Part shown: positions 1 through 64,000 of the stretch, in pieces | Position numbering within the stretch: the stretch's first letter is position 1 | How the letters are laid out: every line of letters starts with the position of its first letter | DNA from: Leifsonia aquatica H1aii | GTDB lineage: Bacteria > Actinomycetota > Actinomycetes > Actinomycetales > Microbacteriaceae | DNA: 64,000 nt | Direction: 5' to 3' | NCBI RefSeq assembly: GCF_000633535.1 | Contig: NZ_AYMR01000011.1 | Span: forward strand, 1 to 64,000 | The notes under the pieces: model-generated | What the model saw: only the letters and a program-made list of their open reading frames with translations | Told to the model about the DNA's origin: nothing | Database searches by the model: none | Program-made: the position numbers and the translations under genes

Positions 1-243
1 CGCGCCCTCACCGACGCGGGACTGAGCGTTCCCGGGGACCTCTCGGTCATCGGGGCCGACGACCACACGGCCTCGGCGGACTTCATCCCGCGCCTGACCA
101 CGGTCACGTTCGACGCCGACTCGCTGGCGGGGGATCTGGTCGAGGCGTACACCGCCATGCGCTCCGGCGGCCGGGTGGAGCGGGTGGACGCGCCGGCCGT
201 GCGCGTGCTGGTTCGCGAGTCGACCGCCGCCCCCGCGACCTGA
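1..243 (+). CDS. LacI-family transcriptional regulator, C-terminal fragment
   Basis: Open reading frame entering from the left edge and ending at TGA 241-243, about 80 codons. The residues GLSVPGDLSVIGADD near the start match the typical end of the periplasmic-binding-protein-like effector domain of LacI/GalR repressors (usually GLxVPxDVSVIGFDD). The following LTTVTFDADSLAGDLVEAY segment also fits the last strand and helix of that fold. The DNA-binding domain lies outside the window, so neither target nor ligand can be inferred. It is followed by an 88-nt gap before the esterase gene on the same strand. Confidence 0.85.
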   Translation, partial: RALTDAGLSVPGDLSVIGADDHTASADFIPRLTTVTFDADSLAGDLVEAYTAMRSGGRVERVDAPAVRVLVRESTAAPAT

Positions 244-319
244 GGCGACTCTCACCCGCTTCGGGCGAGTTTGCACCTCGCGCGTCCCCACTTCGCCGGG
301 CCACGCACCATCGTGCGCC

Positions 320-325
320 TATGGT
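320..325 (+). promoter_or_regulatory. -10 element (TATGGT) for leaderless esterase transcript
   Basis: TATGGT ends 6 nt before the ATG at 332, the geometry expected when transcription starts at the A of the start codon. A GGAGG also lies directly against the ATG, but that spacing (1 nt) is too short for a normal ribosome binding site. Confidence 0.5.
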
Positions 326-331
326 GGAGGG

Positions 332-1825
332 ATGGGGATCCTCGCCTGGCTCAGCCTGGCGCTCGCGCTCGTCTGCGTCTATCCGGCCTGGCGATTCGTC
401 CGACGCGCCTGGCGCTTCCACGCCCGACCGACCGTCGTCGCCGTGATCGCCACCCAGGTCGCGGCCCTCGTCGCCCTCTTCCTGCTCGCGGTCCTCACCC
501 CGCGCCCCGACCTGGGCGGGCTCGGCTGGTTCGCCATCGGGCTGGCCGCCTCACTCTTCCCGCTCGCGCTCGGAGATGCGCTCCAGAGCACCCGACTGCA
601 TGCGGTCGCCATCGCCCTGGCGGCGATCGCCGGGCTCCTCAGCGCCGGCATCGCCGTCATCGCGACAGCGCCCGCATTCGCCACCGCGACCGTCGCCGGC
701 CGGCACGTCCCGGTGACCGAGACGACGCTCGCCGAGGGCTACCAGATGGCGGTCCACATCCCGCCGACCGCCTCCGGCTTCTCCTCGCGCGACGCGCATC
801 TCTTCGTCCCGTCCGGGTGGATCCGCGACCCCTCGAGCACCCGTCCGGTCGTCATCATGATGATGGGCCAGCCAGGCAACCCGACCCTCGGCGCGACCTT
901 GGACGCCCTCCACTCGCTCGGCCAGCAACGCCTCGACGACGCACCGTTCGTGCTCGTCGTCGACCAGATCGGCGCCATCGACAAGAACCCGCCCTGCAGC
1001 AACACCCCGGCCGGTCAGCTCGAGACCTTCCTGACGCAGGACGTGCCCCGCTGGGTGGAGTCCGAGCTTCCGGTCTCCCGGGATCGTGCGGACTGGGCCA
1101 TCGCCGGCTTCTCGCACGGCGGCGAGTGCGCCGCGTACCTGGGGGCGAAGCACCCCGAACTGTGGGCCAACGTCATCGACGTCTCCGGTCCGGACAAGCC
1201 GGGCGAGTACAAGTCCGACCGCACCCGGGCCCGCTACTACGACGACAGCGAGACGGAGTACGAGAAGTTCTGGCCCGCGAAGGTGATGGCCGCCACGGAC
1301 TACACCGACCATCCGATGCGGGGGATCTTCGTCGCCGGTGCGGAGGACCCGCACTTCCGACAGCAGGTGGAGGACACGGCGACGGCGGCGGAGAACGCCG
1401 GCTGGAAGGTCACCTACTGGGCGGTCCCCGGCGAGGGCCACTCGGGTCCGACCCTCACCAAGGGCCTCGCGACCGCCTACAACCAGCTCATCCCGATGTG
1501 GCTGGCGTCGGGCGCCATCACCAGCGGCGAGCGCTTCCTCTGCCAGGACGATCAGCCGAACCGTTCCTGCGGTGTGACGCAGGTGACCGCGGTCGCGGGC
1601 ACGGTCGCGATCGCGGATCTCTCGGTGCTCGCCCTCTTCCTGAGCGCCCAGCTGCTGCTCTTCTTCACGCGCCGCCGCGTCCCGGCGGGGGTGGCCGCTC
1701 CCATGGCGACGGCAGAGCCCGCATCGGCCGGGGAGCCCGAATCGGCAGGGGAGTCCGCCCCGGCCGGGGAGCCCGACGGCGACCGGGACGAACCGGTCCT
1801 GAACGGACCATCGGGAACCGCATAG
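332..1825 (+). CDS. Membrane-anchored alpha/beta-hydrolase (esterase-like)
   Basis: 497 aa. Four hydrophobic segments are visible at about residues 3-19, 33-55, 63-81 and 90-112, followed by an extracytoplasmic hydrolase domain. The nucleophile elbow is G-F-S-H-G-G (Ser 261); the Asp in GAEDPHF and the His in GEGHSG are the likely remainder of the triad. This resembles the PF00756 putative-esterase family (enterochelin-esterase/mycolyltransferase-like). A further membrane helix follows near residue 430, then an acidic tail with repeated AGEPESAGE-type units. The arrangement suggests a surface enzyme acting outside the membrane, with unknown substrate. The start is set by the leaderless -10 box at 320-325. 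It appears monocistronic; a GC-rich hairpin follows. Confidence 0.8.
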   Translation: MGILAWLSLALALVCVYPAWRFVRRAWRFHARPTVVAVIATQVAALVALFLLAVLTPRPDLGGLGWFAIGLAASLFPLALGDALQSTRLHAVAIALAAIAGLLSAGIAVIATAPAFATATVAGRHVPVTETTLAEGYQMAVHIPPTASGFSSRDAHLFVPSGWIRDPSSTRPVVIMMMGQPGNPTLGATLDALHSLGQQRLDDAPFVLVVDQIGAIDKNPPCSNTPAGQLETFLTQDVPRWVESELPVSRDRADWAIAGFSHGGECAAYLGAKHPELWANVIDVSGPDKPGEYKSDRTRARYYDDSETEYEKFWPAKVMAATDYTDHPMRGIFVAGAEDPHFRQQVEDTATAAENAGWKVTYWAVPGEGHSGPTLTKGLATAYNQLIPMWLASGAITSGERFLCQDDQPNRSCGVTQVTAVAGTVAIADLSVLALFLSAQLLLFFTRRRVPAGVAAPMATAEPASAGEPESAGESAPAGEPDGDRDEPVLNGPSGTA

Positions 1826-1846
1826 GCGCCCGAACGCGCGCGCCGA

Positions 1847-1865
1847 GGGCCTCCTGCGGAGGCCC
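1847..1865. terminator. GC-rich hairpin downstream of esterase gene
   Basis: A perfect 8-bp stem (GGGCCTCC / GGAGGCCC) with a 3-nt loop lies 22 nt after the esterase stop, between convergent genes. It has no T-tract, so it would be an actinobacterial-style terminator without a U-tail. Confidence 0.5.
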
Positions 1866-1963
1866 GCATCTGAACGATGACTCCGGAGTTCTCGTGCGGC
1901 TCGCCGCTCACTTCACCGTTCGACCGGTGATCCGTGGAACTCCCGAGGAGATCTCCGGAATCT

Positions 1964-1997
1964 CTCGGGCAGCGAAATTGCTCGGGCAGCGAAACTG
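1964..1997. repeat. 17-bp tandem direct repeat (2 copies)
   Basis: Units 1964-1980 and 1981-1997 (CTCGGGCAGCGAAATTG and CTCGGGCAGCGAAACTG) differ at one base. They lie in the 205-nt convergent intergenic region between the esterase gene and kbl. No other feature is apparent in this gap apart from the hairpin at 1847-1865. Confidence 0.8.
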
Positions 1998-2030
1998 CTC
2001 GTGTGGCGGGGTGCGGCGGGCAGGCGCGGG

Positions 2031-3218
2031 TCAGGCGGCGACGGTGGCGCGTGCCGCGGTGAAGGCGGCGACGCAGCGGCGGATCTCGTCGTCGGTGTGG
2101 GCCGCCGAGAGCTGCACGCGGATGCGGGCCTCTCCCCGTGGGACCACCGGGAACGAGAACGCCGTGACGTACACGCCGTGGCGCTGCATCTCGTCGGCGA
2201 TGCGCGCCGTCAGGGCGGCGTCGTGGAACATGACCGGGACGATGGGGTGCTCACCCGGCAGCAGGTCGAAGCCGGCCTCGGTCATCAGCTCGCGGAAGAG
2301 CCGCGCGTTCGCCACGAGGCGGGCGCGCAGGTCGTCGGACGCCTCCAGCAGATCGAGGGCGGCGAGGGTGCCCGCGACGATCGACGGCGCCAGCGTGTTC
2401 GAGAACAGGTAGGGGCGCGACCGCTGGCGGAGCAGGTCGACGACCTCCCGGCGCGAGGAGACATAGCCTCCGGAGGCCCCGCCGAGCGCCTTGCCGAACG
2501 TGCCCGTGTAGATGTCGACGCGGTCGGCGACGCCGCAGAACTCCGGGGTGCCGCGGCCGTGCTCGCCCACGAAGCCGACCGCGTGGGAGTCGTCCACGAA
2601 GACGAGGGCGCCGAACTCGTCGGCCAGGTCGCAGATCTCGCGCAGCGGCGCGATGTACCCGTCCATCGAGAACACGCCATCGGTGACGATGACCGTGAAG
2701 CGGGCGCCGGTCTCCCGCGCCGCTTCGAGCTGCGCGCGCAGGTCGTCCAGGTCGCGGTTGCGGTAGCGGAAGCGCTGGGCCTTCGAGAGCCGGATGCCGT
2801 CGATGATCGACGCGTGGTTGAGGGCGTCCGAGACGATGGCGTCCTCGGGCCCGAACAGCGTCTCGAAGACGCCACCGTTGGCGTCGAAGCACGAGGAGAA
2901 CAGGATGGTCGCCTCGGTGTCGAGGAACTGCGACACCCGCTGCTCCAGCTCGAGGTGCTGCTCCTGCGTTCCGCAGATGAAGCGCACACTGGCCATGCCG
3001 TAGCCCCAGTCGTCCAGGGCCGCCTTCGCCGCGTCGCGCAGCGCGGGGTGGTCCGCCAGACCGAGGTAGTTGTTGGCACAGAAGTTGAGCACCTCGGCGC
3101 CGTCGGCCACGATCTGCGCCGACTGCGGACCGTGGATGCTCCGCTCGCGCTTGGTCAGGCCGGCCGCCTCGATCTCGTCGAGCTGCGAGGCCAGGTGGTC
3201 GCGGAAAGTCGTGTACAT
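2031..3218 (-). CDS. kbl: 2-amino-3-ketobutyrate CoA ligase (glycine C-acetyltransferase)
   Basis: 395 aa, full length for the family. A PLP-dependent alpha-oxoamine synthase that cleaves 2-amino-3-oxobutyrate with CoA to glycine and acetyl-CoA, the second step of threonine degradation. The PLP lysine is K243 in [11 protein letters not shown], and the cofactor-binding VDDSHAVGF motif is at about 208-216. I place the start at the ATG whose A is shared with the tdh stop codon (TGATG), giving [12 protein letters not shown]; an upstream in-frame start at 3233 would lie inside tdh. The 1-nt overlap implies translational coupling to tdh, so both enzymes are made from one transcript. Confidence 0.95.
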
Positions 3219-4261
3219 CAGAGCTCCGTCCAATCGAGGATGACCTTGCCTCCGCCGGCGGAGGCCGCCGCCGCGAAGCCCTTCTCCCAGTCACGCGCCG
3301 GGAAACGGTCCGAGACGATCGAGGCGATCGCGTCGTGCAGCGGCTTCGAGGTCTGCAGCATCGCGCCCATGGCGTTCCAGGTCTCGAACATCTCGCGCCC
3401 GTAGATGCCCTTCAGCGTGAGCATGTGGGTGACGACGATGCCCCAGTCGATCGCGATCTTCTCCGACGGCAGCCCGAGCATCGCGATGCGGCCTCCGTGG
3501 TTCATGTTCTCGATCATCTGCGGCAGCGCGGTCGGTGCTCCGCTCATCTCGAAGCCGACGTCGAAGCCCTCCCGCATCCCGAGCGCGGTCTGCGCCTCGC
3601 GGATGCCGGACCGGGAGACGTCCACGGTGTAGTCGGCTCCCATCCCCTGCGCCAGAGCGAGCCGCTGCGCACTCACGTCGGTGCCGACGATGAAGCGGGC
3701 GCCGACATGGCGGGCGACCGCGATCGCCATCAGGCCGATCGGGCCGCAGCCGGTCACCAGCACGTCCTCCCCCACCACCGGGAACGCGAGGGCGGTGTGC
3801 ACGGCGTTGCCGAGCGGGTCGAACAGCGCGCCGACCTCCGGCTCGATCGCGCTGTGGTGCACCCAGACGTTGGTCGCGGGGAGCACCAGGAACTCGGCGA
3901 ACGCGCCGTCCCGCTGCACGCCGACGCCCTGCGTCCGGATGCACATCTGCCGGCGGCCGGCACGGCAGTTGCGGCACGTGCCGCAGACGATGTGCCCCTC
4001 GCCCGAGACCAGATCGCCCACGGCGACGTCGCGCACCAGCGGTCCGACCTCGACGACCTCGCCGAAGAACTCGTGACCGGGGATGAGCGGAGCGGCGACG
4101 GCCGACGCGGCCCAATCGTCCCAGCGCTGGATGTGCAGGTCGGTTCCGCAGATGCCGGTGCGCAGCACGCGGATCTTCACGTCGTCCGGCCCGGCTTCCG
4201 GCTCGGGGAGCTCACGGAGCTCGAGACCCGGTCCGGCTTCGGTCTTGTACAGGGCTTTCAT
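3218..4261 (-). CDS. tdh: L-threonine 3-dehydrogenase
   Basis: 347 aa zinc-dependent medium-chain dehydrogenase that oxidises L-threonine to 2-amino-3-oxobutyrate with NAD+. Catalytic zinc ligands are Cys38 (GICGTDLH) and His63/Glu64 (PGHEFFGEV); a structural-zinc CGTCRNC cluster is near residue 95; the Rossmann motif is VTGCGPIGL. The ATG at 4261 has AGGAAGG a few nucleotides upstream, so it is preferred over the GTG at 4267, which would overlap that ribosome binding site. First gene of the tdh-kbl operon. The 248-nt region up to 4510 holds a possible -10 TAGGCT (minus strand, about 4365-4370). Confidence 0.95.
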
Positions 4262-4475
4262 AGCCACCTTCCTCGTCGGCGTCCCTCGTGGGGTGCGTCC
4301 AGCGGAGTCGAACGCCCGACCCCGGCCTCGTGAGCGTGGGAGGACGAGCGTTTCGCCGCTGACAGCCTAGACCAGGCTCTCACGCTCGGCCCGTCCGGTG
4401 CGTGCCTGTCCGCCGTCGAAGTAGGCGCGCAGTCCCGGGTCGAGCGTCACTCCGCCTGAGCGATCGAGGGAACGC

Positions 4476-4481
4476 TAGATT
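4476..4481 (+). promoter_or_regulatory. -10 element (TAGATT) pointing at an out-of-frame ATG
   Basis: TAGATT is followed after exactly 6 nt by ATG 4488, the leaderless pattern seen at many genes here. That ATG is not in frame with the body of the GAP-family gene downstream. Confidence 0.5.
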
Positions 4482-4509
4482 CTCGCTATGGCGACCTCTC
4501 CTCCTCCCG

Positions 4510-5166
4510 GTGCTCGCGGAGGTCCTCCCTCTCGCGCTCGGCATCGCTCTCAGCCCCCTCCCGCTCGTGGCGGGCGTCGTCGTCCCGCTCTCCCCGAACG
4601 GCGCAGGCCGGGGCTTCGCGCTGCTCGCGGGGCGGGCGCTCGGCGTGCTGGCCGTCGTCGGGGTGGTGACCGCCCTCGCCGAATACCTCGCCGAGCTCGG
4701 CGGCGAGACCGTGACCGAGGGGGTCGGCTGGGTGCGGCTGCTGCTCGGGCTGCTGCTCATGGTGCTCGGCGTCGTCAAGTGGACGAAACGACCGCGTGGC
4801 GACGACGCCGAGGCGCCGCCGCGCTGGATGTCCTCGCTCGAGTCGCTGAGCGGCGCCCGCGCCGTCGGGCTGGGCTTCGTGCTCTCCGCCGCAAACCCCA
4901 AGGAGCTCGCCTTCGGCGCCGGAGCAGGTCTGGTCATCGGCAGCAGCCTGACGGAGTGGTGGCCCTCGGTCGCCGCCGTGGTGGTGTTCACCGTTCTCGC
5001 CTGTGTCACGGTCGCCCTGCCGTCCGCGGCGGTCCTGGTCGGCGGCGACGGCGCCCGCCCCGCTCTCGGGGAGGTGCGCCGCTGGCTCATCCGCAACACC
5101 GCGACGATCTCCGCGATCGTGCTGCTGTTCTTCGGCGCCGTGCTGATCTCGAACGCCTTCGCCTGA
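4510..5166 (+). CDS. GAP-family (Sap/LysE-like) membrane protein, 5' end uncertain
   Basis: About 218 aa from the GTG at 4510. It has six likely membrane helices with short loops. The N-terminal ALGIALSPLPLVAGVVVPLSP and the central SAANPKELAFGAGAG motif fit the GAP/Sap family (PF11139) of small-molecule exporters related to LysE; the substrate is unknown. The frame is open upstream to 4402 (GTG), but that extension (RRRSRRAVPG and so on) does not resemble the family and overlaps a strong -10 box. The leaderless-looking ATG at 4488 is out of frame by one base, so either GTG 4510 is used or an indel lies between 4488 and 4510. It ends 43 nt from the convergent binding-protein gene. Confidence 0.7.
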   Translation: MLAEVLPLALGIALSPLPLVAGVVVPLSPNGAGRGFALLAGRALGVLAVVGVVTALAEYLAELGGETVTEGVGWVRLLLGLLLMVLGVVKWTKRPRGDDAEAPPRWMSSLESLSGARAVGLGFVLSAANPKELAFGAGAGLVIGSSLTEWWPSVAAVVVFTVLACVTVALPSAAVLVGGDGARPALGEVRRWLIRNTATISAIVLLFFGAVLISNAFA

Positions 5167-5170
5167 CGGA

Positions 5171-5202
5171 CGGGGGTCGCCTCACTCTGCGGGCGACCCC
5201 CG
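5171..5202. terminator. Bidirectional terminator hairpin
   Basis: A perfect 11-bp stem (CGGGGGTCGCC / GGCGACCCCCG) with a 10-nt loop fills the 43-nt gap between the convergent GAP-family and binding-protein genes. Confidence 0.75.
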
Positions 5203-5209
5203 AGCCCGC

Positions 5210-6076
5210 CTACTTCTTCTGCAGGTTCATCCCCGGCTCGATCGGCTTCACACCGTACGGGGCGAAGATCTTCTCCGTCTCGCCGGACGTGTAGAGGTCG
5301 GTCATCGCCCGGAGCACGGCGGCGGACAGTTCCGGCTTCGTTCCGTTCATCAGACTGCCGACGTAGAAGCCTCCCTCGAACGGCGTGCCGACGATCGCCT
5401 TGTCCGCACCCTGCTCGATCTCGTACGCCGCACCGGGCACGCTCTGGATGCCGACATCCGTGCGACCGGACGTGAGCGCCAGGTCCGAGTCCTGCTGGGT
5501 CGGGTACTCGGTGACCTTCATCGCCGGCTTGCCGGCCGCCTCGCACTCCTTCGTGAGCGCAGCCGCGTAGGTCACGTCGGTGGTCCCGCGGATCGTCGAC
5601 ACGGCGAGCCCGCACACGTCGAGCCGGCTCGCGTAGCGCGAACCGTTCGCCTTCGTCGTGATCAGGGTGGCCTGCTCCTTCATGAAGTCGACGAAGCTGC
5701 CCGCCTGCTGACGCTCGGTCGTGTCGTAGAGGCTGCCGCCGTAGATGTCATAGCGGCCGGCGGCGACACCGGTGATGCCGCCCTCCCACGCCACGGGGAT
5801 GAACCGGATCTCGACGCCGAGCTTCTTCGCCACGGCGTCGAGCAGATCCTTGGTGATGCCGGAGACCGGGACGTTGTCGGCGTCCGGGATGATGTACGGC
5901 GCGTCCGGGAGGGTCACCCCGACGCTCAGGGTGCCGGGCTTCACCAGCCCGTCGAGCCCGGCGGCGGTGCCCGAGCCCGTGCCGCCGGCGGTGGCGGAGC
6001 AGCCCGCGAGCGCGGCGACGGTCAGAGCGACGAGGCCGGTGCGGGCGAGTCGGCGTGCGGTGGGGGTGGCGTTCAT
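5210..6076 (-). CDS. Amino-acid ABC transporter substrate-binding lipoprotein
   Basis: 288 aa, SBP family 3 (PF00497). The N-terminus is a lipoprotein signal peptide: Arg-containing n-region, hydrophobic core, and lipobox LAGC with Cys 25. The mature domain follows with the usual family features (VGVTLPDAPYIIPD, ITKDLLDAVAKKLGVEIRFIPVAW, RYDIYGGSLYDTTERQQ). It should capture a polar or dicarboxylic amino acid outside the cell for the permease/ATPase encoded upstream. AGGAGCC precedes the ATG. It is the last gene of the 8804-5210 cluster, 117 nt after the AraC-type regulator; that gap could hold a separate promoter. Confidence 0.9.
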   Translation of the reverse strand: MNATPTARRLARTGLVALTVAALAGCSATAGGTGSGTAAGLDGLVKPGTLSVGVTLPDAPYIIPDADNVPVSGITKDLLDAVAKKLGVEIRFIPVAWEGGITGVAAGRYDIYGGSLYDTTERQQAGSFVDFMKEQATLITTKANGSRYASRLDVCGLAVSTIRGTTDVTYAAALTKECEAAGKPAMKVTEYPTQQDSDLALTSGRTDVGIQSVPGAAYEIEQGADKAIVGTPFEGGFYVGSLMNGTKPELSAAVLRAMTDLYTSGETEKIFAPYGVKPIEPGMNLQKK

Positions 6077-6193
6077 GGTGGCTCCTTCCGGGGGCCGTGC
6101 TGTGAGTGGTCCTCAGGCTATGAACGACGCCCGGCGCGATCCATGCACGCACCCCGGCGACCCTGGCACTTTCCGCGACCGCGTCCCGGCGGT

Positions 6194-7048
6194 TCAGGCG
6201 GCGCGGAAGGCCGACGGGGTGAGGCCGCACTCCCGCCGGAAGTACCGGGAGAAGTAGGAGGCGTCGTCGAAGCCCAGCTGCGTCGCGATCTGGGAGCAGG
6301 ACAGCTCGGTGCGGGCGAGCAGACGCTGGGCCTCGCGCGAGACCTCGCTCCGGATGATCTCGCCCGGCGTGCGCCCCGTGGCGGCGGCGACCACCTCCGA
6401 CAGATGGCCGGGCGTCACTGCCAGGAGGCGAGCGCACTCCGCGACCGTCAGCGCGGCCGACGCGCGTTCCCGCACGATGCGTTCGAACGCCGCGCTGAGG
6501 CCGCGTCGCGGACCGATCGGGGCGGCCGCGTGGTCGACGGCCAGCCGCCGGCACTCCACCAGGAGCAGGGTGAGCAGGCTCCGCAGCGCGAGCTCCTGGT
6601 GCCCGTCGCGCATTCCCATCTCCGCCTCCAGACCGGCCAGGATGCGCTCGATCCGTGCGCGATCGTCGCCGACGGGCAGGAGCGCGTTGGAGGCCCACGC
6701 TCCCGCGCCGACGGCGTCCGGGCCACCCAGACCGGTCAGGAAGTCCTCCCGGAACAGCACGAGGGTGCCTCGCACCGGTTCCTCCGGCTGCCAGTGATGG
6801 AGCCGGCCCGGCGCCACCACATAGAGCTGGTCGGGCTGGATCGGGTAGGTGTCGGTGTCGACGTGGTGCGTGCCCGACCCGCTGGTCACGTAGACCAGTT
6901 CGACGAAGTCGTGCCGGTGCGGCTGCGACTCCCACGCCCCCGGCCCGCAGGTCTCGTACGGCCCGACGAGGAAGCGGGCCGCGATGCTCGTGGCGGTGGC
7001 GTCGATGGTGTGCGTCGGCGGCAGCGCAGCGGGCGCCCGCCTGGTCAT
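6194..7048 (-). CDS. AraC-family regulator with N-terminal cupin sensor
   Basis: 284 aa. The N-terminal half (about 20-120) is a cupin-type ligand-binding domain (HRHDFVELVYVTSGSGTHHVD). The C-terminal 100 residues carry two helix-turn-helix motifs, including LTVAECARLLAVTPGHLSEVV and the AraC signature IATQLGFDDASYFSRYFRRECGLTPSAFR. The ATG overlaps the ATPase stop codon (ATGA), so it is translationally coupled inside the ABC transporter operon. It probably controls this transporter and/or the divergent cupin gene; the ligand is unknown. Confidence 0.9.
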   Translation of the reverse strand: MTRRAPAALPPTHTIDATATSIAARFLVGPYETCGPGAWESQPHRHDFVELVYVTSGSGTHHVDTDTYPIQPDQLYVVAPGRLHHWQPEEPVRGTLVLFREDFLTGLGGPDAVGAGAWASNALLPVGDDRARIERILAGLEAEMGMRDGHQELALRSLLTLLLVECRRLAVDHAAAPIGPRRGLSAAFERIVRERASAALTVAECARLLAVTPGHLSEVVAAATGRTPGEIIRSEVSREAQRLLARTELSCSQIATQLGFDDASYFSRYFRRECGLTPSAFRAA

Positions 7049-7863
7049 GGCGTGCCCGCCCCGGTCGGCCCGACGTGCCGCAGGAAGGCGGCGGTCCGAG
7101 CAGACGCCGGGGCATCGAGGACTCGGCGCGCCTCGCCCTGCTCGACGATGACGCCGCCCTCCATGAAGACCACCACATCCGCGACCTCGCGGGCGAAAGC
7201 GATCTCGTGGGTGACGACGATCATCGTCATCCCGGCGGCGGCGAGGTCGCGCATGACGGCGAGCACCTCGCCGACCAGCTCCGGGTCGAGCGCGCTCGTC
7301 GGTTCGTCGAACAGCAGGATCGCAGGCTTCATCGCGAGCGCCCGGGCGATCGCCACCCGCTGCTGCTGTCCTCCCGAGAGCTGAGCGGGGAACTTCGCCG
7401 CGTGGGAGGCGAGCCCGACCCGATCCAGCAGCTCGCGGCCCTCGCGCTCCGCCTGCGCGCGAGGGACGCCCAGCACGCGGGTCGGCCCGATGGTCACGTT
7501 GCGCAGGACCGAGAGGTGGGCGAACAGGTTGAACTGCTGGAAGACCATTCCCATCCGGCGTCGCACCCGGCTGGTCTGCCGGTCGGAGTCCTCGGCGAGG
7601 TGATCACTGTGCGCGGTGTACCCGACCAGTTCGCCATCCACCTCGACGAGTCCGGAATCCATCGGCTCCAGGTGGTTGATGCAGCGCAGCAGGGTGGACT
7701 TGCCGCTCCCCGACGGGCCGATCACGCAGACGACGGAGCCGGGGGCGACGTCGAGGTCGATCCCCGCGAGGATCTCCACGCCGTCGAACGACTTGCGCAC
7801 TCCGCGCACCGCGAGTGCACCCGGCGCCGGCGACCCGGTCGCCCGGTCCGGTGCCGCGCTCAT
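7045..7863 (-). CDS. Polar amino-acid ABC transporter ATP-binding protein
   Basis: 272 aa. Walker A GPSGSGKST, Q-loop VFQQFNLF, signature LSGGQQQRVAIARALA, Walker B ILLFDEPTSALD and the switch His in VVTHEIAFA are all present, in the GlnQ/HisP arrangement. The start MSAAPDRATG at 7863 overlaps the permease stop codon as ATGA. It powers uptake with the permease at 7860-8804 and the binding protein at 5210-6076. Confidence 0.93.
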   Translation of the reverse strand: MSAAPDRATGSPAPGALAVRGVRKSFDGVEILAGIDLDVAPGSVVCVIGPSGSGKSTLLRCINHLEPMDSGLVEVDGELVGYTAHSDHLAEDSDRQTSRVRRRMGMVFQQFNLFAHLSVLRNVTIGPTRVLGVPRAQAEREGRELLDRVGLASHAAKFPAQLSGGQQQRVAIARALAMKPAILLFDEPTSALDPELVGEVLAVMRDLAAAGMTMIVVTHEIAFAREVADVVVFMEGGVIVEQGEARRVLDAPASARTAAFLRHVGPTGAGTP

Positions 7864-8804
7864 GCCGTCACCGCCGTCGCCGCGGTCGCCGCCGGGACGA
7901 CCGAACGAGTGCTCCGGGAGCGGTCGAGCGCCCGTTCGATGAAGTGCTGCCCGACGGTCGCCGCCGTCACCAGCACCAGATACCAGAGCGAAGCGACGAC
8001 GAGCATCGAGATCACCTGGTAGTTCTGCCCGTAGATCTGCTGGGCCTGCGTCATCAGGTCTCCCCCGCCGATCACCGAGACGATCGCCGTCGCCTTGAGG
8101 ATGTCGATGAACTGGTTGCCCAGCGGCGGGAGGATCACCCGCACCGCCTGAGGGATGACGATGCGCCGCTGCGCTTCGAGCCGGGTCATCCCGATGGCCT
8201 TCGCCGCATCCATCTGCCCCGGCGGGACCGCCAGGAAGCCGCCCCTGACCACCTCCGCCATGTAGGCCGCCGTGTGCAGCACGAGACCGACCAGGGCGGC
8301 CAGGAACGGCGTGAGCACCTCGTTCGTGGCGCCGCCGATCTCGATGCCGAGTGCGGGCACCCGGACGCCGAGGTACGGGAAGACCAGCGCCAGGTTGAAC
8401 CAGAACACGAGCTGCACGAGCAGCGGAGTGCCGCGGAACAGCCAGATGTAGCCCTCCACGATCGCCACCAGCACGGGGTTGCCCGACTGCCGCAGCACCG
8501 CGAGCACCACCCCGATGAGGAGTCCGAGCACGAAGGTGAGCACGGTGAACAGCACGGTCGTCGCCACCCCGGTGAGGATGCGCGGCGCGAACAGGTACTG
8601 GCCCACGACGGGCCAGTTCATGGCGGGGGCCGTCACGAACGCCCAGGCGATCGCGCCGACGATGAGGAGGGTGAGCGCCGCGGGGACCCAGCGGCTCAGG
8701 ATGCGGGACTTCGTGCGCACCCGGAGGCCGGCGAGCTGATGCAGACGGTCGGCGGGGGCCGAGCCTCGGGGTCCGACCTCGCCGTCGAGGAAGTGTGTGG
8801 TCAT
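7860..8804 (-). CDS. Polar amino-acid ABC transporter permease (HisM/GlnP type)
   Basis: 314 aa with an unusually long cytoplasmic N-terminus (about 40 residues), then five or six membrane helices. The EAA loop, which contacts the ATPase, reads DAAKAIGMTRLEAQRRIVIPQA. The family-typical FRGTPLLVQLVFWF segment is present. First gene of the operon. A TGGAAT ends 6 nt upstream of the ATG, so the transcript may be leaderless, although the second base departs from TANNNT. The tail is Ala/Val/Thr-rich. Confidence 0.92.
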   Translation of the reverse strand: MTTHFLDGEVGPRGSAPADRLHQLAGLRVRTKSRILSRWVPAALTLLIVGAIAWAFVTAPAMNWPVVGQYLFAPRILTGVATTVLFTVLTFVLGLLIGVVLAVLRQSGNPVLVAIVEGYIWLFRGTPLLVQLVFWFNLALVFPYLGVRVPALGIEIGGATNEVLTPFLAALVGLVLHTAAYMAEVVRGGFLAVPPGQMDAAKAIGMTRLEAQRRIVIPQAVRVILPPLGNQFIDILKATAIVSVIGGGDLMTQAQQIYGQNYQVISMLVVASLWYLVLVTAATVGQHFIERALDRSRSTRSVVPAATAATAVTA

Positions 8805-8859
8805 GCAGACATTCCAGGGATGGGTCCCCCGGACGACAAGCGGTGCGGGGTCTGCATTG

Positions 8860-8873
8860 TCTGGGATCCCAGA
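8860..8873. promoter_or_regulatory. Palindromic operator candidate in divergent intergenic region
   Basis: TCTGGGATCCCAGA is a perfect 14-bp palindrome in the 270-nt region between the ABC permease start (8804) and the cupin gene (9075). Its position about 56 nt upstream of the permease start suits a dimeric repressor. GntR/FadR-type repressors use sites of this sort, but no such gene lies in the neighbourhood. The rest of the gap shows nothing else recognisable. Confidence 0.45.
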
Positions 8874-9074
8874 TCGGGCCCGATCGTGCGCGCATCGGCA
8901 AGCCTGCGCGCACTTCCCGGCAAGTGCGTCCCGGCCGGGCCGACACCAGTGACAGGAGACCCCAGGTCAGTGCCTGGAGGGTCGGAGACGGCGTCCCTAG
9001 CGTGGGGGGACCGGCAGTGCGCCGGAGAGCATCCGCGCAGGAGCGACCCGCGCGGCGACGACACAGGAGGAACG

Positions 9075-9542
9075 ATGGCCGGCAGGTATGAGCACCTTTT
9101 CGTGCGCCACATGGGCGACGCGAGCGATGACCTCGTCAACGAGGGGGCGGTCGCGACCGGGCTTCCCCGCCCGGCGCACATCGGCGACGCGTTCGCCCTG
9201 ATGCGTGCGGAGGACGTCCCGGAGAGCAAGGTCCACATGACCTACAGCTGGATCAACCCCACCGACGAGCCCAGTCATTGGGTGAACGAGCACGAGCACG
9301 ACTACGACGAGGTGCTGATCTGGACGGGCAGCGACCCCGAGAACCCGCACGACCTCGGCGGCGAGATCCTGATCGACATCGAGGGAGAGACCTACAGCGT
9401 GACCACCTCGGGTTCGCTCTACATCCCGGCCGGCGTGCGGCATTGCCCGCTGGACTTCACGAAGGTCACACGCCCGATCCGCTTCAGCGCGCTCTCCCTC
9501 TCCGGCGGGGCGTACTCGTCGGACGAGGACGTCCCGCGCTGA
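9075..9542 (+). CDS. Single-domain cupin protein
   Basis: 155 aa. A cupin beta-barrel is suggested by HEHDYDEVLIWTGSDPENPHDLGGEI (motif 1, with the metal-ligand His-x-His and Glu) and SGSLYIPAGVRHCPLDF (motif 2, with the last His). This could be a small metal-dependent enzyme or a sugar-binding protein; function is not assignable. AGGAGG at 9065-9070 fixes the ATG at 9075 (4-nt spacing). The frame is open far upstream, but only the stretch from 9075 looks like protein. It is divergent from the amino-acid transporter operon and may share its control region. Confidence 0.85.
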   Translation: MAGRYEHLFVRHMGDASDDLVNEGAVATGLPRPAHIGDAFALMRAEDVPESKVHMTYSWINPTDEPSHWVNEHEHDYDEVLIWTGSDPENPHDLGGEILIDIEGETYSVTTSGSLYIPAGVRHCPLDFTKVTRPIRFSALSLSGGAYSSDEDVPR

Positions 9543-9570
9543 CCGGTTGCCGCCCCGGTCGGGTGCGTCT

Positions 9571-9642
9571 CGGGGCGCGCCTCGCTCCAGGGCCGCGCCT
9601 CATTCCGGGGCGGCGCCTCACTCCGGGGCGGCGCCTCACTCC
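9571..9642. repeat. 18-bp tandem repeat, four units
   Basis: Units 9607-9624 and 9625-9642 are identical (GGGGCGGCGCCTCACTCC). Units 9571-9588 and 9589-9606 are degenerate copies (14/18 and 15/18). The array fills the gap after the cupin gene and runs into the last codons of the convergent gene ending at 9636, placing a TGA in that gene's frame once in each of the last three units. Confidence 0.85.
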
Positions 9643-10148
9643 GGAGCGGTCAGGGTCCACAGGTGGTCGACGCCGTCGACCGTCGCGACGACCGCGACGT
9701 CCTGCGTCAGGTCGGAGTAGTCGAGCAGCTGGGTGGCGCAGGCGCCGACGCCGAACCGCTCCCGGAACCACTGCGACAGCGGCCGGGAGCTCATGCCGGT
9801 CCAGGTGAAGAACACACCCTGCCGCTTGTCGCGGGCCTTGTAGGTCGCCTTCTCATCGGCCTGCGCGAGGGCGATCGGCAGCGCGGTGTCGATCGCGGAG
9901 GCGATGGCGGCGAGGTCCGGGCTCGTGGTGGCGGGATCCCAGAACAGACGGATCACGAACCCCGTGCCGGTGCCCCCGGCCGCGGCGAACCCGCGGTACC
10001 CGCCGACGTAGCGCTCGTCGGCCTTGCTCCAGAGCTCGAACGCGGCGGCGGCCTGCCGCTTGGCCCCGAAGACACGCGGCTCGTCGGTGAGCGCGAGGAA
10101 CCCGTCGGGGGACGACAGCGCCGAGGCGATCCGGGGGTAGTCGGGCAT
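9636..10148 (-). CDS. Unrecognised cytoplasmic protein
   Basis: 170 aa from the ATG at 10148, which is preceded by AAGGAGGACCG; an upstream in-frame ATG at 10199 lacks such a site. It has no signal peptide or membrane helix. The sequence is of mixed alpha/beta character (GGYRGFAAAGGTGTGFVIRLFWDP, QGVFFTWTGMSSRPLSQWF, DLTQDVAVVATVDGVDHLWTL). I do not recognise a family. Codon use and length are consistent with a real gene. The stop lies in an 18-bp tandem repeat array, so the C-terminus could vary between strains. Confidence 0.7.
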   Translation of the reverse strand: MPDYPRIASALSSPDGFLALTDEPRVFGAKRQAAAAFELWSKADERYVGGYRGFAAAGGTGTGFVIRLFWDPATTSPDLAAIASAIDTALPIALAQADEKATYKARDKRQGVFFTWTGMSSRPLSQWFRERFGVGACATQLLDYSDLTQDVAVVATVDGVDHLWTLTAPE

Positions 10149-10261
10149 CGGTCCTCCTTCTGATGCAATGCCCCGCATCCTCTCAGCCCGTGCCCGCACG
10201 GACGGCGCCGAAGACGTGTGAACCGAACCTCCCGCCCTCGTCGACCGGCACGCCGGCGCGC

Positions 10262-10267
10262 TAGAGT
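10262..10267 (+). promoter_or_regulatory. -10 element (TAGAGT) for leaderless hydrolase gene
   Basis: TAGAGT is separated by 6 nt (CCCCTC) from ATG 10274, and no purine-rich ribosome binding site is present. Confidence 0.65.
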
Positions 10268-10273
10268 CCCCTC

Positions 10274-11014
10274 ATGAAGCGTGCGCTCCTCGTCATCGAT
10301 GTGCAGAACGAGTACGTCACCGGCAACCTGAAGATCTGCCACCCCGATCTGATGACCTCCATCCCGAACATCGAGGTCGCGATGGATGCGGCCGCCGACC
10401 ACGGGGTCGGACTGGTGATCGTGCAGCACATCGAGGACGAAGGAGCACCGGTCTTCGCCCGCGGTTCCGACGGCGCAGCCCTGCACTCCTCGGTGGCCGA
10501 CCGCACACCCGACCACCTCATCACGAAGACCGACGTCTCGGCGTTCGCCGGCACCGACCTGGAGGAGTGGCTGCGGGCCGGCGGGTACGACACGGTGACC
10601 ATCGCCGGCTACATGACCCAGCACTGCTGCGCCGGAACGGCTCGGGACGCGCACGCGCTCGGCTTCACGGTCGAGTTCCTCTCCGACGCGACCGGCACCC
10701 TCGACCTCGTCAACCCGGCCGGCTCGATCTCGGCGGACGCCCTGCACATCAGCGTGCTGGTCACCATGGACTCCGAGTTCGCCGCCGTCGCGACCACCGA
10801 GGAGTGGACGCTCGCGATCGAGGCGGGCGACGCCCTCCCGGTCTCGAACCTGTGGGACAGCACCGGCCACGCTCGGATCCCCGCCCGCCACGCGGAGCTG
10901 CACAGACTCATGCACGACGTGCGGGCGCAGATCGACAGCGACATCGCCGCCGAGGAGGGACGCGAGTTCCGCCACACCCTCTACGTCGGCCAGGGCGGGT
11001 CGACGTCGCTCTAG
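10274..11014 (+). CDS. Isochorismatase-family cysteine hydrolase
   Basis: 246 aa. The Asp-Lys-Cys triad of the family is visible: Asp9 in VIDVQNEY, Lys85 in ITKTDVSAF, Cys118 in GYMTQHCCAGTARDAHALG. It lies in the superfamily of nicotinamidases, ureidoacrylate hydrolases and isochorismatases. The substrate cannot be told from sequence, since no dedicated pathway gene is adjacent. The C-terminal 60 residues (SNLWDSTGHARIPAR onward) extend beyond the minimal 180-residue core. The start is dictated by the leaderless -10 box. Confidence 0.9.
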   Translation: MKRALLVIDVQNEYVTGNLKICHPDLMTSIPNIEVAMDAAADHGVGLVIVQHIEDEGAPVFARGSDGAALHSSVADRTPDHLITKTDVSAFAGTDLEEWLRAGGYDTVTIAGYMTQHCCAGTARDAHALGFTVEFLSDATGTLDLVNPAGSISADALHISVLVTMDSEFAAVATTEEWTLAIEAGDALPVSNLWDSTGHARIPARHAELHRLMHDVRAQIDSDIAAEEGREFRHTLYVGQGGSTSL

Positions 11015-11059
11015 CCGTCCCGACCGCGGGCGGGTCGTTCCGGTCGGGGCAAGGGAGGA

Positions 11060-11100
11060 GGCCGCCCCGCCGTCACCGGGAGGCGAACGGCGGAGCGGCC
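11060..11100. terminator. Terminator hairpin between convergent genes
   Basis: Fourteen-nucleotide arms 11060-11073 and 11087-11100 pair at 13 positions around a 13-nt loop, between the hydrolase (+) and the AhpD-like gene (-). Confidence 0.7.
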
Positions 11101-11117
11101 GAGAACGGAGGACGGTC

Positions 11118-11594
11118 TCACGCCTCCTCGAGCTGCCCCACCTCGTAGGAGCCTCCCGGCATCCTGATCATCACGTTCATCCGGTTGAAGGCGTTGATGA
11201 GCGCGATCTGCGCGACGAGCGCCGCGAGCTGCTCGGTGTCGAAGTGGGATGCCGCGGCCGCCCACACGGCGTCGTCCACACCGTGCCCGTCGGCCAGGCG
11301 CGTGCCCTGTTCGGTGAGCTCCAGGGCGGCGCGCTCGGCGTCGGTGAACACGGTCGTCTCGCGCCAGGCGGCGATGAGGCTGAGCCGCAGGGCGGTCTCC
11401 CCCGCCTGGACGGCCTCCTTGACGTGCATGTCGAGGCAGGCGCCGCAACCGTTGATCTGGCTGGCACGGATGTCCACCAGGCCCTCGATCGTCGGCGGCA
11501 GCGTCGATTGCCGGATCACACGGTTGGCCGAGACGATGTATTTGACGAACTTCGGCGTGATCGCGGCGGCGTACATGTCGAATCTGGGTCCCAT
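11118..11594 (-). CDS. Carboxymuconolactone-decarboxylase/AhpD-like protein
   Basis: 158 aa. The AhpD-type redox motif is Cys50-x-x-Cys53 with His57 (INGCGACLDMHVKEA), followed by a second helical CMD half (DAVWAAAASHFDTEQLAALVAQIALINAFNRM). It is probably a peroxide- or thiol-reactive oxidoreductase rather than a true decarboxylase. The ATG at 11594 has AAGGAGAT upstream and starts 23 nt after the stop of the ECF sigma gene, so the two form an operon. ECF sigma factors with SnoaL-like extensions are commonly encoded next to such proteins and often direct their transcription. Confidence 0.88.
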   Translation of the reverse strand: MGPRFDMYAAAITPKFVKYIVSANRVIRQSTLPPTIEGLVDIRASQINGCGACLDMHVKEAVQAGETALRLSLIAAWRETTVFTDAERAALELTEQGTRLADGHGVDDAVWAAAASHFDTEQLAALVAQIALINAFNRMNVMIRMPGGSYEVGQLEEA

Positions 11595-11617
11595 GGTGAT
11601 CTCCTTTTCAATCGGAC

Positions 11618-12514
11618 TCACCAGGAAGACGGATCGCCGCCCTCAGAGGTAACAGACGGCACGTCCACCGTGATCGTGGCCTGCCGTTCGGGACGCAGGA
11701 GCGAGTCGACCTGCACGATCCGGCCGTCCACGACGACGCAGGCCATGACGGCCAGCGGCGTGCCGTCCTCCCGCCACGCCATGATGCCCGGGACGCCGTC
11801 CACGTCGACACGGCGGGCGATCGTGCGCGTCCGCTCACCGAGGGCGGCGTGCCGGGCGAGCTCCCCCGCGCCGAGGCGCACCGCGATGCCGCGTGGCGTG
11901 TGCACCCGCCACACGACATCCGGGTCCAGCACCGTCAGCAGCGCTTCGAAGTCGCCATGTCGGGCGGCCGCGAGGAACGCGTCCACGACCTCCCGCTGGC
12001 GGCGGCGATCGGTCGGCCGATCCGCGCCCCGCACCTTGCGGCGCGCACGGCTGGCGAGCATCTTCGCGGCGTCGGTGGACTTGTCCAGCACGCGACCGAT
12101 CTCCTCGAACGGGACGGCGAAGGTGTCGTGCAGGACGAAGGCGAGCCTTTCGTCGGGCGTCAGCGTCTCCAGCACCATGAGCAGCGCGACGCCGACCGCA
12201 TCGCTCAGAACGGCGCTCGACTCGGGGTCGTCGACGTCGTCGCTGACGATCCATTCGCGGCCGGGCTCCTCCCACTCCGTCTCGCCGCGGGCGCGCCGCG
12301 AGCGCAGGATGTCGATGCAGACCCGGCCGACGACGGTGCTCAGCCAGGCGGAGAGGTTGTCGATGGAGGCCGGGTCCTGGCGCGAGAGCCGCAGCCAGGC
12401 TTCCTGCACCGCGTCCTCCGCGTCGGCGCGCGACCCCAGCGCACGCGCCGCCAACGCCGTCAGCCGGCCGCGCTGCGCCTCGAAGGCCGCGCTCGTGGCG
12501 CTCTCGTCCGTCAT
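11618..12514 (-). CDS. ECF sigma factor with SnoaL-like C-terminal extension
   Basis: 298 aa. The sigma2 region spans about 12-75 (DAEDAVQEAWLRL) and sigma4 about 105-165 (LTPDERLAFVLHDTFAVPFEEIGRVL), followed by about 120 residues of NTF2/SnoaL-like domain (EVVDAFLAAARHGDFEALLTVLDPDVVWR) that in related factors regulates activity. No anti-sigma gene is adjacent. The overall plan is SigJ/ECF41-like, but the ECF41 signatures WLPEP, DGGGR and NPDKL are absent, so it belongs to a different SnoaL-tailed group. Start ATG 12514 follows GAGAGGGG. It is co-transcribed with the AhpD-like gene. Confidence 0.9.
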   Translation of the reverse strand: MTDESATSAAFEAQRGRLTALAARALGSRADAEDAVQEAWLRLSRQDPASIDNLSAWLSTVVGRVCIDILRSRRARGETEWEEPGREWIVSDDVDDPESSAVLSDAVGVALLMVLETLTPDERLAFVLHDTFAVPFEEIGRVLDKSTDAAKMLASRARRKVRGADRPTDRRRQREVVDAFLAAARHGDFEALLTVLDPDVVWRVHTPRGIAVRLGAGELARHAALGERTRTIARRVDVDGVPGIMAWREDGTPLAVMACVVVDGRIVQVDSLLRPERQATITVDVPSVTSEGGDPSSW

Positions 12515-12548
12515 CGGTGCCCCTCTCATCCGCACTCTACGAGAGGGG

Positions 12549-12575
12549 GACGATCCAGCGCCCGAAAAGGTAACG
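12549..12575 (-). promoter_or_regulatory. Possible ECF-type promoter upstream of sigma gene
   Basis: On the minus strand CGTTACC, 16 nt, CGTC. The spacing and -10 CGTC match the motif described for ECF41 targets (approximately TGTCACA-N16-CGTC); the -35 matches at 4 of 7 bases. It would make the sigma/AhpD-like operon autoregulated. CGTC is common in this GC-rich DNA, so the call is weak. Confidence 0.3.
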
Positions 12576-12596
12576 CCCTCGCGCGCTGGGGGCGGG

Positions 12597-12655
12597 GATT
12601 TGGACCAAATCGCGGGAAAGCGCAGGGGAAAGCCGCGATTTGGTCCAAATCGCGG
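12597..12655. repeat. Nested palindromes downstream of hspR
   Basis: A 15-bp palindrome (GATTTGG-A-CCAAATC, 12597-12611) and a 23-bp palindrome (CCGCGATTTGG-T-CCAAATCGCGG, 12633-12655) are also inverted copies of each other: 12597-12615 pairs with 12633-12651 over 19 bp, with a 17-nt spacer. The 23-bp element starts 10 nt after the hspR stop and is followed on the minus strand by CTTTCCCC, so it could terminate the heat-shock operon. The double symmetry also suggests a REP-like element or operator. Confidence 0.8.
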
Positions 12656-12664
12656 GGTCGGAGG

Positions 12665-13078
12665 CTATTGCTCCAGGGGGCGCCAGACGACCATCTGGGT
12701 GCTGCGGCGCACGCGGGTGCCGGCCCGCATCGAGACGACCTCGCCCTCGGAGCCGGCGGCGAACACGCGCCGGCCCGGGCGGTTGAGCAGCTCGTCGGCG
12801 AGCGCCGCCTCGAGTTCGCGCACGCGTGAGCGCAGGGAGCCCACCTGGTCTTCGAGCTCGAGGATGCGGCGGATGCCTTCGAGGCTGACGCCCTCGGCGC
12901 CGAGACGCGCGATCTCCTGCAGCTTCTCGATGTCGCGCATCGAGTAGCGGCGCGACTTGCCGGCCGTCCGGCTGGGGCTCACGAGCCCCAGCCGGTCGTA
13001 CTGGCGGAGGGTCTGCGGGTGCATCCCGGCGAGCTCGGCCGCGATCGAGATGACGAAGACCTGGGTGTTCTCGTCCAT
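12665..13078 (-). CDS. hspR: Heat-shock repressor HspR (MerR family)
   Basis: 137 aa. The N-terminal winged helix (VFVISIAAELAGMHPQTLRQYDRLGLVSPSRT) is typical of HspR, followed by SRRYSMRDIEKLQEI, a coiled coil (about 75-100) and a basic C-terminus. HspR binds HAIR sites with DnaK as co-repressor and shuts off the dnaK operon; two such sites lie upstream of dnaK. The start MDENTQVFV is 59 nt from a duplicated copy of the same start region (see the repeat at 13065-13169). No clear ribosome binding site is seen, so it probably depends on translation from dnaJ or the short ORF between them. Confidence 0.93.
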   Translation of the reverse strand: MDENTQVFVISIAAELAGMHPQTLRQYDRLGLVSPSRTAGKSRRYSMRDIEKLQEIARLGAEGVSLEGIRRILELEDQVGSLRSRVRELEAALADELLNRPGRRVFAAGSEGEVVSMRAGTRVRRSTQMVVWRPLEQ

Positions 13079-13169
13079 GGTCAGCCTCGCGCCCACGCCA
13101 GGAGATCCTCGGCCTGGAACTCTGTGTTCTCGTCCATGGTCAGCCTCGCGCCCGCGCCAGGAGGTCCTC
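13065..13169. repeat. 59-bp tandem duplication of dnaJ-hspR junction
   Basis: 46 bp at 13065-13110 recur at 13124-13169 with two mismatches (period 59). The unit contains the end of dnaJ and the first codons of hspR. Between the two genes this leaves an 18-codon minus-strand ORF (13137-13081) that begins with the hspR start (MDENT) and ends like DnaJ (EDLLAWARG, then TGA). It stops 2 nt before the hspR ATG, so it might serve as a translational relay; it could equally be a neutral scar. Confidence 0.85.
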
Positions 13170-14135
13170 TCGCGGGTTCTCGTCCGGGAGCTTCTCCGCG
13201 AACGCCTCGAGGGCCTCCTTCGCCTCGGCGGACAGGTGGGAGGGCACGGCGACCTGCACGACGGCCAGCAGGTCTCCGGTGCCCTTCGCCGTCTCGACGC
13301 CGCGGCCCTTGACGCGCAGCACGCGGCCGCTCGGGGTGCCGGGGGCGACGCGCAGCTTGACGGGATCGCCGCCGAGGGTCGGGACCTCGATGGTGGCGCC
13401 GAGCGCGGCCTCGGCGAAGGTGACCGGCACGGTGACGCGCAGGTTGAGGCCTTCGCGCTCGAACACCGGGTGCTTGCGGACGGTGACGGTGAGGACGATG
13501 TCGCCCGTCTCGCCGCCGTCCGGGCTCGGCTGGCCCTTGCCGCGCAGTTTGATCTTCTGCCCGTCGGAGACCCCCGCGGGGATCTTCACCTTGAACGGCT
13601 TGCCGTCCGAGGCCTGCAGGCTGATGGTCTCGCCGCGGGTCGCGGTGAGGAAGTCGATGGTGGTGTGCGCCGTGACATCGCGGCCGCGGGTCGGTCCGCC
13701 GTAGCCCCGGTATCCCCCGCTCGTCTGGCCGAAGCGCCCGTTGCCGAAGAGACCGCCGAAGACGTCGTCGAAGCCGCCGTTCTGGCCGCCCTGCTGGAAC
13801 CCGTACTGTCCGCCGCGCTGCTGCCCGGTGAACATCCCGCCGAAGACGTCGTCGAAGCCGCCCTGACCGGCCGAACCGGGGGCCGTGAACCGGGCCCCGC
13901 CGCCCATGGCGCGGATCTGGTCGTACTCCTTGCGCTCATCGGCATCGCTGAGGACCGAGTAGGCCTCGCTGATCTCCTTGAACTTGGCCTCGGCGGCGTC
14001 ATCACCCGGGTTGGAGTCGGGGTGGTACTTGCGGGCGAGTTTGCGGTACGCCTTCTTGAGGTCCGCTTCGCTGACGTCCTTGGAGACGCCGAGGACCTTG
14101 TAGAAGTCCTTGTCGAACCAGTCCTGGCTAGCCAC
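13140..14135 (-). CDS. dnaJ: Chaperone DnaJ, zinc-finger-less form
   Basis: 331 aa. The J domain (about 10-72) has the HPD motif at 38-40. A Gly/Phe-rich region (about 78-155) with a repeated GGFDDVFGG sequence follows, then the two beta-barrel client-binding domains and a C-terminal dimerisation region. There is no CxxCxGxG zinc region, so it is a class II (CbpA-like) J protein of the kind that accompanies hspR in actinobacteria. It stimulates DnaK ATPase. Start GTG 14135 ([10 protein letters not shown]) follows GAGGAGG; an upstream ATG in the ORF has no ribosome binding site. A perfect hairpin lies between grpE and this gene. Confidence 0.94.
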
Positions 14136-14200
14136 GGCGCCTCCTCTCAATCGTTCTGGTCGTGGATGAAGTCTGCATGATGCGTGCACGTCGGGCCAGC

Positions 14201-14230
14201 GGAGCGGCGGGACCGTGGTCCCGCCGCTCC
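14201..14230. terminator. Perfect hairpin between grpE and dnaJ
   Basis: Fourteen-base arms (GGAGCGGCGGGACC and its exact complement) with a 2-nt centre, flanked by a second shorter pairing (GCACGT / ACGTGC). Lying 23 nt after the grpE stop inside the heat-shock operon, it could reduce read-through into dnaJ-hspR or protect the upstream dnaK-grpE mRNA. Confidence 0.75.
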
Positions 14231-14252
14231 GTCGTCACGTGCATCCGGTCGA

Positions 14253-14900
14253 TCAGGCCGGGACCGCGACGACGACCTTCGCCACCCGCACGGTGGTCGA
14301 ACCGAGCCGGTAGCCGGTCTCGACCACGTCGGCGACGGTGTCGACCGTCACGCCGGGGGTGGGCTGCTGGAAGATCGCCTCGTGGATCTGCGGGTCGAAG
14401 GGCTCGCCCTTCTCGCCGTAGGCGGCGAGACCGAGCCGCTCGACGTTCGAGCGCAGCTTGGCCGCGATGGTCGCGAACGCGCTGCCCTCGGTCAGGTCGC
14501 CGTGCTTCTCGGCGCGCTCGAGGTCGTCGAGCACCGGGATGAGGCCCTTGACGGCCTCGCTCACGGCGCGCTCCCGCTCGATCTCGCGGTTCGCCTCCGT
14601 GCGCTTGCGGTAGTTCGCGTACTCCGCGGTGACCCGCTGGAGGTCGGCGAGCCGCTCGGCCGCGAGGGCGTCCGACGTGGTCTGGCCGGAGAGGATGTCG
14701 AGGTCGTCGTCCGAGAGGACGGGACCCTCCTCTTCGGCCGGGCCGACGTCGACGAGTTCCTCGTGCGACAGGTCGTGCTCGGACGGCTCCCGGACCTGGC
14801 CGGTCTCGGGGTCGATCCGCCGTTTGTCGCGGATGATCGGCTCCTCGCGCTCCGGATCGGGCTCGCCCGACCCGGGAGCGCCCGGGGTGTTGTCCGACAT
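14253..14900 (-). CDS. grpE: Nucleotide exchange factor GrpE
   Basis: 215 aa. A long acidic, disordered N-terminus (about 1-75) precedes the coiled coil (AAERLADLQRVTAEYANYRKRTEA) and the C-terminal beta-wing domain (YGEKGEPFDPQIHEAIFQQPTPGVTVDTVADVVETGYRLGSTTVRVAKVVVA). It releases ADP from DnaK and acts as a thermosensor in the chaperone cycle. The start lies 2 nt after the dnaK stop codon, so it is tightly coupled to dnaK. Confidence 0.96.
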   Translation of the reverse strand: MSDNTPGAPGSGEPDPEREEPIIRDKRRIDPETGQVREPSEHDLSHEELVDVGPAEEEGPVLSDDDLDILSGQTTSDALAAERLADLQRVTAEYANYRKRTEANREIERERAVSEAVKGLIPVLDDLERAEKHGDLTEGSAFATIAAKLRSNVERLGLAAYGEKGEPFDPQIHEAIFQQPTPGVTVDTVADVVETGYRLGSTTVRVAKVVVAVPA

Positions 14901-14902
14901 GA

Positions 14903-16765
<1,863 letters not shown>

Positions 16766-16829
16766 ATGTGCTTTCTCTCCTTTGTTGCTGGTCTGCGTTT
16801 CGCTGGCCGATGAAAATCTGGGGTCGAGA

Positions 16830-16850
16830 CTTGAGTCGCGACGGCTCAAG
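16830..16850. promoter_or_regulatory. HAIR operator 1 upstream of dnaK
   Basis: CTTGAGT-N7-GCTCAAG differs at one position from the HspR-associated inverted repeat consensus CTTGAGT-N7-ACTCAAG. It lies 65 nt upstream of the dnaK ATG. Confidence 0.92.
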
Positions 16851-16893
16851 CCTGCCACCCTCACCGGAACGGTGTCAAGCTGCGGGGTCAAAA

Positions 16894-16914
16894 CTTGAGT
16901 ACATCTGACTCAAC
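16894..16914. promoter_or_regulatory. HAIR operator 2 upstream of dnaK
   Basis: CTTGAGT-N7-ACTCAAC differs at one position from the HAIR consensus, about 129 nt upstream of dnaK. With HAIR 1 it brackets the probable dnaK promoter. Confidence 0.92.
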
Positions 16915-16967
16915 TTTCAGCTTGGGCCGGGTATTCCCAGATTCAGCCATCCGCCCTCGACCGATTG

Positions 16968-16985
16968 TTCTAGTTGTTATAGAAT
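16968..16985 (+). promoter_or_regulatory. Inverted repeat overlapping leaderless -10 of GntR gene
   Basis: TTCTA-N7-TAGAA (16968-16984) overlaps the -10 TAGAAT (16980-16985), which ends 6 nt before the GTG start at 16992. The likely role is an autoregulatory operator for the GntR-type repressor encoded immediately downstream. Confidence 0.6.
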
Positions 16986-16991
16986 TATCGA

Positions 16992-17351
16992 GTGCTGATT
17001 CGAGTGGACACCGCGAGCGCGACGCCCCTGTTCGCGCAGATCGCCGCGGCCGTGCGTGCGCACGTGGCGGCGGGGCGGGCGGTCCCGGGCGACCGGCTGC
17101 CGGCGGCGCGGGAGGTCGCAGACGGACTCGGGATCAACACGCACACCGTGCTGCACGCCTACCAGCAGCTGCGCGACGAGGGCCTCATCGAACTGCGGCG
17201 CGGCAGGGGAGCCATCGTCACCGAGGCGGCACTGACGCTCGCGGCGATGCGCACGGACATCCTCGAGCTCGCCGCCAAGGCCCGTGAACTCGGCCTCGCG
17301 CCCGACACCCTCGCCGCACTCGTGAAGGAGATCGCCCATGACCAGCCCTGA
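16992..17351 (+). CDS. GntR-family regulator, YtrA subfamily
   Basis: 119 aa. The GntR winged helix (about 10-75: [65 protein letters not shown]) is followed only by a short helical tail, the hallmark of the YtrA subfamily. It starts with GTG at the leaderless position. It overlaps the DUF1648 gene by 14 nt, an arrangement typical of YtrA regulators controlling a cognate membrane protein, here probably including itself through the inverted repeat over its -10. Confidence 0.92.
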
Positions 17352-18393
17352 CCGCCGGACCGACGCCCCCGATGCGCTCCGTCCCGACCGCGCGGTCGGC
17401 CGGTTCGCCCTCGTCGCGCTCGGTATCCCGGCCGTGCTCACCGCCGCGGCGGTCGCCCTGCAGCTCGCCGCCCTCCCCGACCTCCCGGACCGGATAGCGA
17501 CCCACTGGGGGGCATCGGGCGCGGCCGACAGATTCGCGGCCGCCTGGACGATGCCGGTGCTCACCGCCGCGATCGGTCTCGGGCTGCCCGCCCTGCTCTC
17601 GCTCTTCGCCCTCCCCGGACTGACCCGCGGATCCCGCGGGCCGAGCTACCGCCTGCTCGGCGCCGTCGCCTCCGGTCTCTCCGCCCTCATCGCGGTCCTG
17701 GCCACCGGGTCCACCCTCCTGCAGCGCGGCCTGACGGATGCGCAGGATGCGCCGGCGATCTGGCTGCCGCTCATCGCGGGGTTCGCCGCCGGTGCGGCCG
17801 TCGGGGTGGCGGGGTGGTTCCTGCAGCCCGCAGAGCCGACTCCCGCGCCCACCGCGCTCGCGGCGGAGCCCCTGACCGTGGGATCGACCGAACGGGCCGT
17901 CTGGACGAGCGAGACCGCCATCGCCCCGCTCGGCGGCGCCCTTCTGGGCATCGCGGTGCTCGGTCTGGGCGTGGCCTCGACCTGCGTCTGGATCTTCGCC
18001 GCGGACGCGGCCGTGGCGTGGCTCCTGACCGCCGTCACCGCGCTGCTGGCTCTCCTGGCCGCGACGACCCTCGTGTTCCGGGTGCGCGCGGACGCGACCG
18101 GCCTCACGGTGAGCTCGGCGGTCGGGCTCCCGCGGTTCCACCTCCCGCTCGCGGAGATCGGCTCTGTTCGCGGCGTGTCCGTCGACCCGATGGGGGAGTT
18201 CGGAGGGTGGGGGATGCGCCTGGCCCCCGGACGCCGGTTCGGCGTCGTCCTGCGCCGCGGACCCGCCATCGAGGTCGAGCGGACGGACGGCCGCCGGTTC
18301 GTCGTCACCGCCCCGGACGCCGCCACCGGCGCCGCCCTGCTCCGCGCGCTCGGCGACCGCGGGCGCACGGCTCCGGACGGTCGGCGTCGCTGA
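17338..18393 (+). CDS. DUF1648-domain membrane protein
   Basis: 351 aa. The DUF1648 motif is seen near residue 55 ([19 protein letters not shown]), between the first membrane helix and the next. Five or six helices in total (about 22-44, 70-95, 105-125, 138-160, 198-240) precede a hydrophilic C-terminal PH-like segment ([32 protein letters not shown]). DUF1648 proteins recur beside YtrA-type GntR regulators and are thought to act in envelope stress or cell-wall antibiotic response; here that is inference. Its translation is coupled to the regulator by overlap, and it is followed by a strong hairpin. Confidence 0.85.
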
Positions 18394-18394
18394 A

Positions 18395-18419
18395 CCCGTC
18401 CGTCGGCTCGACGGACGGG
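18395..18419 (+). terminator. Terminator hairpin after DUF1648 gene
   Basis: A perfect 11-bp stem (CCCGTCCGTCG / CGACGGACGGG) with a 3-nt loop begins just after the stop codon at 18391-18393. Confidence 0.8.
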
Positions 18420-18469
18420 GCCCTCGGTCGGGCCCTCCCGATTCACACTTTTCCCACAAGCGCCGTCGA

Positions 18470-18475
18470 TACCGT
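18470..18475 (+). promoter_or_regulatory. -10 element (TACCGT) for leaderless alarmone synthetase gene
   Basis: TACCGT is followed by 6 nt (GGAGGC) and ATG 18482. The GGAGG is only 1 nt from the ATG, too close to act as a normal ribosome binding site. Confidence 0.6.
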
Positions 18476-18481
18476 GGAGGC

Positions 18482-19246
18482 ATGGATCCGGACCCTGCCG
18501 ACGACGCCGCACCCGCACTCGCAGGGGAGCACGGAGGTCCGTTGCTGTCGTCGCGCGCCATCGAGGCGCTGCAGAGCATCGACCCCGCCACGCTCAGCGA
18601 GGTGCAGGCGTTCCGCGACGATTTCGCGCGGTTCATCATGCCGTACAAGTTCGGCATCGACGAGATCTCGACCAAGGTCTCGATCCTCCGCGAGGAGTTC
18701 GCGGAGCTCCACGACTACAACCCGATCGAGCACATCTCCAGCCGCCTGAAGTCGGCCGAGAGCATCGAGCAGAAGGTCGTGCGCAAGAACTGCGAACCGT
18801 CCTTCGAGGCGATCCGCGACGCGATCACCGACATCGCCGGCGTGCGCATCGTCTGCTCCTTCGTGTCGGACGTCTACCGGGTGTTCGAGCTGCTCGTGGC
18901 CCAGGAGGACGTCCGCGTGCTTCGGGTGAAGGACTACATCGCCCACCCCAAGCCCAACGGCTACAAGAGCCTGCACGTGATCGCGGAGGTCCCGGTCTTC
19001 CTGAGCGCGGGCCCGGTGCACGTGCCGGTCGAGATCCAGTTGCGCACGGTCGCGATGGACTTCTGGGCGAGCCTCGAGCACAAGATCTACTACAAGTACG
19101 ACGGCGAGATCCCGGACCATCTGATGCGGGACCTCACCGCTGCAGCCGGTACCGCGGCCCAGCTGGACGTCACGATGGAGGACATCCACCGCCAGGTGCG
19201 GGGCGACGGAGGCGGCGTGCAGTACAGCCTCCCCATGCAGGTCTAG
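18482..19246 (+). CDS. Small alarmone synthetase (RelA/SpoT nucleotidyltransferase domain)
   Basis: 254 aa with a single RelA_SpoT synthetase domain (about 75-215) and no HD hydrolase, TGS or ACT domain. It is therefore a small alarmone synthetase that makes (p)ppGpp/pGpp. Key segments are ITDIAGVRIVCSF, VKDYIAHPKPNGYKSLHVIAEVP (Gly-Tyr-Lys-Ser substrate loop) and VPVEIQLRTVAMDFWASLEHKIYYK. It complements the bifunctional Rel expected elsewhere in the genome. It is single-gene and probably leaderless. Its stop TAG overlaps the convergent NmrA-like gene's stop in the sequence CTAG. Confidence 0.92.
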   Translation: MDPDPADDAAPALAGEHGGPLLSSRAIEALQSIDPATLSEVQAFRDDFARFIMPYKFGIDEISTKVSILREEFAELHDYNPIEHISSRLKSAESIEQKVVRKNCEPSFEAIRDAITDIAGVRIVCSFVSDVYRVFELLVAQEDVRVLRVKDYIAHPKPNGYKSLHVIAEVPVFLSAGPVHVPVEIQLRTVAMDFWASLEHKIYYKYDGEIPDHLMRDLTAAAGTAAQLDVTMEDIHRQVRGDGGGVQYSLPMQV

Positions 19247-20025
19247 TCGTCGCGCTCGGTCGCGGTCGCCGACCGCTCGTCACGGCTCGTCCGCGCCGTC
19301 AGCCACTCGGCGAACGTCTGGCGCCCGCGGCACGCCTCCGGACCGGGAAGCAACGTCCCGTCGCGCAGCGCACGGCCCCACCGCCCGGGGAGCGGGATCG
19401 CGATCGCGCGCCCACGGCGCTCCGTGGCGGCCAGGTAGCGGCGGACGAGGTCGGGCATGTCCTCGGCCAGCGGCCCGCCCAGATCCCGGTCGAGTCCCCG
19501 CGGCCCACCGGTGGCGATGGCGGCGAGCTCCTCCCCCACCTCGGCGGCCGCGACCGGCTGCGAGCGCATCGCCGGAACGAAATGGAGTCGCCGCTCCCGT
19601 TCCCCGACGAGCTGCGCCGCGAACTCGTGGAACTGGGTGGCGCGCAGAATGCTCCACCCCGTGCCCGACTCCCGAACGAGCCGTTCCTGCAGGGCCTTGC
19701 CCGCGTAGTACGCGCTCGGTGCCTCGACCGCGCCCACGATCGAGAGGGCGACGTGGTGGGGGACGCCCGCCTCGCGTTCCGCCGCGAGAAGGGTGCGCGT
19801 CGCGGTGCCGAAGAACTCGCGCGACACCCGACCCGAGGTGGTCTGCACACTCGTCACATCGACGACGGCCGCGCAGCCGGCGAGCGCCGCCGCCACGCCG
19901 GCGCCGGTGAGCACGTCGACGCCGGTGGAGCGACTGAGCACGACCGCGTCGTGACCGGCCGCCTCCACTGCAGCGACCGTGTGCCGCCCGACCACGCCCG
20001 TTCCTCCGGCGACCGCGACCCTCAT
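19243..20025 (-). CDS. NmrA-like NAD(P)-binding protein (ECF41 partner)
   Basis: 260 aa atypical short-chain dehydrogenase/epimerase fold. The N-terminal dinucleotide motif is VAGGTGVVGRHTV; YYAGKALQERLVRESGTGWSILRATQFHEF fits the NmrA/NAD(P)H-epimerase group. It lacks a complete YxxxK catalytic pair of classical SDRs except YAGK at this site. It is divergent from a canonical ECF41 sigma gene; ECF41 factors are characteristically paired with such oxidoreductase/epimerase or AhpD-like proteins and transcribe them. GGGAGG precedes the ATG. Confidence 0.88.
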   Translation of the reverse strand: MRVAVAGGTGVVGRHTVAAVEAAGHDAVVLSRSTGVDVLTGAGVAAALAGCAAVVDVTSVQTTSGRVSREFFGTATRTLLAAEREAGVPHHVALSIVGAVEAPSAYYAGKALQERLVRESGTGWSILRATQFHEFAAQLVGERERRLHFVPAMRSQPVAAAEVGEELAAIATGGPRGLDRDLGGPLAEDMPDLVRRYLAATERRGRAIAIPLPGRWGRALRDGTLLPGPEACRGRQTFAEWLTARTSRDERSATATERDD

Positions 20026-20108
20026 CGGCCGACCTCCCGGGACGCGGTGCGGCGGCAGGGTGCGAGCGACCGGCGGACGGTCGGTGAAATCGTGTCCATA
20101 TCCGTCAC

Positions 20109-20135
20109 GACGACACAGCGAACCGGAATGTGAGG
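20109..20135 (-). promoter_or_regulatory. Candidate ECF41 promoter for NmrA-like gene
   Basis: On the minus strand CCTCACA, 16 nt, CGTC. This compares with the reported ECF41 motif (about TGTCACA-N16-CGTC) with TCACA, CGTC and the spacing conserved. It ends about 84 nt upstream of the NmrA-like start. Confidence 0.5.
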
Positions 20136-20139
20136 CCGG

Positions 20140-20166
20140 CCTGACATCCCGGGCCCCTGATCCGTC
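20140..20166 (+). promoter_or_regulatory. Candidate ECF41 promoter for the sigma gene
   Basis: CCTGACA, 16 nt, CGTC on the plus strand, 23 nt upstream of the sigma start. It lies back-to-back with the minus-strand motif at 20109-20135 and would give autoregulation. The -35 matches at 4 of 7 bases. Confidence 0.4.
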
Positions 20167-20188
20167 TTAATGGGTGAGGGAGGACCGG

Positions 20189-21076
20189 ATGGATGTGGAT
20201 GCGGACGTGATCGCGGAGCGGCGCCACCTGCTGGCGCTCGGCTACCGGATGCTCGGGACCGTCGCCGAGGCGGAGGACGCCGTGCAGGAGACCTACGCGC
20301 GCTGGTACCGGCTCACGCCGAGCGAGCGGGAGGCGATCGCGTCACCGCGCGCCTGGCTGACCCGCGTGGCGAGCCGGGTGTGCCTCGACGTGCTCGGCTC
20401 GGCGCGGGTCCGGCGCGAGAGCTACGTCGGCCCCTGGCTGCCGGAGCCGGTGCCCTCCGCCGCGTTCGGTGGGCTGGGCGCGGGGACGCCCGATGACCCG
20501 CTCGACCGGGTGACGCTGGACGACTCGGTGAGTTCCGCACTCCTGGTGGTGCTCGAAGCGATGACCCCGGCCGAGCGGGTGGCGTTCATCCTGCACGATG
20601 TCTTCGGCCTCCCCTTCGACGAGATCGCCGCGGTCGTCGGCCGCTCGCCCGCGGCGTGCCGGCAGCTGGCGACCTCGGCCCGTCGCCGGGTCGCGGCCGG
20701 CCGCGAGCGCGACGTGCCGCGCGAGGAGCACGACCGGGTGGTGCAGGCGTTCGGTGCGGCCGCCGCCGGAGGCGACCTGGCCGCCCTGGTGGCCGTGCTG
20801 GACCCGGACGCGGTGCTGACGACCGACGGAGGGGGACGCGTCAGTGCGGCCCGCCGTCCGGTGCTGGGGGCGGAGAACGTGGCGCGCTTCCTGCTCGGGC
20901 TGGCGGATAAGTACCCCGAGTCCGTCGTCGCGCCGCGGCAGACGGCCGACGGTCTCGGATTCGAGGTGCGGCAGGAAGGAGTGGTCACCGGCATCCTGAC
21001 GTTCAGTGTGCGTGCCGGCCGCGTCGCCGACATCCGGATGATGCGCAACCCGGACAAGCTGACGCTCTGGTCGTGA
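20189..21076 (+). CDS. ECF41-group sigma factor
   Basis: 295 aa. The sigma2 region is at about 10-75, the linker carries the ECF41 signature WLPEP (83-87), sigma4 lies at about 112-170 (MTPAERVAFILHDVFGLPFDEIAAVV), and a SnoaL-like extension holds DGGGR (213-217) and NPDKL (287-291). These are the hallmark motifs through which the fused extension both activates and restrains ECF41 factors without an anti-sigma. Start ATG 20189 follows GAGGGAGG with 5-nt spacing; the GTG at 20174 is less likely. It is divergent from its presumed target, the NmrA-like gene. Confidence 0.93.
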   Translation: MDVDADVIAERRHLLALGYRMLGTVAEAEDAVQETYARWYRLTPSEREAIASPRAWLTRVASRVCLDVLGSARVRRESYVGPWLPEPVPSAAFGGLGAGTPDDPLDRVTLDDSVSSALLVVLEAMTPAERVAFILHDVFGLPFDEIAAVVGRSPAACRQLATSARRRVAAGRERDVPREEHDRVVQAFGAAAAGGDLAALVAVLDPDAVLTTDGGGRVSAARRPVLGAENVARFLLGLADKYPESVVAPRQTADGLGFEVRQEGVVTGILTFSVRAGRVADIRMMRNPDKLTLWS

Positions 21077-21104
21077 GGCGCCCGAGCGCTGGGAGAATCG
21101 GAGC

Positions 21105-21740
21105 ATGCACTTCGACGGATTCGACGAGGACGCGATCGCCTTCTACCGCGAGCTGACCCTCCGCAACGACCGCGGCTTCTGGCTGGAGAACCGCGACCGC
21201 TATGAGGAGCGCGTCGCCGAGCCGATGCACGCGCTGGCGGAGGCGCTCGAGCCGGAGTTCGGGGCGGCTCGGTTGTTCCGCCCGTACCGGGACGTGCGGT
21301 TCTCCCGCGACAAGTCGCCGTACAAGCTGCACGCCGCGCTGACCTTCGAGCGGGGCGGCTACGTGCAGGTCTCCGCGGAGGGGCTCGCCGCCGGTGCGGG
21401 GGTGTACCTCTTCGACCGGGACCAGCTCGAGCGCTACCGTCGTGCGGTGGATGCCCCGGCGACAGGCGAGGCGCTCGAACGCGCACTCGCGGCGGTGGAG
21501 GCGGCCGGGCACGGGATCGTCGTCCCCGAGCGCTTGAAGACGGCGCCGCGGGCCTTCCGTCCGGCGGCCGGAGAACCACCGCATCCACGTGCCGGGCTGT
21601 TGCAGTACAAGGGTCTCGTGACCTGGGCCGACTGGGGCATCCCGGACTGGTTCGCCTCGCCGGCGGCCGCCGAGCAGGTCGCTGGCTTCCTGCGCGACAG
21701 CGAGCCGGTCGCGGCGTGGCTGCGCGACACCGTCCGCTGA
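21105..21740 (+). CDS. DUF2461-family protein
   Basis: 211 aa. It matches the DUF2461/TIGR02453 layout: N-terminal FDGFDEDAIAFYRELTLRNDRGFWLENRDRYEE, then LFRPYRDVRFSRDKSPYKLHAALTFE, GGYVQVSAEGLAAGAGVYLFDRDQLERYR and a C-terminal helical region. The family is widespread and uncharacterised, predicted cytoplasmic. The start lies 6 nt after GAGAAT, close to the leaderless pattern. It lies 28 nt after the ECF41 gene on the same strand, so co-transcription is possible. Confidence 0.88.
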   Translation: MHFDGFDEDAIAFYRELTLRNDRGFWLENRDRYEERVAEPMHALAEALEPEFGAARLFRPYRDVRFSRDKSPYKLHAALTFERGGYVQVSAEGLAAGAGVYLFDRDQLERYRRAVDAPATGEALERALAAVEAAGHGIVVPERLKTAPRAFRPAAGEPPHPRAGLLQYKGLVTWADWGIPDWFASPAAAEQVAGFLRDSEPVAAWLRDTVR

Positions 21741-21777
21741 CCGCGCGGCAGTTCACCGCCTGTTCCCCGCCAGCCCC

Positions 21778-21783
21778 TACGCT
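21778..21783 (+). promoter_or_regulatory. -10 element (TACGCT) for leaderless MFS gene
   Basis: TACGCT is followed by 6 nt and ATG 21790. This favours 21790 over the in-frame GTG at 21784. Confidence 0.6.
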
Positions 21784-21789
21784 GTGGGC

Positions 21790-23280
21790 ATGACACGCGA
21801 CCTCCCCGGAGGCGGCGGTGCGAGCGGCGACGACGACGCGACCACGAGACGCCCCACCACCTCGACCGATGCCCTGGTGACGTCGGCGAGTCCCCTGTTC
21901 GCCGACTCCACCACCGAGCGCCGCATCCCGCGCCGCTGGGTGGTGTCGTGGGCGCTGTGGGACTGGGGAGGCGCGGCCTTCAACGCCGTCATCACGACCT
22001 TCGTCTTCACGGTGTACCTCACCGGCAGCCTGTTCGTCGACCCTGCGCTGGTCGCCGCGCGCGACGCCGAGACCGACCTGAACGGGCCGGCTCACGCGGC
22101 GGTCACCGCTGCGGAGGCGCCGCTGTCGAGCGGGCTGGGCTGGGGGCTCGCCATCGCGGGCATCGTCGTCGCGTTGCTCGCACCCGTGCTGGGCCAGCGG
22201 ACGGACGGCTCCGGACGACGCAAGCTCTGGCTCGGCATCAACACCGGGATCGTCGTGGTCATGACGGCGCTGATGTTCTTCGTCGCCGGCGAGCCTTCGT
22301 ACTTCCTGCTCGGCGTGACGCTGGTCGCGATCGGCACGGTGTTCTACGAGATCGCGACCGTCAACTACAACGCCATGCTCGTACAGGTCTCGACACCGAA
22401 GACGGTGGGCCGGGTCAGCGGCTTCGGCTGGGGCGCCGGGTACCTCGGCGGCATCGTCCTGCTGCTCATCGTCTACTTCGGCCTCGTCACGGACAACGGC
22501 GACGGCACCGGCGGCCTGTTCCATGCGCCGGAGGACGCGGGCCTCAACATCCGCATCATCGCCCTGATCGCCGCCCTGTGGACACTGGTGTTCTCGCTGC
22601 CGGTGCTGATCGCCGTGCCCGAGATGGAGAAGAACGTGCGAACCCCGCGCGTCGGCTTCTTCGCCTCCTACGCCGTGCTCGTGCGGGACATCGGCAGGCT
22701 GTGGAAGGAGAGCCGCAACACCGTGCTCTTCCTGATCGCCTCGGCGCTGTTCCGCGACGGGCTGGTCGGCGTGTTCACGTTCGGCGGCATCCTGGCACAG
22801 GGCACCTTCGGGTTCTCCAGCGGCCAGGTGATCATCTTCGCCATCGCCGCCAACGTCGTCGCCGGTGTCAGCACGCTCCTCTCCGGCCGCTTCGACGACC
22901 GGTACGGCCCCAAACCGGTGATCATGACCGCCCTCGTCGGGCTGGTCGTCGCCGGTCTCGCCGTGTTCTTCCTGCACGACGGAGGCGCGACCGCCTTCTG
23001 GATCGGCGGCCTCGTGCTCTGCCTCTTCGTGGGCCCCGCGCAATCGGCCAGCCGGACGTTCCTGACCCGGGTGACGCCCGCGGGTCGGGAGGGCGAGGTG
23101 TTCGGTCTCTACGCGACGACCGGGCGCGCGGTGTCGTTCCTCGCGCCGCTGCTGTTCGCGACCTTCGTGGCCGTGGGCGGCGCGCAGTACTGGGGGATCC
23201 TCGGCATCGTCCTGGTCCTCGCCCTCGGGCTCGCCCTGCTGATCCCGGTCCGGTCGCCGGCGCTGGCGATGCGGGGGTAG
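21790..23280 (+). CDS. MFS transporter (UMF1/Atg22-like)
   Basis: 496 aa with about twelve membrane helices. WVVSWALWDWGGAAFNAVITTFVFTVYLTG at about residue 50 is characteristic of the UMF1 (Atg22-like) group, and the loop between helices 2 and 3 reads GQRTDGSGRRKLWL. It may export amino acids or another small metabolite; substrate unknown. The N-terminal 45 residues are hydrophilic. It is convergent with the MarR-like gene 96 nt away. Confidence 0.88.
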   Translation: MTRDLPGGGGASGDDDATTRRPTTSTDALVTSASPLFADSTTERRIPRRWVVSWALWDWGGAAFNAVITTFVFTVYLTGSLFVDPALVAARDAETDLNGPAHAAVTAAEAPLSSGLGWGLAIAGIVVALLAPVLGQRTDGSGRRKLWLGINTGIVVVMTALMFFVAGEPSYFLLGVTLVAIGTVFYEIATVNYNAMLVQVSTPKTVGRVSGFGWGAGYLGGIVLLLIVYFGLVTDNGDGTGGLFHAPEDAGLNIRIIALIAALWTLVFSLPVLIAVPEMEKNVRTPRVGFFASYAVLVRDIGRLWKESRNTVLFLIASALFRDGLVGVFTFGGILAQGTFGFSSGQVIIFAIAANVVAGVSTLLSGRFDDRYGPKPVIMTALVGLVVAGLAVFFLHDGGATAFWIGGLVLCLFVGPAQSASRTFLTRVTPAGREGEVFGLYATTGRAVSFLAPLLFATFVAVGGAQYWGILGIVLVLALGLALLIPVRSPALAMRG

Positions 23281-23376
23281 TCCGGCCGACCCCCGCGCTC
23301 CCCCGCCCCGCCGCCGGGTACGCCGAGCGTTCGTGTACTCGACGGGCGGGATGGGCGTGGGAGGGCGCGCTAGGGG

Positions 23377-24093
23377 TCAGGCGCGCGGCCAGGCGCGGAC
23401 GAAGCGGTCGAAGAGCTCGGCGAAGGTACGGGCCTCCTCCGGCGAGAAGTCGGCGAGGGCCGACTCGACCGCGCTACGACGATGCGTGCGCACCTCGTCG
23501 AGCTGGGCGCGACCCGCGGCCGTGAGCTGGATGAGCGCGCGCCGGGCGTCGGACGGATCCGGGACGCGTCGCACGTGCCCGCGCTCGACCCCCTCCTGCA
23601 CCAGGCGGCTCGCCCGGGGCTGATCGACGCCGATCGCCTGCGCGAGGGAGCTGATCGAGAGCGGGCTGCCCGCGGCCTCCGCGGTCTCCAGCGCCTCCAG
23701 CATCCGGATGCGGGCGATGCGGCCGAGGCTGCCGTCACGCCCTCTGCGGCCCGGGCCGGGGCGCGCGGAATCGCCGAACGGCGGGTGGTCGTGGTCGGGA
23801 TGATGTCCGGTGCGATCGCGTTCGGGGCGGTCGTGGGCGCCGTGGTCGTGGGCGACGTACCCCTGAGCGCCGTGTCCCTGAGCCCCGGTGCCCGGAGCGT
23901 CGCGGTCGCCCCCGGACGCCCCCCACGGCCCTCGCGGGCCCCAGGCGTGCGGGCCACGGCCGAACGGCTCCCCCCAGGGGCCGGGCGGACGACGGCGCGA
24001 TTGATCGCGCCGCACCGCGACCAGCGCACTCTCGATCAGAGCGATCACGTCCGCTGAGGGCGAACCGTGCTGAGCTTGACTCTCGTCATCCAT
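23377..24093 (-). CDS. MarR-family regulator with His/Gly-rich disordered insert
   Basis: 238 aa. An N-terminal helix (about 13-30) is followed by about 90 residues (32-122) of low-complexity sequence rich in Gly, His, Pro, Arg and Asp (for example GEPFGRGPHAWGPRGPWG and HDHGAHDRPERDRTGHHPDHDH). The MarR winged helix occupies about 125-190 (SISSLAQAIGVDQPRASRLVQEGVERGHVRRVPDPSDARRALIQLTAAG), then a dimerisation helix. Start ATG 24093 lies 7 nt after the -10 TATAGT, inside an inverted repeat. The insert could bind metal or mediate condensation; this is inference. It is divergent from a second regulator of the same style. Confidence 0.85.
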   Translation of the reverse strand: MDDESQAQHGSPSADVIALIESALVAVRRDQSRRRPPGPWGEPFGRGPHAWGPRGPWGASGGDRDAPGTGAQGHGAQGYVAHDHGAHDRPERDRTGHHPDHDHPPFGDSARPGPGRRGRDGSLGRIARIRMLEALETAEAAGSPLSISSLAQAIGVDQPRASRLVQEGVERGHVRRVPDPSDARRALIQLTAAGRAQLDEVRTHRRSAVESALADFSPEEARTFAELFDRFVRAWPRA

Positions 24094-24109
24094 GTATGTA
24101 ACTATACAT
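24092..24109. promoter_or_regulatory. Operator ATGTAT-N6-ATACAT between divergent MarR genes
   Basis: A perfect inverted repeat with 6-bp arms covers the start codon and -10 box of the minus-strand MarR gene. A further ATACAT half site lies at 24122-24127, upstream of the plus-strand regulator. AT-rich sequence is unusual in this window, supporting an operator bound by one or both MarR proteins. Confidence 0.7.
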
Positions 24110-24148
24110 TTACTTGTCACGATACATGCAAATAGGAAGGGGTCCCCG

Positions 24149-25210
24149 ATGACGAACATCGACGACTCGAACAACACCCCTGCCTCGACTCCGCCCGGAT
24201 ACTGGTTCGGCGAGATCGAGGGCCGGCTGCGCGACCGCATGCGCGACGCGCTGGCCGAGCAGGGCCTCCGCCGCGGCGGCTGGCGCCTGCTCCACTCCCT
24301 CTCCGAGGGCCCGGCGACCGCCGCCGAGCTCGCGGACCGACTCCCCCGCGGGCGTCGCGGCCACGGACGCGGGCACGGACGAGACCACAGCCACGGGCAC
24401 GGCGCTTTCGGCCGCGGTCGCGATCACGACGGTTCCGGCACGCCGGAGCGTGGTGAGCGCGGCGAGCGCGGCACTGGCCGCGACGGATTCGACCGCGGCG
24501 GGTTCGACCCGCGCGAACGCGCCGGTTTCGACCCGCGCGACGGCGGCGCGCGCCACCCGTACCCGCACCCTCGCGCGCAGGCCGCCTGGACCTACAGCCG
24601 CGAGACGTGGCGCGCCGAGCGCCCGTTCGGGCCGGGAGGCGGCCACCCCGATCGCCACGACGCCGACTCCCACGCCGAGACTCACGGTCACGACGGGCCG
24701 CGCGGCCACGAACACCACGACCACCACGACCGCGAGGCCGCCTTCGAGCGCGGCTTCGAGCGCGGGTTCCTGCGCGGCTCCGCCGCGGCGCCCGCGTTCG
24801 GCGGACCGTTCGGCGGACCGTTCGGCGGACCCGGCGGCTTCCGCGGCGGCCGCGGCTTCGGCCCGCACCGCGGTCACGGCGGTCCGCAGGCACGCTGCGA
24901 CGGCGACCGCCGCGCAGCACGCATCGAACGCATCCTCGCCGACTTCACCGAACGCGGCTGGGTCTGGTTCGACGGCGACCGCGCGACGCTGACCGACGAG
25001 GGCCGTGCCGCCCACGACGCCGCGTTCGTGCGGATCCAGGAGGTGCGCGGGGCCATGGCCGACGGCATCTCGGACGAGGACTTCGCCACCACCCTGGCCA
25101 CCCTCGAGACGATGGCCCGCAACCTCGGCTGGGAGCCGCGGGAGCAGCGGGAGCAGACGCCTGGCGGCGAGCCGGGTGCGGCGGAGACAGGTCGGACCGA
25201 GAACGACTGA
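24149..25210 (+). CDS. MarR-like regulator split by a large low-complexity insertion
   Basis: 353 aa. Residues 20-66 read as the first helices of a MarR/PadR winged helix (RLRDRMRDALAEQGLRRGGWRLLHSLSEGPATAAELADRLP) and residues 253-330 as its recognition helix, wing and dimerisation helix (RRAARIERILADFTERGWVWFDGDRATLTDEGRAAHDAAF). Between them lie about 185 residues of Gly/His/Arg/Asp/Phe-rich sequence, with GGFDPR and FGGPFGGPFGGP repeats and a His cluster HEHHDHHD. The start at 24149 has AGGAAGG upstream. The insertion point, between the two HTH helices, is very unusual. It shares a control region with the divergent MarR gene. Confidence 0.8.
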   Translation: MTNIDDSNNTPASTPPGYWFGEIEGRLRDRMRDALAEQGLRRGGWRLLHSLSEGPATAAELADRLPRGRRGHGRGHGRDHSHGHGAFGRGRDHDGSGTPERGERGERGTGRDGFDRGGFDPRERAGFDPRDGGARHPYPHPRAQAAWTYSRETWRAERPFGPGGGHPDRHDADSHAETHGHDGPRGHEHHDHHDREAAFERGFERGFLRGSAAAPAFGGPFGGPFGGPGGFRGGRGFGPHRGHGGPQARCDGDRRAARIERILADFTERGWVWFDGDRATLTDEGRAAHDAAFVRIQEVRGAMADGISDEDFATTLATLETMARNLGWEPREQREQTPGGEPGAAETGRTEND

Positions 25211-25240
25211 CCGCCATCCGTCGACCAGCGGCGGACCGTA

Positions 25241-25274
25241 CGGAGGCCGGGACGCACGAGCGTCCCGGCCTCCG
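25241..25274. terminator. Terminator hairpin between convergent genes
   Basis: A perfect 14-bp stem (CGGAGGCCGGGACG and its complement) with a 6-nt loop lies between the MarR-like gene (+) and the cell-wall enzyme gene (-). Confidence 0.85.
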
Positions 25275-25303
25275 GTCTCTGCGTCGCGCGGTCGCGCCGG
25301 CCG

Positions 25304-27145
25304 TCACCCGATACGACGACGCCTCCGCACGACCGCGAGCGCCGTGATCCCGGCTCCCACGAACAGCACGGCCAGCGCGGGCACGACGACGGCCGCGCCT
25401 CCCACGCGCGAGCCCGTCGCGGCGAGCTCGCCGGCCGCGATGCTCGCCGGCACGACGCCCGCCGCCTCGGCGCCTTCGCCGACCACGCCACCGCCGGCCG
25501 CCGAGCGCGGAGCCCACGCCGCCGAGAACGTCTGCGCCGCCATCAGCGGCTGGAGGGAATCCCGCACCGCGTCGTCGGCGAAGAGGGTGCGCATCGCGCC
25601 GTGGTCGAGGCCATTGGCGACGGCGGCCATGATCATCGACTGGTCAAGGGAGAGGTAGCGCTCGGCGGTGCGACCGCTGTGCACGGCGACGGCGTCGTAG
25701 AAGCCGCCGGGGCCATAGGCGTGCAGGTCGCGTTCGATGCCACGCAGGTTCTCGACCGCGCCGTGGGCGTCGTAGCCGAGCGCCAGGAACGACGCGTGCG
25801 GCGTCACGACGCCGTCGCCGTACGTCGGCGTCGGATTCGTGCCGCGTTCGGCTGTCGGGCAGCCCTCGAAGGGCAGGTCGACGTCGGTGTTCTCCTGGTC
25901 GGAGAAATACCCGTCGGCGCGCATCCCGGCAGCATCCACGCCATACTCGCGGTAGCCGCCGTCCGGGTTGCTGGCCGGCGAGAAGCCCCAGTAACCGTAG
26001 CCGGCGTCCTGACCGTGCTTCTCCTGCACGGCGACCGTCACCGGATGATTCACGCCCCATGAGGTCGGGCCCCAGTCCTCCTCGGGCACCAGGAGGTCCG
26101 GCATCAGCGCCTCGAACATGCTGCCGCCCCAGCTCGGGACGAATCGCATGCCGTCGTACCGGTAGGCGCCCTCGTAGACGGTGAGGCCGCCGTAGACGCG
26201 GTCCTCGCCGACGGGGCTCTGCTCCTGCCACGCGTAGTCGCACCCGGCGGGCATGGTGCGGAAGGTGCCGTACAGGCCGGTGGGCGGGATCTGCCCATTG
26301 ACGATGCCGAGGTAGGTGGCGATGCGGCTCTCGCTGACCGTCGTGTCGTACCAGTGGCAGGTGTAGAAGACGTTCGGGCCGCTCCCGGAGAACGGGGCCC
26401 GCTCGCTGGCGCAGGTGTCGCCGGGCTGCTCCTCCCAGAAGCCGCCCTTGTTCGTCCCGGCGGGGAGGTGGGGATTGTACGGGGTCGGGTCGAAGAAGAC
26501 GCCGAAGTCCATCGAGTCGTAGAGCGCGCGGGCGCGGTCGGTCAGCGTCGGCTCTCCGTTCGCGACCATGCGCAGTGCCGCCGCGAGCCAGCCGTTGTCG
26601 ACCGTGCTGAGGAAGGGATGGACGACCGAGCCATCCTCCGGCCACGTCGTGAGCTTCTGCCCGTCGGCGGGCGAGTACCAGTTGTAGAACATGCCGCTCG
26701 CAGCGTTGCGTTCGAGGTGCTCGAGCGTGCCGATGGTGGTGGTGAGCCGGTCGCGCGCCTCGTCCGCCGAGATGATCCCGAGCCCGCGCGCGGCGAGCGT
26801 CGACCAGAGGTAGCCGCCGACGTTGGTCGGGGAGGTGTGGCCGCTCGCGGACGCGGGGTCGAGGCTGCCGTCGATGTTGTCGGCAGGGAGGCCGACGGCC
26901 GGGTCGGTCATCGCGTCGAGGGAGTGCCAGGTGTCGGCCGCCCATCGGTGCAGGTCGGCGGAGAACGGGGTGGCGTCGCCGGAGGCGGGACCGTGGGTGT
27001 CGACGGAGATCGCGGCTGGTTCCGTGCGGGCGGGACCCGGTGGTGCTGCGACCGCCGGAGCGGCCAGGGCGACAGCGCCGGCGAGCGCGGCGGCGAGGGC
27101 TGTTCCGCCGGTGCGCAGGGCGCGGCGGGAGAGGTGAAGGGGCAT
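25304..27145 (-). CDS. Wall-anchored glucoamylase-like enzyme with LAATG sorting signal
   Basis: 613 aa. A signal peptide with a twin-Arg start (SRRALRTGG, then a hydrophobic stretch ending AVAAP) precedes an (alpha/alpha)-barrel-like enzyme of the PF10091 glucoamylase / DUF3131 type: NVGGYLWSTLAARGLGIIS, GMFYNWYSPADGQ, FLSTVDNGWLAAALRMV, GDGVVTPHASFLALGYD, YLSLDQSMIMAAVANGL. The C-terminus has LAATG (574-578), a 20-residue membrane helix and RRRRR, a class E sortase substrate signal. It is therefore expected to act on glucans at the cell surface. Of two adjacent ATGs, 27145 is better spaced from AAAGGAC. Confidence 0.8.
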   Translation of the reverse strand: MPLHLSRRALRTGGTALAAALAGAVALAAPAVAAPPGPARTEPAAISVDTHGPASGDATPFSADLHRWAADTWHSLDAMTDPAVGLPADNIDGSLDPASASGHTSPTNVGGYLWSTLAARGLGIISADEARDRLTTTIGTLEHLERNAASGMFYNWYSPADGQKLTTWPEDGSVVHPFLSTVDNGWLAAALRMVANGEPTLTDRARALYDSMDFGVFFDPTPYNPHLPAGTNKGGFWEEQPGDTCASERAPFSGSGPNVFYTCHWYDTTVSESRIATYLGIVNGQIPPTGLYGTFRTMPAGCDYAWQEQSPVGEDRVYGGLTVYEGAYRYDGMRFVPSWGGSMFEALMPDLLVPEEDWGPTSWGVNHPVTVAVQEKHGQDAGYGYWGFSPASNPDGGYREYGVDAAGMRADGYFSDQENTDVDLPFEGCPTAERGTNPTPTYGDGVVTPHASFLALGYDAHGAVENLRGIERDLHAYGPGGFYDAVAVHSGRTAERYLSLDQSMIMAAVANGLDHGAMRTLFADDAVRDSLQPLMAAQTFSAAWAPRSAAGGGVVGEGAEAAGVVPASIAAGELAATGSRVGGAAVVVPALAVLFVGAGITALAVVRRRRRIG

Positions 27146-27268
27146 CATCGTCCTTTCGCCGGCATTCCGACAGCGGTGTGCGGAATGGCGGACGTCACGG
27201 TTTCGAGCGAGTGTATGCGCATACATCCGCACTCGCAACCCTCTCGGCCTCTCGCGACCGGCGACGCC

Positions 27269-27274
27269 TAGGAT
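27269..27274 (+). promoter_or_regulatory. -10 element (TAGGAT) for leaderless idi
   Basis: TAGGAT is followed by 6 nt (GGACGC) and ATG 27281, with no ribosome binding site. Confidence 0.65.
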
Positions 27275-27280
27275 GGACGC

Positions 27281-27829
27281 ATGACGCCATCCCGGGAAGA
27301 GGTCGTGCTGCTGGCCGAGGACGGGACGCCGATCGGGACGGCCGACAAGGCCACCGTGCACACCACCGAGACACCGCTGCACCTGGCGTTCTCCTGCCAC
27401 CTCTTCGACGGCGAGGGGCGCATCCTCGTCACCCGCCGCGCGCTGGGCAAAGCCACCTGGCCCGGCGTGTGGACGAACTCGTTCTGCGGGCACCCCGGCC
27501 CCGGCGAGACGTTCGACGACGCGATCGTCCGCCGCGCCCGGGAGGAGCTCGGGGCGTCGATCGAGAACCTCGTGGTCGCCCTGCCGGACTTCCGCTACCG
27601 CGCCGTCGACGCCGGCGGGATCGTGGAGTACGAGATCTGCCCCGTCTACACGGCGACGATCTCGGGCGAGCTCGCCCCGTCCGCCGCAGAGGTCGCGGAA
27701 TGGGAGTGGGCGGACCCGCGCACACTGCTCACCGCGGTGGAGGCGACCCCCTGGGCGTTCAGCCCATGGCTCACCCTCCAGCTCCCGGCGCTCTACGGGG
27801 CGGACGACGAAGCTTCGGGCCAGCTGTGA
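27281..27829 (+). CDS. idi: Isopentenyl-diphosphate delta-isomerase, type 1
   Basis: 182 aa Nudix-fold enzyme interconverting IPP and DMAPP for isoprenoid synthesis. Catalytic Cys is in TNSFCGHPGPGE, with the Nudix-like helix GPGETFDDAIVRRAREELG. The metal-binding acidic motif is seen in VEYEICPVY and EVAEWEW. Length is normal. It is single-gene and probably leaderless. Confidence 0.96.
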   Translation: MTPSREEVVLLAEDGTPIGTADKATVHTTETPLHLAFSCHLFDGEGRILVTRRALGKATWPGVWTNSFCGHPGPGETFDDAIVRRAREELGASIENLVVALPDFRYRAVDAGGIVEYEICPVYTATISGELAPSAAEVAEWEWADPRTLLTAVEATPWAFSPWLTLQLPALYGADDEASGQL

Positions 27830-27841
27830 GAACGTCTCATA

Positions 27842-27871
27842 TTTTCCACTTGTGAAAACTCCTGTGGATAA
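27842..27871. promoter_or_regulatory. AT-rich patch with a consensus DnaA box
   Basis: TGTGGATAA (27863-27871) is the exact complement of the DnaA box TTATCCACA. TTTTCCACT (27842-27850) resembles a second box on the other strand at 7 of 9 bases. It lies in the 151-nt gap between idi and the SDR gene. It may be a DnaA-titrating or regulatory site; the genes around do not look like an origin. Confidence 0.35.
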
Positions 27872-27980
27872 CTCACGTCTGGGGTATGCCCGCGGCCGAA
27901 TACCTTCGTGCGCTCAGCGACTCGGTGGGAGACCGCCCAGCGTTTGACTTCGAGCGCACTTCACGGAGCATGCTGAGAGC

Positions 27981-28829
<849 letters not shown>

Positions 28830-28836
28830 CGGGCGC

Positions 28837-28902
28837 GCATCCAGTGGTCGCAACACGCCGTCCGCCCACGTGCGCGCACGGCGTGTTGTGACGAGTGGAT
28901 GC
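28837..28902. repeat. Long imperfect inverted repeat (25-bp arms)
   Basis: Arms 28837-28861 and 28878-28902 match at 22 of 25 positions around a 16-nt loop; the inner 11 bp (CAACACGCCGT / ACGGCGTGTTG) are perfect. It lies between convergent genes, so it would terminate both, but the length is more typical of a REP-like or palindromic repeat element. Confidence 0.8.
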
Positions 28903-28918
28903 TCGGGCGGGGCGGCGA

Positions 28919-29443
28919 CTAGGCGGTGCGGGTCGCGGTGATGTGCTGCTCGAGCCACCAGGTGCGGCCCTCGTCGTCGGAGACCCAGCCGTCCCACTCG
29001 AACGAATCCGCGGTGATGGAGGAGAAGTTCCAGCGGATCGGGCGGCCGTCGGTCTGCGTGCCGTCCTGGCGGATCCCGTCGCGGTGGCCCGAGGCGACGA
29101 GGGTGCAGAAGTCCCCCGCCACGGCGCCGAACCAGCTCACCCGCCACGCGCCCAGCACCGGGTCGTAGACCCGGATCGTCGTGCCCTTGGACTCGGTGCG
29201 GGTGGGATCGGCCGCGGCCGGCGCCACCAGCACGTCCTGCACCGCGCGCCCGCCGAGCGTGTAGGCGAAGAGCCAGTCGGTCTCGAACTCGCTCCAGGCT
29301 CCCGACTCCTCGTCGAGGAAGCGGCACTCCGCGCGCCAGCTGCCGACCAACTGGCCGAAGAGGTGCATCCGCTGCGGTCGCACCGGCGTGGGGCCGGTCG
29401 CGATCAGGGCACTCGCGAAGAGGGCATCGGTCGACTCGCTCAT
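28919..29443 (-). CDS. Calycin/DUF1579-like protein of unknown function
   Basis: 174 aa. The pattern LFGQLVGSWRAECRFLDEESGAWSEFETDWLFAYTLGGRAVQDVL, then TTIRVYDPVLGAWRVSWFG and the closing FSSITADSFEWDGWVSDDEGRTWWLEQHITATR, resembles lipocalin-like beta-barrels (DUF1579-type), which bind small ligands. No catalytic motif or signal peptide is seen. The start has GGGAGGCGCACC upstream. It lies 23 nt after dcd on the same strand and is probably co-transcribed. Confidence 0.75.
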   Translation of the reverse strand: MSESTDALFASALIATGPTPVRPQRMHLFGQLVGSWRAECRFLDEESGAWSEFETDWLFAYTLGGRAVQDVLVAPAAADPTRTESKGTTIRVYDPVLGAWRVSWFGAVAGDFCTLVASGHRDGIRQDGTQTDGRPIRWNFSSITADSFEWDGWVSDDEGRTWWLEQHITATRTA

Positions 29444-29466
29444 GGTGCGCCTCCCGGGTCGTGGTC

Positions 29467-30072
29467 TCAGCTGGACGGGCGTCCGGCCTCGGTGCCGGAC
29501 ACATCCGTCCGGTGGAAGTTGAGGTGCGAGCGCGACGCCGTCGGCCCGCGCTGCCCCTGGTAGCGGGAGCTGTACTCGCTCGACCCGTAGGGCTTCTCGG
29601 CCGGCGAGGTGAGCCGGAAGAAGCACATCTGGCCGATCTTCATGCCCGGCCACAGCTTGATCGGGAGGGTCGCGACGTTGCTGAGCTCCAGCGTCACGTG
29701 CCCCGAGAACCCCGGGTCGATGAACCCGGCGGTCGAGTGCGTCAGCAGGCCGAGGCGGCCGAGTGAGCTCTTGCCCTCCAGCCGCGCGGCGACGTCATCG
29801 GGGAGGGAGACGCGCTCGTACGTCGAGCCCAGCACGAACTCGCCCGGGTGCAGGATGAACGGCTGGTCGGCCTCCACCTCGACGAAACGGGTCAGCTCGG
29901 GCTGGTCCTCCGACGGGTCGATGAACGGGTACTTGTGGTTGTCGAACAACCGGAAGAACCGGTCCAGGCGCACGTCGATGCTCGACGGCTGGATCATCTG
30001 GGAGTCGAACGGCTCCAGGGCGATCCGTCCGGCGCCGAGCTCGGCCTTGATGTCGCGATCGGAGAGAAGCAC
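29467..30072 (-). CDS. dcd: dCTP deaminase, probably bifunctional (dUMP-forming)
   Basis: 201 aa trimeric dUTPase-fold enzyme. The active-site motifs [25 protein letters not shown] (about 100-124) and [11 protein letters not shown] are nearly those of Mycobacterium tuberculosis Dcd, which deaminates dCTP and hydrolyses the product to dUMP. Bifunctionality is inferred from this similarity. It starts with GTG at 30072, 6 nt after a TAAGCT -10, so the transcript is probably leaderless. It leads into the calycin-like gene. Confidence 0.95.
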
Positions 30073-30078
30073 GGGGAC

Positions 30079-30084
30079 AGCTTA
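30079..30084 (-). promoter_or_regulatory. -10 element (TAAGCT) for leaderless dcd
   Basis: On the minus strand TAAGCT is followed by 6 nt (GTCCCC) and the GTG start of dcd. Confidence 0.6.
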
Positions 30085-30146
30085 TCGGGTGGGTGTCGGG
30101 AGGGGTGCGGGAGCCGAGCGGCCCCCGCACCCCGCGCCGTCGGGCG

Positions 30147-32417
30147 TCATCGCACCTCGAACTCGGCCACCAGCAGGTCCTCGGTCCGCGACGACGGACC
30201 GACGAGCAGCTCGAAGGTGCCGGCCTCGACGAGACGGACGGCGGCGGCATCCACGATCGTGCACTCGGCGACGGGCAGCGTGAGCGCGACGCGGGCGGAC
30301 TCGCCCGGCGCCAGGTCCACCTGGCGGTAGGCCTTCAGCTCCCGGTCGGCCCAGCTCACGCTGGTGACGGCGTCGCGCACGTACACCTGCACGGTCTCAC
30401 GCACCGGACGGTCGCCGGTGTTGCTCACGGTGACCTCGGCCTCGATGACGTCCCCGGCGGCGAGCGCGGTGCGGGCCAGCGCGAGGTCCGCGTACTCGAC
30501 GGTGGTGTACGAGCGGCCCTGGCCGAACGCCCACGCGGGCGCCTGGGTGAGGTCGGCGTAGCGGTCGCCGTGCTGCCCGCGGATCTGGTTGTAGTAGGTC
30601 GGCTGCTGGCCGACGTGGCGCGCGAACGAGATCGGCAGGCGGCCCGAGGGCTCGATGCGGCCGACGAGGAGCTCGGCCAGCGCCTGGCCGCCGAGCATCC
30701 CGGGGTTCGCGGCCCAGATCACTCCCGCCGCCCGGGCGGTCGAGGCGGGGAGGACCAGCGGCTTGGAGGCGAGCAGGATCACGACGACGGGCTTGCCCGT
30801 CGCGATGAGCGCGTCGAGCAGGGCGTTCTGGCCGCCGATCAGTTCGAGCGTGGCGGTGGAGCGCCCCTCGCCGACGAGCTCGATCCGGTCGCCGACCACG
30901 GCGACGACGACGTCCGACTCCTCGGCCGCGGCCACGGCCTCCGCGATCAGCCGCTCGTCGGGTGCGCAGGGCACGACCACCGGGGGCCGGGGCTGACCGT
31001 CCGGGAAGGTGCGGCCGTTGGGGTCGTCCTCGAGCGTCAGGATGTCGGCGCCGCGTGCGTAGCGGACGCTGACGCCGTCGATGGCGCGCAGCCCGTCGAG
31101 CACCGTGGTGATCATCTCGCGCGGCTGGCCGTCGAGCCAGCCGGCCTGGCCGGATCCCCCGGCCCAGTCGCCGAGCTGGGTCTGCGCGTCGTCGGCCAGC
31201 GGGCCGACCAGAGCGACGCGGACCGGCGCGGCGGACTCCGCCGTCAGCGGCAGCGTCCCGTCGTTCTCCAGCAGCACGACGGAGCGGCGCGCGACGTCCA
31301 GGTTGAGGGCCGCGTGCTCGGCGCTGCCGACGACCGTGTCGAGATCATCGGCGGGGAGGCGCGGGTCCTCGAACAGTCCGAGGTCGAACTTGAGCGTCAG
31401 GATGCGCGCGACCGCGGCGTCGAAGGCGTCCTCGGCGAGCAGCCCCTGGGCCACCGCCTCCAGCGCGCCCTCGAAGAACAGCGGCGTGGTCATGACCATG
31501 TCGTTGCCGGCCGTCACGGCCGCGGCGGCGGCGTGGGCGTAGTCGGGCTGGACCTTCTGCTCCCAGACCATACGGCCCACGTTGTCCCAGTCGGTGATGA
31601 GGGTGCCGGTGTAGCCCCACTCGCCGCGGAGGACCTCGTTCAGCAGCCAGTCGTTCACCGTGATCGGCACACCGTCGGTGCTCTGGTAGCCGAGCATGAA
31701 GGTGCGGCAGCCTTCCCGGGCCACGCGCTCGAACGGCGGGAGGAACCAGCTGCGGAGCTTGCGACGGGAGATGTCCGCTTCGCTGGCGTCCCGGCCGCCC
31801 TGGGTCTCGGAGTAGCCGGCGAAGTGCTTCGCCGTCGCCAGGATCGCGGTCGGGTCGTCGAGACCGTCCCCCTGATAGCCGCGGACCATGGCGCTCGCCA
31901 GCTCGCCGATGAGGTGCGGGTCCTCTCCGAACGTCTCGCTGACCCGGCCCCAGCGCAGGTCCCGCGCGATGCAGAGCACTGGAGAGAAGGTCCAGTGCAC
32001 ACCGGTGGCGGCGACCTCCTCGGCCGTCGCGCGGGCGACGCGCTCGATCAGGTCCGCGTCCCACGACGCGGCCAGGCCGAGCTGGGTGGGGTAGATCGTC
32101 GCGCCGGGCCAGAAGGAGTGCCCGTGGATGCAGTCCTCGCCGACCAGGAGCGGGATCCGCAGGCGCGTCTCGGCCGTGAGCCGGTTCGCCTCCAGGATGC
32201 GCTCCGGGGAGGTGTGCAGGATCGAGCCCACGTGACGCCGGAGGACGTGGTCACGCAGGTCGTCGCGGGCGTCGAGTTGGAGCATCTGCCCGACCTTCTC
32301 CTCGACGGTCATCCGGCCGAGCAGGTCGTCGACCCGCTCCGCCGTCGTCAACGACGCGTCCTGGTAGGGGAGGAGGTCGGCGGACAGGGTGTCCGCGAGG
32401 GGCAGGGTCGACGTCAT
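30147..32417 (-). CDS. GH3 beta-glucosidase (BglX-like)
   Basis: 756 aa, no signal peptide, so intracellular. GH3 domain order: N-terminal barrel (about 25-330) with ATAKHFAGYSETQGGRDASEADIS and the nucleophile Asp in TGTLITDWDNVG; alpha/beta sandwich domain (VALVGPLADDAQTQLGDWAGGSGQAGW, VVVAVVGDRIELVGEGRS); C-terminal fibronectin III-like domain (VTVSNTGDRPVRETVQVYVRD). It hydrolyses beta-glucosides, probably the oligosaccharides imported by the coupled transporter. Its ATG overlaps the upstream permease stop as ATGA; the frame is open further upstream but within the permease gene. Last gene of the 38039-30147 operon. Confidence 0.95.
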   Translation of the reverse strand: MTSTLPLADTLSADLLPYQDASLTTAERVDDLLGRMTVEEKVGQMLQLDARDDLRDHVLRRHVGSILHTSPERILEANRLTAETRLRIPLLVGEDCIHGHSFWPGATIYPTQLGLAASWDADLIERVARATAEEVAATGVHWTFSPVLCIARDLRWGRVSETFGEDPHLIGELASAMVRGYQGDGLDDPTAILATAKHFAGYSETQGGRDASEADISRRKLRSWFLPPFERVAREGCRTFMLGYQSTDGVPITVNDWLLNEVLRGEWGYTGTLITDWDNVGRMVWEQKVQPDYAHAAAAAVTAGNDMVMTTPLFFEGALEAVAQGLLAEDAFDAAVARILTLKFDLGLFEDPRLPADDLDTVVGSAEHAALNLDVARRSVVLLENDGTLPLTAESAAPVRVALVGPLADDAQTQLGDWAGGSGQAGWLDGQPREMITTVLDGLRAIDGVSVRYARGADILTLEDDPNGRTFPDGQPRPPVVVPCAPDERLIAEAVAAAEESDVVVAVVGDRIELVGEGRSTATLELIGGQNALLDALIATGKPVVVILLASKPLVLPASTARAAGVIWAANPGMLGGQALAELLVGRIEPSGRLPISFARHVGQQPTYYNQIRGQHGDRYADLTQAPAWAFGQGRSYTTVEYADLALARTALAAGDVIEAEVTVSNTGDRPVRETVQVYVRDAVTSVSWADRELKAYRQVDLAPGESARVALTLPVAECTIVDAAAVRLVEAGTFELLVGPSSRTEDLLVAEFEVR

Positions 32418-33538
32418 TCCGTCACGCCTTCCGTGGTGGTCGTGGTGGACCCGTTGCCGGGCTTCGGGGCGTCCGCCCCGGTGCGCACCTGGGTGACGGT
32501 CGCGTTGATGTTCAGGCCCTTCTTCTTCATGGCACGGGCGCGCTCGCCCGCCGAGCGCAGGCGCGGGTTCACGTACTCGTCGATGCCGAAGTTGACCAGC
32601 GAGAGGGCGACGCCCAGGATCGCGATGCAGAGACCGGCGGGGACGTACCACCACCAGTAGTCCGGGAACGCGTTGTTCTGCTGCGCCCAGAACAGCACCG
32701 TGCCCCAGTTGAGGTTCGACACCGGGATGACGCCGATGAACGCCAGGGTCGTCAGGCCCAGGACCGCGGCGGTCATGGTGCCGACGAAGCTGGAGGCGAT
32801 GAGCGCCATCAGGTTCGGCAGCATCTCGACCAGGATGATGCGGTGCAGCGGCTCCCCGTTGGCGCGTGCGGCCTGGATGAAGTCGCGGTTGCGCAGCGAC
32901 ATGGTCTGCGCGCGGAGCACACGGGCGCCCCACGCCCAGCCGGTGAGGCCGAGCACCGCGGCGATGACGATCAGCGGCGGGTCCTCGAACTGCGACGCGA
33001 TGATGATCATCAGCGGGAGGCCGGGGATGACGAGGAACACGTTCGACAGCGCCGAGAGCGACTCGCTCTTCCAGCCGCGCAGGTAGCCGGCTGTCACACC
33101 GACGGCGATCGCGACGATCGTCGCCATGATCGTCGCCAGGAACCCGACGACGAGCACGCCGCGGGTGCCGTAGACGATCTGGCTGAAGACGTCCTGGCCG
33201 ATGTGGGTCGTGCCCAGGAGGTGCTGGAACGACGGCGGCTGCAGGGTCTCGTCGAGGTTCTGCGCGTTGGGGTCGTACGGAGCGATCCACGGCGCGAAGA
33301 TCGCGACGAGGACGAACACCCCGAGGATGATGAGGCCCGTGGCGGACTTCGGGTTGCTGAACATCGCCAGCGAGACCTTCAGCTGCGACCAGAAGGTCTT
33401 CCGCTCCGGGGTGTGCTCGGAGCCCTGCTGGGGGCGGCCGGCCAGGACGGCCATGGTCGCCGGGGCACCGACGCCGACCGGCTGATCGTGGGCCGGTGCG
33501 GTCTCGGCGGGGACTGTTCTTTCGGCGGGGGTGGTCAT
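32414..33538 (-). CDS. Opp/Dpp-type ABC transporter permease (DppC-like)
   Basis: 374 aa. A long hydrophilic N-terminus (about 65 residues), then six membrane helices. The OppC_N segment APYDPNAQNLDETLQPPSFQHLLGTTHIGQDVFSQIVYGTR and the EAA loop RNRDFIQAARANGEPLHRIILVEMLPNL are typical of oligopeptide/oligosaccharide importers. The C-terminal 50 residues are unusual and Thr-rich. It pairs with the DppB-like permease 2 nt upstream. Translational overlap with the GH3 gene suggests a sugar rather than peptide substrate. Confidence 0.93.
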   Translation of the reverse strand: MTTPAERTVPAETAPAHDQPVGVGAPATMAVLAGRPQQGSEHTPERKTFWSQLKVSLAMFSNPKSATGLIILGVFVLVAIFAPWIAPYDPNAQNLDETLQPPSFQHLLGTTHIGQDVFSQIVYGTRGVLVVGFLATIMATIVAIAVGVTAGYLRGWKSESLSALSNVFLVIPGLPLMIIIASQFEDPPLIVIAAVLGLTGWAWGARVLRAQTMSLRNRDFIQAARANGEPLHRIILVEMLPNLMALIASSFVGTMTAAVLGLTTLAFIGVIPVSNLNWGTVLFWAQQNNAFPDYWWWYVPAGLCIAILGVALSLVNFGIDEYVNPRLRSAGERARAMKKKGLNINATVTQVRTGADAPKPGNGSTTTTTEGVTE

Positions 33539-33540
33539 GT

Positions 33541-34611
33541 TCAGGCCTCCGTCTGGCGGGTGCGCGGGTCGAGGATGGCGTACGCGATGTCCGCGATGAT
33601 GTTCGCCACCAGCACGGCCAGGACGAGGACGAGGAAGATCCCCTGCATCAGCGCGTAGTCCTTCGCGTTGGTCGCGTTGAGCAGCAACAGCCCGATTCCG
33701 GGATACGAGAACACCATCTCCATCACGAGCGTGCCGCCGACGATGAAACCGATCGCGAGCGCGAAGCTCTGGATCTGCGGCAGCACCGCGTTGCGGGCGG
33801 CGTAGCGCCAGAGCACGCGCCGGTTCGGCATGCCCTTGGCCTGCGCGACGGTGATGTAATCCTCGTCGAGCACGGTCAGCATCATGTTGCGCATGCCGAG
33901 CACCCAGCCGCCGAGCGAGACGACCACGATCGTGGCCACCGGGAGGACGGCGTGCGAGACGACCTCGGAGATGAACTCCGCGTTCCAGCCCGGCTCCACG
34001 CCCACTTCATACGCGTGCCCTGCGGGGAACCAACCGAGGGTCGTGGAGAAGATGGCGATGAAGATGAGGCCGAGCCAGAAGTAGGGGATGGTGCCGAGGA
34101 ACGTCGTGACGGGCACGAACAGGTCGAGCCGGCTCCCGCGCTTCCAGCCGACGACCGCGCCCAGGCTGGTTCCGATGACGAACGAGATGATCGTGGCGAC
34201 ACCGACGAGTCCGAGGGTCCAGGGCAGGGCCGACGCGATCGCATCGCCGACCGGCGCCATGCCGGTCGAGATCGAGATGCCCAGGTTGCCGTGCAGGAGC
34301 ATGTTCCAGTAGTTGACGTACTGGTCCCAGAGCGGGACGGACTTGTCCAGGCCGAACAGCGCGCGGAGCGCCTTCTCGGCGTCCGGCGTCAACTGACCCT
34401 GGCTCCGCGCCATGAACGAGTCGACCGCGTCGCCCTTCATCAGGCGCGGGAGGAAGAAGTTGACGGTGATGGCGGCCCACAGGGTGAAGGCGTAGAACGC
34501 CACCCGGCCGCCGATGAAGCGCCACGGGATCCGCGAGCGGCTGCGCTCCGTGCGGGCGGCCGTCGTGCCGACGAGCGTCGGGTCGACCGAGGTCTGCGAA
34601 TCGGCGCTCAC
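33541..34611 (-). CDS. Opp/Dpp-type ABC transporter permease (DppB-like)
   Basis: 356 aa with six membrane helices and the usual large extracytoplasmic loop after the first (about 70-135). The EAA loop is DYITVAQAKGMPNRRVLWRYAARNAVLP. The ATG overlaps the stop of the ATPase gene upstream as ATGA, and the next permease follows after 2 nt. It forms the membrane pore with the DppC-like subunit. Confidence 0.93.
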   Translation of the reverse strand: MSADSQTSVDPTLVGTTAARTERSRSRIPWRFIGGRVAFYAFTLWAAITVNFFLPRLMKGDAVDSFMARSQGQLTPDAEKALRALFGLDKSVPLWDQYVNYWNMLLHGNLGISISTGMAPVGDAIASALPWTLGLVGVATIISFVIGTSLGAVVGWKRGSRLDLFVPVTTFLGTIPYFWLGLIFIAIFSTTLGWFPAGHAYEVGVEPGWNAEFISEVVSHAVLPVATIVVVSLGGWVLGMRNMMLTVLDEDYITVAQAKGMPNRRVLWRYAARNAVLPQIQSFALAIGFIVGGTLVMEMVFSYPGIGLLLLNATNAKDYALMQGIFLVLVLAVLVANIIADIAYAILDPRTRQTEA

Positions 34612-35456
34612 AGCGCACCTCCCGAAGTCTGCGTGGTCAGTGGGGTCTGCGCGGTCGCGGTGGCCTGGGCAGCCAGCTCCCGGAAGTGCTTCTCGGGGTC
34701 GGGCGACGCGGCGCGCAGCTCGCGGGTGTACGGATCCTGCGGGTGCAGGATGACGGCGTCGGCGGTTCCGCGCTCGACGACCTTGCCCTGGTTGAGCACC
34801 ATGATCTCGTCGCTGAAGTGCCGCGCCGTGGCGAGGTCGTGCGTGATGTAGAGGACGCCGAGCCCCTCCTCGCGCTGCAGATCGGCGAGCAGGTTGAGCA
34901 CGCCGAGGCGGATGGAGACGTCGAGCATCGAAACCGGCTCGTCGGCGACCAGCAGCGCCGGGCGCGAGGCCAGGGCGCGGGCGATCGCCACGCGCTGACG
35001 CTGACCGCCGGAGAGCTCGTGCGGGCGCCGGTCGATCACGGTGTCGGCGTCCAGCCGAACGCGCTCCAGCAGCCGCCGCACCTCGTCGTCGACCTCGCGC
35101 TTGGGGACGACGTTGTCGAGTCGCAGGGGGCGCTCGATGTGGTGGCGGATGGAGTGGGAAGGGTTCAGCGAGGCGAACGGGTCCTGGAAGACCATCCGCA
35201 GCTGCTGCCGGTAGCGCCGCAGCCCACGGCCGCGGCGCGGGATCGGGACGCCGTCGAGGAGGATCTCCCCGCTCGTCGGGGTCTCCAGTTGCGTCAGGAT
35301 CTTCGCGATCGTCGACTTGCCGCTGCCCGACTGCCCGACCAGGCCGAGGGTCTGGTGCGAGCCCAGGGTGAAGCTCACGTCGTCGAGGGCCTTGAGCTGA
35401 CCGGCCCCGCGGACGTTGTAGATCTTGGTGACGTTCTTGAACTCGAGGGTCGTCAT
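34608..35456 (-). CDS. Opp/Dpp-type ABC transporter ATPase (DppF-like)
   Basis: 282 aa. Walker A GQSGSGKST, signature LSGGQRQRVAIARALA, Walker B LLVADEPVSMLD, and H-switch ITHDLATARHF. The start [15 protein letters not shown] overlaps the stop of the other ATPase as ATGA; the frame is open upstream but inside that gene. OppF-type subunits energise import together with the OppD-type subunit. Confidence 0.93.
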   Translation of the reverse strand: MTTLEFKNVTKIYNVRGAGQLKALDDVSFTLGSHQTLGLVGQSGSGKSTIAKILTQLETPTSGEILLDGVPIPRRGRGLRRYRQQLRMVFQDPFASLNPSHSIRHHIERPLRLDNVVPKREVDDEVRRLLERVRLDADTVIDRRPHELSGGQRQRVAIARALASRPALLVADEPVSMLDVSIRLGVLNLLADLQREEGLGVLYITHDLATARHFSDEIMVLNQGKVVERGTADAVILHPQDPYTRELRAASPDPEKHFRELAAQATATAQTPLTTQTSGGAL

Positions 35457-36277
35457 CGCGCGACCACTCCTCTCTCTCCGGTCAGGCGCGGGAACGAGGC
35501 GAGGAGCTTGCGCGTGTACTCGTGCTGCGGGTCGTTCCAGATCTGCTCGGCCGGAGCCAGTTCGATGATCTCGCCCTCGCGCATGATCGCGATGCGGTCG
35601 CTGATCTCCAGCAGCAGGGGGAGGTCGTGGGTGATGAAGACGACGGAGAAGCCGAACTCGTGACGGAGCTGGGAGATCTGACGCAGGATCTCGCGCTGCA
35701 CGAGCACGTCGAGTGCGGTGGTCGGCTCGTCCATCACCATCAGTTGCGGGCGGAGGGCGAGTGCCATCGCGATCATGACGCGCTGGCGCATGCCTCCGGA
35801 CAGCTCGTGCGGATAGGAGCGCAGACGCTGACCGCCCACCTTCACGATCTCCAGCAGGTCGACGACGGCCTTGCGCCGCTCCGTGCGGTTCATCTCCGGC
35901 CGGTGCACGATGAACACGTCTTCGAGCTGCGCACCGATGGTCGCCACGGGGTTGAGGGCGTTCATCGCTCCCTGGAAGACCATGGAGATCTTGTCCCAGC
36001 GGAAGCGGCGCATCTGCTCGACGCCGAGGGCGTTGATGTCGACGTCGTCGCCGTCCTTGTCGTGGAAGACGACGCTTCCATCGGTGATGACGGCCGGGGG
36101 ACGGAGGAGCCGCTGCACGCCGTAGGCGAGGGTGGTCTTTCCGCAACCGCTCTCGCCGGCGAGACCGACGATCTCGCCGCGCTTGATGTCGAGGGTGACG
36201 TTCTTGACCGCCTGGACCGGCGGATCCACGTCGTACACGACCGAGAAGTCGCGCACCGAGAGAAGGGTGTCTGTCAT
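35453..36277 (-). CDS. Opp/Dpp-type ABC transporter ATPase (DppD-like)
   Basis: 274 aa. Walker [11 protein letters not shown]-loop [13 protein letters not shown], signature [16 protein letters not shown] and Walker [13 protein letters not shown], with the OppD-type distinction Gly-Met-Arg in the signature. It lacks the full Cys-rich oligopeptide C-terminal extension but retains [16 protein letters not shown]. It follows the binding-protein gene after an 85-nt gap with a strong hairpin. Confidence 0.94.
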
Positions 36278-36308
36278 GAGTACGTCGCTTTCGTGCTGAC
36301 CGCGAAGC

Positions 36309-36349
36309 GTCCGGGGCGGAGTCGGATCGAGACCGATTCCGCCCCGGAC
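36309..36349 (-). terminator. Intra-operon hairpin after binding-protein gene
   Basis: Seventeen-base arms (36309-36325 and 36333-36349) pair at 16 positions around a 7-nt loop, just downstream of the binding-protein stop. There is no T-tract on the minus strand. It probably attenuates transcription or stabilises the upstream mRNA so that the binding protein is made in excess over the membrane components. Confidence 0.75.
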
Positions 36350-36362
36350 GGGTGGGGATGTG

Positions 36363-38039
36363 CTACTTGCTGACGGGCTTCAGCTTCATGAGCACCTGCA
36401 CAGCCGAGGGCTGCGTCGGGTCAGCGGTCGCGTACTGGTCGCTCTCGCTGGGCCACCCGACGTACTTGCGGGTGTTGTACTCGGCGAGCTGCGGGTGGGT
36501 GCCGATCGCGATGGCCGGGACGTCCTCGACGAAGATCTTCTGGATCTTGTTGAGAGCGGCGGTGCGGGACGCGTCGTCGGACGCCTGCGCGTACTCCTTG
36601 AGGAGGGCGGTCGCCTCCGGGTTGTTGTAGCGCCCGAAGTTGTCCGCGACCTTGCCGTCGGCGGCCTGGTCGAGGTACGCGCCGTTCATGACGTCGTCGT
36701 AGATGTGCCACGGGTTCGAGCCGGAGCCGGTCCAGTGCAGGGCTGCGTCGAAGTTGCCGGTCGCGATGTTGGTGGTCCAGGTGTCGGCGTCCGGGGTGGC
36801 GACCTTGGCGTCGGCGCCGAGCGTGTTCTTCACTTGGGTGGCGACCAGCTGGATGCCGGTGACGTAGTCGTTCCAGCCCTGCGGGTCCTGCAGGGTGAAG
36901 GAGACCGGGTTGCCGGACGGGTCGATGAGGGCGCCGTCCTTCCAGGTGTAGCCGGCGTCGGTGAGGACCTTCTTGGCCCCGTCGACGTCGATCGAGAAGT
37001 TCTGGTCCTTGTACTCCGGAGCGATGTACTGGTCACCGGTCGGCTGCGGGATGCCCGTCACGTTCTTGAGCTCGGGACCGGCGTTGCTGCGGGCCTTCTC
37101 GGCGTGCGCCTTGCGGTCGACGACCATGTTGACGGCCTTGCGGAACGCGACGTTGTCGAACGGAGCCTTGGTGGTGTTGACCAGGATCATGTCCGGGCTG
37201 AGGACGTTCGCGCCCCAGAACACGTTGTGCTTCGGGTCCTTGTCGACGTAGTTCTTCTGGTAGTCGGTGATGAAGATCTGCGCCCAGTCGGTCTCGCCGT
37301 TCTGCAGGCCGCGGAGGAGGCCGGTGTTGTCGTTGTACTCGAGGTACTTCAGCTCGCCCACCGGGACCTTGCCGCCCCAGTAGTCGGTGCGGGCCTTGAG
37401 CACGACACCCTGCGACGAGAAGGTCTTGATCGTGTACGGGCCGGTGCCGACCGCGTCCTTGATCGCGTCCTTGGTCGGGTCGGCGATGCTCTTCCACTGG
37501 TGCTCGGGCACGATGGCGGTCTGGAGCACATCGCCCTGCTTGACGAACTTCGACTCGGTGAAGCTGAGGACGACGTTGTCCCCGTCCTTCTTGACGTCGG
37601 CGAGCTTCAGGCCGGCGAGGTCGAGGGCGGGAGTGCTCTTGATGAGGTTGAAGGTGAAGACGATGTCATCGGCCGTGAAGGGCTTGCCGTCGCTCCACTC
37701 GACGCCCTCGCGGGGCGTGACCGTCAGCTGCGTGTAGTCGGAGTTCCACTCGACCTTCGACGCGAGCCACGGGGTGGTCTCGTTCTTGCCGACCGGGTTG
37801 ACCATGGCCAGCGGCTCGAAGATCATGCGGTTGTAGCCGAGCGACTGGCCGGAGCCGGTGGCGATGAACGGGTTGTTGATCTGCGTGGCGAGGACGGCGG
37901 CGCCGTCCGGCTTCGCGACGGTGATCGACCCGCCCGATCCGCTCGCTGCGTTCGAGCCGTTGCTCGCGCATCCCGTCAGCGCCAACGCGCCGACAGCGAC
38001 GATCGCGGAGCCCGCGATCAAGAGCTTCCTAAGCCTCAT
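36363..38039 (-). CDS. ABC transporter substrate-binding lipoprotein, family 5 (DppA/oligosaccharide type)
   Basis: 558 aa. Lipoprotein signal MRLRKLLIAGSAIVAVGALALTGC with Cys 24, then a Ser/Gly linker and the SBP_bac_5 domain. Family segments include WSDGKPFTADDIVFTFNLIKS, GTGPYTIKTFSSQGVVLKARTDYW and NVAFRKAVNMVVDRKAHAE. Family 5 proteins bind peptides or oligosaccharides; coupling to a beta-glucosidase favours a beta-glucoside such as cellobiose or a xyloglucan fragment. Start ATG 38039 follows AAGGAG; the frame is open far upstream without protein character. First gene of the operon, under a promoter with an embedded operator. Confidence 0.92.
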   Translation of the reverse strand: MRLRKLLIAGSAIVAVGALALTGCASNGSNAASGSGGSITVAKPDGAAVLATQINNPFIATGSGQSLGYNRMIFEPLAMVNPVGKNETTPWLASKVEWNSDYTQLTVTPREGVEWSDGKPFTADDIVFTFNLIKSTPALDLAGLKLADVKKDGDNVVLSFTESKFVKQGDVLQTAIVPEHQWKSIADPTKDAIKDAVGTGPYTIKTFSSQGVVLKARTDYWGGKVPVGELKYLEYNDNTGLLRGLQNGETDWAQIFITDYQKNYVDKDPKHNVFWGANVLSPDMILVNTTKAPFDNVAFRKAVNMVVDRKAHAEKARSNAGPELKNVTGIPQPTGDQYIAPEYKDQNFSIDVDGAKKVLTDAGYTWKDGALIDPSGNPVSFTLQDPQGWNDYVTGIQLVATQVKNTLGADAKVATPDADTWTTNIATGNFDAALHWTGSGSNPWHIYDDVMNGAYLDQAADGKVADNFGRYNNPEATALLKEYAQASDDASRTAALNKIQKIFVEDVPAIAIGTHPQLAEYNTRKYVGWPSESDQYATADPTQPSAVQVLMKLKPVSK

Positions 38040-38097
38040 TGCTTCTCCTTCGTGACGGCACAATCCTTGTGCCTGGTGGTGCAGGGGTGTGATGGTG

Positions 38098-38131
38098 AAC
38101 ATAACTTGCTTACTGGTCAGAAAGCAAGTTA
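38098..38131 (-). promoter_or_regulatory. TetR operator embedded in transporter operon promoter
   Basis: On the minus strand -35 TTGCTT (38122-38127), 18-nt spacer, -10 TATGTT (38098-38103). A 10-bp inverted repeat (TAACTTGCTT / AAGCAAGTTA, 38102-38111 and 38122-38131) covers both elements, centred on a quasi-palindrome TTACTGGTCAGAAA. Binding by the divergently encoded TetR protein would block the promoter. A second TTACTGG occurs at 38140-38146, close to a possible TAAGCT -10 for the tetR gene. Confidence 0.75.
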
Positions 38132-38192
38132 GCGTGAGGTTACTGGGTGGTAAGCTGCCACGCAACCACCACAGAGCGAAAGAAGATGCGGG

Positions 38193-38840
38193 ATGGCCAC
38201 CACCGCCGGCACGGCCAACCCGCGCCCCGAGACCGAGCGCAAGCGCAAGGACATCCTGCGTGCGGCCGTCGAGGTCTTCGGCACCAAGGGCTCCACCAAC
38301 GGCACCCTCGCCGACATCGCCGAGCAGGTCGGGATGACCCACGCCGGCGTGCTGCACCACTTCGGGTCGAAGCAGAACCTGCTCCTCGAGGTGCTCGAGT
38401 TCCGCGACCAGGACGACGTCGCCCACCTCGCCGACCGCCACATCCCGGGCGGCCCCGCCCTCTTCACCCACCTGGTGCAGACCGCGTTCCGCAATGCCCA
38501 GCGCGCCGGGATCGTCCAGGTCTACACCGTGCTCTCGGCGGAGTCCGTCACGGACGACCACCCCGCCAAGTCGTACTTCGAGGAGCGCTACCACACGCTC
38601 CGGCGCGAGATCGACGAGGCGTTCCGCGAGCTCTGCGCCCAGGAGGGCGTCACGGACCCCGACACCATCGATAAGGCCGCGGCCTCGATCCTCGCCGTCA
38701 TGGACGGACTCCAGCTCCAATGGCTGCTCGAACCCGGATCCGTCGACCTCGCCGGCGCCAGCGAGTTCGCCATCCAGGCGATCGTGAACGGCGTGCTGCA
38801 CCCGGGGCCGGAACTCACGTCGTACGCGCGCGAGGACTGA
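38193..38840 (+). CDS. TetR-family repressor, probably of the Opp/GH3 operon
   Basis: 215 aa. The N-terminal HTH is ILRAAVEVFGTKGSTNGTLADIAEQVGMTHAGVLHHFGSKQNLL. The ligand domain shares VYTVLSAESVTDDHPAKSYFEERYHTLRREI and MDGLQLQWLLEPGSVDL with the TetR protein at 47748-48371, indicating one subfamily. It is divergent from the transporter/beta-glucosidase operon with the operator between, so it is the likely sugar-responsive repressor. GGG lies directly upstream of the ATG; no good ribosome binding site. Confidence 0.9.
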   Translation: MATTAGTANPRPETERKRKDILRAAVEVFGTKGSTNGTLADIAEQVGMTHAGVLHHFGSKQNLLLEVLEFRDQDDVAHLADRHIPGGPALFTHLVQTAFRNAQRAGIVQVYTVLSAESVTDDHPAKSYFEERYHTLRREIDEAFRELCAQEGVTDPDTIDKAAASILAVMDGLQLQWLLEPGSVDLAGASEFAIQAIVNGVLHPGPELTSYARED

Positions 38841-38863
38841 GGCCGGACGGCAGAATGGGTGGC

Positions 38864-39988
38864 GTGCCGGAGGACGCCGCGACAGGGATCGCGCTGTCGC
38901 GCGCCTATCTGGCGGAGGTGGTCGCACCGCTCCTCGTGGACGGCTTCCCCGGCATCCCTTTCGCCGCCGGACGGCTCGGAACCGGCTCGGACGTCCTGGG
39001 ACTGGACGACGACGTCTCCCGCGACCACGATTGGGGTCTCCGGCTCAGCCTCTTCGTACCTCCCGGGCTGGCGGCAGGCGTGGACGCGCATCTCGCCGAT
39101 CACCTCCCGACAGCGTTCCGCGGCCACCCCACCCGCTTCGCCTTCACCGGGGAGGGCGCACCCCGGCACCATGTCGAGGTGAGCTCGGTGGCGGACTTCG
39201 CCTCGGCCCGGCTGGGTTTCGATCCGCGCGACGGCATGGGCGTGCAGGACTGGCTCTCCGTCAGCGGTCAGGCGGCGCTGGAGGTGACCGCCGGCCCCGT
39301 CTTCGTCGACCGGACCGGCGACCTCGAGTCCGTGCGCCGCGCGCTGACCTGGTACCCCGACGACCTGTGGCGCCACGTGCTCGCCTGCGACTGGGACACG
39401 ATCGGCCAGGAACTCCCCCTGGTGGCACGCGCGGCGGAGGTGGGGGACCGGCTCGGCTCACGGATCATCGCGGCCCGACTGTCCAAGACAGTGCTGCACC
39501 TCGCCTTCCTCCTCGACCGGTCCTGGCCGCCGTACGCGAAATGGTTCGGCACACGCTTCGCACGGCTGTCGCGCTCCAGCACCGTGGGCCCCGCGATCGC
39601 CGCCGTCCTCGACGCACCCGACCTGGCCTCCCGGCATCGCGGCCTGGCCGACGCCCTCGACGCCCTCCTCGATCAGCAGAACGCTCTCGGCCTGACATCG
39701 GTGGAGACGGCGCTCGTCCCGTTCTGGGACCGACCGCACCTGCACCCGGACCCGGCGATCGGTACGCAGCTCCTCGACGGCATCGCCGACCCCGAGGTGC
39801 GCCGCCTCCCGCGCGGGCTCGGCTCGATCGAGCAGCGCACCGACACCGTGGCCGTGCTCATGGATCCGCACGCGCGACTCCGGCTCGTCGGCTCCTCGGA
39901 CCGGCCGGGGAGGTCCGACGGACCGGAGGAGGGTTTGGCCGAAGGCAGTCGAGCAGGTAGTCTGGCTGAACGTCCGGACGCCCGCTGA
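38864..39988 (+). CDS. DUF4037-like nucleotidyltransferase-fold protein
   Basis: 374 aa from GTG 38864; an ATG at 38855 is also in frame. The N-terminal nucleotidyltransferase-type motif is GRLGTGSDVLGLDDDVSRDHDWGLRLSLF, consistent with DUF4037, followed by a helical domain (DDLWRHVLACDWDTIGQELPLVARAAEVGDRLGSRIIAARL). No biochemical role is established. CAGAAT lies 7 nt upstream of GTG 38864, a near-leaderless arrangement. It follows the tetR stop by 23 nt and may be co-transcribed with it; nothing links it to sugar metabolism. Confidence 0.8.
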   Translation: MPEDAATGIALSRAYLAEVVAPLLVDGFPGIPFAAGRLGTGSDVLGLDDDVSRDHDWGLRLSLFVPPGLAAGVDAHLADHLPTAFRGHPTRFAFTGEGAPRHHVEVSSVADFASARLGFDPRDGMGVQDWLSVSGQAALEVTAGPVFVDRTGDLESVRRALTWYPDDLWRHVLACDWDTIGQELPLVARAAEVGDRLGSRIIAARLSKTVLHLAFLLDRSWPPYAKWFGTRFARLSRSSTVGPAIAAVLDAPDLASRHRGLADALDALLDQQNALGLTSVETALVPFWDRPHLHPDPAIGTQLLDGIADPEVRRLPRGLGSIEQRTDTVAVLMDPHARLRLVGSSDRPGRSDGPEEGLAEGSRAGSLAERPDAR

Positions 39989-40009
39989 TTCACTGGGATC
40001 TCCGGCCAC

Positions 40010-40083
40010 GCGAGTGTAGTTCAATGGTAGAACTTCAGCTTCCCAAGCTGATAGCGCGGGTTCGATTCCCGTCACTCGCTCCA
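40010..40083 (+). tRNA. tRNA-Gly (anticodon CCC)
   Basis: Acceptor arms GCGAGTG (40010-40016) and CACTCGC (40073-40079) pair fully. The D arm contains AGTTCAATGGTAGAAC, the anticodon arm is TCAGC-TTCCCAA-GCTGA with anticodon CCC, and the T arm holds GGTTCGATTCC. Discriminator T at 40080 and an encoded CCA (40081-40083) follow. It reads GGG codons. The adjacent 244-nt gap (40084-40327) shows no gene, hairpin or integrase remnant. Confidence 0.97.
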
Positions 40084-40327
40084 CGATTCGACGAGCTCCG
40101 GTGTGAATCCTTCTCGCACATCTCGAGACGTGCCTCGGCAATGCGCGCGGATGGAGCCGGGACAGCACCGCCCCGACAGAGACCAGTGTGCCGCCCACGT
40201 TCCTCGGCCGAACACGGTCGCGAGGCTCGTCCTCCGACCGGCTCGCCGAGATGATCGCAGAGCAATGCACACGCGCGAAGCCGACAGAGCGAACGCGATG
40301 AGGGCTCTCAGCCGTGTCGGCTCCTGG

Positions 40328-42508
40328 TCAGCCCAGGCCGACGAGGCTCGGCACCACCGAGGCGACTCCCGGGTCATCGGCATTCGCGGCCGCCTCGACG
40401 ACCACGTCGCCTGCAGGGTCGTGGAAGCCACCGTCGCACCAGTGTTTCGTGGGCCGGAGCGAACCGGCGACCCGGACCACGGCACTCTCTCCCGTATCCA
40501 GCCACACCGGAGCGAACCCGACGAGCACCCGCTCCGGGAAGTCCGCCTCACTGAGCCGTGCATACAACTGCACGACCTGGCGCCCCCTGCGTGAGCCGGT
40601 GTTGGAGACCCGGACGGTCGTCACGATGCTCTCGTCGTCGACCTCCACGACGGCGAGGGAGTCGATCGAGAACGTGGTGTACGAGAGACCGAACCCGAGC
40701 GGGAATGCCGCTGGGCGGCCGTCGCGGTCGAGGAGCCGCTGGCCGAACCACCGGTCGTAGGTGATCGACGTCGCGTTGCGGTCGAAGTACGGCAGGTGCG
40801 CCTCGCTCGTGGGGATGGAGTACGGCAGCCTGCCGACGGCGTCCGATTCGCCGAACAGGACCTCGGCGAGCGCAGCCCCGCCCTCGCTCCCGCTGTACCA
40901 GCCGAAGACCACGGCGGCGACGTCGTCGCGCCACTCCTCGGTGATGACGGCACCGGCGCTGACCATCACGACGACGGTGCGCGGGTTGGCAGCGGCGGTG
41001 GCCCGAATCAGGGCGACGTCGTGGTCGGGGAGCCGGAGCGAGACCCGGTCGCCGCCGTCGGCGTCACCCATGACATTTCCGCTCTCCTGGCTCATCCTCG
41101 CCAGGTCCACTCCGGGCGGGAACGGCGGGAAGACCGCGCGCACCTCAGGCGTGCTCATGCCTTCGGCACCGAGGTACTCCCCCTCGTCCGCGGCCGTGTA
41201 GCCGACGACGACGATGGCGACGTCCGCGACGGCAGCGGAGTCGGCCACGGCATGGAGGTCGTCACCGGGCAGGTGATCGATCTGCGCTCCGGGAAGGAAC
41301 TGTTGCAGGCCCTCGAGCGGGGTGACGACGTGGGGTGTGCGAACGGTCGAGGAACCCTTGTCGCCGGTGTTCGAGACGTCGGCCAACGTTCCGACCAGGG
41401 CGATCCGACGCGTGGACGAGGCGTCCAGGGGAAGAAGTGGCGCATCGCCGACGACATCGTTCTTCACCAGCACGATCGCTTCGCGGGCGACTTCGCGGGC
41501 CAGCGCACGGTGCTCCGCCGAGAAGACGACGTCGTCGCCGGGCTCCGCAGCGAGGTCGGTGCTGTAGAAGCGGAGCTGCGTGGCGACGATCCGCAACGCC
41601 GCGCGGTCGACATCCGCCCAGGACGTCCTGCCTTCGGCGAGGTCTCCGGGCAACCGTTGAGCCCGCTGCTGACGCAATGGCGCCTCCACGTCGAGGCCCG
41701 CACGAAGCGACTTCGCCGTGTCGCGGAGCCCGAAGATGAAGTCGGTGATCGTGATGCCGGCGAAGCCCCACTCGTCGCGGAGGATATCGGTCAGCAGGTG
41801 CTCGTTCTGGCCGGCCCATTCGCCGTTGACGGAGTTGTAGGAGGCCATCACACCCTCGGCGCCCGCCTCGATGACGCGCCGGAAGTGCGGAAGGTAGACC
41901 TCGTGCAGCGCGGACTCGTCGACGGCGACGTCCACGGAGAAACGCGCATTCTCCATCGAGTTCAGGGCGAAGTGCTTGACCATCGCCATGCCGTGCCGAC
42001 GGACTCCGCGGGTGACGGCCGCCCCCATCTCCCCGAGGATCAGCGGGTCCTCCGAGTAGGTCTCCTGCACACGCCCCCAGGCGGGATGGCGCGGGAGGTT
42101 GATGCAGACGCCGGCGAACAGGTTGCCGCCCTGGGCGCGCATCTCCGCACCGATGGCCTCCCCGACACGCTCCTCGAGCTCGACGTCCCAGGTCGCCCCC
42201 CGCGCCATGGCCACCGGAAACGCCGTGGACGCGCCCATCACCACGCCGCGCGGTCCGTCACTGAACCGGATGCCCGGCAGCCCGATGCGCTCGATCTCAC
42301 CCATCACGATGGGGCGCACGTTGTAGGCGTGTCCCATCTCGGCCATCCCGCTCCAGAACTCGCCGTCGCCGTCGAGCAGCCAGAGCTGCTCCTCGGGGCT
42401 GAGCGAGTCGACCAGGTCGCGCGCCTCCTGGTGGGCGTCGGCGCCGTGACGGATGCGGTCGACAGCGCGGCCGAACGGGCTCGTGGGGTCGATGCGGTGT
42501 GCGGACAT
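40328..42508 (-). CDS. GH3 beta-glucosidase/beta-xylosidase-type glycosidase
   Basis: 726 aa, cytoplasmic. N-terminal GH3 barrel: GIRFSDGPRGVVMG, HPAWGRVQETYSEDPLILGEMGAAVTRGVRRHGMAMVKHFALNSMENARFSVDVAVDESALHEVYLPHF, and the nucleophile Asp in GITITDFIFGLRDTAKSL. An alpha/beta domain follows (ALVGTLADVSNTGDKGSSTVRTPHVVTPLEGL), then an Ig-like C-terminal domain. It is only distantly similar to the GH3 at 30147-32417, so a different linkage or chain length is likely. Last gene of the MFS-GH1-GH2-GH3 operon, with AAAGGTGG before the ATG. Confidence 0.93.
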   Translation of the reverse strand: MSAHRIDPTSPFGRAVDRIRHGADAHQEARDLVDSLSPEEQLWLLDGDGEFWSGMAEMGHAYNVRPIVMGEIERIGLPGIRFSDGPRGVVMGASTAFPVAMARGATWDVELEERVGEAIGAEMRAQGGNLFAGVCINLPRHPAWGRVQETYSEDPLILGEMGAAVTRGVRRHGMAMVKHFALNSMENARFSVDVAVDESALHEVYLPHFRRVIEAGAEGVMASYNSVNGEWAGQNEHLLTDILRDEWGFAGITITDFIFGLRDTAKSLRAGLDVEAPLRQQRAQRLPGDLAEGRTSWADVDRAALRIVATQLRFYSTDLAAEPGDDVVFSAEHRALAREVAREAIVLVKNDVVGDAPLLPLDASSTRRIALVGTLADVSNTGDKGSSTVRTPHVVTPLEGLQQFLPGAQIDHLPGDDLHAVADSAAVADVAIVVVGYTAADEGEYLGAEGMSTPEVRAVFPPFPPGVDLARMSQESGNVMGDADGGDRVSLRLPDHDVALIRATAAANPRTVVVMVSAGAVITEEWRDDVAAVVFGWYSGSEGGAALAEVLFGESDAVGRLPYSIPTSEAHLPYFDRNATSITYDRWFGQRLLDRDGRPAAFPLGFGLSYTTFSIDSLAVVEVDDESIVTTVRVSNTGSRRGRQVVQLYARLSEADFPERVLVGFAPVWLDTGESAVVRVAGSLRPTKHWCDGGFHDPAGDVVVEAAANADDPGVASVVPSLVGLG

Positions 42509-42555
42509 GGGTCCACCTTTCTTCGATGCGAATGGAGATTCCGAGCTGTGTCGAC

Positions 42556-45012
42556 TCAGCTCACGGCGGCGTTCCGACCCGGTCCACGCTCGACGGCAAG
42601 CAGTGTCGTCGCGACCGACCCGAGCCCGTCCGCGCTGACGACCACGGTGATGTCGCCTGTCCCGGTGGGTCGCACGATGGCGAGCGCCCGGCCGTCGAAG
42701 GTCGTGCAGCTCGAGCTGTGGAACGGCTCCGCGCTGTCGGGCCGACCACTGCTGAGCGCCTGGAGCACGCCGGCGCCTTCCACCTCGACCGTGACGGTGG
42801 TGTCGGAGTCCGTGCTGAGGACGCCGCGCTCGTCGCGGAGCTCGATCGGCACGTAGGCGAGGTCGCCCGCCTCCACGCGGAGCTCGCTCCGCTCGGCCGC
42901 CACGACGAGTCCCGGCGCGCCGGAGGCCGTGGTGAGGGCCGTGCGGGCGACCTCTGAACCCCTTGCCGACGCGACGGCGACGATCTCGCCCGGCTGATAC
43001 GCGATGTCGAACCGTGCTTGGAAGGCCCGCTCTGCGCCCACCTTCGATCGGCCGACGCTCTCGCCGTTGACGATGAGTTCGATCTCGTCGGCGTCGCTGT
43101 ACACGTCGACGACGATCGGTGTCCCCGCTTCAGCGGACCAGGTCCAGCTACTGATGGAGTCCGTCCACGCCCATCCACCCGGCGCAGCCTGGCGGCCGCG
43201 GGTCTCGGGTCGGTGCACCGCGAGGTACGGCTCACTGCGCAGCCCGAAGACCGTCTCGCGGTAATAGGAGATGGTGCGGCGATGGCCGGTGATGTCGATG
43301 TCTCCGCACCAGGCCGTGCGCCACGGGTACGGCGCCTCGAACTCGGGCGCCTCGTCGGCGTAGCGGACGCGGCCGATGCCGACCTCGCCGAGGTAGTCCC
43401 AGCCGGTCCAGGTGAAGTCGCCGATGACGTGGACGTTGCGGGTCACCAGGTCCCACAGCACGTCGATGTGGCCAGGGAACGTCTCCGTGCCGACGATGAC
43501 CCGGTTGGGGAACAGGTCCCGGTCCAACTCGTAGCGGCCGTCGCCGTAGTTCAGGCCGGCGACGTCGAGGACGCTGAAGGTCTCTTCGGTCTTCGCGGTG
43601 ACCAGCGGGGAGGCGGTGACGCGGTTCATCATGTCGCCCGCGCTGCCCATGGCGTCGTTGACGCCGCCGGCCGCGCCCCCGCCCCCGCGTTCGCGCATCA
43701 TGACCATCACGTCGGCGATGGTCGAGACGAAGCCGTTGACGCCGTTGGTGACGAGCCGGGTGCTGTCGAGGGCGCGCACCTTCTCGGCGATGCGGCGACC
43801 GAGCTGGGAGCCGAGCGGGCTGCCGGTCTCCGGGATCTCGTTGCCGATGGAGTAGAAGATGACGCTGGGGTGGTTGAAGTCCTGGGCGACCATCGACTCG
43901 ATGTCGCGCTCCCACCAGTCGGCGAAGCGCAGCGAGTAGTCGAAGGAGGACTTGCTCTCGGTCCAGATGTCGAAGGCCTCGTCCATGACGAGCATCCCGA
44001 GCCGATCGCAGGCGTCCAGCATCGCGCGGCTGATCGGGTTGTGGGCGCTGCGGATCGCGTTGAAGCCGGCCGCTTTCAACCGTTCGATGCGGCGTGCCTC
44101 CGCGGCCGGGAAGGCGGCAGCGCCCAGCGGGCCGTTGTCGTGGTGGATGCAGGCGCCACGCAACTTGACGGTCTCGCCGTTGATGCGCAGGCCGTGCTGC
44201 GGGTCGATGCGGATGGTGCGGATGCCGAAGCGCTCGATCCGTTCCTCACGGATGTCGTCGCCGTCGCGCAGACGGACTCGCGCGGAGTAGAGGTGGGGCG
44301 AGTCGACGTTCCAGAGCACCGGCTCGGAGACGTACGTGCGGATCCTGGCGCGTTCCTCGCCGCCTGCTCGCAGCGTCACCGGGGCCGACCCCGAGGCGAC
44401 GACAGCGCCGTCGGCGTCGAGGACGTCGAGGTCGACGCTGATCGTGCGGAGGCGCGTGGAGGCGTTGACGACCTCCACGCAGACCTCGACCGCGGCGCGT
44501 TCGGCATCCACGTCGGGTGTCGTCACGCGCACACCGAACGGGGTACTGTGCACGAACTCGTCCACCAGCAGCGATGCGCCGCGCGTGATGCCTGCGCCCG
44601 TGTACCAGCGCGAGTCGTCGTGAGCCCGCACCTCGACGCGGAGGGTGTTCGTCGCGCCGTAGCGGAGGCAGTCGTCCAGCGGCAGTACAAACGCCGTGTA
44701 CCCGTAGGGTCGCTGGCCGACGACATCTCCATTGAGGAAGACGACGGCGTCGCGGTAGGCGCCATCCAGCTCGAGCGAGACGCGCTTCTGCGCCCACTCG
44801 GCCGGCACCTCGAACTCCTTGGAGTACTCGAACGCCGCGGATCGCGGGAAATAGGCGGATTTCCCGAGCCCGTCGGACGTGCGCTCCTGCCCGATGAGGG
44901 CGTCGTGCGGCAGAGTGACCGGGACGGCGGCCTCCCCCTGACCTCCGAGCTGCGCGAAGATACTGGTCTTGGGCCGGACGGTCCAGCCGTCGTTGAACGC
45001 GCTCCGGGTCAT
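42556..45012 (-). CDS. GH2 glycoside hydrolase (beta-galactosidase-like)
   Basis: 818 aa, no signal peptide. GH2 architecture: jelly-roll sugar-binding domain (about 1-165, SKEFEVPAEWAQKRVSLELDGAYRDAVVFLNGDVVGQRPYGYTAF), Ig-like domain, catalytic barrel from about 275 (RGACIHHDNGPLGAAAFPAAEARRIERLKAAGFNAIRSAHNP), acid/base Glu in FYSIGNEIPETG and nucleophile Glu in VIVGTETFPGH, then DUF4982-type C-terminal domains. A Gly-rich loop (MRERGGGGAAGGVNDAMG) follows the acid/base. Activity may be beta-galactosidase or beta-glucuronidase; not decidable here. AGGAGGAATCG precedes ATG 45012. Confidence 0.93.
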   Translation of the reverse strand: MTRSAFNDGWTVRPKTSIFAQLGGQGEAAVPVTLPHDALIGQERTSDGLGKSAYFPRSAAFEYSKEFEVPAEWAQKRVSLELDGAYRDAVVFLNGDVVGQRPYGYTAFVLPLDDCLRYGATNTLRVEVRAHDDSRWYTGAGITRGASLLVDEFVHSTPFGVRVTTPDVDAERAAVEVCVEVVNASTRLRTISVDLDVLDADGAVVASGSAPVTLRAGGEERARIRTYVSEPVLWNVDSPHLYSARVRLRDGDDIREERIERFGIRTIRIDPQHGLRINGETVKLRGACIHHDNGPLGAAAFPAAEARRIERLKAAGFNAIRSAHNPISRAMLDACDRLGMLVMDEAFDIWTESKSSFDYSLRFADWWERDIESMVAQDFNHPSVIFYSIGNEIPETGSPLGSQLGRRIAEKVRALDSTRLVTNGVNGFVSTIADVMVMMRERGGGGAAGGVNDAMGSAGDMMNRVTASPLVTAKTEETFSVLDVAGLNYGDGRYELDRDLFPNRVIVGTETFPGHIDVLWDLVTRNVHVIGDFTWTGWDYLGEVGIGRVRYADEAPEFEAPYPWRTAWCGDIDITGHRRTISYYRETVFGLRSEPYLAVHRPETRGRQAAPGGWAWTDSISSWTWSAEAGTPIVVDVYSDADEIELIVNGESVGRSKVGAERAFQARFDIAYQPGEIVAVASARGSEVARTALTTASGAPGLVVAAERSELRVEAGDLAYVPIELRDERGVLSTDSDTTVTVEVEGAGVLQALSSGRPDSAEPFHSSSCTTFDGRALAIVRPTGTGDITVVVSADGLGSVATTLLAVERGPGRNAAVS

Positions 45013-45055
45013 CGATTCCTCCTGAATGTTGCGGTGTGCTGAGCGTCTGACGCAC

Positions 45056-46276
45056 TCACGGAGTGAGGCTCCGACCGTTGTCGCGGGCGACGCCACCCAG
45101 CCAGGCGAGGCTCCGCTTCGGCGAGCGGACGAAGGACGTCCGGTCCACCGCGATGAGCCCGAACGTGGGCTCCCAGTGACCCCACTCGTAGTTGTCGAGC
45201 AGGCTCCAGTGCAGGTAGCCGCGCACGTCGATGCCGTCGTCGATCGCGGCGGCGAGCCCGCGGAGTGCCTCCGTCGTATAGGCGATGCGCCGCTCGTCGT
45301 CAACGGTGGCGATGCCGTTCTCGGTGACGAGGACGGGCAGCCCCGTGACCTCCGATGCATGTCGCACCGCGATGCCGAGCGCGTCGGGTCGGTACGCCGC
45401 GCCGGTGAGGGTGTTGTCCGGGTGCTCGGGATGCGGGACGACACCGTTCTCGTCGACGTTCTGCGAGCTGTACGACTGCACGCCGATGAAGTCGTCGCCG
45501 CGCGCCGCCTCCAGGTAGATGTCCTCCGCCTCCCAGCGGATTTCGGCGAGCTTCGCCTCGTTCCCGGGGAGGGCCTCCAACGCCTGGTCGGCGATCGACC
45601 AGCCGACCTTGGCGGAGGTCGTCCGGCGCAGCACCTCGCGCGCCGCGTGATGCGCCGCGATGAAGGGCGCCGCGTACTCCGCCGTCGGGGTGGGGAGGTT
45701 CGCGGCGATCCGCGCCTGCTCGGCCTCGCCGTCGACCGTCGGGCTCTGCCAGGTCGAGAGCCGGCCGTCGCGCATGGCCTCCTGCAGCATCGTCATCATC
45801 GCGAGCATGTTGGGCTCGTTGATGGTGACGACCCACTCCACGCCGTCGAGGATGGCGGACGCCCGCTCCACATACGCGGCGAAGCGGTCGATCGCATCCG
45901 GGGCCGTCCACCCCCCGGCCTGGGCGAACCAGGCCGGGACGGTGAAGTGGTGCAGCGTGACCACCGGGACGATGCCCAGCTCGAGCGCCGTCTCGATCAT
46001 GCGCCGGTAGTGGGCCAGCTCGGCAAGCGAGAACTGTCCCTGCTTGGGCTCGATGCGGGCCCACTCGATGCTGAACCGGTACGCGGTCAGTCCCGCCTCC
46101 GCCAGGAGCCGCATGTCCTCGCGATAGCGGTGGTAGCTGTCGACGGCATCGCCGCTCGGATCGGTTCCCGGCATCATGCCCTCGCGCAGCCACCAGTCGC
46201 TGTTGACGTTGCTGCCTTCGGTCTGATGGGCGGCGGTGGAGGCTCCCCAGAGGAAGCCGTCAGGGAAGGGCGACAT
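45056..46276 (-). CDS. GH1 beta-glucosidase/beta-galactosidase
   Basis: 406 aa, somewhat shorter than the usual 440-480. N-terminal FPDGFLWGASTAAHQTEGSN is the GH1 signature. Acid/base Glu154 in TINEPN and nucleophile Glu319 in VLVTENGIAT are present, as is HWSLLDNYEWGHWEPTFGLIAVDRTSFVRSPKRSLAWLG at the end. Cytoplasmic hydrolase of beta-linked disaccharides. Starts 20 nt after the MFS gene; second gene of the operon. Confidence 0.95.
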   Translation of the reverse strand: MSPFPDGFLWGASTAAHQTEGSNVNSDWWLREGMMPGTDPSGDAVDSYHRYREDMRLLAEAGLTAYRFSIEWARIEPKQGQFSLAELAHYRRMIETALELGIVPVVTLHHFTVPAWFAQAGGWTAPDAIDRFAAYVERASAILDGVEWVVTINEPNMLAMMTMLQEAMRDGRLSTWQSPTVDGEAEQARIAANLPTPTAEYAAPFIAAHHAAREVLRRTTSAKVGWSIADQALEALPGNEAKLAEIRWEAEDIYLEAARGDDFIGVQSYSSQNVDENGVVPHPEHPDNTLTGAAYRPDALGIAVRHASEVTGLPVLVTENGIATVDDERRIAYTTEALRGLAAAIDDGIDVRGYLHWSLLDNYEWGHWEPTFGLIAVDRTSFVRSPKRSLAWLGGVARDNGRSLTP

Positions 46277-46296
46277 GTTCGGCGACTCCTGGCGGA

Positions 46297-47649
46297 TCAG
46301 CGGACGGACTTGATCCGCAGGATGAACACACCGCCGAGCAGGGTGAACACACCCGCGACGATGTAGAGCAGCGGGTAGTTCTTCTCCGCCGCGCTCACTC
46401 CGATGGCGAGGATCAGGGAGGCGGCGACCGGGGCGACAGCCTGCGGGATGGTGACGGCGAACTGGGTGATGCTGATGTACCGGCCGGCGTCGGTGTCCTT
46501 CTCCGGCAGCACGTCGATCATCAGCGCCTGGTCTACCGCCGAGAAGACGCCGATGGCGAAGTTGGCGAGCACGCTCCCCACGATGAGGAGGGTCAGGTCG
46601 GGGGCGAGGGCCTGCACGACGGATCCGGCGAGGAAGACGGCTGCCGCGGTGATGATGAAGGGCTTGCGGCGCTTGAGGCGGTCCGAGAGGAAGCCGCCGC
46701 CGACGGCGCCGAGGACCGTGCCCAGCACGCCGATGATGCCGGCGATCGCGATGATCCCGCCGACCTTCTCGACGGTCAGTCCGAGCCGCGCAGCGTAGAA
46801 GAAGGCGGTGAACGTCGTGGCGAGGGTGAGGCCGAAGAAGAACAGGAAGCGGCCGAGCCAGTTCCAGCCGAAGTCGCGATTCTCCATCGGGTTGAAGACA
46901 TACTTCGAGATCACCGACGTGAAGGTCAGGCGGGTGTCGAAGGTGAGGCCGCGGCTGTCGCCCTCCTTGTAGCGCAGCACGAACAGACCGACCAGGACGA
47001 TGGCGACGGCGCCGGGGACCAGGAAGAGGGCGAACGGGGACGAAGCGAGGGAGCCGGCGAGTGCCGAGCCGAAGACAGGAGCGACCATGGTCGCGAGCCC
47101 GGTGATGCCGGCGACCTTGCCGCGCTGCGAGAGAGGCAGCCGGTCGGCCTGGATGGCGACGAAGTTGTTGATCACCTGGCTGAACGTCATCTGCGCGAGC
47201 ACCCAGCCGAGAGCGAGCACGATCAGGTTCGGCGCCACCGCGAGGATGACCAGAGCGATCGTCCCGCCGATCATGCCGCCGATCAGCCACGGCCGGCGGC
47301 GGCCGAGACGGGAGCGTGTCCGGTCGCTCAACTGACCGCCGAGGGGACCGACGAGCAGGGCGGCCAGGGAGCCGATGCCGAGGATGTAGCCGAGGTACTC
47401 CGCGTGTCCGGGATCGAGGCTGTTCACGCGGATGGAGAGCGAGATCGCCAGCGGGGTGACGAAGGCGAGGTAGACGCCGAAGACACCCGCAAAGAGGAGC
47501 CAGATGAAACTGGCGCGGACTCTGGGGAGATCCGGCTGGCCGGATCCCGCTGCAGCGGCCAGCGCCTCCGCCTCTTCGGAAGCGACCGGACCTGCCAAGG
47601 GGGCTGCCGCGCCCCCGACGGCGGAAAGCGTCTCGTCGTTGTGACTCAT
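46297..47649 (-). CDS. MFS sugar transporter
   Basis: 450 aa with twelve predicted helices after a 45-residue cytoplasmic N-terminus. Loop motif GPLGGQLSDRTRSRLGRRRPWLIGG after helix 2 is typical of the glycoside-pentoside-hexuronide / sugar MFS group; a second such motif, GGGFLSDRLKRRKPFI, follows helix 8. Probably imports the disaccharides or glycosides cleaved by the GH1, GH2 and GH3 enzymes downstream. First gene of the operon, preceded by the large operator-like inverted repeat at 47691-47728. Confidence 0.92.
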   Translation of the reverse strand: MSHNDETLSAVGGAAAPLAGPVASEEAEALAAAAGSGQPDLPRVRASFIWLLFAGVFGVYLAFVTPLAISLSIRVNSLDPGHAEYLGYILGIGSLAALLVGPLGGQLSDRTRSRLGRRRPWLIGGMIGGTIALVILAVAPNLIVLALGWVLAQMTFSQVINNFVAIQADRLPLSQRGKVAGITGLATMVAPVFGSALAGSLASSPFALFLVPGAVAIVLVGLFVLRYKEGDSRGLTFDTRLTFTSVISKYVFNPMENRDFGWNWLGRFLFFFGLTLATTFTAFFYAARLGLTVEKVGGIIAIAGIIGVLGTVLGAVGGGFLSDRLKRRKPFIITAAAVFLAGSVVQALAPDLTLLIVGSVLANFAIGVFSAVDQALMIDVLPEKDTDAGRYISITQFAVTIPQAVAPVAASLILAIGVSAAEKNYPLLYIVAGVFTLLGGVFILRIKSVR

Positions 47650-47690
47650 GGTGACCTCTTCGTCTGATTGAGCGCCGAAAACCCCATCCC

Positions 47691-47728
47691 AGCGCGATTT
47701 TCGATGACTGTAGCACGAAAGTCGCGCT
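47691..47728. promoter_or_regulatory. Operator between MFS operon and tetR gene
   Basis: Thirteen-base arms AGCGCGATTTTCG (47691-47703) and CGAAAGTCGCGCT (47716-47728) are inverted with one mismatch and a 12-nt spacer. A minus-strand -10 candidate TACAGT (47708-47713) for the MFS operon sits in the spacer. A TetR dimer pair bound here would block the operon and probably its own gene. Confidence 0.75.
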
Positions 47729-47735
47729 GTGGTGG

Positions 47736-47741
47736 TAGTTT
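47736..47741 (+). promoter_or_regulatory. -10 element (TAGTTT) for leaderless tetR
   Basis: TAGTTT, 6 nt (CATTTC), then ATG 47748; no purine-rich ribosome binding site. Confidence 0.65.
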
Positions 47742-47747
47742 CATTTC

Positions 47748-48371
47748 ATGAGCACCACGACGCGCGGCCCCTATGCGAAGACAGCCGGCGTCCGCAGGCG
47801 GATCCTCGATGCCGCGATGGATGTCTTCGCGGAGACCGGCTACCGCGCCACCACGATGAAGGAGATCGCCGAACGCGCAGGGATCAGCCAGCGCGGCCTC
47901 GTGCATCACTTCGCCAACAAGGCCGATCTGCTGGCCGCCGTGCTGGAGGTCCGCGAAGCGCAGAGCGCGGTCCTCATGCCGCCGCTCGGCTCGTCGATCG
48001 AGGCGTTCGCAGGCATGCTCGACGTCGTCGCCGAGAACAACAACAGGCCGGGGCTCGTCGAGCTCTACAGTGTGCTGTCCGCCGAGGGAACGGATCCCGA
48101 GCACCCCGGTCACGAGCACTTCCGCCAGCGCTACTCCGACCTCCGGGACTACTTCACGTTCGCCTTCGATGCGCTGCGCGCGCACGGCGAGCTCGAATCG
48201 ACGCTGAGCTCGAAGGATTTGGCCGCGGGCTTCGTCGGCCTCATCGAAGGTCTCCAGATCCAGTGGCTCTACGACCGGAAGACGGTCGATCTCGAGCCGA
48301 TCCTGCGGGCGTTCCTGGAGAGCGTCATCCCGCGGTACTCGACGTTGACCGCGGCAGCGCAGACCAGCTGA
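47748..48371 (+). CDS. TetR-family repressor, probably of the GH1/GH2/GH3 operon
   Basis: 207 aa. HTH: ILDAAMDVFAETGYRATTMKEIAERAGISQRGLVHHFANKADLL. Ligand domain motifs LVELYSVLSAEGTDPEHPGHEHFRQRYSDLR and IEGLQIQWLYDRKTVDLEPILRAF parallel those of the TetR at 38193-38840. Divergent from the MFS/glycosidase operon across an obvious inverted repeat, so it is the likely repressor relieved by a sugar or glycoside. Leaderless start. Confidence 0.92.
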   Translation: MSTTTRGPYAKTAGVRRRILDAAMDVFAETGYRATTMKEIAERAGISQRGLVHHFANKADLLAAVLEVREAQSAVLMPPLGSSIEAFAGMLDVVAENNNRPGLVELYSVLSAEGTDPEHPGHEHFRQRYSDLRDYFTFAFDALRAHGELESTLSSKDLAAGFVGLIEGLQIQWLYDRKTVDLEPILRAFLESVIPRYSTLTAAAQTS

Positions 48372-48512
48372 GGGTGTTCGGGGGCGATCCCGTCGCCGAG
48401 ACCGTGGCGTGAGCGGCGCGGAGAGACCTTCGGACGCACCTCCCGGCCGTCCACTCGCGCCCTGGACGGCGGCGGCCCCGACACAGCAGTCTGAACCCCG
48501 GGGAGGAGCATG

Positions 48513-49076
48513 ATGGACGACCGACGGAAGACCCTGTATCTCGTGCGCCACGGGCGGACGGCGCTCAACGCGGAAGGACGTCTGCGCGGACTGGCCGATC
48601 CGCCCCTCGACGCCATCGGTCACACGGAAGCCCGGGCGGTCGCCGAGGCCCTCGCCTCCCGGGGACTCGTCGCCGTGCGCTGCAGCCCGCTCAACCGAGC
48701 GGCGACGACCGCGCGGATCATCGCCGAGCGCTCCGGGTGCGAGTGGGAGTCCGACCCGGCCTTCAACGATCGCGACTACGGTCCGTGGACCGGACACCTC
48801 ATGGCCGAGGTCGTCGCGGAGTTCGGGAGCGTCGATGCCGCACCCGGCGTGGAGCCCTCGTCTCGGGTGCTGGAGCGGGCCTTTCCTGCGCTGGACCTGC
48901 TCGTGACGGCGGCGGACGGCCCCGTCTGCGTCGTGACGCATGATGCCGTGATCCGACCGATCCTCCGCGCCGTCGATCCCGACCGCACCGATCTGCGCGT
49001 GCCCACGGGATCGTGGAACGAGCTGGTGCGGGATCACGACCGCTGGAGGATCGCGCAATCGGATCGGAAGCCCTGA
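48513..49076 (+). CDS. Histidine phosphatase-family protein
   Basis: 187 aa. Phosphoglycerate-mutase-like fold: catalytic RHG in LYLVRHGRTALNAEGRLRG, second basic residue in CSPLNRAATTA, the acid motif DRDYGPWTG and the second His in VVTHDAVIRPIL. Could be a nonspecific phosphatase or sugar-phosphate phosphatase. Two adjacent ATGs exist; the one at 48513 has GGAGG at 6-nt spacing. The gene is not evidently part of an operon; the preceding 139 nt contain nothing recognised. Confidence 0.9.
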   Translation: MDDRRKTLYLVRHGRTALNAEGRLRGLADPPLDAIGHTEARAVAEALASRGLVAVRCSPLNRAATTARIIAERSGCEWESDPAFNDRDYGPWTGHLMAEVVAEFGSVDAAPGVEPSSRVLERAFPALDLLVTAADGPVCVVTHDAVIRPILRAVDPDRTDLRVPTGSWNELVRDHDRWRIAQSDRKP

Positions 49077-49106
49077 CCAGCACCCGGACCGTGGCGCGAA
49101 CCCGCC

Positions 49107-51080
49107 GTGTCAGGATGGAGGCGCACTGCCGGGAAGGCCGGCGGTCGAGACGAACCGCCGGCGGGGCGGAGGACGGCAGGGCACGTGGGAGTCCGCGCTC
49201 GAGACGGGCGGCCGCGCGGGCGGGCCGGGAGGCTCATCGCGACCGTGATCGCTTCGGCGCTCTGCGCACTCGCCGCGGCCGGCGGCGTGCTGGTCGCCGA
49301 CGAGGGGCCCGCGCAGGCCCGCGCCGGGAACGACGCACCGGTCGTCACCTCCCGCACTCCCACCGGTGTCGACGACTTCTCCTTCGCGAGCTTCGACGGG
49401 GACTACCGCCTCGGCCGCGACCCGGAGGGCCATTCCACGCTCACGACGGTCGAGACGCTGGTCGCGCGCTTTCCGGCGACCGACCAGAACCACGGCATCC
49501 GGCGGGAGCTGGTCGAGGACTACGACGGCCAGCCGACCGGTCTGCAGGTCGTGTCGGTGACCGACGGGAACGGCACCCCGCGACCGTACACGAGCGACTC
49601 CGACGACGGGATCCTCTCGCTGACGATCGCCGCGAAGGACTACGTGCACGGCGACCAGACCTACGTCATCACCTACCGGCAGACGAACGTCACGCGCCAC
49701 TTCTCCGACACGGACGATGACGAGTTCTACTGGGACGCCAACGGCACCGCCTGGGCGCAGCCCTTCGACCGGGTGACGGCGACCGTGCACCTCGGCCCCG
49801 GCCTGAGCGAGGCCCTGCAGGGCGACGCGTCCGCCTACCGCGGGGCTCAGGGCTCGACGACGGCGGCGCCCGTCGAGCGCACCGACGACGGGTTCCGCTT
49901 CACGGCCGACCGGCTGGGGGCGCGGGAGAACCTCACGTTCGCGATCGGGTTCGCGTCCGGCACGTTCACGGCGCGGGCCGACGGGCTGTTCGACACCGGA
50001 TGGGGTCATGTCGCCGTCGGGGGCCTGATGCTCGTCGTCCTCTCCCTGGTCGGAGCGATCGTCGTGCGGGTGCGCCTGCTGCGCGACGCTCCGGGGCGCG
50101 GCACCATCATCCCCGAACACGTCCCGCCGCCGGAGGGACTGCTGCTGACGGCGGACATCACGCGGCGCACCACGAAGGCGGTCGCGGCGCAGACGCTCGA
50201 CCTCGCCGTCTCGGGCCGGGTGCGCGTCCTGCAGACGACCGGCTTCCTCGGTCGGCCGAAGTACGCGCTCGAGTTCGTCTCGACGGAGGCGACCGGGCGC
50301 CAGGCGCTCCGGCAGCCGCACCCGACACGCGACGAGCTGGAGTTCCTCCGGGCGCTCTTCGGAGACGAACTCGTGCCGGGTGCGACGCTCGAGCTCGGCT
50401 CGTCCGACTCGCGGGTCGCCCGCGCGATCTCCGCCCTGCAGAAGCGCGTGCACACGGACGCGACCGGCTACGGCTACCGCACCTCGGGGCCGCGCGCCCC
50501 GGTCCGCACGGTGTTCTTCACCGGACTGGCCGCGACCGTGCTCGCCGTCGTGGGCTCCGTGCTGTGCATCGTCGGCGTCTACGGCGGAGCGGCACCGTTC
50601 CTCCTCCTCGTCGGCGCCATCCTGCTCTTCGTCACCAGCGCCGCCCTCACGTCGCGCTCGCCTCTGACCCCTAGCGGAACAGCCCTGCGCGAATACGTCG
50701 ACGGGCTGCGGATGTACATCGAGCTCGCCGAGGCCGACCGCATCCGGTACCTGCAGTCGCCGCAGGGCGCGGAGCGCGTGCCGGTCGCGGCGGACGACCC
50801 CCGCGAGATGCTGCACCTCACCGAGCGTCTCCTCCCCTGGGCCGTGCTGTTCGGCGACGAGAAGACGTGGCTCGCCGAGCTGGGGAGGTTCTACGAGCAG
50901 GCCGGGCAGTCGCCGACCTGGTACGCCGGACAGACCGCGTTCAACGCGGCCGTGCTCTCCCAGATGGTCTCCGGCATCTCCTCCAGCACGACCATCGCGA
51001 GCAGCTCGTCGTCCGGCGGCACCGGGGGCGGCGGCTTCTCGGGCGGCGGCGGCGGAGGTGGAGGCGGCGGGGGCGTGTAG
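49107..51080 (+). CDS. DUF2207-family membrane protein with Gly-rich tail
   Basis: 657 aa from the GTG at 49107; another GTG at 49185 is closer to the signal segment and may be the true start. A hydrophobic export signal (LIATVIASALCALAAAGGVLVA) leads into a DUF2207 extracytoplasmic domain (DDFSFASFDGDYRLGRDPEGHSTLTTVETLVARFP; YTVITYRQTNVT-like strands), then a membrane helix near 300-320, a cytoplasmic domain (TADITRRTTKAVAAQTLDLAVSGRVRVLQ), two more helices near 470-515 and a poly-Gly C-terminus. Function unknown; the family is common in actinobacteria. Confidence 0.82.
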   Translation: MSGWRRTAGKAGGRDEPPAGRRTAGHVGVRARDGRPRGRAGRLIATVIASALCALAAAGGVLVADEGPAQARAGNDAPVVTSRTPTGVDDFSFASFDGDYRLGRDPEGHSTLTTVETLVARFPATDQNHGIRRELVEDYDGQPTGLQVVSVTDGNGTPRPYTSDSDDGILSLTIAAKDYVHGDQTYVITYRQTNVTRHFSDTDDDEFYWDANGTAWAQPFDRVTATVHLGPGLSEALQGDASAYRGAQGSTTAAPVERTDDGFRFTADRLGARENLTFAIGFASGTFTARADGLFDTGWGHVAVGGLMLVVLSLVGAIVVRVRLLRDAPGRGTIIPEHVPPPEGLLLTADITRRTTKAVAAQTLDLAVSGRVRVLQTTGFLGRPKYALEFVSTEATGRQALRQPHPTRDELEFLRALFGDELVPGATLELGSSDSRVARAISALQKRVHTDATGYGYRTSGPRAPVRTVFFTGLAATVLAVVGSVLCIVGVYGGAAPFLLLVGAILLFVTSAALTSRSPLTPSGTALREYVDGLRMYIELAEADRIRYLQSPQGAERVPVAADDPREMLHLTERLLPWAVLFGDEKTWLAELGRFYEQAGQSPTWYAGQTAFNAAVLSQMVSGISSSTTIASSSSSGGTGGGGFSGGGGGGGGGGGV

Positions 51081-51107
51081 GCGCGCAACCCGGCACCGGA
51101 CCGCTGT

Positions 51108-52094
51108 TCAGGCCTGCGGCACCCGGATGACCAGCGCGTGGTGCTCCACCCGCAGCTGCGCACCGACGACCGAACCGTTGGGGTCGCCGTCGAGCTGGAT
51201 CTCCTGCGGCTCGCGGAACCGGACGCGGAGGTTCCTCGCCTGCGCATAGAGGATGGCGCGCGGCTTCGGCGTCAGCCTCCCGACGAACCGGCCGAAGCGG
51301 GTGCGGTGCAGCACGCGGTTGAAGGCGAGACGGTAGCCGATGTTGGTCCAGCCTCCTCCGCCTTTCGGGCGCATGACGACCGCGTCGAGCAGCCCGTCGT
51401 CGATGACCGCGTCCGGGATGAGCAGCATGCCGGCCGTCAGGCTGCCCGAGTTGCCGACGATCACCGTGTGCGCCCGCATCTCGACGTCGGGCTTGTCGTC
51501 CAGGCCGTAGGTCATGTCGAACCGGCGGTTGCCGAGGATGCTGCGGGCGATGGGGTCGGAGTACGCGAGCCAGCCGATTCGCTTCTTCAGCTTCTGGTTG
51601 GTGTGCGCGGCCATGTGGGCGTCGAGGCCGATGCCTGCCATGACGAGGAACGCCCGCTCCTCGCTCTCGCCGCCGGCGCGCTCCAGCCGGGCGAAGCCGA
51701 GATCGACCGGGCGGTCGTCGCCGTCGAACGCGGTCGCCACCGCGGACCCGAGGTTGCTGACCGGGAGGCCGAGCTCGCGGGCGAACAGGTTGCCCGTGCC
51801 CGCGGGGATGACACCGATGGCGATGCCCCTGCCCGCCAGCACGGCGGCGGCGGCACGCAGGGTCCCGTCCCCGCCCGCGACGACGATGAGGTCGGGCGAC
51901 GATTCCGCGGCACGCTCCACCGCGCTCCGCCCGTCGTCGTCCGCGCTGGTCTCGAACCATTCCGACGCCGCCCAGCCGGCCTTCGCCTCTTGCGCCGCCA
52001 CCGCGGCCTCGAGCGCGGGCATGCGCACCTTGCTCGGGTTGACCACGACGGCCGCCCGCGGCGGCCGAGGCGATGCGACCAGGTCAGTGCTCAT
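51108..52094 (-). CDS. Diacylglycerol kinase-family lipid kinase
   Basis: 328 aa. The nucleotide-binding motif VVAGGDGTLRAAA at about 70-82 and IPAGTGNLFARELGLP at about 96-111 define the DagK/LCB kinase family. The C-terminal half has the family beta-sandwich (AGIGLDAHMA, VIVGNSGSLTAGMLLIPDAVIDDGLLDAVVM, EIQLDGDPNG). Probably phosphorylates diacylglycerol or a related lipid at the membrane. A TAGCCT -10 lies 6 nt upstream of the ATG, so leaderless. It is divergent from the DUF5107 gene. Confidence 0.92.
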   Translation of the reverse strand: MSTDLVASPRPPRAAVVVNPSKVRMPALEAAVAAQEAKAGWAASEWFETSADDDGRSAVERAAESSPDLIVVAGGDGTLRAAAAVLAGRGIAIGVIPAGTGNLFARELGLPVSNLGSAVATAFDGDDRPVDLGFARLERAGGESEERAFLVMAGIGLDAHMAAHTNQKLKKRIGWLAYSDPIARSILGNRRFDMTYGLDDKPDVEMRAHTVIVGNSGSLTAGMLLIPDAVIDDGLLDAVVMRPKGGGGWTNIGYRLAFNRVLHRTRFGRFVGRLTPKPRAILYAQARNLRVRFREPQEIQLDGDPNGSVVGAQLRVEHHALVIRVPQA

Positions 52095-52100
52095 CCGCCC

Positions 52101-52106
52101 AGGCTA
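52101..52106 (-). promoter_or_regulatory. -10 element (TAGCCT) for leaderless lipid kinase gene
   Basis: On the minus strand TAGCCT, 6 nt (GGGCGG), then ATG at 52094. Confidence 0.6.
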
Positions 52107-52246
52107 TGCGGGATCGCTGCGACGGTCATCACCGGGCCGACAGCGGCGCGGTCGCGGAGTGCGTGCGCCGGCGCATCGTCGATCTGTCCAGGGAGGGCCA
52201 CGGTTTCTGCATTCCTGCCGGCGTATCGCGCCGTTTGGATGGAGGC

Positions 52247-55200
52247 ATGCGCCCCGACCCCTTCCTCCCTCCGCCTCCCGCCACCCTGCAGAAGCGCCTC
52301 GAGTCCGGAGCCGCCGTCGCCTGGGAACAGCACCTGGAGATCCCCACGTATGAACCCGGGCGACCGGAGGAGCTCCCGATGTACCTCGACCGCCGGGTCT
52401 ATCAGGGCTCCAGCGGGCGGGTGTATCCGTTGCCCGTCATCGACTCCATCGCCGACCACCCGACGCCGCACACCTGGCAGGCGATCCACCTGGAGAACCG
52501 CTGGCTGAGACTGGTGGTCCTCCCGGAGCTCGGCGGACGGATCCACGTCGCCTACGACAAAGCCGCCGGGTACGACCTCTTCTACCGCAACACGGTCATC
52601 AAGCCGGCGCTCGTCGGCCTGACGGGACCGTGGATCTCCGGCGGCGTCGAGTTCAACTGGCCGCAGCACCACCGTCCGGCGACATTCCTTCCCGTGGACA
52701 CCACGATCGAGGAGCACGACGACGGTGCGGTGACGGTGTGGTGCTCCGACCACGACCCATTCGCGCGGATGAAAGGAATGCACGGGATCCGACTCCGACC
52801 CGACAGCGCGGCGATCGAGGTCGTCGTGCGGCTGCACAACCGGACCAGCGACAGCCAGACCTTCCTCTGGTGGGCCAATGTCGCGGCGAAGGTCCACGAC
52901 GATTATCAATCGTTCTTCCCGACGGATGTCCGCTACGTCGCCGATCACGCCCGGCGGGCGATCACCGCCTTTCCCGCCGCCGACCGGCCCTACTACGGGG
53001 TCGACTACCCCGCGCGAGCGGGGAACGGAGGCGACCGGATCGACTTCTACCGCAACATCCCGGTGCCGACCTCGTACATGGTGACCGACACCGAGGACGA
53101 CTTCTTCGGCGGATACGACCACCGGGCAGAGGTCGGCTTCGTGCACGTCGCAGACCGGCACATCGCACCGGGCAAGAAGCAGTGGACCTGGGGGGATGCG
53201 CCGTTCGGGCACGCGTGGGACCGGCAGCTCACCGATGCCGATGGCCCATACGTCGAGTTGATGGCCGGCGTCTACACCGACAACCAACCGGACTTCGCCT
53301 GGCTCGCACCCGGCGAGACCAAGACGTTCACCCAGACCTGGTTCCCCATCCACGGCATCGGACCCGCACACCAGGCGACGACCGACGCAGCGGTCCACCT
53401 CGAGCTCGTGGACGGCGCCATCGTCGGCGGAGTCGCCGTCGCCACCGTTCGGCAGGCCCGCGTGACGATCGCCGCCGGCGACCGGACGATCCTCGACGAG
53501 ACGGTGAGCCTCGAACCCGGGCGGCCGTTCCGATTCACCGTCGCCGCTCCGTCCGATCACCTGCCCGACTACGAACTCGCGGTCACCGACGGCCACGGCG
53601 ACGTCATCCGGTGGCGTCCGCGCGACGACGCACCGGATCGGGAGCCGTGGACGGCCAGCGCGCCGCCCCTGCCGCAGGACATCGCCGGCTCCGACGAGTT
53701 GTACATCACCGGACTGCACCTGTCCCAGAACCGGCATCCGTCGCGGTCCCCGCTCCCGTACTGGAACGAAGCCATCCGCAGAGATCCTCTCGACAGCCGG
53801 GCGAACACCGCGGTCGCCGATCATCGGCTTCGGCACGGCCGCTACGCCGAGGCGGAGACGCACATCCTCCGCGCGCTCGAGCGACAGACACGACGCAACG
53901 GCAACCCGCGCGACGGCGAGGCCCGTTATCTGCACGGCCTCATCCTGATCCGTCTCGGCCGCACCCGCGAAGCGATCGATGCGCTCGCGAAAGCGGCATG
54001 GGACCTGCATTGGGTCGCACCGGCCCACCTCGAGATCGCACGGCTCCACGCTGCGGCCGGGAACGACCGCGCCGCGCTCGAGTCCGCTCTGAAAGCCGCC
54101 GAAGCCAACTCCGGGGACTCCCGCGTCACCGCCCTCCGCGTGATCCTTCAGCGTCGGCTCGGGAACCCGACCGACGCTGAGGGACTCTTGTCGCGGCTTC
54201 TGGAGGTCGACCCGCTCGACCAGACCGGGCGAGCGCTCGCCGGTCTCCCGACCAGCGTCGACGGTCGCACCCTCCTCGACGTCGCGGGAGACCTCGCCGC
54301 AGCAGGCGAGACCGAGCATGCGCTCCGCCTGCTGGCCGACGCGGCTCAGACCCGACCGGGGCCGTCGGGGAACGTCCTCCCCCTCGCCCACTACTACCGA
54401 GCGCGCCTCCTTCGGCGGCTCGGAAGGAACGGGGAAGCCGACTCCGCCGTCGGGGAGGCACGCCGCGCCGACCCGCGCTGGTGCTTCCCTGTCGGCCTCG
54501 ACGACCACGACGTGCTGCGCGACGCTCTCACCCACGACGACGAGGACCAGGTCGCCGCCTCCCTCCTCGCCACCCTCCTGTACGACGCGGGACGTTCCCA
54601 CGAGGCCCTCGACCTCTGGCGGTCCGTCATCGACGCGGGCGAGGCGGACGCTGCCACCTACCGGAATGCGGCCGTGGCCTCGGTGCCGGTGCTGGGCCAT
54701 GCAGATCAGGCTCTGGAATGGTACGACCGCGCGTTGCAGCTGCACCGATCCGCCCGCCTCCTGCACGAGCGTGACCAGCTTCTGGCCGTGATCGGCGCCG
54801 ACGCGACGCGGCGGCTCCGGCTTCTTCGCCCCGACGTCGAACTCGTGGTCGAACGCGACGACCTGACGATCTCGTTCGTGAACCTGCTCCTGGACGTCGG
54901 CGACGTCACGGGTGCCCACGCCGTCCTGGCCTCGCGCTCGTTCGCCCCATGGGAAGGCGGCGAGGGTCTGGCCCTCGCCGCCTGGGAACGCGCCACGGCG
55001 GCGCTGAGCGAGGCGGCTGAGCACGGTGGCGACGCGGCAGAGGCCCTCCGATGGGCCGAGGCAGCGCTGACTCCGCCGGTCACGCTCGGCGAGGCGCGTC
55101 ATCCTCTCGCGCCGACCGCCCGCATCCGCAACCGGATCGCCGACCTGCTCGAACGCGACGGCCGTCCGGAAGCCGCAGGAATCGTTCGCGCGCACGTGGA

Positions 55201-55339
55201 GGCGGCAGCCCTCTCGGACCGGCAGAGCGTCCCGGATGCGACAGCGGACTACTTCGCCACGTCGCTGCCCGAGTTCGCCCTGTTCCGGATGCTGCCGAGC
55301 GGTTCCACGTCTGAGGGATCCGCCGACGGAGGGTCCTAA
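52247..55339 (+). CDS. DUF5107 domain protein with C-terminal tetratricopeptide repeats
   Basis: 1030 aa. The N-terminal half (about 30-420) is a DUF5107 beta-sandwich, probably aldose-epimerase-like (NRWLRLVVLPELGGRIHVAYDKAAGYDLFYRN, GPWISGGVEFNWPQHHRPATFLPVD, LWWANVAAKVHDDYQSFFP). The second half (about 490-1010) is helical with TPR-like units of 34 residues (ANTAVADHRLRHGRYAEAETHILRAL, ARYLHGLILIRLGRTREAIDALAKA). No signal peptide, so cytoplasmic. Homologues tend to sit in glycan-use loci; a carbohydrate-binding or mutarotase-like role is inferred. ATG 52247 follows TTGGAT by 6 nt. Its stop shares bases with that of the convergent AraC gene. Confidence 0.85.
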   Translation: MRPDPFLPPPPATLQKRLESGAAVAWEQHLEIPTYEPGRPEELPMYLDRRVYQGSSGRVYPLPVIDSIADHPTPHTWQAIHLENRWLRLVVLPELGGRIHVAYDKAAGYDLFYRNTVIKPALVGLTGPWISGGVEFNWPQHHRPATFLPVDTTIEEHDDGAVTVWCSDHDPFARMKGMHGIRLRPDSAAIEVVVRLHNRTSDSQTFLWWANVAAKVHDDYQSFFPTDVRYVADHARRAITAFPAADRPYYGVDYPARAGNGGDRIDFYRNIPVPTSYMVTDTEDDFFGGYDHRAEVGFVHVADRHIAPGKKQWTWGDAPFGHAWDRQLTDADGPYVELMAGVYTDNQPDFAWLAPGETKTFTQTWFPIHGIGPAHQATTDAAVHLELVDGAIVGGVAVATVRQARVTIAAGDRTILDETVSLEPGRPFRFTVAAPSDHLPDYELAVTDGHGDVIRWRPRDDAPDREPWTASAPPLPQDIAGSDELYITGLHLSQNRHPSRSPLPYWNEAIRRDPLDSRANTAVADHRLRHGRYAEAETHILRALERQTRRNGNPRDGEARYLHGLILIRLGRTREAIDALAKAAWDLHWVAPAHLEIARLHAAAGNDRAALESALKAAEANSGDSRVTALRVILQRRLGNPTDAEGLLSRLLEVDPLDQTGRALAGLPTSVDGRTLLDVAGDLAAAGETEHALRLLADAAQTRPGPSGNVLPLAHYYRARLLRRLGRNGEADSAVGEARRADPRWCFPVGLDDHDVLRDALTHDDEDQVAASLLATLLYDAGRSHEALDLWRSVIDAGEADAATYRNAAVASVPVLGHADQALEWYDRALQLHRSARLLHERDQLLAVIGADATRRLRLLRPDVELVVERDDLTISFVNLLLDVGDVTGAHAVLASRSFAPWEGGEGLALAAWERATAALSEAAEHGGDAAEALRWAEAALTPPVTLGEARHPLAPTARIRNRIADLLERDGRPEAAGIVRAHVEAAALSDRQSVPDATADYFATSLPEFALFRMLPSGSTSEGSADGGS

Positions 55340-56223
55340 CCCGGTCGGCGGTGGGCCCAGCCCCCCGCGTCCCGTGCGCGGTACGCGGTCGGGCTGACCC
55401 CATGCGTCCGACGGAACTGCCGGGAGAAGTAGAACGGGTCGGCATACCCGATCCGACGCGCGATCTCGCCCACGTTCTCCTCTGTGGTGTCCAGAAGCTG
55501 CCGCGCCCGCGCCATCCGCAACGACGTCTGGTGGGCACGGACTCCCCCACCCGTCGCACGCCTGAACAGTGCGGTCAGGTGGGACGACGACACACCCACG
55601 AGGGCAGCCAGCTCGGGGACGCGTATGCGGCCGTCGAACCGATCGCGGACGTAGCTCATCGCACGCTGAAGCGGATCGCCGGGGGTGGGCAGGAGCAGAT
55701 CGGCCGCCCGCAGTGCCAACAGTTTCCATGCGCAACCGGACGCGGCGAGCAGGCGCGCGCGCGACACATCCTGATCGAGGTGGGCCGCGATCTCGTCGAG
55801 CACGGCGACCGTACCGACGAGGTCGCCCACCCCGGGGAGTGGACGGCCGGGCGCGGGCGCCAGCTGCTCGATCAGGTCGGTTGCATCCGTGCCGTCGACA
55901 TGGATCCACCAGATCGTCCAGGGATCGTCGTCGTCCGCGCCGTAGGTGTGCTCGACGCCGCGCGGGATCGCCAGCAGCTGTCCGGGCCCCACACCCCAAG
56001 AACCGGTGCGCGTCTCCACCCGGCCGGCGCCGGAGACGCAGACGATCACGATGGCCTGATCGATCCCACGCGATCGGACCACTTCGTGACCGCAGGCGCG
56101 CGGGTAGTAGCCGATGTCCGTGACGAGCAGCCGCTTGGTCACGGGCAGTCGAAGGGCCTCCGCCGCCACCGGTCGCGGCACGACGATCATGCGCTGGCCG
56201 GCGAATCCTTCGGCGACGGTCAT
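55336..56223 (-). CDS. AraC-family regulator of the GH95/GH36 operon
   Basis: 295 aa. The N-terminal cupin (about 10-150: GYYPRACGHEVVRSRGIDQAIVIVCVSGAGRVETRTGSWGVGPGQLLAIPRGVEHTYGADDDDPWTIWWIHVDG) is characteristic of sugar-sensing AraC proteins. The C-terminal double HTH has VPELAALVGVSSSHLTALFRRATG and IARRIGYADPFYFSRQFRRTHGVSPTAYR. Start ATG 56223 follows AGGAGGG. Last gene of the sugar-transport/glycosidase operon, hence probably its autoregulated activator. Confidence 0.92.
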   Translation of the reverse strand: MTVAEGFAGQRMIVVPRPVAAEALRLPVTKRLLVTDIGYYPRACGHEVVRSRGIDQAIVIVCVSGAGRVETRTGSWGVGPGQLLAIPRGVEHTYGADDDDPWTIWWIHVDGTDATDLIEQLAPAPGRPLPGVGDLVGTVAVLDEIAAHLDQDVSRARLLAASGCAWKLLALRAADLLLPTPGDPLQRAMSYVRDRFDGRIRVPELAALVGVSSSHLTALFRRATGGGVRAHQTSLRMARARQLLDTTEENVGEIARRIGYADPFYFSRQFRRTHGVSPTAYRARDAGGWAHRRPG

Positions 56224-56283
56224 CGGGTCCCTCCTGGTCGGAAGCACCGCCCCGGCCCGCTGGGGCGAAGGGGAGGCGTGCTC

Positions 56284-58611
56284 TCAGTCGGCGCGGATGG
56301 TCACGGCGCCCGCGGGGGGCACGAGACGCACCGTCTCTTCGCCGTAGCGAACGGTGACCGGAGCGGCGACGGCCCCGGGGGCGACCGCGACGATCGCCCG
56401 GTCGAGGACACCGCCGGTCCAGGCGATATCGATCACGTACCCGCCCTTCGCGCGCAGGCCGGTCACGGCGCCGTCCGTCCACCCGCCCGGGAGGGCAGGC
56501 AGGAGCTCGATCACCTCGCCGTCGGACTGCAGCAGCATCTCGGCGACTCCTGCGGTCCCTCCGGGATTGCCGTCGAAGGCGTAGATGTTCTGCGCCGCCC
56601 CCGCGACGCCCCCGGCCGAGTACGACATCAGGTTCACCGCGCTCGTGTCGGTGATCAGGCGGGTGTAGTGCCGAAGAGCGCTGTCGCCGTCGAGAAGCCG
56701 GGCGAAGAACACGGTGAAGTTCGCCTCCACCCATTCGACCTGCTCCCAGCCGGGTGCCTCCGTCCTGCGCTGGATCGTCACCCGCGCGGCCTCCGCCAGG
56801 CCCGGGTCTCGGCGCGGGTCGATCTGCCGCTCGGGATACAGGGCGCAGAGGTGGGAGGTGTGACGGTGCGCGGGGTCCTGCTCGTCGACGTCGTACAGCC
56901 ACTCCTGCAGTTGCCCGTGGCGGCCGATCCGGAAGGGCGGCAGGAGCTCGCGCGCGGCCAGCAGGCGCTCGCGCAAGGACTCGTCGACGCCGAGGAGATC
57001 AGCGGCATCAGCGACGATCCGGAAGATCGCCTCGGAGAAGACGCGGTCGACGGTGTTGCCCATGCTCAAGGACGCCGTGCTCCCGTCCCGGCCGATGTAC
57101 CAGTTCTCCGGGCTGTCCGACGGCCCGGAGACGAGCAGGCCGCTTTCCGGGTCGGTCACCAGATAGTCGAGGAGGAACTCCGCGGCCCCGCGGAGCACCG
57201 GGTAGGCCCGCTCTCGCAGGAACACCAGATCCCGGGTGTACTCGAACCTCTCCCACAGCTGCAGCGCGAGCCAAGCGCCCCCCGTGACGTTCATCCCCCA
57301 CCCGGCCCCGGAGCCCGGAGCCGAATACCCCCAGGCGTTCGTGACCGTGTGCGCCACCCACCCCCGCGCAGCGTACATCCGCTCCGCCGTGTCCCGGCCG
57401 CTGTCCGCCAGCCGCTCGAGCAGGCCGAACAGCGGCTCCTGGCACTCGCCCAGACCCGTCGGCTCCGCGGCCCAGTAGTTCTGCTGCGTGTTCATGTCCA
57501 GATGGAAGTCGTTGGTCCAGGAGGCACTGCTCGCGAGACCGTCGTTCCACTGGCCCTGAAGGGCGAGTGGAAGCGGCGAGTCCGCCCGCGAGCCTGCGAT
57601 CGTCAGATAGCGGCCGTACTGGTAGTAGACCGCGAGGAGGTCGTCGTCCCGCTCTCCGACCGCGAGCCGACGATGGCGCTCACTGGTCGGGAGCGCCCGC
57701 ACGTCGGCGCTGGTGCTCCCGAGACGGAGCGTGGACCGACCCATGAGTTCGCCATGGTCGGCGATGTGGTCGGCTCGGACCTGCTCGTAACCCGTCGCGA
57801 CCGCGCGGCCCAGGAGAGCGCCCACCCGGTCCTCCGGGCGCTCGCCCGCCCAATCCGTGCCGACGGCGATGAACACCGTCGCGGTGGTCGCGTCCGACAC
57901 CGAGACGGAGCCGGCATCCGTGACGACGGCGCCGTCGTCGGTCACGACCCTCGCGCGGATCAGGACGCGCACGCCCTGAGCCCCGTCGCTGTGCAACGTC
58001 TCGAAGGCGTCGCCGTCGAAGGTGACGGTGGCGTCGTCCGCAGAGACGGCGCCCGGGATCACCCCGGTCTCGATGCCCAGCCGGAACGCCAGCCCGCGGG
58101 GCCGATCGCTGCGCAGGTGGACGGCGATCACGCCATGCGGATGGGAGGCGAGGATCTCACGTGAGTGGCCGTCCGACAGGGTCGTCACGAGGGCGGTGTC
58201 GAGGTCGAGCTCGCGCCGGTAGCCTGCGAGCGTGCGGTCATCGGCGAACGTCAGGGTGACGTCCGGCAGCGGGAGGTTCGTCCCGAAGCTCGTCGGGCGG
58301 CCGAGGAGGTCTCGGACTCCGAGTTCCTGCGCCTCTCTCGTCCGGCCGGCGAACAGGAGCTCCCGGATCCTGGCCAGGGAGCCCGCGGCCGCCGGGTTGA
58401 CGTCGGTGCTCGCGGGCCGGCCGGACCAGGCCGTCGACTCGCTGAGGTCGATCCGCTCGACGTCGACTCCTCCGTAGACCATGGCGGCGAGTCGGCCGTT
58501 GCCGATGGGCAGCGCTTCGAACCAGCTCGCGGCAGGCTCGGTGTAGTGCAGTCGTCCGGCTGTCGCCGGCTCGGCGTCCGCGGCGGCGGCGCTCTCGTCG
58601 ATGCTCAGCAT
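56284..58611 (-). CDS. GH95 alpha-L-fucosidase
   Basis: 775 aa, no signal peptide. GH95 signature near the start: YTEPAASWFEALPIGNGRLAAMVYGGVDVERIDLSESTAWSGRP. The (alpha/alpha)6 catalytic part contains PLALQGQWNDGLASSASWTNDFHLDMNTQQNYWAAEPTGLGECQEPLFGLLERL and HRHTSHLCALYPERQIDP. GH95 enzymes remove alpha-1,2-linked L-fucose (some act on alpha-L-galactose) from xyloglucan or glycans. Start ATG 58611 has AAGGAG about 12 nt upstream; the frame is open for 19 more codons. Follows GH36 by 16 nt. Confidence 0.93.
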   Translation of the reverse strand: MLSIDESAAAADAEPATAGRLHYTEPAASWFEALPIGNGRLAAMVYGGVDVERIDLSESTAWSGRPASTDVNPAAAGSLARIRELLFAGRTREAQELGVRDLLGRPTSFGTNLPLPDVTLTFADDRTLAGYRRELDLDTALVTTLSDGHSREILASHPHGVIAVHLRSDRPRGLAFRLGIETGVIPGAVSADDATVTFDGDAFETLHSDGAQGVRVLIRARVVTDDGAVVTDAGSVSVSDATTATVFIAVGTDWAGERPEDRVGALLGRAVATGYEQVRADHIADHGELMGRSTLRLGSTSADVRALPTSERHRRLAVGERDDDLLAVYYQYGRYLTIAGSRADSPLPLALQGQWNDGLASSASWTNDFHLDMNTQQNYWAAEPTGLGECQEPLFGLLERLADSGRDTAERMYAARGWVAHTVTNAWGYSAPGSGAGWGMNVTGGAWLALQLWERFEYTRDLVFLRERAYPVLRGAAEFLLDYLVTDPESGLLVSGPSDSPENWYIGRDGSTASLSMGNTVDRVFSEAIFRIVADAADLLGVDESLRERLLAARELLPPFRIGRHGQLQEWLYDVDEQDPAHRHTSHLCALYPERQIDPRRDPGLAEAARVTIQRRTEAPGWEQVEWVEANFTVFFARLLDGDSALRHYTRLITDTSAVNLMSYSAGGVAGAAQNIYAFDGNPGGTAGVAEMLLQSDGEVIELLPALPGGWTDGAVTGLRAKGGYVIDIAWTGGVLDRAIVAVAPGAVAAPVTVRYGEETVRLVPPAGAVTIRAD

Positions 58612-58627
58612 GGGGTCTGAACGCTCC

Positions 58628-60793
58628 TTACGCGGCGGTGAGGTGGAGGAGGACGGCCTGCTGCGCATCCAATGTCGGCATCGGCAGGCCCGCCTCGAGG
58701 AGGATCCGCCCGCTGACGGGGAAGCCGTCCCCCGCCGCCCGGAGCAGCCAGGCCGGCGGGTTCTCGTGGAACGAGGTCCGGCCGATCTCAGCCCGGACCC
58801 GGATGACGTAGCTGCGGTCCGGGCTCAGCCCTGGCAGCGTGACACGCCCCGACTGCGTCGGAACGGAGGTACCGAGGCGCGCCCACGAGAAGAGGGCTTC
58901 CGCTCCGTCTGCGGCGACGACTCCCGTGAGGATGCTCTGCTCGTCCGCGACATCGGCGCGGACCAGGTCCCCGGAGTGCAGCAGCGGTCGGAGTTCCTTG
59001 TAGAGCGCCGCGAACGCCGTGATCGTGTCGAGCTCCTCCGTCGAGGCACGAGTGAGGTCCGTCTCGATCCCGGCGTGGCCGAAGAGGGCCGTCGCCAGCC
59101 GGAAGGACAGCGCCGTCGACCGGTGGGTGGTGTGCGCCTCCTCGGCACCGACGTGGCTCCCGACCAGCTCGAGCGGGATCAGCTGCGCGGTCCAGCGCTG
59201 GATGTTCTGTCGCTCGACCGGGTCGTTGCAGTCCGAGGCCCACACCCGGTCGGTCCGGGCCAGCACGCCGAAGTCGATGCGGCCGCCGCCGGACGCACAC
59301 GACTCGATCTCCAGGTCGGGGTGGCGAGCCTTCAGCTCGTCGAGCATCCGGTAGAAGGCGAGCGTCTGGCGATGCGCTCCCGCCCGGTCGTGGTCGTTGC
59401 GGAGCGCTGCCTCGTGCAGTTCGCGATTGTGGTCCCACTTGATGTAGTCGATGCGGTACTCGGTGACCAGCGCGTCGATGCGTCCGAAGACGTGCTCCCA
59501 GGCGTCGGGGTGGGCGAGGTTCAGGACGTACTGGTGCCGGATCGCCGCACCCACCCCGTCGGAGGGCGCGAGGATCCAGTCGGGATGGTCCTGGGCGAGC
59601 CGCGAGCCGAGGTTGACCATCTCGGGTTCGAACCAGAGGCCGAACTGCATGCCTTCCTCGCGCACCCTGTCCACCAGCGGCCACAGGCCCGCGGGCCAGA
59701 CGTCTGCGTCGACGGTCCAGTCGCCGAGCCCGTTCGTGTCGTCACGGCGACCGTCGAACCAGCCGTCATCGAGCACCAGCCGTTCCACGCCGACGCGCGC
59801 GGCCGCGGAGACGAGTCGCTCGAGCGTCTCGAGGTCGTGGTCGAAGTAGACGGCTTCCCAGGTGTTCAGAGTCAGCGGTCGAGGGGTGCGCGGGTGAGTG
59901 TCGCGGGCACGCAGCGTGCGATGCAGAGCGCGGGCGATCCCGTCGAGCCCGTCGCGCGACCAGACGAACGACACGATCGGCGATTCGTACGTGTCCCCGG
60001 GCGCGAGCGACACCTCACCCGGGAGCAGGAGCTCACCGGCGCCGAGAGTGGAGCGGAACACCCCCGCTCCTTCCGGGAGCTGCTCGATCAGATAGCGCTG
60101 ATTGCCCGACCATCCCGCGTGGACCGCCCAGACCTCACCACTCCCGAAATCGAAGCCGCCGGTGCCGGCGACCAGCAGGTACGGGGAGTCGAGACTCGAT
60201 CGCCCTCGCCGGCTCTCCCGGAGTCGGGTCCCCTGGGTGATCGAACCACGCTGCGGGCTGCGCTCGCGCGACCATTTCCCGGTGAAATCGAGGTATTCGG
60301 TCGCGCGATCCGGCAGGGGCAACAGAGCGGTGACCGCGCCCAGATCGTAGACGGCCGCGGCATCGCCGCTGGTGCCGATCGTGGTCTGAACGGAGAGCAC
60401 GCCGGCGATGTCGAGGCGATAGCGGACAGTGGCCTCGAGACCGGCGCGTGCGTCACGGAGGCTGATCGTGAGCGCGCCGGCCGCCTCGTCGGCCCGATAC
60501 GTGTCGAGCACGAAGCGGGCGTACGGGCTCGCGTCACGCACGACGCCTTCGATCGCAGGAGTCCCCGACCACGCGTCCGCCTCGGTCGGCAGGATGGTCA
60601 GGTCGCGCGGATCGTCCGTCGAGTTGTGGGTGGCCGCCGGGGAGGCGCTCGCGAGGAGCGCCGCGACGTCCGCCTCGCTGAGCGCACCGAGGTCCGCCCC
60701 CCAGTGCAGGACCCGGGGCCGCGGATGAGCGACCTCGACAATCAGCGCGGCGCCGCCGCCGCGGAGGGAGATGATCGGATTCGTCGTGTTCAT
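58628..60793 (-). CDS. GH36 alpha-galactosidase
   Basis: 721 aa. N-terminal beta-supersandwich (about 1-300), then the catalytic barrel (NTWEAVYFDHDLETLERLVSAAARVGVERLVLDDGWFDGRRDD, FGLWFEPEMVNLGSRLAQDHPDW). Nucleophile Asp454 in DYIKWDHNRE; acid/base in the motif SDCNDPVERQ (about 520-529). C-terminal beta domain. It removes terminal alpha-galactose from raffinose-type sugars or galactosylated plant oligosaccharides in the cytoplasm. Starts 85 nt after the binding-protein gene, behind a strong hairpin. Confidence 0.95.
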   Translation of the reverse strand: MNTTNPIISLRGGGAALIVEVAHPRPRVLHWGADLGALSEADVAALLASASPAATHNSTDDPRDLTILPTEADAWSGTPAIEGVVRDASPYARFVLDTYRADEAAGALTISLRDARAGLEATVRYRLDIAGVLSVQTTIGTSGDAAAVYDLGAVTALLPLPDRATEYLDFTGKWSRERSPQRGSITQGTRLRESRRGRSSLDSPYLLVAGTGGFDFGSGEVWAVHAGWSGNQRYLIEQLPEGAGVFRSTLGAGELLLPGEVSLAPGDTYESPIVSFVWSRDGLDGIARALHRTLRARDTHPRTPRPLTLNTWEAVYFDHDLETLERLVSAAARVGVERLVLDDGWFDGRRDDTNGLGDWTVDADVWPAGLWPLVDRVREEGMQFGLWFEPEMVNLGSRLAQDHPDWILAPSDGVGAAIRHQYVLNLAHPDAWEHVFGRIDALVTEYRIDYIKWDHNRELHEAALRNDHDRAGAHRQTLAFYRMLDELKARHPDLEIESCASGGGRIDFGVLARTDRVWASDCNDPVERQNIQRWTAQLIPLELVGSHVGAEEAHTTHRSTALSFRLATALFGHAGIETDLTRASTEELDTITAFAALYKELRPLLHSGDLVRADVADEQSILTGVVAADGAEALFSWARLGTSVPTQSGRVTLPGLSPDRSYVIRVRAEIGRTSFHENPPAWLLRAAGDGFPVSGRILLEAGLPMPTLDAQQAVLLHLTAA

Positions 60794-60826
60794 GGTCCTC
60801 TTCACCGGAGTGGGTGTGACGTGGGT

Positions 60827-60863
60827 CTGCGGCCGCGCGGGTGTCAGGGCCGCGCGGCCGCAG
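60827..60863 (-). terminator. Intra-operon hairpin after sugar-binding-protein gene
   Basis: Perfect 14-bp arms (CTGCGGCCGCGCGG and complement) with a 9-nt loop lie between the binding-protein stop (60879) and the GH36 start. The position matches the hairpin after the other binding protein at 36309-36349; likely a partial terminator or mRNA-stabilising element. Confidence 0.78.
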
Positions 60864-60878
60864 GTCTTCTGGCTTCGA

Positions 60879-62222
60879 CTACTTCTTCGCGAGCAGTTCC
60901 TTGGACTGCTCCTGCATCTTCTGGAAGATGCTCTCATCCGCCTTGTTCGTGAAGTACGACTCGAACTGCGGGACCATCGCGTTGGTGAGCGCGGCGCCGT
61001 TGTTGTAGATCGGGCTCGGGAAGAGCTCGTCGTTCTTCACGTAGTCGGAGAACACCCGGAAGTCGGGCAGCTTCGCGCTCTCCTGCTGGCTCAGAGCATC
61101 CATCGACGCGCCGATCGACGGGAAGAACGAGGCGTTGTACGTGGCCGCCTTGGTCTGGCAGGCCTCGCTCTCCTGGTACGCGACCCACTTCCAGGTCTGG
61201 TCGATGTGCTTGCCGCCTGCCCAGATGTTGTTGCCGTTCGAGTTGGACATCGCATGACGCTTGCCGTCGCTTCCGGCCGGCATCGGCGCGATCCCGACAG
61301 TGGTCGTCTTCAGTGCGGCGTAGGTCGACGCCTCCCAGGTGCCGCCGAGGGTGATCGCGACGTTGCCCGAGGCCAGCTGCTCGTTGCTGGCTGTCGTGAA
61401 CTGGTTGAGTTGCGGCGTATATCCGTCGTTGGCGAGCGTGCGGACCAGCTTGATCCCGGAGACGACCTTCGGGTCGTTGTAGTTGAACACGGTGGCCCAC
61501 TGGTTCTTGTTCGGGATGTTGATGCCGTCGTTCGGCAGGATCCAGCCCCACGCGTTCTGCCCGAACGGGTCGCCCGTCGACTCGAGGTTGCTCATGCCGT
61601 AGGTGGCGATGTTCTTCGAGTCGAAGCCGGGCTGGTCGCCGCGGACGCCGTTCTTGTCCACGGTGAGGTGCTTGATCATCTGCCAGAGGGTGCCGCCGTC
61701 GTCGGGGTTCCAGGTGGCCTTGGCCATGTCGTCGACGGTGTACCCGGCCTTCTCGAGCAGGTCCGTGTTGAAGTAGAGCACCCCGGTCGCCCAGTCCATC
61801 GGCAGGGCGTACTGCTTGCCGTCGGTGTACTTCCACGCATCCGTGCCGATGGCGTACTGGCTCATGTCGATCGTGTCCTGCTTGATCTTGTCGTCCATCG
61901 CGAGAAGCTGGTGCTGGCTGGCGTACGACTGCAGGTAGGTGACGCTGTTCATGAAGGCGTCCGGGGCGTCGCCGGACACGAATCCTGCGGTGATCTTCGT
62001 GAAGTAGTCGCTGACCTGGTACTGCGAGATCTTCACGGTGATGTCCGGGTTCTCCTTCTCGAACGCCGGGATGCACTGCTGGTAGGCCGCGGCCGGGTTC
62101 GGGTCCCACGTCCACCAGTTGACGGTGACCTTGCCGTCAGATCCGCCGCCGCCGGTGCAGCCGGCAAGCGCCATGAGGACTGCAGCGCCCGCGGCGATGG
62201 GGACGATCTTCTTGAGTTTCAC
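60879..62222 (-). CDS. Sugar ABC transporter substrate-binding lipoprotein (CUT1)
   Basis: 447 aa, SBP family 1. The lipoprotein signal peptide ends in LAGC (Cys 22), followed by a Gly/Ser linker and VNWWTWDPNPAAAYQQCIPAFEKENPDITVKI. Later motifs include YALPMDWATGVLYFNTDLLEKAGY and AGGKHIDQTWKWVAYQES. Starts with GTG after AAAGAGG. It sits downstream of both permease genes. The likely ligand is an alpha-galactoside or fucosylated oligosaccharide, judged from the GH36/GH95 genes that follow. Confidence 0.92.
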   Translation of the reverse strand: MKLKKIVPIAAGAAVLMALAGCTGGGGSDGKVTVNWWTWDPNPAAAYQQCIPAFEKENPDITVKISQYQVSDYFTKITAGFVSGDAPDAFMNSVTYLQSYASQHQLLAMDDKIKQDTIDMSQYAIGTDAWKYTDGKQYALPMDWATGVLYFNTDLLEKAGYTVDDMAKATWNPDDGGTLWQMIKHLTVDKNGVRGDQPGFDSKNIATYGMSNLESTGDPFGQNAWGWILPNDGINIPNKNQWATVFNYNDPKVVSGIKLVRTLANDGYTPQLNQFTTASNEQLASGNVAITLGGTWEASTYAALKTTTVGIAPMPAGSDGKRHAMSNSNGNNIWAGGKHIDQTWKWVAYQESEACQTKAATYNASFFPSIGASMDALSQQESAKLPDFRVFSDYVKNDELFPSPIYNNGAALTNAMVPQFESYFTNKADESIFQKMQEQSKELLAKK

Positions 62223-62252
62223 GGTTGGGTGCCTCTTTCTGGATTGCGGTCT

Positions 62253-62276
62253 CCGGGCGGCGTCGGTGCCGCCCGG
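62253..62276. repeat. Hairpin upstream of sugar-binding-protein gene
   Basis: Perfect 9-bp arms CCGGGCGGC / GCCGCCCGG with a 6-nt loop in the 112-nt gap between the MalG-type permease stop and the binding-protein start. May terminate or process the upstream permease mRNA. Confidence 0.6.
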
Positions 62277-62334
62277 TTCTGGAGCGCACTCGTCCCACCG
62301 ACGCTGCTCGCGCCGGCTCGTCGACGAGTGGGTG

Positions 62335-63276
62335 TTATTTGATTCCGGTGAAGCCGATCGAGTTGACGATGCGTTTGCCGAAGATCATGAAGAGCACGAG
62401 CATCGGCAGTGCGGCGACCAGCGAGGCCGCCATCAGCCCGGCGTAGTCGGGCTGGGTCTGTGGGGAGGCCTGCTGGAACACGCCCAGTGCGACGGTGAGC
62501 GGGCGGACGCTCGGGTCGTTGGCGATCAGCAGAGGCCAGAAGTACTCGTTCCAGGCATTGATGAAGGTGAGGAGCGACAGGGTCATGAGCGGTCCGGTGG
62601 TCATCGGCACGGTGATCCTGAAGAGGATCTTGAACGGTCCGAGCCCGTCGATCAGGGCCGCCTCCTCGATCTCAGAGCTGAGTCCGAGCATGAACTGCCG
62701 GAGGAAGAAGATCGCGAAGGCCGAGAACAGCGCGCTGGGCGCGATGAGTCCGGCGAACGTGTTGGTCAGGCCGAGGTCGTGGATGAGCACGAAGTTCGGC
62801 AGCAGCGTCATGATCCCGGGGATCATCAGCGCGGCGAGGAAGATCGAGAACACGATGTTGCGTCCACGCCACTGCAAGCGGGCGAACGCGTACGCGGCGA
62901 GCAAGGAGCAGAAGACGACGATCACCGTCAGCAGAGTCGCGTAGATCACGGAGTTGCGGACGAAGAGCCCCAGGTCGATCGACGCGCCGGAGCCCCCCTC
63001 GGCGATCGCTTCGTCGGGCGTCGCGATCCCGAGGACGCGGAGGAACGGTCCGAGGGTGAAGCCGACCGGCAGCAACGACGTCGGATTGCTGATCAGCGCG
63101 TAGTTGTTCGAGAGCGCCGTGCGCAGGATCCAGTAGAACGGGAAGAGCGTCACCAGCAGGAACAGCGACAAGTAGATCCAGGCGATGGTCTTCCCGAGGG
63201 AGAACCTGCGGCGGGACCGGGACCGCGCAAGAGGCGCGGTGGCGACGTCGGGCTGAGGGAGGAGTGTGGTGGTCAT
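62335..63276 (-). CDS. Sugar ABC transporter permease (MalG type, CUT1)
   Basis: 313 aa with six membrane helices after a basic N-terminus. The EAA loop reads EIEEAALIDGLGPFKILFRITVPMTTGP, and FPFYWILRTALSNN near the start is typical of MalG/LacG. It forms the inner-membrane channel with the MalF-type subunit upstream. Start ATG 63276 lies 5 nt after the other permease's stop; the frame is open upstream but inside that gene. Confidence 0.94.
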   Translation of the reverse strand: MTTTLLPQPDVATAPLARSRSRRRFSLGKTIAWIYLSLFLLVTLFPFYWILRTALSNNYALISNPTSLLPVGFTLGPFLRVLGIATPDEAIAEGGSGASIDLGLFVRNSVIYATLLTVIVVFCSLLAAYAFARLQWRGRNIVFSIFLAALMIPGIMTLLPNFVLIHDLGLTNTFAGLIAPSALFSAFAIFFLRQFMLGLSSEIEEAALIDGLGPFKILFRITVPMTTGPLMTLSLLTFINAWNEYFWPLLIANDPSVRPLTVALGVFQQASPQTQPDYAGLMAASLVAALPMLVLFMIFGKRIVNSIGFTGIK

Positions 63277-63281
63277 GGTTC

Positions 63282-64000
63282 TCAGTTCGTGTCCGTGTCG
63301 TTGGCGCGCATGAGGCGCATCTGGAAGAACGTGATGAGCAGCAGCATCACGAACAGGGCCATCGACATCGTCAAGGCGTAGCCGAAGTTGAACTCGGCGA
63401 AGCCGGTCTTGTAGATGTACAGCGGGAGCACGTTGGAGGCGTTCGCAGGCCCGCCCTTGGTCGTCACCGCGACGAGGTCGAAGACCTGGAAGGAGCTGAT
63501 GATGGTCAGCACCACGACCATCGCCATGATCGGACGCAGCAGGGGGAGGGTCAGTCGGGTGAACATCCGGATCTCGCCGGCGCCGTCGATCCGGCCGGCT
63601 TCGTAGATCTCGCCGGGGATGGTCTGGAGGCCCGCGAAGATCAGGATGGCGTTGTAGCCCATCGCTTTCCAGATACTGATGAACGCGAGGGTGGGGATGA
63701 CCCAGTCCTGGGACCCGAGGAACAGGATGGGGTGCCCGCCGAATGCCTTGATGACGGCGTTCACGATCCCGAGACCAGGGTCGAGCATCCATTGCCACAC
63801 GAGAGCGGCGACGACACCCGAGATGAGGAACGGGAGCAGGACCATGCCGCGGATCACGCTGGAGGAGGTCAGGCGATGGAGGATGACCGCGGTGATCAGC
63901 GAGATGGCGAGGCCGAGGACCACCGAGAGCAGAACGAAGTAGACCGTGACTCCGAGCGAGTTCCAGAAGACGCCGTCGCCCAGCAGCTGCTGGTAGTTGG
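63282..64000 (-). CDS. Sugar ABC transporter permease (MalF type, CUT1), 5'-truncated
   Basis: C-terminal 239 residues of a MalF/UgpA-type permease; the start is beyond the right edge. The visible sequence runs from NYQQLLGDGVFWNSLGVTVYFVLL through helices 2-6. The EAA loop is GEIYEAGRIDGAGEIRMFTRLTLPLLRP. No ATPase gene is visible in the window for this transporter; CUT1 importers in actinobacteria often share an MsmK-type ATPase encoded elsewhere. Confidence 0.94.
   Translation of the reverse strand, partial: NYQQLLGDGVFWNSLGVTVYFVLLSVVLGLAISLITAVILHRLTSSSVIRGMVLLPFLISGVVAALVWQWMLDPGLGIVNAVIKAFGGHPILFLGSQDWVIPTLAFISIWKAMGYNAILIFAGLQTIPGEIYEAGRIDGAGEIRMFTRLTLPLLRPIMAMVVVLTIISSFQVFDLVAVTTKGGPANASNVLPLYIYKTGFAEFNFGYALTMSMALFVMLLLITFFQMRLMRANDTDTN

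Follow-up and report, generated by a model that had tools for sequence, protein, structure and literature searches.

In the genome of Leifsonia aquatica H1aii, two MarR-like genes, here called P1 and P2, diverge from a shared control region with 55 nt between their start codons, and both proteins are interrupted by long His/Gly-rich segments. In P1 the segment sits in the turn of the helix-turn-helix (HTH), where a long insertion (100-350 residues in this family) is unexpected because the turn sets the DNA-reading geometry. The locus raises the question of whether both proteins read DNA, and what the segments, which we also call arms, are for. The window is the whole 64,000-nucleotide stretch that we analysed (contig NZ_AYMR01000011.1, positions 1 to 64,000), and its relevant features are collected in Table 1 with those of a few compared loci.

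Table 1. Features of the gene pair, its surroundings and compared loci. Positions are those of the window unless another locus is named; the gene ranges of P1 and P2 include the stop codon.
Feature	Position	Strand	Basis or remark
P2, MarR-family DNA-binding protein, 238 aa	23377..24093	-	Pfam MarR_2; 26/28 genus genomes
P2 low-complexity insert, residues 35-123, between helix 1 and winged helix	23725..23991	-	dN/dS, alignment
Putative P1 -35 element TTGACT, within P2 codons	24076..24081	+	candidate; TTGAC kept across several genera
ATGTAT-N6-ATACAT of the sequence-only reading	24092..24109	.	letters present; register not conserved
Operator site A, TGTAACTATACA	24097..24108	.	conserved in relatives; pattern nearly confined to this promoter
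Putative P2 -10 element TATAGT, 7 nt before ATG	24101..24106	-	candidate, sequence reading
Operator site B, TGTCACGATACA, one departure here	24115..24126	.	TGTA-N4-TACA in many relatives
P1, MarR-like partner, 353 aa	24149..25210	+	family profile; 26/28 genus genomes
P1 His/Gly-rich insert, residues 69-253, in HTH turn	24353..24907	+	profile, dN/dS
Motif FERGFERGFLRG, P1 residues 199-210, inside insert	24743..24778	+	motif count in relatives
P1 C-terminal core: recognition-helix part, short wing, last helices	24908..25138	+	profile and wing comparison
Glucoamylase-like gene, C-terminal anchor-like end	25304-27154	-	by reading; separates P1 from idi
NUDIX gene, read as IPP isomerase (idi)	27281-27829	+	adjoins P1 in many Leifsonia relatives
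MarR-like gene divergent from crtE, likely CrtR	L204 9022-9588	+	same genome as window
Cation-efflux gene near P2 end	L110 3128-4051		one of 15 such Microbacterium loci
Arm-free divergent pairs	L217 2418-3381; L219 2559-3513		

A recurrent divergent pair

Relatives of P1 and P2 are present in the same 26 of 28 Leifsonia genomes, each time as adjacent genes that diverge from each other; the remaining two genomes, which lack the pair, have sizes of 2.6-2.7 Mb. With the Pfam match of P2 and the profile match of P1 described below, this bears out the sequence-only reading, which had described the genes as a divergent pair of MarR-like regulators. The search for named loci covered the best 80 of 173 related places. 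P2 adjoins P1 in 70 of these best 80, and in all 70 the P1 gene has a long segment, located in the HTH turn in 14 (11 in Leifsonia, 3 in Plantibacter) and at the C-terminus as a tail in 56 (Microbacterium, Agromyces and their kin). In one locus, L120, the P1 tail lacks His altogether and is apparently out of frame.

Ten of the best 80 named loci had no P2 that we could see. Two of them (L139 and L157) have a long-tailed P1 and little sequence upstream, one (L172) has a short P1 with only 138 nt upstream, and seven have a short P1 with enough upstream sequence and no P2 beside it. Similarly, no P2 was found beside the P1 gene in 14 short P1 loci from a family search, at least three of which coincide with named loci; an Atg22-like transporter gene is nearby in 12 of these 14. 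Three loci (L071, L088 and L205) have a second, short P1 in addition to the P1 form that stands beside P2. At E 1e-22, P2 was matched in 31 of 299 family genomes from 13 of 85 genera. The P1 match in genome G076 was only weak (E 5e-5), and searching P1 against plasmids gave no match. A literature search, which does not prove absence, turned up no description that we recognised as such a pair.

For alignments and trees of P1 we left out L058 and L061; alignment A3 comprises 68 P1 sequences, of which 31 were trimmed to fragments with ends close to those of the core. The first tree lost L087, the second was built without L088, L158, L169 and L071b and with the tail forms thinned, and L217 and L219 are in no tree. 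Of the P2 sequences, L059 is in alignment A2 and omitted from A4, L044 is omitted from both, and the P2 start of L063 was not located. The short P1 form is one clade in the trees, so the counts of segmented pairs above are not independent events. As to the origins of the HTH insert, the starred branches force two changes, and the AU test does not reject a single clade (p 0.326).

P2 has the sequence marks of a DNA-binding protein

P2 scores above the Pfam cut-off for MarR_2 (36.6 bits against 27, E 5.1e-9). In 38 of 39 P2 relatives the wing is 15 residues long with a mean of 3.8 Arg/Lys, and the same number have a charged wing with D-x-R, the exception being L059, which is out of frame. The wing and the VDQPR motif are nearly invariant in alignment A4. 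Against the model for AdcR-type zinc MarR proteins (NCBIfam NF038251), P2 reached 15.1 bits where the cut-off is 175. P2 bears the sequence marks of a DNA-binding member of the MarR family.

P1 is a MarR-like protein with a short wing

No Pfam family matched P1 of the window over any cut-off, and MarR_2 was found at E up to 0.01 in 12 of 68 P1 relatives. A search with the single P1 sequence found no MarR chain. The profile of the 68 relatives, on the other hand, matches MarR chains lengthwise, the best being HcaR (3k0l, E 1.1e-7, profile positions 12-138), so the MarR fold of P1 is visible only through the profile of its relatives. The profile alignment puts the insert after the helix that leads into the turn and ahead of the recognition helix, and the two halves of P1 can therefore be regarded as one interrupted MarR domain. 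Both halves of the HTH are conserved within Leifsonia.

The wings of P1 and P2 differ in the sequences that we could read by pattern (118 of 124 proteins). The P1 wing has a median of 8 residues, with group means of 0.2-0.9 Arg/Lys, and a D-R pair is present by pattern in 15 of 24 Leifsonia P1 wings. Profile comparison also makes the P1 wing 7 residues shorter, which is the same gap as in the wing counts. P1 was accordingly found to have no full-length charged DNA-contacting wing. A wing of this length is also found in the unpaired short P1 proteins and therefore does not depend on the presence of an arm.

Composition and constraint of the His/Gly-rich segments

The sequence-only reading had placed about 90 low-complexity residues between helix 1 and the winged helix of P2 and about 185 residues in the middle of the P1 HTH, and both estimates were accurate: we find 89 and 185 residues, respectively, and the profile alignment puts the latter in the turn. 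His makes up 10.1% of the P2 insert and 10.3% of the 194 residues between the P1 cores as delimited by domain models; the figure for 10 neighbouring genes is 1.9%. The P1 insert contains 20 His, and 2000 nucleotide shuffles of it gave a mean of 4.8 and a maximum of 12. In the pooled Leifsonia P1 inserts His reaches 14.2%, compared with 2.4% in the cores, and the composition is also rich in Gly, Arg and Ala. Clustering of His above that of shuffled sequences was seen in 21 of 24 Leifsonia P1 inserts and in only 2 of 64 tails (L120 was omitted from the tail test).

Comparison of homologues confirmed the suggestion that the inserts vary in length between conserved helices, and the P1 inserts of 24 Leifsonia proteins span 132-355 residues. 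The P2 insert is present in all 35 armed pairs measured, at 36-143 residues. Against three near relatives, dN/dS was 0.20-0.33 for the P1 insert and 0.12-0.35 for the P2 insert, values that are rough since repeats hamper the alignment, and it was 0.03-0.05 for the P2 winged helix and 0.07-0.31 for the two P1 cores. The motif FERGFERGFLRG occurs in 19 of 24 Leifsonia P1 proteins, in none of 11 other insert forms and in 45 of 65 tail forms. Pfam Yae1_N is weakly matched by 2 of 68 P1 relatives, not necessarily through FERGFERGFLRG. The number of His in the P1 segment rises with that in the P2 segment (rho 0.60, p 0.004, n=21; rho 0.55, n=35), with no correction for relatedness.

We also considered whether the inserts could be assembly artefacts or frame errors, which the sequence-only reading had named as grounds for discarding it. 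The two parts of P1 share a reading frame in 24 of 26 genus genes and dN/dS is below 1, which rules out an assembly artefact. Of 52 genus reading frames, 4 appear broken (P1 of L058 and L061, P2 of L059 and L044), through either sequencing error or real loss.

Pairs without arms and partners without a winged helix

Two genomes of two other genera (G086 and G173, loci L217 and L219) encode P1 and P2 divergently, 61 nt apart, with no arm on either protein. P1 is 144 aa in L217 and 143 aa in L219, with 2 His each, and P2 is 157 and 155 aa, respectively, and insert-free; the control sequence differs from that of the armed pairs. These arm-free pairs rule out a requirement of arms for pairing, and the arms are thus unnecessary for it. 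As far as the sequences were read (35 armed and two bare pairs), arms are found in both proteins or in neither.

The divergent partner of P2 has no recognisable winged helix in L087, L088, L199, L216 and L218, loci of five genomes that represent four genus codes. These partners retain a P1-like C-terminal helix and a His-rich segment, mostly as judged by reading of frames, and the L218 partner additionally retains a FERGF-like motif.

The control region

An ATGTAT-N6-ATACAT operator had been proposed for the control region. These letters are present in the window, but their register is not conserved, as the first half is ATGCAT in many relatives. The conserved elements are two sites, A and B, spaced 18 bp, each of which is TGTA-N4-TACA in many relatives. 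Matches to the pattern TGTAAYHRTACA number 45 and fall in 26 of 28 Leifsonia genomes, 43 of them at the P1-P2 promoter; the reversed control has 3 matches, and the two Leifsonia genomes without the pair have none. Both off-locus matches of TGTAAYHRTACA fall in coding sequence. Outside Leifsonia, a strict form of the element is present in 50 of 59 paired named loci (from the best 80 of 173). When two mismatches were allowed in a search of 13 genomes, the genome of the window had 9 matches, one of which is this locus, compared with 4 for the reversed control.

Among eight off-locus sites (two exact and six near), six read as coding sequence, L209 and L210 by likeness to L208. The other observations of this kind are a ATGTAACGATACAT site in L211 between LacI-like and sugar-related genes and one in L212 beside a similar sugar-related gene, all named by reading; these two sites are probably unrelated operators.

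The predicted promoter boxes put site A over the -10 box of P2, and the position of this box suggests that the P2 mRNA may be leaderless. The boxes come from sequence reading, and a strict consensus scan found no promoter, so we treat autorepression as putative.

Genomic neighbourhood and possible signal

A cation-efflux gene (PF01545) is convergent with P2 and ends 150 nt or less from the P2 end in 15 of 46 Microbacterium loci, and a cation-efflux match is found within the flanks of 26 of the 46. No such gene was found near the pair in 36 Leifsonia, 16 Agromyces and 8 Plantibacter loci, counts in which some genomes appear twice. No operator-like site was found before the cation-efflux gene, the lone pattern match (L112) coming from a cut-off locus edge, and cation-efflux genes are common, with 5 in this genome. 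We consider metal to be a plausible signal.

In relatives, the slot occupied by the pair is often near an Atg22-like transporter gene and crt, idi or dcd genes. In the window a glucoamylase-like gene, found in only 3 of 25 genus loci, stands between P1 and the NUDIX gene (Table 1). The crtE gene of this genome is adjoined by a different MarR-like gene, so P2 is not in the place of CrtR.

A proposed two-subunit switch and its alternatives

The reading that we favour, and to which we would give an even chance, is that P1 and P2 are subunits of one self-regulating switch in which P2 reads DNA, P1 serves as its partner and the His-rich arms sense. P2 would be a MarR repressor acting on the two TGTA-N4-TACA sites and repressing both genes, and P1 would be a MarR descendant that depends little on its own winged helix and joins P2 through the helices used for MarR dimerisation. 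The partnership would be independent of the arms, with many lineages carrying His-rich flexible segments in both proteins, and a signal, most likely a transition metal, would act on these segments and alter the grip of P2 on DNA. A P1 HTH that can be spared in DNA binding would be able to accommodate a long segment in its turn. The idea that P1 and P2 work together gains support from the recurrence of the pair across genera, from arms that come in both proteins or neither and from the covarying His counts. A minor role of the P1 winged helix is suggested by the short, poorly charged wing and by the partners that have no winged helix. Evidence on the other side includes the conserved HTH halves of P1 and the D-R pair of 15 of 24 Leifsonia P1 wings, the scarcity of clustered His in tails, and the failure to find the cation-efflux gene at Leifsonia, Agromyces and Plantibacter loci. 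Since a bare pair also supports a partnership, it leaves the probability of our main reading unchanged. We also put forward, tentatively and as a rather unlikely elaboration, that the two genes form a closed loop of a MarR repressor and a MarR-derived partner whose own promoter is the sole clear DNA target. Here the bare pair would have come first and His-rich arms on both proteins later, with the arm of P1 in the HTH turn or at the C-terminus, and the role of the DNA would be to fix how much of a metal-binding or condensing complex is made.

According to the sequence-only reading, both proteins are DNA-binding MarR regulators that may form heterodimers, and the inserts would act as metal or stress sensors or bring about condensation. 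On such a view the P1 HTH would fold round its looped-out insert and read DNA. P2 has the Pfam match and charged wing of a DNA-binding protein, and for P1 DNA binding is favoured by the joint alignment of the halves with MarR chains, their conservation in Leifsonia and the unsplit HTH of P1 in the bare pairs. That the two bind DNA in an equal way is doubtful, however, because the P1 wing is short and poorly charged and the winged helix is absent from partners of four genus codes; we consider this account unlikely. A neutral origin of the segments, in which low-complexity sequence without a function grows in a GC-rich genome at loops that tolerate it, is distinctly unlikely. The wide length range of the P1 insert (132-355 residues), its richness in Gly, Arg and Ala, the two armless pairs and the unclustered His of most tails are all consistent with such growth, but His far exceeds nucleotide shuffles, dN/dS of the P1 insert is 0.20-0.33, a motif is common to the two segment positions and, as far as read, arms occur in both proteins or neither.

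Regulation of carotenoid or isoprenoid genes in the manner of CrtR is suggested by the slot beside crtE/B/I/Eb and idi in several relatives and, in 15 of 25 Leifsonia relatives, by an idi match that starts less than 100 nt from P1 and is co-oriented with it. We regard it as improbable, given the other MarR-like gene divergent from this genome's own crtE, the absence of idi and crt from the 5-kb flanks of all 46 Microbacterium loci and the opposite-strand gene between P1 and idi in the window. Finally, P1 could be mainly a metal buffer whose level P2 adjusts. The His-rich segments, an operator found almost only at the pair's own promoter and partners of which little more than a helix and a His-rich segment remains would fit a buffer, but the partners read retain a P1-like C-terminal helix that a mere buffer would not need, and bare pairs have no His-rich arm, which makes this explanation very improbable.

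Significance and comparison with known systems

The unusual feature noted in the sequence-only reading is real, and its most economical interpretation would be a two-subunit regulator to which His-rich arms add sensing. The natural series of unpaired short, bare-pair, tailed, HTH-split and HTH-less forms points to a possible route by which one transcription factor turns into a partner subunit of another. For little-studied actinobacteria, the locus provides a defined operator. It also offers a small system for direct testing of sensing by disordered His-rich arms, with the arm-free pairs as natural controls.

P1 and P2 share the helix order, winged helix and flanking helices of the MarR family, in which the nearest solved chains by profile are HcaR (3k0l), Rv2887 (5hsm) and 3cjn. 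They differ from it in their long His/Gly-rich inserts, and P1 differs further in its short wing and in an HTH that is split here and missing in some relatives. In Pseudomonas aeruginosa, the MarR repressor MexR is reported to be controlled by a protein partner, the antirepressor ArmR (PMC3290565). The possible likeness to our pair lies in a MarR repressor under the control of a protein partner. ArmR is a short peptide that is not known to be MarR-like or His-rich.

CrtR of Corynebacterium and Micrococcales is described as a MarR repressor at a divergent promoter, with its gene divergent from the crt cluster (PMC6739363). The divergent promoter and, in some relatives, the crt-cluster neighbourhood resemble those of the P1-P2 pair, but the pair is not divergent from crtE, a place that a MarR-like gene elsewhere in the genome fills. 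In Streptomyces griseus, the DNA-binding subunit SrnR and its nickel-binding partner SrnQ act as a joint repressor; SrnR belongs to the ArsR/SmtB family and SrnQ is said to resemble no known protein (PMC7055735). If our two-subunit reading holds, SrnR/SrnQ would be like P1 and P2 in working only, as P1 and P2 are both MarR-like and divergently encoded, and P2 falls in the MarR family and not in ArsR/SmtB.
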